Assembly (NCBI GenBank): GCA_017856815.1
Contig: JAFMEI010000003.1
Location: 1-40,594 of the forward strand
DNA: 40,594 nucleotides
Direction: 5' to 3'
Origin: Ilumatobacteraceae bacterium
Lineage (GTDB): Bacteria; Actinomycetota; Acidimicrobiia; Acidimicrobiales; Ilumatobacteraceae
This document shows positions 1-40,594 of the stretch, piece after piece. Every line of letters starts with the position of its first letter. The stretch's first letter is position 1. The notes under the pieces are model-generated. The model worked only from the letters and a program-made list of their open reading frames with translations, had not been told where the DNA came from and ran no database searches. The position numbers and the translations under genes are program-made.

Positions 1-1
1 G

Positions 2-727
2 GGACGCGCACACGCGCAGTACTCCTCCCTGATGCACGAAGCAGCTCATCGACTCTTGTTTTCCAATAAGCGTGTCAATGACCGAGTTGGGCGATGGCTA
101 CTTGGGTATCCGGTCTTCATCTCAACCGATGCATACCGCCGCGCGCATATGGCACATCACCGTGAAGAGTTTGGTGCTGAAGAACCGGATATCCCGCTGT
201 ACGCGGGATATCCGATTTCGCGTGAAAGTTTTCGTCGCAAAGTGATTCGCGATTTGACTGGACAAACAGGTTGGACCATGTTGCGAGGTCAACTGCGTGC
301 ACTGCGTTCGCCTGATGTACGTGCGCGTCGCACCATGCAAAAGATGATCGGTGTACAAATAATCCTGTTCGCTGCATCAATTGCAATCGGTGCACCACTT
401 GCCTATCTGCTTCTTTGGGTTCTGCCGTGGTTCACAATCTGGCGGCTGATAAATCGTCTGCGAGCAATTGCCGAACACGGTGGGCTCCGCGCGGACCCTG
501 ACCGGCGCAACACCACACACTCCATAAAGCAGCATTGGTTGGCTCGTTTTTACATGGTTCCGTACAACATCGGATTCCACATTGCCCACCACGTGGATGC
601 TGGAATCCCATATCGTTCGCTGCCGCGATACCACCGCGCTATGTGCGCAACAGGATTCGTGACCGGAGCCTACGAATACCCGTCGTACACGGCCTTCTGG
701 CGCGCTGCGAGGGCGGGAAAGGCTTGA
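2..727 (+). CDS. Fatty-acid desaturase family protein, 5' end outside window
   Basis: This is a membrane di-iron desaturase or hydroxylase, probably acting on an acyl chain. All three histidine boxes of the family are present: HEAAH immediately after the first in-window ATG (32), HMAHH near residue 40 from that ATG, and HIAHH near its residue 183. A hydrophobic stretch around nt 350-440 fits a transmembrane hairpin. The frame is open from base 2 to the ATG at 32, and the first His box would otherwise sit at the very N-terminus. Family members usually have about 100 more residues before it, so the gene is taken as truncated by the window edge. The substrate cannot be read from sequence. It ends 29 nt before the SUF operator palindrome, with no obvious terminator between. 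Confidence 0.85.
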   Translation, partial: GRAHAQYSSLMHEAAHRLLFSNKRVNDRVGRWLLGYPVFISTDAYRRAHMAHHREEFGAEEPDIPLYAGYPISRESFRRKVIRDLTGQTGWTMLRGQLRALRSPDVRARRTMQKMIGVQIILFAASIAIGAPLAYLLLWVLPWFTIWRLINRLRAIAEHGGLRADPDRRNTTHSIKQHWLARFYMVPYNIGFHIAHHVDAGIPYRSLPRYHRAMCATGFVTGAYEYPSYTAFWRAARAGKA

Positions 728-756
728 AACAGCTGGATTTAGTGGATGTTGGATTT

Positions 757-774
757 GCACTATCGGCATAGTGC
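757..774. promoter_or_regulatory. Palindromic operator candidate for the + strand suf operon
   Basis: A perfect 7+7 inverted repeat, GCACTAT-CGGC-ATAGTGC. Its 12-base core recurs in front of the divergently placed sufB operon at 8684-8699. It overlaps the position expected for the -35 element of the sufC promoter, so a bound protein should block transcription. The likely reader is an iron-sulfur or redox-sensing repressor of SufR/Rrf2 type. That identity is inferred only from what lies downstream. Confidence 0.65.
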
Positions 775-793
775 TATTTGGGTCACCCGAATC

Positions 794-799
794 TAGAAT
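794..799 (+). promoter_or_regulatory. -10 box of sufC, probably leaderless
   Basis: TAGAAT lies exactly 6 nt before the GTG start at 806, which places the transcription start at or next to the start codon. No Shine-Dalgarno sequence is present. The same spacing recurs before metG, the arabinosyltransferase-like gene, eno and the SDR gene. Confidence 0.6.
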
Positions 800-805
800 T
801 GATCC

Positions 806-1564
806 GTGCCTGAGTTGCTAAGCCTCGTTGACATCCACGCCAAACCCGCCAACCCCGATGCCGGTGGCGACGAGATTCTGCGTGGACTCAACCTCACCGT
901 GAACGTGGGTGAGGTCCACGCAATCATGGGCCCGAACGGCTGCGGAAAATCCACGCTCGCCTCCACTCTTTTGGCGTCACCCGAATATGAACTCACTTCG
1001 GGACGAATCGTCTACAAAGGCGAAGATGCCACCAAGTGGCCAACGGAAGAACGTGCGAAAAATGGCATGTTTCTCGCATTTCAGTATCCGCAAGAAATCG
1101 CTGGGGTGTCGGTCATTCAGTTTTTGCGCCAAGCCCTCTCGGCGCGCAAAGGAATCGATCTCTCGGTACTCGAACTCCGTCTTGCAGTAATGGACTGGAT
1201 GAAGCGTCTTGACATGGATTCGTCATTTGTGGATCGTTATCTCAACGAAGGTTTCTCAGGCGGCGAGAAAAAGCGTAATGAGATCATGCAGATGGCAATC
1301 CTCGAACCCGAGCTTGCGATTCTTGATGAAACCGATTCCGGGTTGGATATTGATGCACTTCGAGTGGTTGCCAAAGGTATCCGCGAGGTTCGTAAAGATC
1401 GCCCCGAGCTCGGCATCGTCATGATTACCCACTACCAGCGTCTTCTTGATGAAGTTCAGCCGGACTTCGTTCACATCATGGTGGATGGACGCATTGTTCA
1501 AAGTGGTGGCATGGAGTTAGTGGAAATTGTCGAACGATCCGGATACGACTCCTTCAGGGATTGA
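806..1564 (+). CDS. sufC: SufC, Fe-S assembly ATPase (copy 1)
   Basis: ABC-type ATPase that powers the SufBCD scaffold for iron-sulfur cluster assembly in the cytosol. Visible in its 252 residues are the Walker A motif GPNGCGKST at 42-50, the Q-loop Gln93, the signature FSGGE at 150-154 with the SufC-typical KKRNE after it, the Walker B ending LDETDSGLD around 173-181, and the switch His209. The GTG start is chosen because a -10 box lies 6 nt upstream and the N-terminus then matches the family. It leads a + strand operon with sufS and sufU. A second sufC (4799-5527) closes the facing operon. Its Walker B tail (ETDSGLD) is the more usual SufC form. Copy 1 has about ten more residues before the Walker A motif than copy 2. 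Confidence 0.95.
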   Translation: MPELLSLVDIHAKPANPDAGGDEILRGLNLTVNVGEVHAIMGPNGCGKSTLASTLLASPEYELTSGRIVYKGEDATKWPTEERAKNGMFLAFQYPQEIAGVSVIQFLRQALSARKGIDLSVLELRLAVMDWMKRLDMDSSFVDRYLNEGFSGGEKKRNEIMQMAILEPELAILDETDSGLDIDALRVVAKGIREVRKDRPELGIVMITHYQRLLDEVQPDFVHIMVDGRIVQSGGMELVEIVERSGYDSFRD

Positions 1565-1568
1565 TGTC

Positions 1569-2801
1569 ATGACCTTTGATTCCTCAGTTGTCCGCCGTGA
1601 TTTTCCGGTACTTCAGCGCGTGATCAATGGAAAGCCACTCGTCTACCTTGACTCCGCTAACACCTCACAAAAACCAGACTCCGTAATCACGGCAATTGAT
1701 CACTTTCTTCGCAATTCCTACGGCCCAATTAATCGCAGTGCGTACTTGCTGGCTTCAGAAGCAACTGACGCTTACGAAGGGGCGCGAGCAAAGGTGCGGA
1801 AGTTCATCAACGCACCCCAGGTGCACGAGATCGTCTTCACAAAAAATGCCACAGAGGCGCTGAACCTCATTGCACGATCGTGGGGTGCGGCCAATCTTGG
1901 ATCCGGTGATGCAGTCGTTCTCACACACATGGAGCACCACGCCAACATCGTGCCGTGGCAGATGCTGGCTGCTGAAAAAGGATTTGAAATCCGCTGGATT
2001 CCATTGACCCCCGATGGCCAACTAGATCTGAGTGATCTCAATACCTTGCTTGATGGAGCAAAGGCCATTTCATTCACCGCGATGTCGAATGTCCTTGGCA
2101 CCATCACGCCGGTTGAGCAGATAGTGAGTGCAGCACATCGTGCGGGAGCGATCGCAATCGTTGATGCCTGCCAGTCGGTGCCACATATGCCTACTGATGT
2201 TCAAGCGTGGGATGCCGATTTTGTTGCCTTCTCATCGCACAAAATGTGTGGCCCATCTGGCATTGGCGTGCTCTGGGGGCGGGAGTCATTGCTTGACGCA
2301 ATGCCACCGTTTCTTGGTGGCGGCAACATGATTGCCGACGTAAAGCTTGAGGGATTCAAGTGTGCAGAACTACCAGCGAAGTTCGAAGCTGGCACCCCAC
2401 CAATCGTGGAGGCCGTAGGCCTTGGGGCGGCGGTTGACTATCTAACCTCGCTTGGCATGGAATCCGTTCGTGCCCATGAAGTTGAGATCACCGCATACGC
2501 AATGCGCTCGCTCAAGGACCGTTACGGGGAGCGCATCACTATTCATGGGCCCACAAGCCCAGCGTGTCGTGGGGCCACTCTGAGCATCGCGTTGGAGGGT
2601 GTCCACCCACATGACGTGAGCCAAATTCTCGACCAAGAAAACATCTGTGTACGTGCCGGACACCACTGCGCCAAGCCACTGATGCGTATCCTCGGAGTAA
2701 CCGCAACTGCGCGGGCAAGCTTCTATTTGTACAACACTGAATCGGACGCCGACATTCTCACCGACACACTTGTTGGTGCATTCGATCTCTTTGGAATGTG
2801 A
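1569..2801 (+). CDS. sufS: SufS, cysteine desulfurase
   Basis: PLP enzyme that takes sulfur from cysteine as a persulfide for cluster assembly. It is a group II NifS/SufS-like class V aminotransferase of 410 residues. The PLP lysine is Lys225 in the SSHKMCGPSG motif. His120-His124 in THMEHHAN contact the cofactor, and the persulfide-forming Cys367 is in RAGHHCAKP. The ATG at 1569 is preferred over a TTG at 1527: the TTG would overlap sufC by 38 nt, while the ATG gives the standard N-terminus (RRDFPVL about 9 residues in). It sits 4 nt after sufC and 6 nt before sufU, its expected sulfur acceptor, so all three are probably one transcript. Confidence 0.95.
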   Translation: MTFDSSVVRRDFPVLQRVINGKPLVYLDSANTSQKPDSVITAIDHFLRNSYGPINRSAYLLASEATDAYEGARAKVRKFINAPQVHEIVFTKNATEALNLIARSWGAANLGSGDAVVLTHMEHHANIVPWQMLAAEKGFEIRWIPLTPDGQLDLSDLNTLLDGAKAISFTAMSNVLGTITPVEQIVSAAHRAGAIAIVDACQSVPHMPTDVQAWDADFVAFSSHKMCGPSGIGVLWGRESLLDAMPPFLGGGNMIADVKLEGFKCAELPAKFEAGTPPIVEAVGLGAAVDYLTSLGMESVRAHEVEITAYAMRSLKDRYGERITIHGPTSPACRGATLSIALEGVHPHDVSQILDQENICVRAGHHCAKPLMRILGVTATARASFYLYNTESDADILTDTLVGAFDLFGM

Positions 2802-2807
2802 GTTGAA

Positions 2808-3263
2808 ATGCCAGGACTAGAAGACCTCTACCGCGAGATCATCCTCGATCACTACCGCACACCGCGTAACCGTGGTGAACTCCCGCCTCCGGCACGCATG
2901 GCAGAGGGGCACAACCCGCTTTGTGGGGATGAGATTCATGTGTATCTCGATGTCCAAGGTGACACCATCGTTGATGTGAAGATTTCCGGGCAGGGATGTT
3001 CAATCAGCCAGAGCTCGGCATCCATGATGTCAGCAGCAGTAAAGGGCAAAGACATCAATGATGTGTTGGCGTTGGTCAAGCGCTTCAAACAAATGATGTC
3101 GATTGAGGAAGAGAACGCCGACACCACAGGTGAGATTGACACTTCAATAAAGCTCGGAGATCTCGAGGCGTTGCAGGGTGTGGTCAAGTTTCCGGTGCGC
3201 ATTAAGTGCGCAACGCTTGCTTGGAACACGCTTGTGCAAGCACTTGAATCGCCGGAGCGCTGA
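2808..3263 (+). CDS. sufU: SufU, zinc-dependent sulfur transfer protein
   Basis: Accepts persulfide sulfur from SufS and passes it to the SufBCD scaffold. The 151 residues follow the IscU/NifU-N fold with the SufU zinc set Cys39, Asp41, Cys64 and Cys134, in the motifs NPLCGDE, GQGCSISQSS and RIKCATLAW. The insert between the second and third cysteines (about residues 80-118) is the SufU-type insertion that separates it from IscU. The family is the normal partner of SufS in Gram-positive bacteria. It follows sufS by 6 nt and precedes the DUF2889 gene by 1 nt, which points to translational coupling. No SufE gene is seen in the window. Confidence 0.95.
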   Translation: MPGLEDLYREIILDHYRTPRNRGELPPPARMAEGHNPLCGDEIHVYLDVQGDTIVDVKISGQGCSISQSSASMMSAAVKGKDINDVLALVKRFKQMMSIEEENADTTGEIDTSIKLGDLEALQGVVKFPVRIKCATLAWNTLVQALESPER

Positions 3264-3264
3264 G

Positions 3265-3954
3265 ATGTCTGAGTTGCACGAGCTCTCAACACTTCAAGAT
3301 CCAATTCATCCAGATGGCGAAGAATCTTGGGACCTTCTGCACACCAGGAATTACGTGGTTAAGTCATACGTGACCCCCGATAACAATTTCGTTTTCCGCG
3401 GCGCGGTCGCTGATGACAAACCGGGAGAGTTGTACCTGCTTGAAGATCCCGAAGGTATGCGGTTACACCACATGGTTGTAGACCTTTTTGTGAACCGTTC
3501 CACTTTGGAGATTTCCGATGTCAAAGTCACTTTTCGTGCATACCCAGGGGTTGGGTGCCCTGCAATTGCCGAAAAATACAAAGAGCTCATTGGCACCAAC
3601 TTGAGTCGAGGTTTCAGCAAGAAAGTGCGTGAGACCTTCGGGGGCCCAAACGGTTGCTCTCACACCACCGCATTGCTATTGGCAATGGCGCCTGTAAGTG
3701 TGCAAACGATGTTCTCCGGCCGGTATTACGACCTGCGCAATGCATCCGATGAAGATCGTGCACAAGTTGCGGGCGTAGGTAGACAGAATCTTGCGCGCCT
3801 AAATGCCAACACATGTCACGTCTGGGCCGAAGGTGGTGAAGTGCTGGCTGGTGCTCGGGAAGGGGTACCTGTAGCAGCTCCGCTTCCTGTGCAACTCCGC
3901 TGTAAATCATTGGGCATAGACCCAAGCGCGTGGATCAAACGGGTGGCAGAATAG
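3265..3954 (+). CDS. DUF2889 family protein in the suf operon
   Basis: The 229 residues match my memory of DUF2889, a family without an assigned function. The recognisable core runs from PEGMRLHHMVVDLFVN (about residues 63-78) through the Cys-Pro of PGVGCPAIA and ends in GGPNGCSHTTALLLAM, which has a His-Thr pair next to a Cys. No signal peptide or membrane segment is seen. The ATG at 3265 lies 1 nt after the sufU stop with CGGAG in front. A longer reading from 3178 would lie inside sufU and is rejected. Its place between sufU and an L,D-transpeptidase gene, on a SUF transcript, suggests but does not prove a link to cluster assembly or delivery. The conserved Cys and His residues would suit a metal or sulfur ligand. 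Confidence 0.75.
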   Translation: MSELHELSTLQDPIHPDGEESWDLLHTRNYVVKSYVTPDNNFVFRGAVADDKPGELYLLEDPEGMRLHHMVVDLFVNRSTLEISDVKVTFRAYPGVGCPAIAEKYKELIGTNLSRGFSKKVRETFGGPNGCSHTTALLLAMAPVSVQTMFSGRYYDLRNASDEDRAQVAGVGRQNLARLNANTCHVWAEGGEVLAGAREGVPVAAPLPVQLRCKSLGIDPSAWIKRVAE

Positions 3955-3961
3955 CAACACG

Positions 3962-4795
3962 ATGAAACTCCCCCGTTTGAGTCAGTTGGCAATGGCGTCA
4001 GTGCTGTTGGTGGCACCTTTCGCCCATGCCGCTCAAGCAGCATCGCCCGAATCACTACCGACTTATCGGAACTTACGTGCTGTGCGCAACATGGACATCG
4101 TTCGAACTCTCGATCGCAAAAGTCTTTTCATCTCTGCTGACCCCGTTGACACTGCGGTCAAGTATCAACTCAATTACAACGGCAAAAAGATTTACGAAGG
4201 ACGCAAGCCGCAATACACGGACACAAATCGCGCACTGGGCGTAGGCACTCACGTCTACTCAATGGTCGCAATCAACGCCTCAGGCGAGCGGACCACCCCC
4301 AATGTTGCTGCCTACACTGTGGATCCGTTTCCGACCATATTGCCCCCAATATCCGATTCAGTTGTTGGTGCAGTTCGAGTAGATCTTTCCGAACAGTTGG
4401 TCTACGTATTTGATGACCGAGCAATCTTTCCGCGATTGCTTGCCACTATTCAGATGTCGTCAGGCACTGGCTCAAAAGGCAGGCCCGGCAGCACGCCAAC
4501 TGGCACCTTCAATGTGTGGTCCGGCGATCGCGGGCGTAGCGAACGCGCACGATTCAGTTCCACTGAGTGCATGGACCACATGGTGCGCTTCACCATCGGC
4601 TTTGGCGGAGGCAACATTGGATTCCACTCGATTCCGTATCGCTGTGGATCAAGCCCAAAGCAATATCTGAGCAATGCAAGTGAGTATCTCGGTATCGCGC
4701 CTTCGTCACATGGATGCATTCGTCTTAATGACTATGCAGCTGCCTGGCTGTTTAGGAATATCGCCGAAGGCGCACGCGTAAGCGTTATTGATTGA
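3962..4795 (+). CDS. Exported L,D-transpeptidase (YkuD domain)
   Basis: Probably cross-links peptidoglycan (3-3 links) outside the membrane. The N-terminus is a signal peptide: a basic start, a hydrophobic run at about residues 8-20 and an Ala-rich cleavage region ending AHAAQAA. Residues about 35-125 look like a beta-rich accessory domain. The YkuD domain follows at about 135-277, with His222 in the IGFHSIP stretch and the catalytic motif SSHGCIRLND containing His250, Cys252 and Arg254. It lies 7 nt after the DUF2889 gene, so it is likely the last gene of the + strand suf transcript, an odd partner for it. Its stop codon is only 3 bp from the stop of the convergent sufC copy 2. Confidence 0.88.
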   Translation: MKLPRLSQLAMASVLLVAPFAHAAQAASPESLPTYRNLRAVRNMDIVRTLDRKSLFISADPVDTAVKYQLNYNGKKIYEGRKPQYTDTNRALGVGTHVYSMVAINASGERTTPNVAAYTVDPFPTILPPISDSVVGAVRVDLSEQLVYVFDDRAIFPRLLATIQMSSGTGSKGRPGSTPTGTFNVWSGDRGRSERARFSSTECMDHMVRFTIGFGGGNIGFHSIPYRCGSSPKQYLSNASEYLGIAPSSHGCIRLNDYAAAWLFRNIAEGARVSVID

Positions 4796-4798
4796 GCG

Positions 4799-5527
4799 TT
4801 ACCCGCTGAACGCGGCGTAACCGTCTGCTTCAAGACGATCTGCCAGTTCTGGGCCACCGCTTTCAACAATGCGGCCCTTAACCAAGATGTGCACAAAGTC
4901 TGGTTTCAGATCTTCGAGAAGCCGCGCGTAGTGGGTAACCACAATGGCCCCGAGGGAGTCCTCATTCGTTGCATCTTCAACGCGACGAGCACAGTCTCGA
5001 AGTGCGTCAACATCAAGGCCTGAGTCAAGCTCGTCGAGAATCGCAAACTTCGGCTTCAATAGCGCTAGTTGCATGGTCTCATTGCGCTTCTTCTCACCAC
5101 CCGAGAGATCTACGTTGACAGCGCGTTGGACCAAACGCGGATCAAAGTTGATGCGTTCTGCTTCGGCCACCACTGCACCAGCGAGTTCAGTTGTTGAGCG
5201 ACCACGCGCACGCCAAGCCTGTTCAATGAGCTCATCAACGTGCACACCAGGCACTTCGGTTGGGTATTGCATAACGAGATGGAGTCCAGCCACCGCGCGT
5301 TGCCAGGTTGGCATCGCAAGAAGATCGACACCGTCCAACTCGACCGAACCAGACGTGACCTCATACCCGCGTTTACCCATTAGCACGGCAGAAAAAGTTG
5401 ACTTACCCGCACCATTCGGGCCCATGATCGCATGGACTTCCCCCGAGCGAACCGTGAGGTTCATGCCCGTGAGAATTTCCTTACCTGCAACTGTTGCGCG
5501 CAGATTTCGAATTTCAAGCACACTCAC
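4799..5527 (-). CDS. sufC: SufC, Fe-S assembly ATPase (copy 2)
   Basis: Second SufC ATPase, 242 residues, last gene of the sufB operon. Walker A GPNGAGKST is at 36-44, Gln87 in the Q-loop, LSGGE at 141-145 followed by KKRNE, Walker B around 162-170 with Asp165-Glu166, and the switch His199. It begins at a GTG that overlaps the Rieske stop codon by 4 nt (GTGA), so translation should be coupled. Because it is co-transcribed with sufB and sufD, it is the natural ATPase of the SufBCD complex. Copy 1 is clearly a paralogue and not a recent duplicate: the Walker A, Walker B and N-terminal residues all differ. Whether the copies are interchangeable cannot be told from sequence. Confidence 0.95.
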   Translation of the reverse strand: MSVLEIRNLRATVAGKEILTGMNLTVRSGEVHAIMGPNGAGKSTFSAVLMGKRGYEVTSGSVELDGVDLLAMPTWQRAVAGLHLVMQYPTEVPGVHVDELIEQAWRARGRSTTELAGAVVAEAERINFDPRLVQRAVNVDLSGGEKKRNETMQLALLKPKFAILDELDSGLDVDALRDCARRVEDATNEDSLGAIVVTHYARLLEDLKPDFVHILVKGRIVESGGPELADRLEADGYAAFSG

Positions 5528-5841
5528 GATTCGACCTCCACAACAACTTCCCCATTGACAACCCTGGCCACAAATACCCGAACGGGCTGAGTGGCAGGAA
5601 GCGAATTGGGTACTCCAGTACGGAGATCAAAGGCACTTCCATGACGCGGACACTCAAGCGCGCATTCATCGTCCCAAACCGTGCCATCCGATAGTGAAAC
5701 ATTTGCGTGTGAACACACATCGCCAATTGCGTAAACCGCATCATCAATACGCACAATCGCCACGGCCACGTCTCCGACAAGAGCTTTGCGTGCTTCCCCA
5801 TGCTTCCAGTCTTCGAAACGACCGACAACAACGCTGCTCAT
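5524..5841 (-). CDS. Rieske-type [2Fe-2S] ferredoxin
   Basis: Small soluble electron carrier of 105 residues. Both Rieske ligand pairs are present: Cys43-x-His45 in DVCSHANVSL and Cys64-x2-His67 in ECPRHGSAFDL. This is the pattern of bacterial dioxygenase-type ferredoxins and NirD-like proteins. There is no membrane anchor. It overlaps sufD by 4 nt (ATGA) and sufC by 4 nt (GTGA), so its output is tied to the SUF scaffold genes. Such ferredoxins are known in suf operons of actinobacteria, where they may supply electrons for cluster assembly. That role is inferred from context. Confidence 0.93.
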   Translation of the reverse strand: MSSVVVGRFEDWKHGEARKALVGDVAVAIVRIDDAVYAIGDVCSHANVSLSDGTVWDDECALECPRHGSAFDLRTGVPNSLPATQPVRVFVARVVNGEVVVEVES

Positions 5842-6899
5842 TCGCTACCCACCGTTTCGCTTGCGGCCAGCTTTGCCACCACACGGTCATACAGCTCGGC
5901 TGCGAGAACTTTATTCGGCAGTCGTTCGAGCACTTCGTTGAAAAAACCGAGAACCACTAGTCGTTCAGCGGTTGCTGGCTCGATACCACGGCTCTCAAGA
6001 TAAAAGCGTTGATCGTCATCAATTGGACCCACTGTGCTCGCATGGCTGCACTTAACTTCATTGGTCTCAATGTCGAGATTTGGAACGCTCTCGGCCCACG
6101 CACCTTCAGAAAGTGTGAGGTTGCGATTGGTTTGATAGGCCTCGGAACCCCGTGCATGCGGATGGATCTTGATCAAGCCGGTGTACACACTCTTTGACTT
6201 GCCAGCAACTGCCCCTTTAAACAAAAGGTCACTGTGGGTGCGTGGCGCTACATGCTCTTGGGTCGTGCGGAAGTCATGCATTTGCGTTCCGTCGGCAAAA
6301 TACAGAGCGACTTGCTGAGCTGAAGCACCTTGACCCACGAGGCGGCACTCGGTGCGCACTCGGGCATAGTCACCTCCCAAGGCAACAACAGAGAGATTTA
6401 GATTCGAATCTCTCTCTCCTTCGGCTTCTTGATGGGCGATCATCCAGGTTGTTGCACTGAGTTCATTAACCGCAAGGTATGAAACCCGTGCCGCTTGTGC
6501 AGCACGCACATCGAGCACTGGAATGACCAGCGCCTTGACACCATCTGCGGAGACAAATCTCTCAACTACAGATACCTCAGAATTTTCTCCAGCTTCAATA
6601 ACCACACGCGGGCAATAAAGTGCACCGCTGGCATCAAAGCGATGGATGATCTCAACTACACCACCAGCATGAGACTTGGGCACCCGAATTACGATCGCCT
6701 CTGAATTTTCAAGGTTTGTCTGAGTGAACACATCCTCGTGTTTGAGAACACTTGCTTCAGATGACTGCACCAGAATCGCTGGATCGCCAACCACCTGAGT
6801 TGTACAGCGCTGAGGTGAAAAAGCACCGAGATCGAGGTCGTCGATTCGGCTGTAGCGCCAAATCTCTTCCTCAGTTGTGGGCAATGCGAGCGTGGTCAT
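5838..6899 (-). CDS. sufD: SufD, Fe-S scaffold subunit
   Basis: Partner of SufB in the SufBC2D scaffold. The 353-residue protein carries the C-terminal SufBD beta-helix domain. The diagnostic stretch EVKCSHASTVGPIDDDQRFY holds Cys284 and His286, which correspond to the conserved Cys and the functionally important His (His360 in E. coli SufD). It then runs into the family ending with SRGIEPATAERLVVLGFF. Its start overlaps the stop of the small Cys protein gene by 4 nt, and its stop overlaps the Rieske start by 4 nt. Confidence 0.94.
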   Translation of the reverse strand: MTTLALPTTEEEIWRYSRIDDLDLGAFSPQRCTTQVVGDPAILVQSSEASVLKHEDVFTQTNLENSEAIVIRVPKSHAGGVVEIIHRFDASGALYCPRVVIEAGENSEVSVVERFVSADGVKALVIPVLDVRAAQAARVSYLAVNELSATTWMIAHQEAEGERDSNLNLSVVALGGDYARVRTECRLVGQGASAQQVALYFADGTQMHDFRTTQEHVAPRTHSDLLFKGAVAGKSKSVYTGLIKIHPHARGSEAYQTNRNLTLSEGAWAESVPNLDIETNEVKCSHASTVGPIDDDQRFYLESRGIEPATAERLVVLGFFNEVLERLPNKVLAAELYDRVVAKLAASETVGSE

Positions 6900-7243
6900 G
6901 GCCCCTGCTTTCTTTTACCGAATGGCCAACGGCGCTTCTTGGCTTCGGGCTGTTTCCATTCTTCGAGCACCGAAGCCCCGATTGAATTGATGATGTCTTC
7001 GGCTTCATCCAAAATCGCAGCGGCACTTCCATCGTCGAGGCCTGGTGGTTCTTCTGGAGTCTTTGGCGTGACAAGGGAACCGTAGGTCCAGTTAGCGTCA
7101 ACCAAGCGGCGCTCGAAACCTGAACAGGGTTCGGGGCAGCGCCAAGGTGCCTCCGGTGCGAGGTCGAGATTGCACTTGCGAACGGTTTCACCATTGGCAT
7201 AAGTGCGGCTCTCGAAGTTCTTGCACTCCACTCGCATTGGCAT
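6896..7243 (-). CDS. Small four-cysteine protein between sufB and sufD
   Basis: I do not recognise a named family for this protein. With the ATG at 7243 it has 115 residues. The N-terminal 45 hold four cysteines (7, 24, 36 and 40) in a C-x16-C-x11-C-x3-C pattern, a layout that could bind zinc or a cluster. Residues about 57-71 are Pro- and acid-rich, 72-95 look helical, and the C-terminus is very basic (KKRRW...GKRK). No signal peptide or membrane segment is visible. The start codon shares one base with the sufB stop (TGATG). A start at 7288 would run 45 nt into sufB and is not needed. It is coupled to sufD by a 4-nt overlap, so it should be made with the scaffold. A role as an assembly accessory is plausible but only inferred. 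Confidence 0.8.
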   Translation of the reverse strand: MPMRVECKNFESRTYANGETVRKCNLDLAPEAPWRCPEPCSGFERRLVDANWTYGSLVTPKTPEEPPGLDDGSAAAILDEAEDIINSIGASVLEEWKQPEAKKRRWPFGKRKQGP

Positions 7244-8643
7244 CAGCCAACCGAACCTTCCATCTGGAGCTCGATCAGGCGGCTCCACTCCACTGCGTAT
7301 TCCATTGGCAAAGTACGGGTAACGGGCTCAATGAATCCGTTAACCACCATGCTCATCGCTTGTTCTTGTGAGAGTCCGCGGCTTTGGAGGTAGAACAACT
7401 GCTCATCGGCAATCTTGGACACGGTTGCTTCATGACCAATCTGAGCATCGCGTTCTCCGACTTCCATGTAAGGCAGCGTGCGACTCTCACTTTCCTCATC
7501 AAGGATCAGTGCGTCACATTGCACGTGGCTCTTGCAGCCGTAAGCACCTTCATCAACTCGAACGAGTCCGCGGTAGGTGGTGATACCACCATCTTTGGAA
7601 ATCGACTTGGAAACTATCTTCGACGAAGTCTCAGGAGCAGCGTGCACCATCTTGGCTCCAGCGTCTTGATGCTGACCAGCTCCGGCGTAAGCCACCGAAA
7701 GAACTTCACCTGTTGCCTTTGGACCAACCAAGTACACCGCTGGGTACTTCATCGTGAGCTTGGAGCCGATGTTGCCATCGATCCATTCCATGTGACCTTC
7801 TGCTTCAACACGCGCACGCTTCGTTACGAGGTTGTACACGTTCGGTGACCAGTTCTGAATTGTTGTGTAAGTGACACGTGCGCTTGGCTTGACAACAATC
7901 TCGACCACTGCTGAATGCAATGAGTCACTGGTGTATACAGGAGCCGAACAGCCTTCGATGTAATGCACCTTTGAGCCCTCATCGGCAATGATCAGTGTGC
8001 GCTCGAACTGTCCCGCATTTTCGGAATTGATTCGGAAGTACGCCTGCAACGGCATCTCGCACTCAACTCCTGGCGGTACGTAAATGAACGATCCACCAGA
8101 CCAAACCGAGGTGTTAAGGGCGGCGAACTTGTTGTCTCCAGGTGGAATTACCGTGCCGAAGTACTGCTTTACAAGATCGGGATACTCGCGCAAGGCGGTG
8201 TCCATGTCGCAGAACAGAATTCCCTGCTTCTCCAGATCTTCGCGGTTGCGGTGGAAAACCACTTCACTTTCGTATTGCGCAGTGACACCAGCAAGGTACT
8301 TGCGTTCCGCCTCGGGGATGCCGAGCTTTTCGTATGTGGCCTTCATCTGCTCGGGCAAGTCGTCCCATTCGTCCACCTGCTCGGTAGCTGGCTTCAGGTA
8401 GTAGAAGATGTCCTGGAAGTCGATGTCGGGCATGTTCGCGGCGAACCACGGTGCCATTGGCTTCTTTTCAAAAACATTGAAACTGCGCAACCGCATTTTG
8501 CGCATCCACTCGGGTTCGCCCTTCCACCACGAGATCTGGTCAACTACTCCCTCGTTCAAGCCCTTCTGTGGGTCAAAGGCGTACTCGACTTCGTCACTCC
8601 AACCGAGTTGGTACTTACTGAGATCGAGGTCAAAGGTGCTCAT
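7243..8643 (-). CDS. sufB: SufB, Fe-S scaffold subunit
   Basis: Main scaffold subunit on which the cluster is built. The 466 residues are full length. The C-terminal core has YGCKSHVQCDALIL, with Cys376 matching E. coli Cys405, and GHEATVSKIADEQLFYLQSRG, with Glu405 matching E. coli Glu434; these are the proposed cluster or persulfide ligands. The FNVFEKKPMAPW and NTSVWSGGSFIYVPPG blocks are also family-typical. The ATG has GGAG 5 nt upstream, so unlike the + strand sufC this operon has a normal leader. It is the first gene of a five-gene coupled operon and is preceded 41 nt upstream by the palindrome also found before sufC copy 1. Confidence 0.96.
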   Translation of the reverse strand: MSTFDLDLSKYQLGWSDEVEYAFDPQKGLNEGVVDQISWWKGEPEWMRKMRLRSFNVFEKKPMAPWFAANMPDIDFQDIFYYLKPATEQVDEWDDLPEQMKATYEKLGIPEAERKYLAGVTAQYESEVVFHRNREDLEKQGILFCDMDTALREYPDLVKQYFGTVIPPGDNKFAALNTSVWSGGSFIYVPPGVECEMPLQAYFRINSENAGQFERTLIIADEGSKVHYIEGCSAPVYTSDSLHSAVVEIVVKPSARVTYTTIQNWSPNVYNLVTKRARVEAEGHMEWIDGNIGSKLTMKYPAVYLVGPKATGEVLSVAYAGAGQHQDAGAKMVHAAPETSSKIVSKSISKDGGITTYRGLVRVDEGAYGCKSHVQCDALILDEESESRTLPYMEVGERDAQIGHEATVSKIADEQLFYLQSRGLSQEQAMSMVVNGFIEPVTRTLPMEYAVEWSRLIELQMEGSVG

Positions 8644-8683
8644 TCGGGCTCCAAACGGGCTTGTTCCAAGGGGTTGGGATTTG

Positions 8684-8699
8684 CACTATGACGATAGTG
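8684..8699. promoter_or_regulatory. Palindromic operator candidate for the sufB operon
   Basis: A perfect 6+6 inverted repeat, CACTAT-GACG-ATAGTG, flanked by GGATTTG as at the sufC site (751-757). Read in the direction of each operon the two cores are CACTATCGGCATAGTG and CACTATCGTCATAGTG, one base apart. A short GTGGG-AAT-CCCAC repeat (8697-8709) abuts it. The site is also within reach of the divergent ychF promoter, so ychF could be affected. Confidence 0.65.
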
Positions 8700-8737
8700 G
8701 GAATCCCACAGAAAGGCTACTTCTGGGGCTTTCCAAC

Positions 8738-8743
8738 TAGCCT
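8738..8743 (+). promoter_or_regulatory. -10 box candidate for ychF
   Basis: TAGCCT lies 11 nt before the ychF ATG, giving a leader of only a few bases. The same hexamer stands before tRNA-Gln at 19971. No clear -35 is seen, so this rests on position and repetition. Confidence 0.35.
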
Positions 8744-8754
8744 GAAGCCCTCTT

Positions 8755-9855
8755 ATGGAACGTTTCGGCCTCGTCGGGCTCCCCAATGCTGGTAAGTCTT
8801 CTCTCTACAACGCACTCACTGGGGGTGGGGCGCTCGCGGCCCCTTACGCGTTTGCCACCAAGGACCCAAACATCGGGGTATCCAAGGTTCCTGATTCGCG
8901 TTTGGACGCTCTCGCATTGATGTCGAAGACCAAGTCCACAATTCATGCCTCGGTCCAAGTGGTGGACATCGGTGGCTTGGTCGAGGGCGCCAGTAAAGGT
9001 GAAGGCCTCGGCAACAAATTTCTCGCCAATATCCGTGAAGTCGATGCGATTGTTTACGTCCTACGGGCATTCGAAGACGACGACGTACCCGGCCCTTCCG
9101 ATCCACTTGAGCATCTGCGTGTTGTTGAACTTGAACTCGCACTAGCAGACCTGGAAACTGTCGAGTCACGACTTGCTCGTGCACAGAAGGCCGCAAAATC
9201 TGACAAGAGCCTTGCCGACGAGGCCGCGCTACTCACAAAAGCGCACGCACTATTAGCCGAGGGCACGCCGCTCTATCGCGCTGGATTGAAGCCCGAAGAG
9301 CGTGAAGGGCTTGCACCACAATTTCTCCTCACTAACCGACGCGTACTTGCGGTTGTAAACGTGGGCGAGAACGACCTGGACAAGATTCCAGAAGTCGAAG
9401 CCCGGGTCAGGGCCGAGTTTGCTCAGCATGGCGCCACCAACGATGACGATGTGCAGGTTCTTGGCATGTGCGTTCAACTTGAGGCGGAAGCTGCGTCAAT
9501 TGAAAATCCCGAAGAGCGCCGCGAGATGCTCGAAGGCCTCGGGCTCGGTGATGGTGCGCTCACACGTATGGTTCGCACTGCCTACCACCTGCTTGGACTG
9601 CGCACATTCTTCACAACAGGAGAGAAAGAAACACGAGCGTGGACTTTCAACGCTGGTGCCAAGGCCCCAGAGTGTGCAGGCAAGATCCACTCCGATCTTC
9701 AGCGTGGGTTTATTCGCGCTGAAGTCATCCACTGGGATGAACTCTTGGAGATCGGCTCGTGGCAAAAGGCCAAAGAGCTCGGCAAGATTCGTGCCGAAGG
9801 CAAGGACTACGAGGTAGTTGATGGCGACACGATGGAGATCCGGTTCAACGTCTGA
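8755..9855 (+). CDS. ychF: YchF/Ola1-family ATPase
   Basis: Obg-like P-loop protein that binds ATP rather than GTP and associates with ribosomes in translation and stress control. At 366 residues it is the usual length. Features are the P-loop GLPNAGKSS at 8-16, the switch II motif DIGGL at 71-75, and NVGE at 202-205 in place of the GTPase NKxD motif, the change that explains ATP use. The C-terminal TGS-type domain contains [15 protein letters not shown] and the closing block [13 protein letters not shown]. It is transcribed away from sufB from a shared 111-nt gap. The DUF192 gene starts inside its 3' end. Confidence 0.96.
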
Positions 9856-10213
9856 TCATCAGTGGCGTTCGGGCGCCATCACCACTGCGTTTGGCGTTAT
9901 TCCCGCATGTATCGCGCACACGCGTTCGTTACGCCGTCGCGGGCTACTCGGATTGGACAACTTCGATTCGATCCTCGTTTTGCCAAAAACTCGATGGATA
10001 CACACGTTGGGTATGCAATTTCCGATTGATGTGGCGCATCTGAACGCTTCGGGCTTGATCGTCGCAATGGAAACGGTGAAACCTAACCAAATCACTCGCC
10101 CGGTTCTGTCGGCTCAGGTGGTGCTGGAAAGTTACGCTGGCATGATGTTCCGACACGGTCTCCGTAAAGGTATGAATATCGCCGTGAATCACGCACCAAG
10201 TGCGGCAATCTGA
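9821..10213 (+). CDS. DUF192 family protein
   Basis: Small protein of 130 residues matching DUF192, a beta-rich family of unknown function often carrying the motifs RRRGLLG and IHTLGMQFPIDVAHL, both of which are present. The end has the usual LESYAGMMFRHGLRKG block. There is no signal peptide in this copy. The ATG at 9821 overlaps ychF by 35 nt and has GAGG at 9811-9814. No ATG, GTG or TTG exists in this frame between the ychF stop and the conserved core, so the overlapping start is the best choice. It shares one base with the rsmI start (TGATG). Confidence 0.82.
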   Translation: MATRWRSGSTSDHQWRSGAITTAFGVIPACIAHTRSLRRRGLLGLDNFDSILVLPKTRWIHTLGMQFPIDVAHLNASGLIVAMETVKPNQITRPVLSAQVVLESYAGMMFRHGLRKGMNIAVNHAPSAAI

Positions 10214-11049
10214 TGGGGAGTCTGTATGTGGTTGCCACGCCGATCGGCAACCTTGGAGATCTAACGCTGCGGGCAACTGAGACATTGAGCAACGTCGATG
10301 TGATCGCCTGCGAAGACACGCGGCGCACCGGAAACTTGCTTCGGCACATTGGCGCCAAAGAGTTCCGCTACATCGTTGTCAATGAGCACACCGAATACGA
10401 CGCCACGAAGCAGATCGTTGACGCGTTGAACAATGGCGATGATGTTGCGCTAGTCAGCGACGCAGGTACGCCAGGGATCAGTGACCCGGGTTCATTATTG
10501 GTGCAAGCGGCGATTGAAGCTGGACACCAAGTGGTGCCAATTCCAGGTGCTTCAGCATCGGTTTCTGCGTTATCAGTGAGTGGGATGGATTCACGTCGAT
10601 TCTTCTTTGAGGGATTCCTCCCCCGCGATGGGAAAGAACGCACCGATCGACTTGCTTTTTTGAAGTCCGTTCCGGTCACGACAGTTGTTTATGAAGCACC
10701 ACACCGCATTGCGAAAACCATGAACGACTTGCAGGAAAATTTGGGGGGCGAACGACGGGTTGTACTTGCGCGCGAGTTGACCAAAATCCACGAGGAAATC
10801 TGGCGCGGAAGTATCCGTGATGCCGTCGAACACTTTTCTAACGCAGAGCCGATTGGAGAGTATGTGATTCTCATTGAATCTGCTCCGCCGCGACCCGCAG
10901 TCACAGAGGACCTTATTGAAACAGCGCTAAAGAACGCACTCGTTGATGGTCGCAGTGTCAAAGATGCAGCCAACGATGTTGCGGATATGTTCCAGCTCCC
11001 AAAGCGTGACCTGTACGAACGCGCATTACGTCTACGGGGTCAGCGGTGA
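10213..11049 (+). CDS. rsmI: RsmI, 16S rRNA 2'-O-methyltransferase
   Basis: Methylates the ribose of C1402 in 16S rRNA using SAM. The 278 residues have the tetrapyrrole-methylase fold with the RsmI hallmarks: YVVATPIGNLGDLTLRA at the N-terminus, ACEDTRRTGNLLRHIG, the SDAGTPGISDPGS loop and VYEAPHRI. The C-terminal extension (NALVDGRSVKDAANDVADMF) is the typical helical domain. It is coupled to the DUF192 gene by one base and to the HAD gene by 4 nt (GTGA). Confidence 0.97.
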   Translation: MGSLYVVATPIGNLGDLTLRATETLSNVDVIACEDTRRTGNLLRHIGAKEFRYIVVNEHTEYDATKQIVDALNNGDDVALVSDAGTPGISDPGSLLVQAAIEAGHQVVPIPGASASVSALSVSGMDSRRFFFEGFLPRDGKERTDRLAFLKSVPVTTVVYEAPHRIAKTMNDLQENLGGERRVVLARELTKIHEEIWRGSIRDAVEHFSNAEPIGEYVILIESAPPRPAVTEDLIETALKNALVDGRSVKDAANDVADMFQLPKRDLYERALRLRGQR

Positions 11050-11744
11050 ACAAGCCCCGCATGTGGGCGCACCACTCAGTACTTTTTTTCGATCTGGACG
11101 GCGCTCTTATTGATTCCAAGTCCGGCATTGAAAAGGGGCTCAATGCAACCTTCGATATTTATGACCTTCCGCATGTGACCACCGATGAACTTTCTTGGAT
11201 TGTTGGACCACCCTTCCAAGTCACTGTGCCCCAACTATTAGGAGCACGAGATGCCCACCATCTCGATGTCGCAGAGTTCATCCGGGAATACCGCAAGATT
11301 TATGCCGACGGCATCATTCAAGAGACACCATTAATGCCGGGAATCGCGGCAATGCTGCAAGCGGTCAAGGAAGATTGGCCGTTGGCGATTGTCACTTCGA
11401 AACCCGAACCCCAGGCCCGAATAGTTCTTGAAACCACGGGCGTCATTGATCACTTCGACATAATCGTCGGTGCTCCGATGGATGAGAATGTGCGCAAGGC
11501 AGTCCTCTTGGCAAAAGCATGTGAATTGTTTGATGCCTCGCACAATTTGCGTCCTAAACATCCAAATTCGTGGATGATCGGTGATCGCCACCATGACATC
11601 GACGCCGCCACTGAAGAAGGTGTTTCATCAGTCGGTGTCATGTGGGGTTATGGCTCCCACGACGAATTCACCACCGCGGGTGCAACCCACATCGTGCACA
11701 AACCCGAAGAACTTCTACATTTGTTGCGAACCCAACTTCGCTGA
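11046..11744 (+). CDS. HAD-family phosphatase, phosphoglycolate phosphatase-like
   Basis: Cytosolic HAD hydrolase of 232 residues. Motif I is FFDLDGALID with Asp16 and Asp18; the usual Thr/Val after DxDG is Ala here. Motif II is the Ser of VTSKPEP, and motif IV is MIGDRHHDIDAA, with a cap domain between motifs I and II. The order and lengths match Gph/PgmB-type enzymes such as phosphoglycolate phosphatase. The exact substrate cannot be assigned. It starts at GTG 11046, overlapping the rsmI stop, so it is likely co-translated with rsmI. Confidence 0.88.
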   Translation: MNKPRMWAHHSVLFFDLDGALIDSKSGIEKGLNATFDIYDLPHVTTDELSWIVGPPFQVTVPQLLGARDAHHLDVAEFIREYRKIYADGIIQETPLMPGIAAMLQAVKEDWPLAIVTSKPEPQARIVLETTGVIDHFDIIVGAPMDENVRKAVLLAKACELFDASHNLRPKHPNSWMIGDRHHDIDAATEEGVSSVGVMWGYGSHDEFTTAGATHIVHKPEELLHLLRTQLR

Positions 11745-11777
11745 CACAACAGAGACTTCCACACTGCACGGCAGCAT

Positions 11778-11783
11778 TACGAT
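11778..11783 (+). promoter_or_regulatory. -10 box of the arabinosyltransferase-like gene, probably leaderless
   Basis: TACGAT sits exactly 6 nt before the ATG at 11790 and there is no ribosome binding site. The 45-nt gap after the HAD gene would be enough for a separate promoter. Confidence 0.5.
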
Positions 11784-11789
11784 TGCCCC

Positions 11790-14567
11790 ATGGGTGTCAA
11801 GCGTTTCAAAGCGCTGATCGGTAGGCGCGGAGCTTGGCTGCTTGTTGCAGGCATCGTTGCAGCTGCTGCAATCTCATTTGCCAACCAGCCATCCAAACAG
11901 ATCTGGAAACATGAATGGAAGGCGGTGACTGATCCACTCGATACGCCGCTTCCACTTGCAGACTCCCCCGTTCACTCTTTGCACTTCACCATGCAGTGCC
12001 CTGAAGTCACGCAAGGCTCACAAACATTGCTTTCATTGTCTGCATCACCGGGAGCACTCCAGTCGTTTCGGTTAGTACAGAAAATTGACACACTGCATCT
12101 TGAATTTGAGGGCGAGACAATTGCCGATCAGCTTCTAACCGATGATGAGTGTGACGTTGAACTCTTATTCAATGACAAGACCAGCGAAGCAACTTTTCGA
12201 GTCGGAGATTTAGCGCAAGTCATCGGCATCGATCGTGGTGACTCGTTATACGCCGCCCCAAGAATCACAGGGATACACGCCGTCGATGCACTGCGTCTAC
12301 TTGATGCACGTCTGACGCTGGAAGTTCAAACTGCTGAGACACAACCTGAAAGTGAGCAACTAGCCGCCTTCTATGTGGCCGTTGGACTACTAATGCTTCT
12401 GTTGGTGCTGACTCGTGCCCTCAGCAAAAAGCACACTTACGCCTTTGCCATCGGCCCGCCAGCTTTGTCGACCAGTCGAACATGGCCCGCAACGGCCCTA
12501 GTTGCCTTCACGACTCTCTGCGGAATGTTTATTGCTCCGCCCATGATCGATGATGGCTGGCTGACAACGATGGGACGCAAGTTCAGTGCACTTGGATATG
12601 TAACTAACTACTTCCACAATGCATGGCCCGCGATGCCACAGGGACATTGGCTGACCGCACTAAGCCAGTTATGGCTCGATACAGCAGAGAACGCTCTGCT
12701 TATGCGTTCAGCTTCCGCAATCGCAGCGATCGCGTCTTGGTTGATCCTAAAGCGGTGGGTATTGCAGCCGATTGCTGCGAACTGCAATTCAAAACTCCCG
12801 ATCTACTTTGCTGCAGTTGTTTACCTTCCATGGGTTGCCGTACCGATGATGACTCTTCGCTACGAGCCAATAATCGTGCTCTTGTGGTCCATAGGTCTTG
12901 CTGGCGTAATGCAAGTGTTCAAAAGTGGCTCGCCATTAGCCTTTGCAACGGTCTTGGTAGTTGGTGCACTTGGCGTAATGGCTCACCAAACAGGATGGGT
13001 TGTCGTGTCACTGTCCATCGTGGCGACTGTTGCACTGGTTCAGCACCAGCGCGCTGGACACCAAGTTCCGTGGTCACTCCATGCAGCAACCATGGTGGCG
13101 GTTGTCGGCACGGCATTCAATTCGTTGATTCTTGACAACCGAGTGAGTGACCTGTTTCGCTCCGCCGGTGATTTTTCCGACGCCCGTGCTTACCAAAAGT
13201 CGGCTTTGAGTATCGAGCATTGGCTCACAGGGCTCAACAACTCAGCGACGATCCGTGCATTTGCGGTACTTGGTTTCCTGGCACTCTTCGCCGTTGGATT
13301 GAGGCGGCGCGCAACTGAAGCCCCGTCAATGAAGTTGCTGCGGTTGGTTGTGATCCTCGCACTTGCATCCACAGTGATTAATGCAAGCAAATGGATTTGG
13401 CACCTAACTGTGCTCGCGCCCGTGGCATGCGTGCTTGCAGCTCTGGTTGCAATCGACGTACTTAATGACTACGACACACCAAAATTCAAGAACAGGATTC
13501 AACTACTTGCCTTAGCTGCATCAATCACAGCGGGAATCGCAATCACACGCGATACCAACATTGAAGCCGACTTCAAGAGCAGTTGGGTTCTGATCCCTCT
13601 CGCTGCAGTGGCATTGATTCCGCTTCTCCTGCGCATGAAGCGCTCGGAGTCAAAAGATATGAAGTCATTTGGTGGTCGGTTGGCACTTTGCTCAGTAATG
13701 CTGTCAACCACGATCGTTATTGGATCAAGTTGGGTTCCGCGTTTGGCTGACGTGAACGACACTCATTGGAGCATGCTCTACCAAAATCTGCGCAGCATTA
13801 ATCATGCAAATGAGTGTGGCGTGATGGAGCATTTTGACGCGACGACTCCTGGCGATCCGTTGCCAGTTTCAGAATCTCGAGCGCCTGACGTGGCATTCCC
13901 GCCAGCCAAACTACGTGGAGTCGACACCACTCCAGTTGGTGGGCTCAACTCGTACACATCCGCTGACCCGAACGATCCTGCTTTCGTTGGCCGTGTCGCC
14001 ACACCTTGGCAGTCGGTTGCCGGTGCTGACGAAGTCGTGTTCTGGGCTCTTGGTAATTACGACGAGCAGCCGAACGTGAAAGTTGTTGCCCGCGATGCGA
14101 GTGGTGAAATTTCCGAAGTTGAGTTGGAACCACTACTTATTCCCGACGAATCAGTGCGGCCCACGAATGACCTCAACCAACCTGCGGTGGATTCCTCGCC
14201 AATGTGGATATTGCACCGTGTGCAGGTACCTGCAGGAGCAGTAGAACTTTCAATCCGGCTGTTCGATACTTCAGCTGAGCCGAATAAATGGGAGGCAGCG
14301 ACGGTCCTTGCCGAGCCCAACACGCGCACCTTGCGTTACTTGCATGATGTCAATCCAACACAGACCTATGTCGAGCCTTCGGTTCTCATGTTCACTCCAT
14401 GTGTTCAGGAACCAGACATCGAACGCGGATTAGTCACTGATGTACGCCTCATCGTTGGTCAACGCACGTGGGGCTTTGGTTACCTGAGCTTTGAATACAC
14501 CCGTCTAGAAGTCGGTTGTAAAGAAATTGAGGAACTCAAATACGTTTGCGCTTACCTGATTCAGTAA
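11790..14567 (+). CDS. Emb-like arabinosyltransferase, large membrane protein
   Basis: A 925-residue polytopic protein resembling the EmbA/B/C arabinofuranosyltransferases (GT-C fold) that build arabinan in mycobacterial cell walls. It has an N-terminal membrane helix (about 13-31), an extracytoplasmic domain to about 185, then a helix and a multi-pass region (about 190-620) followed by a soluble C-terminal domain (about 640-925). The key shared stretch is APPMIDDGWLTTMGRKF, with Asp254-Asp255 in the place of the acidic catalytic pair, followed by NYFHNAWPAMPQGHW. The TLRYEPIIVLLW block matches the Emb LRPEP region. The assignment is by remembered motif similarity, not a search. Emb proteins exceed 1,000 residues, so this copy is short. 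No other arabinan genes are nearby. The gene runs 7 bp into the 3' end of the convergent thioesterase gene. Confidence 0.75.
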   Translation: MGVKRFKALIGRRGAWLLVAGIVAAAAISFANQPSKQIWKHEWKAVTDPLDTPLPLADSPVHSLHFTMQCPEVTQGSQTLLSLSASPGALQSFRLVQKIDTLHLEFEGETIADQLLTDDECDVELLFNDKTSEATFRVGDLAQVIGIDRGDSLYAAPRITGIHAVDALRLLDARLTLEVQTAETQPESEQLAAFYVAVGLLMLLLVLTRALSKKHTYAFAIGPPALSTSRTWPATALVAFTTLCGMFIAPPMIDDGWLTTMGRKFSALGYVTNYFHNAWPAMPQGHWLTALSQLWLDTAENALLMRSASAIAAIASWLILKRWVLQPIAANCNSKLPIYFAAVVYLPWVAVPMMTLRYEPIIVLLWSIGLAGVMQVFKSGSPLAFATVLVVGALGVMAHQTGWVVVSLSIVATVALVQHQRAGHQVPWSLHAATMVAVVGTAFNSLILDNRVSDLFRSAGDFSDARAYQKSALSIEHWLTGLNNSATIRAFAVLGFLALFAVGLRRRATEAPSMKLLRLVVILALASTVINASKWIWHLTVLAPVACVLAALVAIDVLNDYDTPKFKNRIQLLALAASITAGIAITRDTNIEADFKSSWVLIPLAAVALIPLLLRMKRSESKDMKSFGGRLALCSVMLSTTIVIGSSWVPRLADVNDTHWSMLYQNLRSINHANECGVMEHFDATTPGDPLPVSESRAPDVAFPPAKLRGVDTTPVGGLNSYTSADPNDPAFVGRVATPWQSVAGADEVVFWALGNYDEQPNVKVVARDASGEISEVELEPLLIPDESVRPTNDLNQPAVDSSPMWILHRVQVPAGAVELSIRLFDTSAEPNKWEAATVLAEPNTRTLRYLHDVNPTQTYVEPSVLMFTPCVQEPDIERGLVTDVRLIVGQRTWGFGYLSFEYTRLEVGCKEIEELKYVCAYLIQ

Positions 14568-15385
14568 TCAGCAAGTGGCATCGCTGCGATCTGGCGCGAA
14601 ATAGCAATTAAGTTGCCGTTCTCGTCCCAAATTTCGCCGTCTTCTTCAACTAATCCATTTTTTACAAACCGCGAAGAGAACGATGTTGCGAGCCTCGTAC
14701 CAGTTGGTATTTGTCGGTAGTGAACTGTGAGTTCGATGGTTGGCACCCAACCCGCTTGGCCGACCAGGTTGAACACCGCAGGCGCGGTTGCATCAGCGGC
14801 GATGAAGGTAGAAAGTGCATCCATCGGACGATCATCTGGAAATGCGAACCACGCACGCATAGTGCCTTGGCCATTTGGCTGATTCAAAACGAAGCCAACA
14901 TCTTCTGGGGATAGTCGTAGGGCGAGCCGTTGCATCAACTGTGGGCCGCTACCACTCGCATCGGTAACCAGAGATTCATACGGAGGAATCTGTGGCGGTT
15001 GACCTTTGACAATCTCACGACCAATCGACTGAAGATTGCCAAAGGCGCCCATGGCCGTGATGGCAATACGTCCGTCTGAATTTCCCGAAGGATCATCGAT
15101 CGTGAGTTTGGCAATCATTGAGTTCGTGAGTCGACCACGCTTTACAGTTTCCACTTCAATTCGCGCCCGACCGGGCGGCACAGGCATCAGATAATGAACC
15201 GTGATGGTGTACGGATCGGGGCGCCCTCCGTGGAGTTGCATCGCGCGCATCATCACTGCGCCGATATAGCCACCGTTGGCCGCACCGTAGATGTCCCAGC
15301 CATCGAGAATCTCGGCTTCGTATTGCCCAACCGTGTCATCACCACCAACTTTTGTGACCTTGGTTGCGCGATCAAACTCAAACAT
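14561..15385 (-). CDS. Acyl-CoA thioesterase family protein (double hotdog)
   Basis: A 274-residue TesB-like thioesterase, predicted to hydrolyse an acyl-CoA. The first hotdog has GWDIYGAANGGYIGAVMMRAM, the helix with the family's Asn-Gly-Gly, followed by DPYTITVHYLMPVPPGRA. The second, from about residue 155, has MDALSTFIAADATAPAVFN and WVPTIELTVHYRQIP. The substrate chain length is unknown. Its promoter is probably TACGAT at 15395-15400 on the minus strand, 9 nt before the ATG, back to back with the metG promoter in a 50-bp gap. It ends tail to tail with the arabinosyltransferase-like gene with a 7-bp overlap. Confidence 0.85.
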   Translation of the reverse strand: MFEFDRATKVTKVGGDDTVGQYEAEILDGWDIYGAANGGYIGAVMMRAMQLHGGRPDPYTITVHYLMPVPPGRARIEVETVKRGRLTNSMIAKLTIDDPSGNSDGRIAITAMGAFGNLQSIGREIVKGQPPQIPPYESLVTDASGSGPQLMQRLALRLSPEDVGFVLNQPNGQGTMRAWFAFPDDRPMDALSTFIAADATAPAVFNLVGQAGWVPTIELTVHYRQIPTGTRLATSFSSRFVKNGLVEEDGEIWDENGNLIAISRQIAAMPLADY

Positions 15386-15423
15386 GACCGCTTAATCGTA
15401 GGTGTGAAGGTGCCTTGTCCACC

Positions 15424-15429
15424 TAACCT
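15424..15429 (+). promoter_or_regulatory. -10 box of metG, probably leaderless
   Basis: TAACCT is followed by exactly 6 nt and then the GTG start of metG at 15436. No Shine-Dalgarno sequence is present. Confidence 0.55.
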
Positions 15430-15435
15430 TGCGAT

Positions 15436-16956
15436 GTGCCGCGGTTTTCGTTGACAACTCCCATCTATTACGTAAACGCCAAGCCTCACCTTGGTCACGC
15501 ATACACGACCATCGTTGCCGATGCGGTGGCACGCTGGCACAGGATGCTCGGAGAGGACGTTCACTTCCTGACGGGCACCGACGAACACGGTCTCAAGATT
15601 CAACAAGCTGCTGATGCGGCTGGGGTGTCTCCGCAACAATTCGCCGACGACATCGCGCCACTTTTCCAACAAGCTTGGGAGCGGCTTGGCATCACTAACG
15701 ATGACTTCATTCGCACAACAGAAAATCGCCACAAAGTTGGGGTCCAAAAACTCCTACAGGCATGCCACGACGCCGGCGACATAGAACTAGATGTCTATCG
15801 GGGTCTCTACTGTGTGCCCTGCGAGGCTTACTACACCGAAGAAGAATTGGTCGCTGAGAGCGGTGCGAGCAATCTCTGTCCGATCCACAAAAAACCCGTA
15901 GATGCAGTTGAAGAGGAAAACTACTTCTTTCGACTTTCACGGTTCGAGGATCGATTGCTCAAGTGGTATGCAGATCACCCAACGGCGATAACACCGCAAC
16001 ACCGGATGAACGAAGTCGTGGGATTCATCAAGCAAGGCTTGAATGACTTCTCGGTAAGCCGTAAGACCCTGAAGTGGGGCGTGCCACTCCCCTTTGATGA
16101 ATCGCACGTTGCCTACGTGTGGTTTGACGCACTTTCCAATTACCTCACTGCAATTGGTTATGGAACCGATGATGCGAAATTCAAGTCATGGTGGCCAGTT
16201 GATTTTCATCTCATTGGAAAAGACATCATCCGTTTTCATTGCGTGTACTGGCCAGCGATGCTCATGTCTGCCGGCATTGAGCCACCAAAGGGCTGGGCTG
16301 TTGGTGGCTGGCTACTAGTCGGTGGCGAGAAGATGAGTAAGACCTCTGGAAATGTGGTTAATCCTCTCGACCTAATTGATGATTTTGGGGTTGACGGTTT
16401 TCGCTACTACGTACTGGCTGAAACCCCATACGGGAACGATGGCGACTTCACATACGAAGGTCTTGTCGCTCGCTATAACTCTGATCTTGCAAACAACCTC
16501 GGCAACCTTCTCGCGAGGGTTGCAACTGTTGTTGGAAAGAAATGTGATGGCATAGGTCCGAGACCATCGGAATCCAGCCCTCTTGCGGCATCCGCAAAAG
16601 AGGCAGTGGCTGCTGCACAATCTGCATGGTCTGCGGTGCAGCCGAGCAAAGCTCTTGATGCAACTTGGCAACTCATTAGAGCCACTAACTCCCATCTTGA
16701 AAACAACGAGCCCTGGAAAGCAGAGCCTGGGCCGACAGTTGACGCCGTAATGGGCGACGCGCTGGAAGCTCTTCGGATCGTTGCTCTCCTCACTTTTGCC
16801 GCGGTACCAACAACTGCCCAAGCAATCTGGGAACGAATTGGCATGAGTGGAGATGTGTCCGAGCAGCGACTCCCCGATGCTGCGGCATGGGGCGGATATC
16901 CAGGCGGTGTTCAAGTCACCAAGGGTGAATCACTGTTCCCGCGCAAGCAGGCCTGA
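15436..16956 (+). CDS. metG: Methionyl-tRNA synthetase
   Basis: Charges tRNA-Met with methionine. The 506-residue class I synthetase has the HIGH-type motif HLGH at 18-21, a metal-binding knuckle Cys126-x2-Cys129 with Cys148 and His151, and the KMSKS-type motif KMSKT at 299-303. The anticodon-binding helical domain follows, and there is no C-terminal EMAP-type tRNA-binding extension. The GTG start is supported by the -10 box 6 nt upstream and by the N-terminal TTPIYYVNAKPHLGH block beginning right after it. It leads the metG-tatD-X-rsmA-ispE run that is common in Gram-positive bacteria. Confidence 0.97.
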   Translation: MPRFSLTTPIYYVNAKPHLGHAYTTIVADAVARWHRMLGEDVHFLTGTDEHGLKIQQAADAAGVSPQQFADDIAPLFQQAWERLGITNDDFIRTTENRHKVGVQKLLQACHDAGDIELDVYRGLYCVPCEAYYTEEELVAESGASNLCPIHKKPVDAVEEENYFFRLSRFEDRLLKWYADHPTAITPQHRMNEVVGFIKQGLNDFSVSRKTLKWGVPLPFDESHVAYVWFDALSNYLTAIGYGTDDAKFKSWWPVDFHLIGKDIIRFHCVYWPAMLMSAGIEPPKGWAVGGWLLVGGEKMSKTSGNVVNPLDLIDDFGVDGFRYYVLAETPYGNDGDFTYEGLVARYNSDLANNLGNLLARVATVVGKKCDGIGPRPSESSPLAASAKEAVAAAQSAWSAVQPSKALDATWQLIRATNSHLENNEPWKAEPGPTVDAVMGDALEALRIVALLTFAAVPTTAQAIWERIGMSGDVSEQRLPDAAAWGGYPGGVQVTKGESLFPRKQA

Positions 16957-16959
16957 CTC

Positions 16960-17718
16960 ATGTGGGTTGACACTCACTGCCATGTTTACGACCCCGGAGA
17001 AGGAAACACGGTTGACGGCACCATTGCGGCTGCGGCCTCTGAAAATGTCACGAGGATGGTGTGTGTTGGTACCGCCCGCGAAACGAGCATTCTCGCAAAC
17101 GAAATTGCGTTAGCCAACGAGTTCGTGTTCAGCACTGTTGGGGTACACCCTCATGACGCAACCGAAGGCACTGACTCAATCCGCGATCTGATTACGCGGA
17201 AAAAAGTCGTCGGTATCGGTGAATGTGGACTCGACTACCACTACAGCCACTCACCACATGAGATACAGCAACAAGTATTCGCCGAACACATCCGATTGGC
17301 AAACGAAACTGATTTGACTCTTGTCATTCACACACGCGATGCATGGGCGGACACATTCCGCATACTCGATCATGAAGGAATGCCGAGAAATGTTGTATTC
17401 CACTGCTTCACCGGTGGACCCGATGAAGCTGCCGAATGCTTGAGTCGAGGTGGCTTTTTGTCATTCTCGGGCATCATCACATTCAAAAATGCGGATGCGA
17501 CACGGGAAGCTCTGCGTTACGCACAACGTGATCGCATTCTGATTGAGACCGACTCGCCTTATCTCGCGCCGGTCCCACATCGCGGCAAACCAAATGAGCC
17601 AGCGCTCGTATCCCTTGTGGGTGCGAAGGTTGCCGAGGTGCTGGGCATTTCTGCACACGAGGCCTCTAAAATCACAACCGAGAATGCGTATAACGCTTTC
17701 CCAGGAATTCGCCCGTAA
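16960..17718 (+). CDS. tatD: TatD-family metal-dependent DNase
   Basis: Metal-dependent hydrolase of the TatD/YcfH family with a TIM-barrel fold, 252 residues. Metal ligands appear in order: DTHCH at the N-terminus (His6 and His8), GIGECGLDYH, LVIHTRDAW, VFHCFTGG, and TDSPYLAPVPHRGKPNEP near the C-terminus. Members act as 3'-5' exonucleases or endonucleases in DNA turnover. It starts 3 nt after metG, so the two are co-transcribed. Confidence 0.95.
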   Translation: MWVDTHCHVYDPGEGNTVDGTIAAAASENVTRMVCVGTARETSILANEIALANEFVFSTVGVHPHDATEGTDSIRDLITRKKVVGIGECGLDYHYSHSPHEIQQQVFAEHIRLANETDLTLVIHTRDAWADTFRILDHEGMPRNVVFHCFTGGPDEAAECLSRGGFLSFSGIITFKNADATREALRYAQRDRILIETDSPYLAPVPHRGKPNEPALVSLVGAKVAEVLGISAHEASKITTENAYNAFPGIRP

Positions 17719-17750
17719 CCGCGGGTTGACTGCACCAGAAATTGCCCACA

Positions 17751-18257
17751 ATGGATCCAACTACTTACAAACGTCGACGCTTGCGCGTGCTGTTGGCTGT
17801 TGGTGTCACGACTGCGGCGATCATCTGGGCGACCACTCGAGATTCTGAGCCCGATGCCGAAACGGCCGATACAACCACCACGACCCAGTTTCAAAGCAGC
17901 CTTCCACCAATTGAAGGTGAGCCGGATGCGCCCGTGTACATCGAAGGCCCCAAGACCAGCATTCCAACTGCCACTAACCCGATTGCCTATGGCTCGGGTT
18001 ACGGGCAAAACAGACTTGCAGGATTTGCATCGTTCCATCGCTTCAGCGACGACACAAACGGCAAGTGCCACACAGAAAAAGTTCCACTTGGAATTGTCAT
18101 AACAATCACAAACCTGAATACAGGGCGCCAAACAACATGCTTCAATGTCGCCTACTTGCCGCCTCCGGTTGGATCGATCATTACCCTCAACACCAACAAC
18201 TACCTGCTGATTGGTGAGCTTGCCGATGCACCACTACCCGTCGAGATCACCTGGTGA
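17751..18257 (+). CDS. Exported small protein with RlpA/DPBB-like domain
   Basis: A 168-residue protein with one N-terminal hydrophobic helix (about 11-26) after a basic start, probably an uncleaved anchor. A Thr-rich linker follows, then a C-terminal domain from about residue 85. That domain follows the line of double-psi beta-barrels of RlpA type: ASFHRF, a Cys then VPLGIVITITNLNTGR, a second Cys, and VGSIITLNTNNYLLIGELA. The two cysteines could form a disulfide. The usual V-x-DRGP segment is replaced by NVAYLPPPVG, so the Asp expected in active lytic enzymes is missing. It occupies the slot of rpfB (mycobacteria) and yabE (bacilli), both cell-wall hydrolases. The ATG at 17751 is chosen over a TTG at 17742. 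Its end overlaps rsmA by 4 nt. Confidence 0.72.
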   Translation: MDPTTYKRRRLRVLLAVGVTTAAIIWATTRDSEPDAETADTTTTTQFQSSLPPIEGEPDAPVYIEGPKTSIPTATNPIAYGSGYGQNRLAGFASFHRFSDDTNGKCHTEKVPLGIVITITNLNTGRQTTCFNVAYLPPPVGSIITLNTNNYLLIGELADAPLPVEITW

Positions 18258-19072
18258 CACTCACACGACGGGAAGCCTCTGATCTTTTGGCAACCCACGG
18301 GCTTGCACCATCACGGGCGTTGGGGCAGAACTTTGTTGTTGATGCCAATACCGTGCGGCGGATTGCTTCGCTGGCGGAGATTGATTCACATGATCGCGTG
18401 ATTGAGATCGGTGCTGGACTCGGTTCGCTAACCAGAGCCCTGCTTGAAACAGGAGCCCAGGTACTTGCAATTGAGGTCGATCGGGGCTTAATACCAATTC
18501 TTCGTGAACTTGAAGCCGACAATCCTGGGCAACTACGTGTGATTGAAGCCGACGCAATGAAGATTGGCTGGAGTGATGTTCTCGGTGAGCACACCGACTG
18601 GAAGCTCATTGCCAACTTGCCATACAACGTTGCCACGCCACTCGTTGCCGATCTCCTAGACGGAGTTCCTCAAATCAAATCGATGCTTGTGATGGTGCAA
18701 CATGAAGTCGGTGAGCGCATGGTTGCAGCGCCACGAACAGATGCATTTGGTGCGCTCTCAGTGAAAATCTCCTATTGGGCACAGGCACGAATCGTTGGAA
18801 CAGTCTCGCCTCAGGTGTTTCTTCCACGGCCCAAGGTGAACTCAGCACTCGTGAAGATTGATCGCCGCACGAGCCCTGCGGTTTCCACAGATCCACAACG
18901 CATGTTCACGTTGGTTCGAACCGCATTTGGGCAACGCCGCAAAATGTTGCGTCGATCACTCGCGGGCGTGGTCTCAGAAGAGCAATTCTTGCAAGCCGGC
19001 GTGGCTTCCGATGCCCGCCCTGAAGAACTCGGTGTGGAGGATTGGGGGCGGCTATGTCAAGCGTTGAGTTGA
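18254..19072 (+). CDS. rsmA: RsmA (KsgA), 16S rRNA dimethyladenosine transferase
   Basis: Dimethylates the two adjacent adenines near the 3' end of 16S rRNA using SAM. The 272 residues contain the N-terminal RALGQNFVVD block, the SAM motif VIEIGAGLGSLTRAL, and the catalytic NLPYNVATP. The C-terminal domain has FLPRPKVNSALVKI and AFGQRRKMLRRSL. It starts at a GTG overlapping the upstream gene (GTGA) and its end overlaps ispE by 19 nt. Confidence 0.97.
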   Translation: MTLTRREASDLLATHGLAPSRALGQNFVVDANTVRRIASLAEIDSHDRVIEIGAGLGSLTRALLETGAQVLAIEVDRGLIPILRELEADNPGQLRVIEADAMKIGWSDVLGEHTDWKLIANLPYNVATPLVADLLDGVPQIKSMLVMVQHEVGERMVAAPRTDAFGALSVKISYWAQARIVGTVSPQVFLPRPKVNSALVKIDRRTSPAVSTDPQRMFTLVRTAFGQRRKMLRRSLAGVVSEEQFLQAGVASDARPEELGVEDWGRLCQALS

Positions 19073-19791
19073 TCGCTCCAGCAAAACTCACACTCTCTCT
19101 GCGAATCACTGGCGTGCGTTCTGATGGCTACCACTTGATCGATGCCGAGATGGTCTCAGTTGCGCTGTCTGACACGGTGAGAATTACAGAATCATCCAAC
19201 ACCTCATTGCAGATCTCGGGCCCATTTGCCGAAGGTGTACCAAACGATTCATCAAACATCGCACTGCGAGCTCTCGCACTTGCCAATCGAACTGCTGCAG
19301 TGGAGATCGTAAAGAACATTCCCCACGGTGGTGGGCTCGGAGGTGGATCGACTGATGCAGCGACCGTGCTGCGGTGGGCGGGCTACACCGATCTTGATTC
19401 AGCTTCGCGCATCGGGGCCGATGTTCCGTTTTGCATGGTCGGTGGTCGGGCACGTGTACGTGGAATTGGCGAGATCGTCGAACCCTTACCTGCGAATTCA
19501 CAATCACTGCCTCTGACACTCATCGTTCCACCGCTACAGGTGTCAACACCGGTTGTATACAAAACCTGGGATGATCTCGGCGGCCCGGCCAGCGACGGCG
19601 TCAATGACCTTGAGCCTGCTGCGTGCGCCGCGTACCCAGACCTCGGTAGATGGCGCAGCCGAATAAAAGCACTTGGAATCGAGCCGATCTTGGCCGGCAG
19701 TGGTGCAACTTGGTTTGTGCATGGGCACATCAATGACATCGCAAAAGCGCTGCCTGATGCACGGGTGTACTTCACCGATACCCTCGCCTAG
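19054..19791 (+). CDS. ispE: IspE, CDP-methylerythritol kinase
   Basis: Phosphorylates 4-CDP-2-C-methylerythritol in the non-mevalonate isoprenoid pathway. The 245-residue GHMP kinase has the N-terminal APAKLTLSLRI block, the ATP loop PHGGGLGGGSTDAA at about residues 90-103, GADVPFCMVGG, and LAGSGATWF near the end. It is slightly short compared with E. coli IspE (283). The ATG at 19054 has GGGGG just upstream and overlaps rsmA by 19 nt. It is the last gene of the metG run. The bS22 gene starts converging only 14 nt after it. Confidence 0.95.
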   Translation: MSSVELIAPAKLTLSLRITGVRSDGYHLIDAEMVSVALSDTVRITESSNTSLQISGPFAEGVPNDSSNIALRALALANRTAAVEIVKNIPHGGGLGGGSTDAATVLRWAGYTDLDSASRIGADVPFCMVGGRARVRGIGEIVEPLPANSQSLPLTLIVPPLQVSTPVVYKTWDDLGGPASDGVNDLEPAACAAYPDLGRWRSRIKALGIEPILAGSGATWFVHGHINDIAKALPDARVYFTDTLA

Positions 19792-19805
19792 CGAGGGACA
19801 AACTG

Positions 19806-19898
19806 CTACTTACGACGCTGATGGCGCGTGCGGCGAAGCATCTTCTTGTGCTTCTTCTTGCGCATACGCTTGCGGCGCTTCTTGATCAGTGAACCCAT
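19806..19898 (-). CDS. bS22-type small ribosomal protein (AURKAIP1/COX24 domain)
   Basis: A 30-codon gene on the minus strand. It begins MGSLIKKRRKRMRKKK, and more than half of its residues are Lys or Arg. It matches the actinobacterial AURKAIP1/COX24-domain protein that I recall as MGSVIKKRRKRMSKKKHRK in mycobacteria, where it was identified as ribosomal protein bS22. It is a few residues shorter at the C-terminus. There is no Shine-Dalgarno sequence. TACTTT lies 10 nt before the ATG on the minus strand (19909-19914), which suggests a very short leader. It is convergent with ispE. Confidence 0.92.
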   Translation of the reverse strand: MGSLIKKRRKRMRKKKHKKMLRRTRHQRRK

Positions 19899-19970
19899 AG
19901 GAAGTTCCAAAGTAGTCCGTGAACGTCGTTTGGGTGAAATGGGGGTGCTGGGGCAAAAACCCGCCTCCGC

Positions 19971-19976
19971 TAGCCT
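19971..19976 (+). promoter_or_regulatory. -10 box candidate for tRNA-Gln
   Basis: TAGCCT is 14 nt before the mature 5' end of the tRNA, a normal distance for a short processed leader. The hexamer is identical to the one before ychF. Confidence 0.4.
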
Positions 19977-19990
19977 TGACCCTGACCCGC

Positions 19991-20064
19991 TCCGGGGTCG
20001 TCCAATGGCAGGACATCTGGTTTTGGTCCAGAGAATAGGGGTTCGAGTCCTCTCCCCGGAACCA
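19991..20064 (+). tRNA. tRNA-Gln (anticodon UUG), CCA encoded
   Basis: A full cloverleaf can be drawn. The acceptor stem is TCCGGGG with CCCCGGA, the D stem GTCC with GGAC, the anticodon stem TCTGG with CCAGA around the loop TTTTGGT, and the T arm AGGGG-TTCGAGT-CCTCT with one G-T pair. The anticodon at positions 34-36 is TTG, which reads CAA glutamine codons. The discriminator is A, and CCA is encoded in the DNA. It lies 32 nt before glmU and may share its transcript. Confidence 0.95.
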
Positions 20065-20096
20065 TCTAAGCCGTCGAATGGGACTAAAACAGTTCC

Positions 20097-21125
20097 ATGA
20101 CAGTTTCTGCGATCGTGCTCGCCGCTGGCGGCGGCACACGCATGAGATCAACACGACCCAAACCTCTGCACTTGATTTGTGGCCGTCCCATGGTGATGCA
20201 TGTCATTCATGCCCTTGAGAACGTAAAGCCTGATCGCACCGTTGTCGTGGTGGGCCATGGTGGTGACCGTGTTTCAGCAAAAGTGAGCGAGAACGTTCCT
20301 GACTGGGCCCATGTGAACTTCGTTGAGCAGGCGCAACAAAACGGAACGGGCCATGCAGCCCTCATCGGTTTGACTGCCCTCCCCGGTGACGAGTTGGACG
20401 ACACTTCCACCGTGATTGTTCTTCCTGGTGACACTCCCCTGCTCCGCACCGAAACCATTGAGGCACTGGTCAACGCCCACGAATCGAGTGGAAATGCCGC
20501 CACTGTTCTTACTGCCGTAGTTGAGTCACCTACTGGCTACGGACGCATCGTGCGCGCCAGAGATGGTCGGGTTATGAAAATCGTTGAACAACGAGATGCC
20601 GTGACCGAAGAGTTGGCAATCCACGAGATCAACACCGGAATTTTTGCGTTCCAGCGCAACCTCCTCGGCCCAGCCCTCAGACGTGTTTCAAATAAAAACT
20701 CACAAGACGAGTACTACCTGACCGACACTCTCGAAATCCTCTCTGGAATGGGGCACCGCGTAGGCAGTGTTGAGGCGGACGAAGCCGAAACGGCTGGCGT
20801 GAATGACCGGTGGCAGCTCGCAGTCGCTGAACGCGAGCTACGTAGGCGCACCAACAAGTTCTGGCTCCTAAATGGGGTCACCATGTTTGATCCGGATCAA
20901 ACCTTTATCGATGTGACCGTGGAAATCGGCCAGGATGTGACCCTCTTGCCGGGGACTCTGCTCCAAGGCCGTACCCGCGTCGGCGATGCATGCGAAATCG
21001 GTCCAAACACCAGGCTCATCGACACCACAGTCGAGCGAGGCGCACAGGTTCAGTATTCAGTTTGTGAGAACTGCACCGTGGATGCGGACACAATCGTGGG
21101 TCCTTTCGCCCACCTACACTCGTAG
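20097..21125 (+). CDS. glmU: GlmU-type UDP-GlcNAc pyrophosphorylase, C-terminal domain cut short
   Basis: Makes UDP-N-acetylglucosamine for peptidoglycan from GlcNAc-1-phosphate and UTP. The uridyltransferase domain is complete: VLAAGGGTRMRSTRPKPLH at the N-terminus, the QNGTGHA segment, LPGDTPLL with the metal Asp, and NDRWQLA. A left-handed beta-helix begins at about residue 260 (FIDVTVEIGQDVTLLPGT) but the gene stops after 342 residues at GPFAHLHS. Known GlmU proteins have about 450-495 residues. The missing part carries the acetyltransferase active site. Neither other frame continues the helix before prs, so this looks like a genuine short form and not a simple frameshift. Confidence 0.9.
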   Translation: MTVSAIVLAAGGGTRMRSTRPKPLHLICGRPMVMHVIHALENVKPDRTVVVVGHGGDRVSAKVSENVPDWAHVNFVEQAQQNGTGHAALIGLTALPGDELDDTSTVIVLPGDTPLLRTETIEALVNAHESSGNAATVLTAVVESPTGYGRIVRARDGRVMKIVEQRDAVTEELAIHEINTGIFAFQRNLLGPALRRVSNKNSQDEYYLTDTLEILSGMGHRVGSVEADEAETAGVNDRWQLAVAERELRRRTNKFWLLNGVTMFDPDQTFIDVTVEIGQDVTLLPGTLLQGRTRVGDACEIGPNTRLIDTTVERGAQVQYSVCENCTVDADTIVGPFAHLHS

Positions 21126-21129
21126 AGCA

Positions 21130-22167
21130 ATGGGCTCTGCGCAAAACACTTCCAGCGACGGTAACGGCAACACGATTGACAAGGTGACGACTAAACGTCT
21201 CGCCCTCTATTCGGGTCGTACTCACCCCGAACTCGCAGCTGAAGTTGCACAGCACCTTGGTGTGAAACTCGGCGATCCCAACATCATCGAGTTTGCTAAC
21301 GGCGAAATTCGCCCGCGGTTTAACGAGAGCATTCGTGGTGCTGACGTGTTCATTATGCAGACCCACTTCGGCGTCGATGGTCAATCAATCAACGACTCGA
21401 TCATGGAGCAGCTAATCATGATTGACACTGCTGCGCGCGCATCGGCAAAACGAATCACTGCTGTGTGCCCGTTCTACGGCTACGCCCGCCAAGACCGTAA
21501 AGCCGAAGGTCGCGAACCCATCACGGCAAAACTGCTTGCAGATATGTTCCGCGCAGCGGGCTCTAAGCGCATGATTTCAATTGATCTTCACAGCGGGCAG
21601 ATCCAAGGATTCTTTGATGGTCCAGTGGATCACTTAACTGCACTTCCAGTTCTCGAGCACTATGTGCGCGCCAACGCACCAAAAGACATCGTGATCGTTT
21701 CACCTGATGCTGGTCGCGTGAAGGTTGCGGAACGCTTCGCTCAGCACTTGTCCGACATGAATGCTGACGTTGCGTTCATCAACAAGCGCCGACCAAAAGG
21801 AACAACCAACGTTGCGGTCGCAAAAGAGGTGATTGGAGAAGTTGAGGGTCGCGTGTGCATCCTCACCGACGACATGATCGACACCGGTGGCACCATCGTG
21901 TCCGCCGCTGAGTTGCTCCTCGCCCGCGGAGCAACTGAAGTCTGGGCTATGGCTACCCACGGGGTGCTCTCCGGCCCAGCCATTGAGCGCCTCGAAAACG
22001 GCCCGATTAGCCGAGTGGTGCTCACAAATACCCTGCCCCTGCCTGTGGAGAAGCGGATCCCCAAGATTCAGGTCTTGTCGGTAGCGCCGATCCTCGCCGA
22101 CGCCCTCGCAGCCGTATTCGACGAGACCTCGGTGAGCGAATTGTTCGGCGGGGAAAACCAGTCCTAA
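21130..22167 (+). CDS. prs: Ribose-phosphate pyrophosphokinase
   Basis: Makes PRPP from ribose-5-phosphate and ATP for nucleotide, His and Trp synthesis. The 345 residues include FANGEIRPRFNESIRG, YARQDRKAEGREPITAKL, the metal and ribose-phosphate block SIDLHSGQIQGFF, and the PRPP loop TDDMIDTGGTIV. About 20 polar residues precede the usual family start (RLALYSG), a short N-terminal extension. The ATG at 21130 is 4 nt after glmU. A start further upstream at 20986 would overlap glmU and is rejected. Confidence 0.96.
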   Translation: MGSAQNTSSDGNGNTIDKVTTKRLALYSGRTHPELAAEVAQHLGVKLGDPNIIEFANGEIRPRFNESIRGADVFIMQTHFGVDGQSINDSIMEQLIMIDTAARASAKRITAVCPFYGYARQDRKAEGREPITAKLLADMFRAAGSKRMISIDLHSGQIQGFFDGPVDHLTALPVLEHYVRANAPKDIVIVSPDAGRVKVAERFAQHLSDMNADVAFINKRRPKGTTNVAVAKEVIGEVEGRVCILTDDMIDTGGTIVSAAELLLARGATEVWAMATHGVLSGPAIERLENGPISRVVLTNTLPLPVEKRIPKIQVLSVAPILADALAAVFDETSVSELFGGENQS

Positions 22168-22220
22168 ACTCTTACCCCCTTGGCTCAAGTCGCCTGATTT
22201 CCCTGCCTCGGAGGGTCCCA

Positions 22221-22847
22221 ATGTCAAACCAAACAAGTCTCACAGCTGTCGCCAATCGCCCCACGGGCTCTTCTGCTTCGCGCCGTCTGCGCGCTGAGGG
22301 TCGCATCCCAGGAGTGCTCTACGGACACGGCATGACCCCTATTGCTCTCAGCGTTGAGCGTCGTGATCTGCGTGTTGCCCTATCCGGCCCAGCTGGCGTG
22401 AACGCAATTCTTGAACTTTCTGTGGACGGCAGCACCTACCCCGCGATCGTGAAAGAACTCCAGCGTCATCCAGTTCGACGCACTGTGAGCCACATTGACT
22501 TCCAGCAGATCAACATGAACGAAGAAATCACTGTTGCTGTACCGGTTCGTCTCACTGGTAACGCAAAAGCGGTTCTTGCCGAGGGTGGTCTCGTGGACGC
22601 CGCTGTTGACACCATCGACATCCGTTGCACCGCGATGACACTGCCGAACGAAATCGTGATTGATGTCACCGAGATGCAGCCATACGACGTGATCCGTTTG
22701 TCCGAAGTTGCTCTTCCTGCCGGCGTATCCGCTGTCGGCGATCCTGATACAGCTGTCGTCACCACGCTGTTCCAGTCCAAGGAAGAAGTTGCCGCTCCTG
22801 CTGCCGAAGCCGATCCAGCGGCTCCAGCCGCACCTGCAGCTGAGTGA
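22221..22847 (+). CDS. rplY: Ribosomal protein bL25 (CTC form)
   Basis: Binds 5S rRNA in the large subunit. The 208 residues hold the L25 domain at the N-terminus (about 5-95, with ASRRLRAEGRIPGVLYG) and the TL5/CTC C-terminal domain to about 185. An Ala- and Pro-rich tail (AAPAAEADPAAPAAP) follows, as is common in actinobacteria. GGAGGG at 22210-22215, 5 nt before the ATG, is the strongest ribosome binding site in the prs-pth region. The 53 nt after prs show no terminator. Confidence 0.96.
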   Translation: MSNQTSLTAVANRPTGSSASRRLRAEGRIPGVLYGHGMTPIALSVERRDLRVALSGPAGVNAILELSVDGSTYPAIVKELQRHPVRRTVSHIDFQQINMNEEITVAVPVRLTGNAKAVLAEGGLVDAAVDTIDIRCTAMTLPNEIVIDVTEMQPYDVIRLSEVALPAGVSAVGDPDTAVVTTLFQSKEEVAAPAAEADPAAPAAPAAE

Positions 22848-22877
22848 AACCTGGTGGCACACTGAGCCACCGATTCC

Positions 22878-23456
22878 ATGAGACAGCGCCGAGGCACCGC
22901 AATAACCCATCTGATAGTTGGGCTTGGCAATCCAGGGCGCGAGTATGCGCGCACACGACACAACGTTGGGGCCGAAGCAGTAGAGCTTCTTGCTTCACGC
23001 CGAAATACCAATCTCAAGTCGTCGCGATCGAAAGCAATCGTTGCTGAACTCGGCTCCGTAGTGCTTGCAGTTCCAACTGTGTACATGAACGAATCTGGCG
23101 AAGCCGTCGGTTCGCTCGCCCGGAAATACGCGGTGACACCGGACCAGATCGTGATTGTGCACGATGAACTTGATCTTGAACCCGGTGTTTTACGGGTGAA
23201 GGTTGGTGGCGGACTCGCGGGACACAATGGTCTTCGATCCATCAATCAGCACATCAAATCCCAAGACTTTGTCCGAGTAAGAATCGGGATCGGTAAACCG
23301 CGCAACAAGGAACAGGGAGCGGACCACGTGTTGAAGCGTGTCCCACTGCAGGAGCGCCAGATTCTTGATGAAGCGGTTGCTCGCGCGGCTGATGCCTTGG
23401 AGTCGATAATCGCAAGTGGCACCGATGTCGCAATGCGTGAGTACAACGCAATATGA
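22878..23456 (+). CDS. pth: Peptidyl-tRNA hydrolase
   Basis: Releases tRNA from peptidyl-tRNA that falls off ribosomes. The 192 residues show LIVGLGNPGREYARTRHNVG with the substrate Asn and catalytic His, then PTVYMNESG, the catalytic Asp region VHDELDLEPG, and GGGLAGHNGLRSI. About 10 residues precede the conserved strand. A small GGTGGC/GCCACC repeat lies in the 30-nt gap before it. Its stop overlaps the mfd start by 4 nt (ATGA). Confidence 0.96.
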   Translation: MRQRRGTAITHLIVGLGNPGREYARTRHNVGAEAVELLASRRNTNLKSSRSKAIVAELGSVVLAVPTVYMNESGEAVGSLARKYAVTPDQIVIVHDELDLEPGVLRVKVGGGLAGHNGLRSINQHIKSQDFVRVRIGIGKPRNKEQGADHVLKRVPLQERQILDEAVARAADALESIIASGTDVAMREYNAI

Positions 23457-26400
23457 CCGTTCTTGCTGGCCTCGCGGGCTTGATTACCCGCGACCCTGCA
23501 GTCAAGCAGGCCCTCTCAGGCTCCATAGACACCCTCGCCTGCCCTGAATCTGCGCGTTCAACGGTTTTTGCTGCACTTGCAGAGGGCTCGGGTCGCCAAT
23601 TGCTCATAGTGCTTCCTACCGGCACCGCAGCCGAGCATCTCGCCGCAGACCTCGCCGGCTTTGCCGAAGGTGTTGAACTTTTCCCTGCTTGGGAAACCTT
23701 GCCATTTGAACGAGTTAGTCCCGCCGTTGAGACCATGGGCCAACGTCTGGCAGTAATCGAAAATTTGGACCGTATAAAAGTTGTCGTGACCAGCGTGCGT
23801 GCGTTGCTCCAACGACTTGGCCCAGGCGACGAATCACACGCACCACGATTAATCGTCCCTGGTCAAAATGTTGACCCCGATGAATTGATGTCATGGCTAG
23901 TCACGCACGGCTATCGACGCGAAGACATCGTGGAACATCGTGGTGAAGTCTCACGACGAGGCGCGATCATTGACATCTTCCCTGCAGTTGGGGAAGTGCC
24001 AATCAGAATTGATTTGTGGGGCGACGAGGTTGACCGTTTGGTCACGTTTGATGTCAATGATCAGCGCACACTGCACAGCCTTGAACGAGCCGAGATCGTT
24101 CCGGCACGTGAATTCTTCGTTGAAAATGCGCTTCGTGACCGAGCACGTGAACTGACTGCTGTAGAACCCTGGGGTCGCGAACAATGGGAGCGGATCGCAG
24201 AAGGCCAAATCTTCGATGGCATGGAGAGTTGGATGCCTTGGTTTTGTGAGCGAGAAGAACTTCTTACTCATCGCATGAAGGAAGGATTTTCCTGCTTGCT
24301 AGTGGAACCACGTCGAGTCGAAAACCGTGGCGAAGACATCATTGCTGAAGAATCAGATCTTGCAAGGAGTCTCGCTACTACCTGGTCGCGGGATCCTGCG
24401 CAGGAGTTTCCCCGATTGCATCTTGATCTTGAAACAGCGCTCGAGTCCATCAATGCGCGAGCTCACAACGTGATGCGAATCGTGGCCGTAGCCGAGGGGC
24501 CACACACAGCCCAGGTCGAAGCACACGCGTGGAGCACCACTGCAGCGGGCCCCACAGCATTAGCCGACCGCATTGGTGAGTACCTGGCTGACAAGTGGTC
24601 GATCACGATTGCCGTGGATGACAAATCTTCAATTGCCCGAATCAGCGATGCGATGAAAAATAACGGACTCCAAGTTGCCGACCCATCGGTGGCAATCACA
24701 GAGCCTGGTCTACACGTAATTGAATTCCCACTCGGGGCCGGTGCCGCATTTAGTGCTGCAAAAACTGCAGTCTTGGCCGAGGCCGATCTCTCCGGGCGGC
24801 GGCGACGCGCACGACGCGTCTCGCAGAGATCATCGGCGAGCATCTTTGAAGATCTGAAGCCAGGTGACTATGTCGTTCACCAGCATCACGGTGTGGGCCA
24901 GTACGAAGGAATGGTCACTCGTGCAATCGGGGGTGTTGAGCGCGACTATCTATTGATCTCATACAAAGGCGCAGACAAGCTCTATGTTCCGACCGACCAG
25001 ATCGATACGGTGCGTCAGTACATCGGCGGCGAAGCACCCACCGTAAACAAACTTGGTGGTGCCGACTTCGCACGAACCAAGTCACGCGTTGCCTCAGCGG
25101 TTCGAGCCATTGCACAGGAACTTGTGGTTCTCTATCAGAAACGTGTCAATGCAGTCGGCCACGCGTATGGCGGAGACACTCCGTGGCAACGCGAGATGGA
25201 GGAACGCTTTCCTTATTTAGAAACTCGCGACCAACTACGAGCTATCGGTGATGTCAAAGATGACATGGAACGACCACACCCGATGGACAGGCTGATCTGT
25301 GGAGATGTTGGCTTTGGCAAGACCGAGGTGGCAATTCGAGCAGCATTCAAGGCCGTTCAAGATGGAAAGCAAGTTGCTGTACTTGTGCCGACAACCCTTC
25401 TTGCCACACAACACATGAACACGTTCACTGATCGTTTTGCTGGATATCCAATTCGAGTAGAAGTTCTATCTCGATTCTTGACATCAGCCCAAGCAAAGAA
25501 AGTCATCGCCCAACTCGCTACGGGCGAGATTGACGTAATCGTTGGAACTCACCGACTCTTACAAGACTCCGTGAAGTTCAAAGATCTCGGGCTCCTCATC
25601 GTCGATGAAGAGCAACGCTTTGGCGTGCAACACAAAGAGATGATGAAGAAGCTACGCACAAATGTTGATGTGCTCACTTTGTCGGCAACTCCAATTCCGC
25701 GCACACTCGAGATGAGTCTTGTGGGCATCAGGGATTTATCGCTACTGCAAACACCTCCCGCCGACCGTCAGCCAATCTTGACTTATGTCGGCGAGTACGA
25801 CGAGCGCGTTGCCGTTGAAGCGATTCGCCGTGAATTGCTTCGTGAGGGTCAAGTTTTTTGGGTTCACAACCGTGTGCGGTCAATTGAAACATTTGCGGCC
25901 GAATTAAGAGAGCTTGTTCCCGAAGCGCGAATAGCCGTGGCACATGGCCAGATGGATGAAACAAAGCTGGAACAAGTGGTTCTTGATTTTTGGGAAGGCA
26001 ACTTTGATGTGCTTGTTTGCACCACCATCATCGAAAGCGGAATCGACATGCCAGCCGTCAACACGCTTGTGGTGGAACGCGCCGACCTCCTAGGCCTGGG
26101 TCAGATGCATCAGCTCCGTGGTCGTGTTGGACGCAGCAATAGTCGTGCGTACGCGTACCTGTTCCATCCACGCGACAAGCGATTGACCGAGGAGGCTTAC
26201 GAGCGGCTGCGCACGATTGGCGAAGCAACCGACCTCGGTTCTGGATTCAAGATTGCAATGCGTGATCTCGAAATTCGTGGTGCTGGCAATCTTCTTGGTG
26301 AGTCGCAAAGCGGCCACATCGCTGCCGTTGGCTATGACCTTTACTGCCAAATGGTGAATGATGCAGTCGCTGAGATGAAGGGTGAAGAACCACCAGCCCG

Positions 26401-26836
26401 CGACATCATCACACTTGATGTTCCAGCCGATGCATTCTTGCCCGTCGATTACATCCCGCGGGAGGAGATGCGACTCGAGGCGTACCGACGCTTAATGGCG
26501 GTCACATCGCATAACGATGTCCGCGACATACGCATGGAGTGGGAAGACAGATTTGGTCCGATTCCTGATGCCGCGACCGCATTGCTCAAAGTTGCATCAC
26601 TGCGTGCCGAGTGCCATCGAATTGGCTTGCGTGAACTCACGGTGACCGGGTTACGGGTGCGCATGGGACCAATTCACCTTTTAGGCAGCGAAAAGATGCG
26701 CCTAATGCGCCTTTCAAAGTCAGCGGTTCATCGTGAAGAAACTGGACTCTTGACCCTGGACATACCGAAGGGAGCGAATTCGGTTGAGTTTCTCCTTGGT
26801 TTTTTGGCTGAACTGCGACCCGTCGAGAACGACTGA
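23453..26836 (+). CDS. mfd: Mfd, transcription-repair coupling factor
   Basis: DNA translocase that removes stalled RNA polymerase and recruits UvrA. The 1,127 residues are full length. The N-terminal UvrB-like region comes first ([14 protein letters not shown]). The RNA polymerase-interacting domain begins near residue 466 ([19 protein letters not shown]). The RecG-type motor has Walker [10 protein letters not shown] near 617 and the DEEQ box ([14 protein letters not shown]) near 717. The TRG and C-terminal TRCF domains include [16 protein letters not shown] and [22 protein letters not shown]. It is coupled to pth by a 4-nt overlap. Confidence 0.98.
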
Positions 26837-26861
26837 TCAGTCAAGATATTCGCCCACCAAC

Positions 26862-26867
26862 TAGGGT
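26862..26867 (+). promoter_or_regulatory. -10 box candidate for the SurA-like gene
   Basis: TAGGGT lies 8 nt before the GTG at 26876, with no ribosome binding site (the spacer is CAATTTTT). A leader of 0-2 nt is implied. Confidence 0.4.
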
Positions 26868-26875
26868 CAATTTTT

Positions 26876-27799
26876 GTGAAATCCAAGAAATTCTTCTCTG
26901 TCTCCGCCATCGCCACAATGGTCATTGCTGGCTCAATGCTTGTGTCTTGTTCGTCTGTGGACTCAATTGATTCAGTTGCCACGGTCAATGGCAAAGAGCT
27001 TGGACGTGACGAATTCGAGGATCTAGCCGCGATGCTCAACGAAGCAGAGATTTTTACCCTTACCAACGGTGAACTCACTTCGGAAGATGCCCGTCAGGTG
27101 CTCCTGACGATGATCAGTGCCGAGGTCGTTCGCGGCATATTGGCTGACTATGACATCGAGGTCACTGATGCTGACCGTGAAACGTACCGAGCCCAGCTCC
27201 AAGAGGGTGGACAGCTCGAGGGGTACTCTGACGCACTCAAGGATTACGTGATCAACCTTTATGCAGAACAGGGTGCATTGTCGAACATTGAAGCCCTCAC
27301 CGATGCCGAGATCGAAGAACTTTACGATTCCGCACCCGGTGCTGCTGGGGTGATGTGCCTGCGTCATCTTGTTGTTGAAGCAGAAGACACCGCACTGGAA
27401 GCGCTTGCCGAGTATGAAGGCGGCACCGAATTTGCCGAGGTTGCAGGTAAGTACTCGACGGAACCCAATGCGGTGACATCTGGTGGCGCACTGCGTGACA
27501 CGACCAACGACAACGACTGCATTTCGGTTGTTCAGTATCAGCGCCAGTTCGATATGGACTTCGTTCGCGGCGCCTTAACCGCAGAAGCTGGCGCGGTTGT
27601 TGGCCCCATCAAGTCAAGCTTTGGCTATCACTTGATTGAATCGCGTTCTTTTGATGATGTGAAGGAATCATTAAGCAAGATCTTTGAGAGCAACACAGGA
27701 GCGAGCCTCGCGGATGCTGCATTGTTGAACTCAGATGTCCGTGTTGACTCGTCGTTTGGAAAATGGGACGCCTCGTCTGGCGTGATCGTCGACCTGTGA
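26876..27799 (+). CDS. SurA-like peptidyl-prolyl isomerase lipoprotein
   Basis: Probable extracytoplasmic foldase of 307 residues. The N-terminus is a lipoprotein signal with lipobox LVSC and Cys25. Residues about 35-150 form a SurA-N-like helical region (LNEAEIFTLTNGEL to ALTDAEIEELYDS). A parvulin-type domain follows at about 157-262, with LRHLVVEAED, FAEVAGKYSTEPNAVTSGGALRD and VGPIKSSFGYHLIESR. Two Cys residues in that domain could pair. The mfd-to-mazG interval holds a lipoprotein gene in several actinobacteria. Its GTG start is used because it gives a complete signal peptide. Its stop overlaps mazG by 4 nt. Confidence 0.87.
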   Translation: MKSKKFFSVSAIATMVIAGSMLVSCSSVDSIDSVATVNGKELGRDEFEDLAAMLNEAEIFTLTNGELTSEDARQVLLTMISAEVVRGILADYDIEVTDADRETYRAQLQEGGQLEGYSDALKDYVINLYAEQGALSNIEALTDAEIEELYDSAPGAAGVMCLRHLVVEAEDTALEALAEYEGGTEFAEVAGKYSTEPNAVTSGGALRDTTNDNDCISVVQYQRQFDMDFVRGALTAEAGAVVGPIKSSFGYHLIESRSFDDVKESLSKIFESNTGASLADAALLNSDVRVDSSFGKWDASSGVIVDL

Positions 27800-29217
27800 T
27801 CATTCGCGTCGTCGGTCTTGGCCCAGGTGATTCTCGTTACCTGACCGACCACACGCGACAAATTCTGAACTCAGCAGAGCGTGCCTTTCTGCGCACGAAC
27901 CGTCACCCAAGCGCAGCTGAGTTCTCTCACTTGCCAAGTTTTGACCACGTGTACGAAACAGGTTCGAGTTTTTCCGATGTATATGAATCAATCGTCGACC
28001 ATCTTGTCGATGCGGCTCGCGATGGCGAGGTTGTCTATGCGGTACCAGGATCGCCATTGGTACTCGAAGACACCGTGCGTCGCCTTCAATCTCGACCCGG
28101 CATCCAGCTCGTTGTCGAACCCGCAATGTCATTTCTTGATCTTGTGTGGCCCGCGCTCAACATTGACCCGATCGAGTCTTCGGTCCGCCTAGTTGATGGG
28201 CACACTTTTGCGAGTTCGGCCGCTGGTGAAACTGGACCACTGCTTGTGGCTCATTGTCATGCCAACTGGGTTTTGTCAGATATCAAACTTGCGATTGACA
28301 TACCGGACGATTCCGCAGCCGTCGTGATTCTCAAGTCACTTGGAACTCCCCAACAAGAACTCATCCACACCACATGGGCGGAAATGGATCGTGTCACTGA
28401 GGCGGATCATCTCACCAGCCTCTTTATCCCCCAATTGGCAATCCCTGTTGCCTATGAACTGCAGCAGTTGCATCAACTCTCCCTCAAATTACGTGAGGAA
28501 TGCCCGTGGGATCGTGAACAAACCCATGCAACGCTCATTCGTTACCTAATTGAAGAAGCGTACGAAGTTGTTGAAGCTCTTGATGAGCCCATTGATGACG
28601 ATCACTTGATCGAAGAACTCGGTGACCTGCTCTACCAGATTGAGTTTCATTGTGCGATCGCCCAGCAAGAGGGACGGTTCACTATCGCAGACGTGGCACG
28701 AAATCTGCACGACAAGATGGTGCGACGACACCCTCACGTGTTCGGTGAAAACGCTGGTACCGGTGGCACGGCTGACGAGGTGGTCGACCTTTGGGAACAG
28801 GTGAAGCAAGCAGAGAAAAAACAGGCGGGCAAAACCACCGTGGGAATCTTTGCTGGAGTAAACCGCCATCTCCCCGCGCTCACATTCGCCGAGGAACTGC
28901 AGCGCAAAGCAGCCAAGGTGGGCTTTGACTGGCCCGACGCGAAAGGGCCCCTTGAGAAGGTGGCGGAAGAAGCGCGCGAGGTTGCAGCAGCAGAACCCGA
29001 GTCGATCATGGGCGAGTTCGGCGATTTATTGTTCAGCGTGGTCAATCTCGCACGGCATCTTGGTGTTGACCCCGAGGCCGCATTGCGGGTCTCAACGGCC
29101 AAATTCCGCCAGCGAGTTGACACCATGTTTTCCATTGCCGAAGCGGAAGCGCTTGATTTTTCGTCACTATCACTCCCAGAAATGGACCAGTTATGGGAGC
29201 GGGCCAAGCGCGGTAAG

Positions 29218-29220
<3 letters not shown>
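27796..29220 (+). CDS. mazG: Tetrapyrrole methylase-MazG fusion (YabN-like)
   Basis: Fusion of 474 residues. The N-terminal ~215 residues are a SAM-dependent methylase-like domain (IIRVVGLGPGDSRYLT, VYAVPGSPLVLEDT). The C-terminal part is MazG, an NTP pyrophosphohydrolase that removes non-canonical nucleotides. The first MazG unit has LREECPWDREQTHATLIRYL, EEAYEVVEALDE and EELGDLLYQIEFH, giving the metal-binding EExxE and ExxD pattern. A second unit near 375-465 has KVAEEAREV and GEFGDLLFSVVNLARH. The same layout is B. subtilis YabN. The GTG at 27796 overlaps the upstream stop (GTGA). A start at 27763 would overlap more and is rejected. Confidence 0.93.
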
Positions 29221-30510
<1,290 letters not shown>

Positions 30511-30567
30511 GTCCCAGTCGTTAAGCGATGACATGAATTCCACGGTGGTGGAAGCCACAATGGATCC

Positions 30568-31029
30568 ATGGCAAGAACCAGTGGATTCACGCGTCCAATC
30601 CCTAAAGAAGACCGCGTAATCCAGCGTCGGTCAGGTCAAGCAATCGCATGGCCTGTCGGAATACTGGTGGTCATCGCATTTGTCGTTGCACTCCTCATCT
30701 TGCCCGTACGCCAGTGGGTGAACCAACGACGCGACGTCGCACGAGCCAAAGAAGAGCTCGTGGCGCTCGCTGACGCCAATGCTGAATTGGCCAAGGAGAT
30801 TGAGAAATTGCGCACCCCCGAAGGCGTGGAGATGGCGATTCGCACCGAACTCGGTTTTGTCAAGCCCGGTGAACAACCACTGGAGATTCTGGATGACCCC
30901 AGTGCGCCCAAGAAACTGCCCAAAGCTTGGCCCTACACGATGGTTTCTAACATCCTCATAGTGCGCGCTGAGGCTGCCAAGAGCGCAGCAGAAAACGATG
31001 ATGGAGTACTGAGCCCGCTGACACCGTGA
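30568..31029 (+). CDS. Septum formation initiator family (FtsB/DivIC)
   Basis: Bitopic cell-division protein of 153 residues. A basic cytoplasmic N-terminus is followed by a membrane helix at about residues 30-51 (WPVGILVVIAFVVALLILPV). A coiled-coil segment comes next (RRDVARAKEELVALADANAELAKEIEKLR), then the conserved TPEGVEMAIRTELGFVKPGE block of the DivIC/FtsB family. It would act in the divisome with FtsL and FtsQ. The 57 nt after eno contain a TTCCAC-GGTG-GTGGAA repeat (30538-30553) without a T tract. Confidence 0.9.
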   Translation: MARTSGFTRPIPKEDRVIQRRSGQAIAWPVGILVVIAFVVALLILPVRQWVNQRRDVARAKEELVALADANAELAKEIEKLRTPEGVEMAIRTELGFVKPGEQPLEILDDPSAPKKLPKAWPYTMVSNILIVRAEAAKSAAENDDGVLSPLTP

Positions 31030-31039
31030 GGCTCTAGAG

Positions 31040-31060
31040 TCTCCTCACGGCTAGAGGAGA
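31040..31060 (+). promoter_or_regulatory. Hairpin masking the coxL ribosome binding site
   Basis: TCTCCTC (31040-31046) is the exact complement of GAGGAGA (31054-31060), which is the strong Shine-Dalgarno sequence 5 nt before the coxL ATG. The loop is 7 nt, and a G-U pair extends the stem to 8. A -10-like TAGAGT at 31035-31040 may lie just ahead, in which case only part of the stem would be transcribed. Control of translation is inferred, not shown. Confidence 0.4.
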
Positions 31061-31065
31061 TCAAC

Positions 31066-33363
31066 ATGGGTGGAAGCATTCTCGGAAATCGTGTCGTCCG
31101 CAAGGAAGATCCAAAGTTTCTGACCACAGGCGGCAAGTACGTCGACGACTTATTTGATGAACCCCTACTCGCTGGCGCGTTACACGTCACATACGTGCGA
31201 TCAACCGTTGCCCACGGACAGATCATCTCCATTGACACTTCTACTGCCAAAGATATGGATGGCGTTGTCGCCGTATTCACTGCGGAGTCCTTGGGCCTCG
31301 AACTCATGCCTGCGGGACTCAACAAATCCGCCAAGCGCGCATTCTTGGCGCGCGACAAAGTTCGCTATGTAGGCGAACCGCTAGCAGCAATAGTTGCCAC
31401 ATCGCGTACTGCTGGTGAGGATGCAGCCGAAACAGTTGTTGTTGACTACAACGTGTTGCCAGCAGTAGTTGATGTTCGTGAAGCCGCAGAGAGCACAGTG
31501 CACCTGTTCGAGGAAGTTGGCAGCAACATCGTGTTCGATTCAATGAACCTTGGTGCACCCGATAATTCAGGGCCAGAGTTCTTTGATGGCTGTGAGGTCG
31601 TGGTGCGAGAGACCATCGTCAACCAACGCGTGGCGCCGTGCCCTATGGAAGTTCGCGGTTCAGCTGTTGCGTGGGTTGATGGTCGTTTGCACCAATGGTT
31701 GTCAACACAGCATGCGCAGGGAGCACATTCGTCTCTGTGTCGCACTTTTGGTTACGAACCCGCGAACGTACGCGTTATCGCTCCCGATGTAGGTGGTGGA
31801 TTCGGCGCCAAGATTGGGCTTTACGGCGAAGAACTGCTGCTCAGTGTTATGTCACAACAGCTGGGTCGCCCACTCATCTGGCGTGAATCACGAAGCGAAA
31901 GCATGGTTGCACTCGGCCATGGTCGAGCCCAAGTGCAAGAGATTGCAATCGGTGGTTCACGCGATGGTCGTGTTCACGCCTATCAATTGAAAGTGCTGCA
32001 GGACTGTGGTGGCTGGGTGGACTCTGCGGCATTTCTTGCCCCATTTATGACACGCCCAATGTCACAGGGTGTGTATGACATTGACCGCATTGAGTGTCGC
32101 ACGTTGTCGATTGTCACCAATACAACACCGGTTGTCCCCTACCGCGGTGCTGGTCGCCCAGAGGCAACGGCTGCAATTGAGCGCGCGATGGATCTCTTCG
32201 CCGCCGAGATTGGCATGGATCCAGTTGATGTCCGAAGCAAGAATCTGATCCAGCCATTCAATGAGCCGTACCAAACCAAGATGGGACAAACCTACGATGT
32301 CGGCAATTACATCGAATCCCTGAACCGTGTAACCGTCGCTGCCAAATATTCTGAACTGCGCGCCGAACAAGCGAAGCGCAGGGCTGCTGGCGACACTGTT
32401 CAGCTCGGAATCGGTGTGAGTGTTTACGTGGAAATCACTGGTGGTGGTGGCACCGGCGATACCGCCAAAATCGAAGTGCTGGAAAATGGCCGAGCCAAGG
32501 TCTACACAGGCACATCGCCACACGGCCAAGGCCATGACACCGCTTGGTCAATGCTGGCTTCTGATCAAACGGGAATCCCGATGGATCGAATTGAAGTTAT
32601 TCATGGTGATACCGATCTAGTGCCAAAAGGTGGTGGCACTTTTGGTTCGCGTTCGCTGCAACAAGGTGGTGCTGCTGTGCATGTAGCCGCTGTGGAACTT
32701 GTTGACATCGCCCGTGGGCTCGCAGCCACTCTGCTTGAAGCCAACGAAGACGACATCGTGTTGGATAAAGAAAACGGCGCATTCCACGTAGCGGGCTCTC
32801 CAAGTGTGAACAAGACCTGGGCTGATCTCGCGGTTGCGAAAAAATCAGAGGGTGGTTTGGTGCACGCAATTGACTTCCGCGTTGACGGAGCCACATTTCC
32901 ATTTGGTGCGCACGTAGCCGTAGTCGAAGTCGACACCGAAACCGGCAAGGTGCGACACATTGCCCACACCACCTGTGATGACGCAGGAACCGTATTGAAT
33001 CCCCTGCTACGTGACGGCCAGATCCATGGCGGAGTGGCGCAGGGTTCGGCCCAAGCACTCTTAGAGGAAGTGCTCTATGACCCAGATGGCAACCCAACAA
33101 CTTCAAATCTTGCCGACTACGCAATGATCTCGGCCGCTGAAGTGCCAAGTGTGACCATCGTGATGATGGAAACTCCAACATTTATGAATCCGCTCGGCGC
33201 CAAAGGCATTGGTGAATCGGGTTCAATCGGAGCAACACCCGCAGTGCAATCCGCGGTGTGCGATGCATTGTTGCATCTTGGAGTGCGGCACGTAGATATG
33301 CCTGCCACCCCAGAACGTGTCTGGCGAGCTATTCACACCGCAAAGTCAGGAGTTGGGCAATGA
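31066..33363 (+). CDS. coxL: CO dehydrogenase-type molybdenum hydroxylase, large subunit (form II-like)
   Basis: Binds the molybdopterin cytosine dinucleotide cofactor and holds the active site of a xanthine oxidase family enzyme. The 765 residues have the a/b hammerhead region first (RYVGEPLAAIVA), then the Mo-binding region. The active-site loop is PYRGAGR at 358-364, the form II type (AYRGAGR), not the form I CO dehydrogenase loop with the Cu-bound Cys (AYxCSFR). The catalytic Glu is Glu717 in GAKGIGESG. VGGGFGAK and TSPHGQGHDTAW are further cofactor blocks. True CO oxidation is uncertain for form II; another aldehyde or heterocycle could be the substrate. The ATG has GAGGAGA 5 nt upstream. 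It overlaps coxS by 4 nt. Confidence 0.88.
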   Translation: MGGSILGNRVVRKEDPKFLTTGGKYVDDLFDEPLLAGALHVTYVRSTVAHGQIISIDTSTAKDMDGVVAVFTAESLGLELMPAGLNKSAKRAFLARDKVRYVGEPLAAIVATSRTAGEDAAETVVVDYNVLPAVVDVREAAESTVHLFEEVGSNIVFDSMNLGAPDNSGPEFFDGCEVVVRETIVNQRVAPCPMEVRGSAVAWVDGRLHQWLSTQHAQGAHSSLCRTFGYEPANVRVIAPDVGGGFGAKIGLYGEELLLSVMSQQLGRPLIWRESRSESMVALGHGRAQVQEIAIGGSRDGRVHAYQLKVLQDCGGWVDSAAFLAPFMTRPMSQGVYDIDRIECRTLSIVTNTTPVVPYRGAGRPEATAAIERAMDLFAAEIGMDPVDVRSKNLIQPFNEPYQTKMGQTYDVGNYIESLNRVTVAAKYSELRAEQAKRRAAGDTVQLGIGVSVYVEITGGGGTGDTAKIEVLENGRAKVYTGTSPHGQGHDTAWSMLASDQTGIPMDRIEVIHGDTDLVPKGGGTFGSRSLQQGGAAVHVAAVELVDIARGLAATLLEANEDDIVLDKENGAFHVAGSPSVNKTWADLAVAKKSEGGLVHAIDFRVDGATFPFGAHVAVVEVDTETGKVRHIAHTTCDDAGTVLNPLLRDGQIHGGVAQGSAQALLEEVLYDPDGNPTTSNLADYAMISAAEVPSVTIVMMETPTFMNPLGAKGIGESGSIGATPAVQSAVCDALLHLGVRHVDMPATPERVWRAIHTAKSGVGQ

Positions 33364-33830
33364 GCCAAATGATCAAAGTTGCAATCACCGTGAATGGTCA
33401 ACACACAACCGCCATGGTTGAGCCGCGTACTCTTCTGGTGCAGTACCTTCGCGACAATCTCAATCTCACTGCGACGAATGTTGGCTGCGACACATCAAGT
33501 TGCGGTGCGTGCACTGTTCATCTAAATGGCGAAGCGGTAAAGAGTTGCACCATTCTCGCGGTGCAGGCCGATGGCGAAAACGTCACAACGGTAGAAGGGC
33601 TCGCTAATGGCAATGAGATGCACCCAATGCAGCAAGCCTTCATGGCGAATCATGGTCTGCAGTGTGGCTACTGCACCCCTGGAATGGTGATGGCTGCAAT
33701 AAGTCTTGTAAAAGACATTCCAAACCCCACCGAAGAAGATGTGCGGATAGGGCTTGAAGGCAACTTGTGTCGATGCACCGGATATCACAACATCGTGCAA
33801 TCCGTCTTGGCCTACGCGGAAGGTAAGTGA
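33360..33830 (+). CDS. coxS: CO dehydrogenase-type small subunit, [2Fe-2S]
   Basis: Electron-transfer subunit of 156 residues with two [2Fe-2S] centres. The plant-type ferredoxin centre uses Cys43, Cys48, Cys51 and Cys63. The second, all-helical centre uses Cys102, Cys105, Cys137 and Cys139 in LQCGYCTPGMV and NLCRCTGYHN. All eight ligands are present, so the subunit should be functional. The ATG at 33360 overlaps the coxL stop (ATGA), and its own stop overlaps the coxM start (GTGA), so the three structural genes are tightly coupled. Confidence 0.95.
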   Translation: MSQMIKVAITVNGQHTTAMVEPRTLLVQYLRDNLNLTATNVGCDTSSCGACTVHLNGEAVKSCTILAVQADGENVTTVEGLANGNEMHPMQQAFMANHGLQCGYCTPGMVMAAISLVKDIPNPTEEDVRIGLEGNLCRCTGYHNIVQSVLAYAEGK

Positions 33831-34660
33831 TCGCGATGTATCCAGCAGCTTTTGACTACAAGCGACCCGAGTCCGCAGCTGAGGCCATCAGCCTTGTAAA
33901 CGAATTTGGTGATGATGCGAAGTTTCTCGCAGGCGGTCACAGCTTGTTACCACTTATGAAACTTCGTCTAGCCCAACCTACGGTCCTCATTGACATCGGT
34001 CGCCTAGCCGATCTGTCGTACATCCGTGATGCTGGTGACCACATTGCAATCGGGGCTTTGACACGTCACAAAGATGTCGAAACATCAGCTTTGCTGCGGC
34101 AGCATGTGCCATTGCTTGCAGATGCTGCAGCACATGTCGGCGACCGCCAAGTGCGTCACCGTGGAACGATCGGTGGATCAATCGCTCACGCTGATTCTGC
34201 AAGCGACTTGCCGGCAACAATTCTCGCTCTTGGCGCAAAGCTGATTGCGGAAGGCATCGGTGGCAGGCGTGAAATTCCTGCTGTGGATTTTTTCAAAGGT
34301 TTCTTGGAGTCAGCGTTATTGCCAGACGAGCTACTAGTTGAAATTCAAGTGCCAAAGATGTCCAACGCTGGGTGGAGCTTTCTCAAGTTCAACCGCCGCG
34401 CACAGGACTGGGCAATTGTCGGAGTTGCGGCATGGCGTGACGCAGGAAATTGCGGTGTTGCACTCGTGAACATGGGGTCCACCCCCATCCTTGCCACGAG
34501 TGTCGTGCGGGCAATCGCCGATGGGGCCTCGGTCACCGATGCCGCCGCATTGGCTTGTGCGGAGGCAGAACCCCAGTCGGACAACAACGCCACTGCCGAA
34601 TACCGGACACACCTCGCACAGGTGTTGGTTAAGCGCGCTTTAGAAACTTGCTCACGCTGA
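33827..34660 (+). CDS. coxM: CO dehydrogenase-type medium subunit, FAD-binding
   Basis: Flavoprotein subunit of 277 residues that passes electrons from the Fe-S centres to the quinone pool or another acceptor. The two FAD motifs are AGGHSLLPLMKLRL (about 40-53) and TIGGSIAHADSASDLP (about 112-127). The C-terminal CO_deh_flav_C domain follows (FNRRAQDWAIVGVAAW). The GTG at 33827 gives the usual 4-nt overlap; an ATG at 33836 is an alternative. The order large-small-medium differs from the M-S-L order of form I operons. Its end overlaps the convergent Dabb gene by 9 nt. Confidence 0.92.
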   Translation: MIAMYPAAFDYKRPESAAEAISLVNEFGDDAKFLAGGHSLLPLMKLRLAQPTVLIDIGRLADLSYIRDAGDHIAIGALTRHKDVETSALLRQHVPLLADAAAHVGDRQVRHRGTIGGSIAHADSASDLPATILALGAKLIAEGIGGRREIPAVDFFKGFLESALLPDELLVEIQVPKMSNAGWSFLKFNRRAQDWAIVGVAAWRDAGNCGVALVNMGSTPILATSVVRAIADGASVTDAAALACAEAEPQSDNNATAEYRTHLAQVLVKRALETCSR

Positions 34661-34951
34661 AAATTGCACCGCAGCACGCTCAGCAATGATGGCGCGGAAG
34701 ACTTCAGCACGCACTCGCTCGTGAACTGGATGCGTGTCGTACAACCGCCAATCATCTTCTGAGTCGAATTGCGCCACAATTCCGTAGTCCCAATTACGAC
34801 CCGTGGCCATCTGAAGATCGGGACCAAATGAGTACTCCCTGATCTTGGGTAATGCCGCACGCAACTCTGTTAGCGCATCAGCGATGCGCTGAAGATCAGA
34901 TTCTGCGAGCTCACGATTCCATTTGAAGCAAACAACATGAGTGAACGTCAC
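34652..34951 (-). CDS. Dabb-domain (stress-responsive A/B barrel) protein
   Basis: A 99-residue single-domain protein of the Dabb family, a dimeric alpha-beta barrel. It opens FTHVVCFKW, has the middle IREYSFGPDLQMATGRNWDYGIVAQFDSEDDW, and ends DTHPVHERVRAEVF, all typical. Family members range from stress proteins to small-molecule cyclases, so no reaction can be given. Its start overlaps the SDR stop by 4 nt, making a two-gene operon. It ends 9 bp inside coxM. Confidence 0.88.
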   Translation of the reverse strand: MTFTHVVCFKWNRELAESDLQRIADALTELRAALPKIREYSFGPDLQMATGRNWDYGIVAQFDSEDDWRLYDTHPVHERVRAEVFRAIIAERAAVQFSA

Positions 34952-35688
34952 AGCAATCCTCCATACACACCACCATCAACAGGTATGTGTGCACCGGTGA
35001 TGAATTTGGCTTGTTCTGAACACACAAAAGCAACCACTGCCCCAAAGTCATCAGGATCGCCCAGTTTCCCAACGGGAATTCCTGCGGCTGGATCAGCAGC
35101 CCCATAAAGCTGTTTCATGCGATCTGTTGCGTGATTCCCAGGCTGCACACTGTTCACCGTAATTCCATAAGGCGCGACTTCACGAGCGAGAGTTTTCAGA
35201 TACGCAGTAAGCCCCGATCGAGCCGTGTTTGAAAGAATCAAGCTCGGTATCGGCTGGCGCACAGCAATCGACGTAATCGCCACGATCCGGCCCCACTGCT
35301 GTTCTTTGAATCGCGGCAGTGCTTCTTTGCACATTGCAATCATTGCGATCAGGTTCGCTTCCAGTGCAGCTGAATAATCCTCGGTGGCGATGCTCGCATC
35401 ATTTCCCGGCTTAGGGCCACCACCATTTGTTACCAAAATGTCGATCCCGCCGAGAGCAGAAATTGCTTTATCCATAAAGCGCGTGGCACCCGAAGAGGTT
35501 GAAATATCCTCAACCACACCAATTGCATTGTTACCAAGCAGTTGCACCGCTGTGTTCACACGGTCCGCATCGCGACCACAAATTGCAACAGATGTACCGG
35601 CTGCCAATAAATTTCGCGCTGTAGCAAAACCCAAGCCTGCTGAAGCGGCAGCAACGACGGCTCGCTTTCCATTTAGCCCTAGATCCAT
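34948..35688 (-). CDS. Atypical SDR family oxidoreductase
   Basis: A 246-residue short-chain dehydrogenase/reductase with the nucleotide motif ASAGLGFA near residue 15 in place of TGxxxGxG, the NGGG segment (TNGGGPKPG) and the catalytic Ser in AITSIAVRQP. The YxxxK pair is replaced: the stretch SLILSNTARSGLTAYLK aligns SNTAR with YxxxK, so Ser and Arg occupy the catalytic Tyr and Lys positions. A subgroup of FabG-like SDRs with SNxxR is known to me from other bacteria, so this is a lineage feature and not decay. VNSVQPGNHATDRM and the C-terminal PVDGGVYGG are normal. Substrate unknown. It is paired with the Dabb gene. Confidence 0.88.
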   Translation of the reverse strand: MDLGLNGKRAVVAAASAGLGFATARNLLAAGTSVAICGRDADRVNTAVQLLGNNAIGVVEDISTSSGATRFMDKAISALGGIDILVTNGGGPKPGNDASIATEDYSAALEANLIAMIAMCKEALPRFKEQQWGRIVAITSIAVRQPIPSLILSNTARSGLTAYLKTLAREVAPYGITVNSVQPGNHATDRMKQLYGAADPAAGIPVGKLGDPDDFGAVVAFVCSEQAKFITGAHIPVDGGVYGGLL

Positions 35689-35694
35689 GCTCGC

Positions 35695-35700
35695 AAGATA
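35695..35700 (-). promoter_or_regulatory. -10 box of the SDR-Dabb operon, probably leaderless
   Basis: On the minus strand, TATCTT is followed by 6 nt and the ATG of the SDR gene. There is no Shine-Dalgarno sequence. The divergent FAS1 gene, by contrast, has a strong one. Confidence 0.5.
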
Positions 35701-35787
35701 ATGCCAAATGGAATAGAACGACCACTCCGATCGTTACACCAGGTACCACCGATCATGTCGGTGTGTTACCCCCTAGGAGATACCCCC

Positions 35788-36345
35788 ATGAAGAAGACAC
35801 TTGCCGCCCTTGCGGTAGCGTCGGTTTTCGCTCTTGCCGCATGCGGCGATGACGAGAACTCAGCAACAACCACCACTGAGGCAACCGAAACCACTGAAAC
35901 AACTGCGATGACCGAAGAGCCCGGCACCATCGTTGAAGTTGCACAAGGCAACGATGATTTTTCAACCTTGGTTGCAGCAATAGTCGCCGCTGGACTCGGT
36001 GATGCGTTGTCAGGCGAAGGCCCGTTCACCGTGTTCGCTCCAACCAACGCCGCCTTTGAGGCACTGCCCGAAGGTCTGCTTGAGAAGCTTCTGCTTCCAG
36101 AGAACAAAGATGTCCTCACAGCAATTCTCACTTACCACGTTGTGAGTGGAGAGGTCATGGCTGCGGATGTGACAGCTGGTGATGTTGCAACACTCGAAGG
36201 TTCAACCATCGCCATCACAACCGACGACGGAGTGAAGATCAATGACGCAACTGTTACTGCCACAGACGTCGAGGCCTCCAATGGTGTGATTCACGTGATC
36301 GACCAGGTCATCGTGCCACCGACAGTAGATTTGTCGGCCCTCTAA
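35788..36345 (+). CDS. FAS1 (fasciclin) domain lipoprotein
   Basis: Cell-surface lipoprotein of 185 residues. The signal peptide ends at lipobox LAAC with Cys19. A Thr- and Glu-rich linker covers about 26-42. One FAS1 domain fills about 48-185, with the H1 motif TVFAPTNAAFEALP, then LTYHVVSGEV and the closing NGVIHVIDQVIVPP. FAS1 domains mediate adhesion or protein contacts. AGGAGA (35775-35780) lies 7 nt before the ATG. The 99-nt gap to the divergent SDR gene holds a CACCGA-TCATG-TCGGTG repeat (35747-35763). Longer readings from 35701 or 35753 lack the signal peptide start and are rejected. It is followed by a strong terminator. Confidence 0.92.
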   Translation: MKKTLAALAVASVFALAACGDDENSATTTTEATETTETTAMTEEPGTIVEVAQGNDDFSTLVAAIVAAGLGDALSGEGPFTVFAPTNAAFEALPEGLLEKLLLPENKDVLTAILTYHVVSGEVMAADVTAGDVATLEGSTIAITTDDGVKINDATVTATDVEASNGVIHVIDQVIVPPTVDLSAL

Positions 36346-36370
36346 TCAGAGCCACCTCTGTTTGACACTG

Positions 36371-36404
36371 GGACCGGAGCGGAAACGCTCCGGTCCTTTT
36401 GTTT
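36371..36404 (+). terminator. Intrinsic terminator after the FAS1 gene
   Basis: Perfect 11-bp stem GGACCGGAGCG/CGCTCCGGTCC with a GAAA tetraloop, followed by TTTTGTTT. It is the only textbook intrinsic terminator I see in the window. It separates the FAS1 gene from the accessory block that starts at 36450. Confidence 0.93.
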
Positions 36405-36436
36405 ACCCAACTTCGAAGCCATAGCGACCGTGCAAG

Positions 36437-36442
36437 TACGCT
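36437..36442 (+). promoter_or_regulatory. -10 box of the cox accessory block, probably leaderless
   Basis: TACGCT is 7 nt before the ATG at 36450 and lies just after the terminator, so the accessory genes need their own promoter here. No ribosome binding site is visible. Confidence 0.45.
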
Positions 36443-36449
36443 CGTATCA

Positions 36450-37355
36450 ATGTCTCAAGCACCATCCTCTGTTGGTCAGGTACGTGATGCCCTTCAAACC
36501 AACGATTACATTCCCGATGAAGGCTTAGCCACGGCTGTTTTCTTGGCCATCACCCTTGGTCGACCCCTGCTCCTTGAAGGCGAAGCTGGTGTAGGCAAAA
36601 CCGAAGTTGCCAAAGTGATATCGCGGTGGCTGGGTGCTGAACTGATTCGTCTGCAGTGCTACGAGGGAATTGACGCATCACAGGCTGTGTACGACTGGGA
36701 CTACTCGCGTCAATTACTCCACCTCCGAAGCTCTGAAGCCTCTGGCGAGGCACAGTCAATCGGCACCGGTGCTCTTGAGGGTCAATTATTCGATGAGAGA
36801 TTTCTTCTAAAGCGCGCTCTTCTTCGAGCGATCGAGAACGATGGTCACGACAAAGTTTTGCTAATTGATGAAATTGACCGTGCCGATGATGAATTTGAGG
36901 CCTACCTTCTCGAGGTTTTGTCTGACTACCAGGTGACTGTTCCCGAACTCGGCACCTTTAAGGCAGAGAAGCCACCGATTGTGATCCTCACATCAAATCG
37001 CACACGGGATGTTCATGATGCGCTCAAGCGACGTTGTCTGTACCACTGGGTCGAGCATCCAAGTTTTGAACGTGAAGTAGCAATCGTGAAGCTGCGCGTA
37101 CCCAACGCGGCAGACAAACTCGTTCGGCAAGTAGCAGCAGCAGTTGAAATCATGCGGGGTCTCCATTTGTACAAGTCCCCTGGTGTGGCGGAGAGTATTG
37201 ACTGGACCACGGCGCTCGCACGTCTTGGTGCAACTGAACTTTCCGAGGAACTCATCCGTAACACCCTCGGAACTGTTCTCAAATATCGCGAGGACCAGCA
37301 ACGCGTGGAGGATTCCGGGGTCGACGCAATCCTTGGCCAAGCTATCGCGCGGTGA
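36450..37355 (+). CDS. coxD: MoxR-family AAA+ ATPase (CoxD-like)
   Basis: A 301-residue AAA+ chaperone. In carboxydotrophs CoxD helps install the sulfur and copper of the CO dehydrogenase active site. Walker A is GEAGVGKT at 44-51, Walker B is VLLIDEIDRAD, sensor 1 is ILTSNRTRD and the arginine finger region is ALKRRCLYHW. The ATG at 36450 is chosen because an earlier TTG at 36399 lies within the terminator. It is followed 4 nt later by the vWA gene, the usual MoxR-vWA pair. Its presence beside a form II-like enzyme with no Cu-binding Cys suggests that it serves general Mo-centre maturation here. Confidence 0.9.
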   Translation: MSQAPSSVGQVRDALQTNDYIPDEGLATAVFLAITLGRPLLLEGEAGVGKTEVAKVISRWLGAELIRLQCYEGIDASQAVYDWDYSRQLLHLRSSEASGEAQSIGTGALEGQLFDERFLLKRALLRAIENDGHDKVLLIDEIDRADDEFEAYLLEVLSDYQVTVPELGTFKAEKPPIVILTSNRTRDVHDALKRRCLYHWVEHPSFEREVAIVKLRVPNAADKLVRQVAAAVEIMRGLHLYKSPGVAESIDWTTALARLGATELSEELIRNTLGTVLKYREDQQRVEDSGVDAILGQAIAR

Positions 37356-37359
37356 CTCA

Positions 37360-38508
37360 GTGAGTGCTGTGGTGCAATCCGACGTCGAAAGACTCGCTGT
37401 TGCGTTCGCTTATGCACTTCGTGACGCTGGCGTTTCGGTGCCGCTCGACTCTGTGATCACCTTTGTAAGCGCCATTGAGGCCACTGGAATCGACCAACAC
37501 GAGAGCGTCTACTGGAGCGGTCGCGCAACACTGATCAGAAGACCAGAGGACATCGATTCCTATAACTCTGTTTTCCAGGCATTTTGGTATCAGGACCAAG
37601 GCTGGATGCCACTCACATTTGCGCCAGTTGAGCAAGAGCACACCCTTGCGATTGATGACGAATCTGGAGGGCTTGATTCGGATTCCGGTGAAGGTTCCGA
37701 TCAAGCCGATACCACTCTTCGATTTTCAACAACTGAAATTTTGCGAGAGAAAGACTTTGCCGAGTGCACAGACGAAGAGCTATTCGAAGCGCAGAAGCTG
37801 ATGTCTCGTCTACGCATTTCGGGCCCACCTCGGGCATCTCTGCGCTTTGCGACCGATCGGCACGGGAAGCGCCCCGATTTACGACGCACAGTTCGCGGGT
37901 CGTTGCGTCACGGGGGCGAGCCGATCAAACGAGAGTGGAAGGACGCGGGCGAAAGACAGCGTCGCCTCGTTCTATTGCTCGATATTTCTGGCTCAATGGA
38001 GCCTTACGCTCGGGCACTTCTCCGCTTTGTCCATGCAGCGGTAGCGGGGCGCCAAAAGGTGGAAGCTTTCACCATCGGCACCAGGCTCACCCGAATTACA
38101 AAAGACCTGAACGAACGCGATCCCGATAAGGCGCTTGCCGCCGCTGCTGCGCGAGTGGCGGATTGGAGTGGTGGCACTCGACTCGGTTCCTGCCTGCGGG
38201 ACTTCAACGATCAATGGGGTGTTCGCGGTGTTGCTCGCGGGGCGATCGTTGTTGTGTTGTCAGACGGCTGGGATCGTGGTGAGCCCGAACTCCTTGGCGA
38301 GCAAATGGAGCGTCTACATCGAGTCACATCAAGGATCGTGTGGGTAAACCCGTTGAAATTCACACCGGGTTATGCACCTCTTGCCAAAGGCATGGCGGCA
38401 GCACTTCCCCACATTGACAACTTTGTCGAGGGGCACTCGCTTGCATCAATGGAAGAACTTGCGCGTGTGATCTCACTGCCGCTCAACATAATGGCTGTGC
38501 GAGACTGA
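37360..38508 (+). CDS. coxE: von Willebrand factor A domain protein (CoxE-like)
   Basis: Partner of the MoxR ATPase, 382 residues. The C-terminal vWA domain has a complete metal site: DISGS at 208-212, the Thr of WSGGTRLG, and the Asp of VVLSDGWDRG. The N-terminal half includes an acidic linker (DDESGGLDSDSGEGSDQAD) and the RTVRGSLRHGGEPIKREW block typical of CoxE. The start is a GTG; 37360 fits the 4-nt spacing after coxD, with 37369 and 37372 as alternatives. A long upstream reading from 37144 would overlap coxD by over 200 nt and is rejected. Confidence 0.88.
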   Translation: MSAVVQSDVERLAVAFAYALRDAGVSVPLDSVITFVSAIEATGIDQHESVYWSGRATLIRRPEDIDSYNSVFQAFWYQDQGWMPLTFAPVEQEHTLAIDDESGGLDSDSGEGSDQADTTLRFSTTEILREKDFAECTDEELFEAQKLMSRLRISGPPRASLRFATDRHGKRPDLRRTVRGSLRHGGEPIKREWKDAGERQRRLVLLLDISGSMEPYARALLRFVHAAVAGRQKVEAFTIGTRLTRITKDLNERDPDKALAAAAARVADWSGGTRLGSCLRDFNDQWGVRGVARGAIVVVLSDGWDRGEPELLGEQMERLHRVTSRIVWVNPLKFTPGYAPLAKGMAAALPHIDNFVEGHSLASMEELARVISLPLNIMAVRD

Positions 38509-38512
38509 CACC

Positions 38513-39628
38513 GTGAAGGAAATACTTGATGACATCACTCGTTGGCGCAACGCGGGCAAGAAAATTGCTGTAGCGCGTGTCATCGATGTCGAAGGTTCGG
38601 GTCCCCGCGATGCGGGTGCTGCAATGGCAGTGACCCAAGACGGCGAGGTTGCTGGTTCTGTTAGCGGTGGCTGCGTCGAGGGCGCTGTAGTAACTGAGGC
38701 ACTTGAAGTTCTGAGCAGTGGCACCCCTGGTCGTCGTGTCACTTTCGGATACTCCGATGACGAAGCATTTGCTGTTGGTCTTACATGCGGCGGCACTGTG
38801 CACCTATTCATCCAACCGCTCGATGAAATTGCATTTGATGCCTTGGCTGCCCCACTGCAGAACAACAATCCAGTGGTCATTGCCACCGTTTGCGGTGGAC
38901 CCAACATTGGTTCAAGCATCGTTGCCACACCTGAATCACTCGTTGGCACATTGGGCAACAACGAGCTTGACCGCGTCGCAAGTCGCGATGCGCGCGGCGA
39001 TCTCGATCTTGGGCGCACAACCACGCGCCACTACGGCCCCGAGGGGCAAGTAACCCCAAGTGATCTTGAAGACACCAACACAGTCACGCTGTTCATCGAG
39101 TCATTCGCGCCAGCACCAGAAATGTGGATCTTTGGAGCCGTGGACTTCACGGCTGCACTCACACGTGTGGCAAAAGTTCTTGGCTACAGAGTTACGGTGT
39201 GCGATGCGCGGGAGATGTTCGCCACCAAAAAGCGCTTTCCAATGGCCGACGATGTGAAGGTCACCTGGCCGGGTGCAGTTTTTGCCGAACACGGGAAGTC
39301 TCTTGGACCCCGTGATGCAGTTTGCATCCTCACTCACGATCCGAAATTTGATGTCCCCGCCATTGAAGGTGCGCTTGCAAGCAAAGTCGGTTATATCGGA
39401 GTTATGGGTAGCAGAAAGACCATCGAAAAACGCCTGCAACGTTTGGCAGACGTTGGCATTACTTCGGCTGAAGATCTTGCCCGCTTAATGCAACCTATTG
39501 GGCTCGACATCGGCTCACGCACTCCTGAAGAAACTGCAATCTCCATCTGTGGGGAAATAATCGCGTGTCGATCGGGTCGCACCGCAACTTCCCTGCGCAA
39601 TTCAAGCGGTCCAATCCACGCCAACTAA
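38513..39628 (+). CDS. XdhC/CoxF family Mo-cofactor insertion protein
   Basis: A 371-residue protein needed in related systems to load the sulfurated molybdenum cofactor into the large subunit. The N-terminal XdhC_CoxI domain shows VEGSGPRDAGAAMAV and GSVSGGCVEGAVV. The C-terminal Rossmann domain (from about residue 207) shows WIFGAVDFTAALTRVAKVLG, then VCDAREMFATKKRF, ILTHDPKFDVPAI, and YIGVMGSRKT. The end GLDIGSRTPEETAISICGEI is family-typical. The GTG start is 4 nt after the vWA gene. It overlaps the next gene by one base (TAATG). Confidence 0.93.
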   Translation: MKEILDDITRWRNAGKKIAVARVIDVEGSGPRDAGAAMAVTQDGEVAGSVSGGCVEGAVVTEALEVLSSGTPGRRVTFGYSDDEAFAVGLTCGGTVHLFIQPLDEIAFDALAAPLQNNNPVVIATVCGGPNIGSSIVATPESLVGTLGNNELDRVASRDARGDLDLGRTTTRHYGPEGQVTPSDLEDTNTVTLFIESFAPAPEMWIFGAVDFTAALTRVAKVLGYRVTVCDAREMFATKKRFPMADDVKVTWPGAVFAEHGKSLGPRDAVCILTHDPKFDVPAIEGALASKVGYIGVMGSRKTIEKRLQRLADVGITSAEDLARLMQPIGLDIGSRTPEETAISICGEIIACRSGRTATSLRNSSGPIHAN

Positions 39629-40188
39629 TGAGCGTTCAAGCAATAATCCTCGCTGCAGGTGGTGGCAGCCGATTCGCTAGCAACACGCACAAACTCCTAA
39701 GCACAATTAAGGGAAGGTCGATCGTTTCACTTGCGATTCAGTCAGCAGTTGATGCTGGAATCGGAGAGGTCTTGGTAGTAACTGGTGCAGCAAATCTTGA
39801 CTCTGTACTCAGAGAGTTTCCCGATGTGGTCCAAGTTCATAATCACAACTGGGAAGCAGGGCAGGCTGTTTCAATTCAATGTGCGATTCGCAGCGTCAGC
39901 TCCGAGGTGACACGGGTAGTTGTGGGACTCGGCGATCAGCCAGGCATCGAGCCAGCCGCCTGGCGGGCAATCGCAGAAGATCCGAGTGAAATTACCGTTG
40001 CGACCTATCAAGGTATACGCGCTAATCCGGTTGGGCTTAACAGAAGTATGTGGGACTTGTTGCCCATAGATGGTGACGAAGGTGCACGAAAGGTGATGAA
40101 AATGCACCCTGAACTGGTCCACGAACTACCCTGCATTGGGTCATCTGAAGACATAGATACCGTGGAGGACTTGCGTCGATGGAACTGA
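39628..40188 (+). CDS. MobA-like nucleotidyltransferase (MocA type)
   Basis: Probably adds CMP to molybdopterin to make the MCD cofactor that this enzyme family uses. The 186 residues have the nucleotidyltransferase P-loop ILAAGGGSRFASNTHKLL, then VLVVTGAAN, VVGLGDQPGIEP (the metal Asp) and the late GDEGARKVM. It is closer to MocA/YgfJ than to MobA because of its place in a Mo-hydroxylase operon; that choice is contextual. The ATG at 39628 overlaps the upstream stop by one base, and the gene overlaps coxG by 10 nt. Confidence 0.87.
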   Translation: MSVQAIILAAGGGSRFASNTHKLLSTIKGRSIVSLAIQSAVDAGIGEVLVVTGAANLDSVLREFPDVVQVHNHNWEAGQAVSIQCAIRSVSSEVTRVVVGLGDQPGIEPAAWRAIAEDPSEITVATYQGIRANPVGLNRSMWDLLPIDGDEGARKVMKMHPELVHELPCIGSSEDIDTVEDLRRWN

Positions 40189-40594
40189 ATCACGAATTCA
40201 ATGTCAATGTGCCGGCTGAACAAGCTTGGAGCGTGCTTACGAACGTTGAAATGATTGCACCGTGCCTGCCCGGCGCACAGCTCCAAGAAGTCGAAGGCGA
40301 TACTTACCGCGGCGTGGTGAAGATCAAAGTGGGTCCAATCGTTGCCCAATTCAAGGGCCAGGCAGTTTTTGCCGAACGCGATGATGTCAACAAAAAAGCT
40401 GTCTTAAAAGCCGAGGGGCGCGATACCGGCGGAAAAGGTAACGCCAATGCCACCATCACCGCGCAACTCACACAGATAAGTGACTCCGTCACAAAGGTAA
40501 ATGTTGACACTGATCTGGCAATCACCGGCAAGGTTGCACAGTTTGGTCGTGGTGCCCTGGCAGACGTATCGGACAAGTTGCTTGCCCAATTTGC
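40179..40594 (+). CDS. coxG: CoxG, SRPBCC family protein, 3' end outside window
   Basis: The ATG at 40179 opens a frame that is still open at the window end, giving 138 complete codons. The start MELNHEFNVNVPAEQAWSVL, then NVEMIAPCLPGAQLQEVEGD, YRGVVKIKVGPIVAQFKGQA and ITGKVAQFGRGALADVSDKL, is the CoxG family (START/SRPBCC fold). CoxG proteins anchor CO dehydrogenase-type enzymes to the membrane or carry lipophilic quinone between enzyme and respiratory chain. The C-terminal part cannot be judged here. Confidence 0.92.
   Translation, partial: MELNHEFNVNVPAEQAWSVLTNVEMIAPCLPGAQLQEVEGDTYRGVVKIKVGPIVAQFKGQAVFAERDDVNKKAVLKAEGRDTGGKGNANATITAQLTQISDSVTKVNVDTDLAITGKVAQFGRGALADVSDKLLAQF

Follow-up and report, generated by a model that had tools for sequence, protein, structure and literature searches.

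Whether a relative of the Emb proteins, the target of ethambutol, is at work outside the mycolate bacteria, and on which sugar, is the question raised by a gene at 11,790–14,567 (+ strand) of the 40,594-nt stretch of DNA analyzed here (the window). The host genome is a 1.83-Mb Acidimicrobiia metagenome-assembled genome (MAG) in 171 contigs, 96.6% complete. An earlier note on this DNA described the product (925 amino acids plus a stop codon, as found here) as a shorter, solitary Emb relative outside the usual mycolate bacteria, and proposed that it serves a simpler arabinosylated polymer. The relationship has been borne out and the gene is a real, divergent member of the family, probably gained laterally; the polymer is a more complicated matter. 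A structural paper from 2020, citing work from 2005, states that Emb proteins resemble nothing outside mycobacteria and related genera (PMC7305291), and no paper in the library searched connects arabinosyltransferases with Acidimicrobiia.

Membership in the family is clear from several kinds of comparison. Pfam model PF04602 (Arabinose_trans) matches residues 191–585 with 72.6 bits against a curated cut-off of 25 (E = 3.9e-20), while none of the NCBIfam models match the protein. A phmmer search of PDB sequences returned solely Emb chains (EmbC 1.4e-12, EmbB 3.6e-9, EmbA 3.4e-5); these are 1084–1116 aa long, so the window protein is indeed shorter, by about 160–190 aa. A profile made from it and eight non-mycobacterial relatives gave an almost full-length alignment with EmbC (E = 7.5e-59) and also aligned with EmbB and EmbA. 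The AlphaFold2 (AF2) model is of low confidence (pLDDT 47); a fold search with it gave Emb chains for all ten best PDB matches (E down to 1.1e-16, TMq ~0.47), followed by ArnT. The profile and structure comparisons that the note had suggested thus agree on the family. A chance motif match is ruled out by these PF04602, PDB sequence, profile, and fold matches, and an AftD mistaken for an Emb is ruled out as well, since AftD is encoded elsewhere, by genes of its own on contig C74.

The low-confidence model also has the Emb layout: one N-terminal helix, a beta domain at about 38–180, a helical GT-C region at 188–653, and a second beta domain at about 706–824. The putative N-terminal extracytoplasmic beta domain (residues 33–186; 11,886–12,347, +), counterpart of the Emb N-CBM, contains the first set of strands, and the profile match places it collinear with Emb. 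It is followed by the transmembrane GT-C region (residues 187–655; 12,348–13,754, +), with the PF04602 match and the helices, and by a putative C-terminal extracytoplasmic beta domain (residues 656–925; 13,755–14,564, +), counterpart of the C-CBM. This last part aligns weakly with EmbC in phmmer and is collinear with it in the profile match; PF14896, the EmbC-type C-terminal domain, does not match it, and matches two of nine non-mycobacterial members. The di-arabinoside-binding W985 of EmbC (PMC3044687) has no kept equivalent. A Trp is present in the W868 region (W739), in a register checked by residue spacing only.

The gene stands alone beside rsmI and a thioesterase, as the note had it. Upstream are rsmI (10,213–11,049, +) and a HAD hydrolase gene (HAD_2; 11,046–11,744, +); downstream are an acyl-CoA thioesterase gene (4HBT_3/4HBT_3C; 14,561–15,385, −), overlapping the end of the Emb-like gene by 7 nt, and its conserved neighbor metG (15,436–16,956, +). 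There is a single PF04602 gene in the genome, and no embCAB-type cluster. In a second species of the genus (G395) this locus holds a copy with 90% identity, with a dN/dS of 0.118 between the two (dS ~0.43) and values of 0.10–0.13 across all three parts of the protein. The gene is under purifying selection, and neither chance nor an assembly artefact can account for it; contamination is likewise ruled out by the same arrangement in the second MAG. A decayed or inactive copy without function, for which the altered donor-pocket residues described below and a C-terminal domain too divergent for PF14896 might be cited, is very improbable given this constraint in two species, the intact catalytic residues, and the identical locus in both.

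Among 61 genomes of the family searched, the Emb-like gene was found in two, both of the window genus, and was absent from all 59 outside it. The metG-thioesterase-(HAD)-rsmI locus is conserved in relatives without the gene; in several genera the thioesterase lies just 6–46 bp from the next gene, and in genus g11, where the Emb-like gene is absent, the HAD hydrolase gene abuts the thioesterase. This points to insertion of a single gene, probably by lateral transfer. Other genera have a different, HAD-IB-like phosphatase gene between thioesterase and rsmI (L073, L078, L081, L086), which makes gene exchange at this site seem easy. Old vertical inheritance with loss from every other genus of the family, which would be compatible with either donor discussed below, might be argued from a GC content that is not foreign (0.523, vs. 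0.540 for the window) and from gene edges in which no repeats were found. It is nonetheless unlikely, considering the 59 genomes without the gene, the closely abutting neighbors, and the mere six of 395 genomes of the class that match PF04602. Insertion by a mobile element was rejected, as the edges have no repeats and the GC content no shift, and no viral relatives of the protein were found.

For the active site, residues were given the numbers of M. smegmatis EmbB, with mycobacterial sequences as a check on the mapping and with roles taken from published work (PMC7305291, PMC7341804). The motifs listed in the note are all present: IDDGW at residues 253–257, NYF at 273–275, and LRxEP, as LRYEP, at 356–360. 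The catalytic acidic pair (DDX) is D254/D255 (12,549–12,554, +), equivalent to EmbB D285/D286, and the strictly conserved R389 and E391 correspond to R357 and E359 in the LRYEP block (12,855–12,869, +). Equivalents of N304, W578, and H581 are also kept in the alignment, the last as H538 in the sequence SKWIWH (13,386–13,403, +). The catalytic core is intact.

The sugar pocket is different. Three EmbB residues that contact the arabinose of decaprenyl-phospho-arabinofuranose (DPA) are not retained: E313 falls in a gap, Q431 is replaced by H399 in the sequence HQTG (12,984–12,995, +), and H580 by W537. Y320 (T) and W504 (Y468) are altered too, and the phosphate contact R495 has no clear alignment. 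The three arabinose contacts bear on DPA use rather than on family membership. The E313 loss, the H580 replacement, and the change of Q431 to His are common to the non-mycobacterial members compared. Note however that Q431 is also missing from EmbA- and EmbC-type proteins, so that this position by itself says little. The GYxxNYF motif around N304, on the other hand, is shared by the window protein and mycobacterial Emb, and not by the Emb-like proteins of another Acidimicrobiia family (f31). Since its pocket residues are as in Emb-like proteins from genomes without DPA genes, "arabinosyltransferase" is a plausible name for the window protein, though not an established one.

The genome does have genes for DPA, as the note had suggested checking. 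DPPR synthase (NF008978, 349 bits vs. a cut-off of 207), DprE1 (NF053785, 586 vs. 500), and the adjacent DprE2 (NF053786, 272 vs. 250) are all above their NCBIfam cut-offs, with PDB matches to the Rv3806c-type 8j8j, DprE1 4aut, and DprE2 21gq, respectively. Immediately ahead of the DPPR synthase gene is one for a HAD-IB phosphatase (L017, 6768–8294; G000:C40), which perhaps takes the role of Rv3807c, by analogy to a HAD phosphoribose phosphatase described elsewhere (PMC11127046). With a PF04602 match and a full donor route, neither of the results that the note named as refuting its reading, no profile match and no donor pathway, was obtained. Contig C74 (L016, G000:C74; 379–2587 and 3346–15,857) carries the DprE1-DprE2 pair and the genes of two ~1385-aa AftD-like proteins. 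It also encodes a DPM-like GT2 and proteins of PMT_2 type, and the whole is read as an Acidimicrobiia arabinan cluster. The Emb-like gene is not linked to any of the DPA genes. In the genus mate G395, DprE1 is present and DPPR synthase was not found in the bin, which is 89% complete.

AftA (PF12250) was found in none of 13 genomes of the family, this one included, with a positive C. glutamicum control, so an AftA-primed arabinogalactan is not supported; two AftD-like enzymes and no AftA would fit an arabinan unlike arabinogalactan. DprE1 is above its cut-off in 127 of the 395 genomes of the class, and AftD is present in 31 of 41 genomes of the family. An arabinan is therefore likely across much of the family, and its machinery, common in genomes without any Emb, does not hang on the Emb-like gene. 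To this extent the note's simpler arabinosylated polymer is half right; its tie to the Emb-like gene, which is confined to one genus, is plausible but not supported in the form proposed.

In a sample of the phylum, PF04602 matches 19 of 397 genomes. Most are from a single family (f83), read as Mycobacteriaceae, with several copies per genome, best scores near 700 bits, and the residues of mycobacterial EmbB/EmbC. Of the six matching genomes within the class, four are above the cut-off. Five other non-mycobacterial carriers were compared: three f31 Acidimicrobiia (G026, G125, and G241), a Micromonosporaceae MAG, and a Gulosibacter MAG. None of the five has DPPR synthase or DprE1 above the cut-off, although the Gulosibacter MAG is only 1.2 Mb, and the window genus alone among non-mycobacterial carriers has DPA. 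In all five, polyprenyl-phosphate-type GT2 genes (ArnC/GtrB/DPM-type) are found near the emb genes; the best PDB matches in three are ArnC (2.8e-47), DPM synthase (5e-15), and ArnC (1.6e-8), and the other two have ArnC-like NCBIfam scores. This suggests donors derived from NDP-sugars in these genomes, bearing in mind how frequent GT2 genes are in loci of this kind. A tree of the GT-C core only, with L036 left out, separates mycobacterial from non-mycobacterial Emb with 100/100 support. Its branches are long, and there is no resolved order among the window pair, f31, Micromonosporaceae, and Gulosibacter.

The explanation preferred here, with a chance slightly above even, is a functional Emb-family GT-C gained as a single gene, most likely drawing on DPA and adding arabinose to an existing arabinan. 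The gene would have entered the ancestor of this Acidimicrobiia genus by lateral transfer. Its product would be a cytoplasmic-membrane protein whose D254/D255 pair faces outward, and would transfer a sugar from a polyprenyl-phosphate carrier to a surface glycan bound by its N- and C-terminal carbohydrate-binding domains. Most likely the DPA already made by the host for its AftD-like enzymes would be the donor, and the protein would add or branch arabinose on arabinan already there. As to the donor itself, arabinose from DPA is slightly favored and another polyprenyl-phosphate sugar is a serious rival. A lone gene without donor genes of its own needs a pre-existing donor, and DPA was present; the GYxxNYF motif, the kept catalytic residues, the full DPA route, and the AftD-like genes beside DprE1/DprE2 count in the same direction. 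Counting against are the replaced E313, Q431, and H580, the uncertain R495, the lost W985, the carriers without DPA, the lack of linkage between emb and DPA genes, the missing AftA, and the low confidence of the AF2 model.

The rival, itself quite possible if somewhat short of an even chance, is that the protein is an Emb-family GT-C with a non-DPA donor, acting as third component of a GtrA/GtrB-like system on a polyprenyl-phosphate sugar (an aminodeoxyhexose, mannose, or glucose, for example) that a GT2 of ArnC/GtrB/DPM type would supply from an NDP-sugar, while the DPA route of the genome serves the AftD-like enzymes only. It draws on the other five carriers, with their missing DPA genes and their ArnC- and DPM synthase-like GT2 neighbors, one of them with a GtrA-domain protein and another with a dTDP-4-amino-4,6-dideoxygalactose transaminase, and on the pocket changes that their proteins share with this one. 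However, no GT2 or sugar-nucleotide gene lies beside the window gene, polysaccharide loci often contain GT2 genes, one pocket change does not amount to another sugar when Q431 is also missing in EmbC- and EmbA-type proteins, and the window genus is the one non-mycobacterial carrier with DPA. In its general form, which can be held only tentatively, this rival would make the non-mycobacterial Emb proteins a clade whose members glycosylate at the outer face independently of DPA, by means of a re-shaped sugar pocket and GtrB/ArnC-type partners, the window protein moving a sugar other than arabinose. If so, the Emb family would be broader than mycolate arabinan synthesis. Under the DPA reading as under its rival, an intact small Acidimicrobiia homologue and its cousins in genomes without DPA amount to natural donor-pocket variants, with which one can ask which residues set the choice of sugar and where the Emb family arose.

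Compared with known systems, the protein is like EmbA, EmbB, and EmbC of mycobacteria and corynebacteria in its GT-C fold, acidic pair, R389/E391, SKW..H block, two terminal beta domains, and near end-to-end collinearity. It differs in being shorter and single-copy, outside any embCAB cluster, in lacking E313/Q431/H580 and EmbC W985, in belonging to a separate clade, and in coming from a genome without AftA. The AftD enzymes (PF11847) are likewise GT-C arabinosyltransferases of DPA type and have carbohydrate-binding modules, but they belong to another Pfam family, are longer, and are widespread in the bacterial family. The f31 Emb-like genes are on the same, non-mycobacterial side of the tree and encode the same pocket changes; unlike the window gene, they are part of polysaccharide clusters, with as many as four tandem copies, and their genomes lack both DprE1 and DPPR synthase. 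Three-component systems for pentofuranose and hexose modification (GtrA/GtrB/GT-C; PPPRS + PRP + GT136; PMC11127046) also have an outer-face GT-C using a polyprenyl-phosphate sugar, and a UbiA-type synthase beside a HAD phosphatase is found here too (L014), but the window GT-C is of the Emb sequence family and is not clustered with donor genes. The Gtr-type arrangement of a GT-C with a polyprenyl-phosphate GT2 and a flippase is absent from the window locus; it is seen at the Gulosibacter locus, with the other four carriers having the GT2 alone.

Some of these loci have features of their own. The Gulosibacter one (L035, 187–8118), with a GtrA-domain protein, NAD epimerases, a fused GT2, and the Emb-like gene, looks like a three-component glycosylation system. 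That of G241 (L020, 6733–18,473; G241:C30) has four tandem Emb-like genes, an ArnC-like GT2, a GNAT protein, and the transaminase mentioned above (dTDP-Fuc4N-type; 449 bits vs. a cut-off of 375); DprE1 and DPPR synthase are both missing from this genome. In G026 a second Emb-like copy is broken by a stop or frameshift (L018, 12,603–13,301; G026:C7:119348-119668). JACZWZ010000083 (L032/L019), deposited as Acidobacteria, groups with the class Acidimicrobiia, and an error in the submitter's label is probable.
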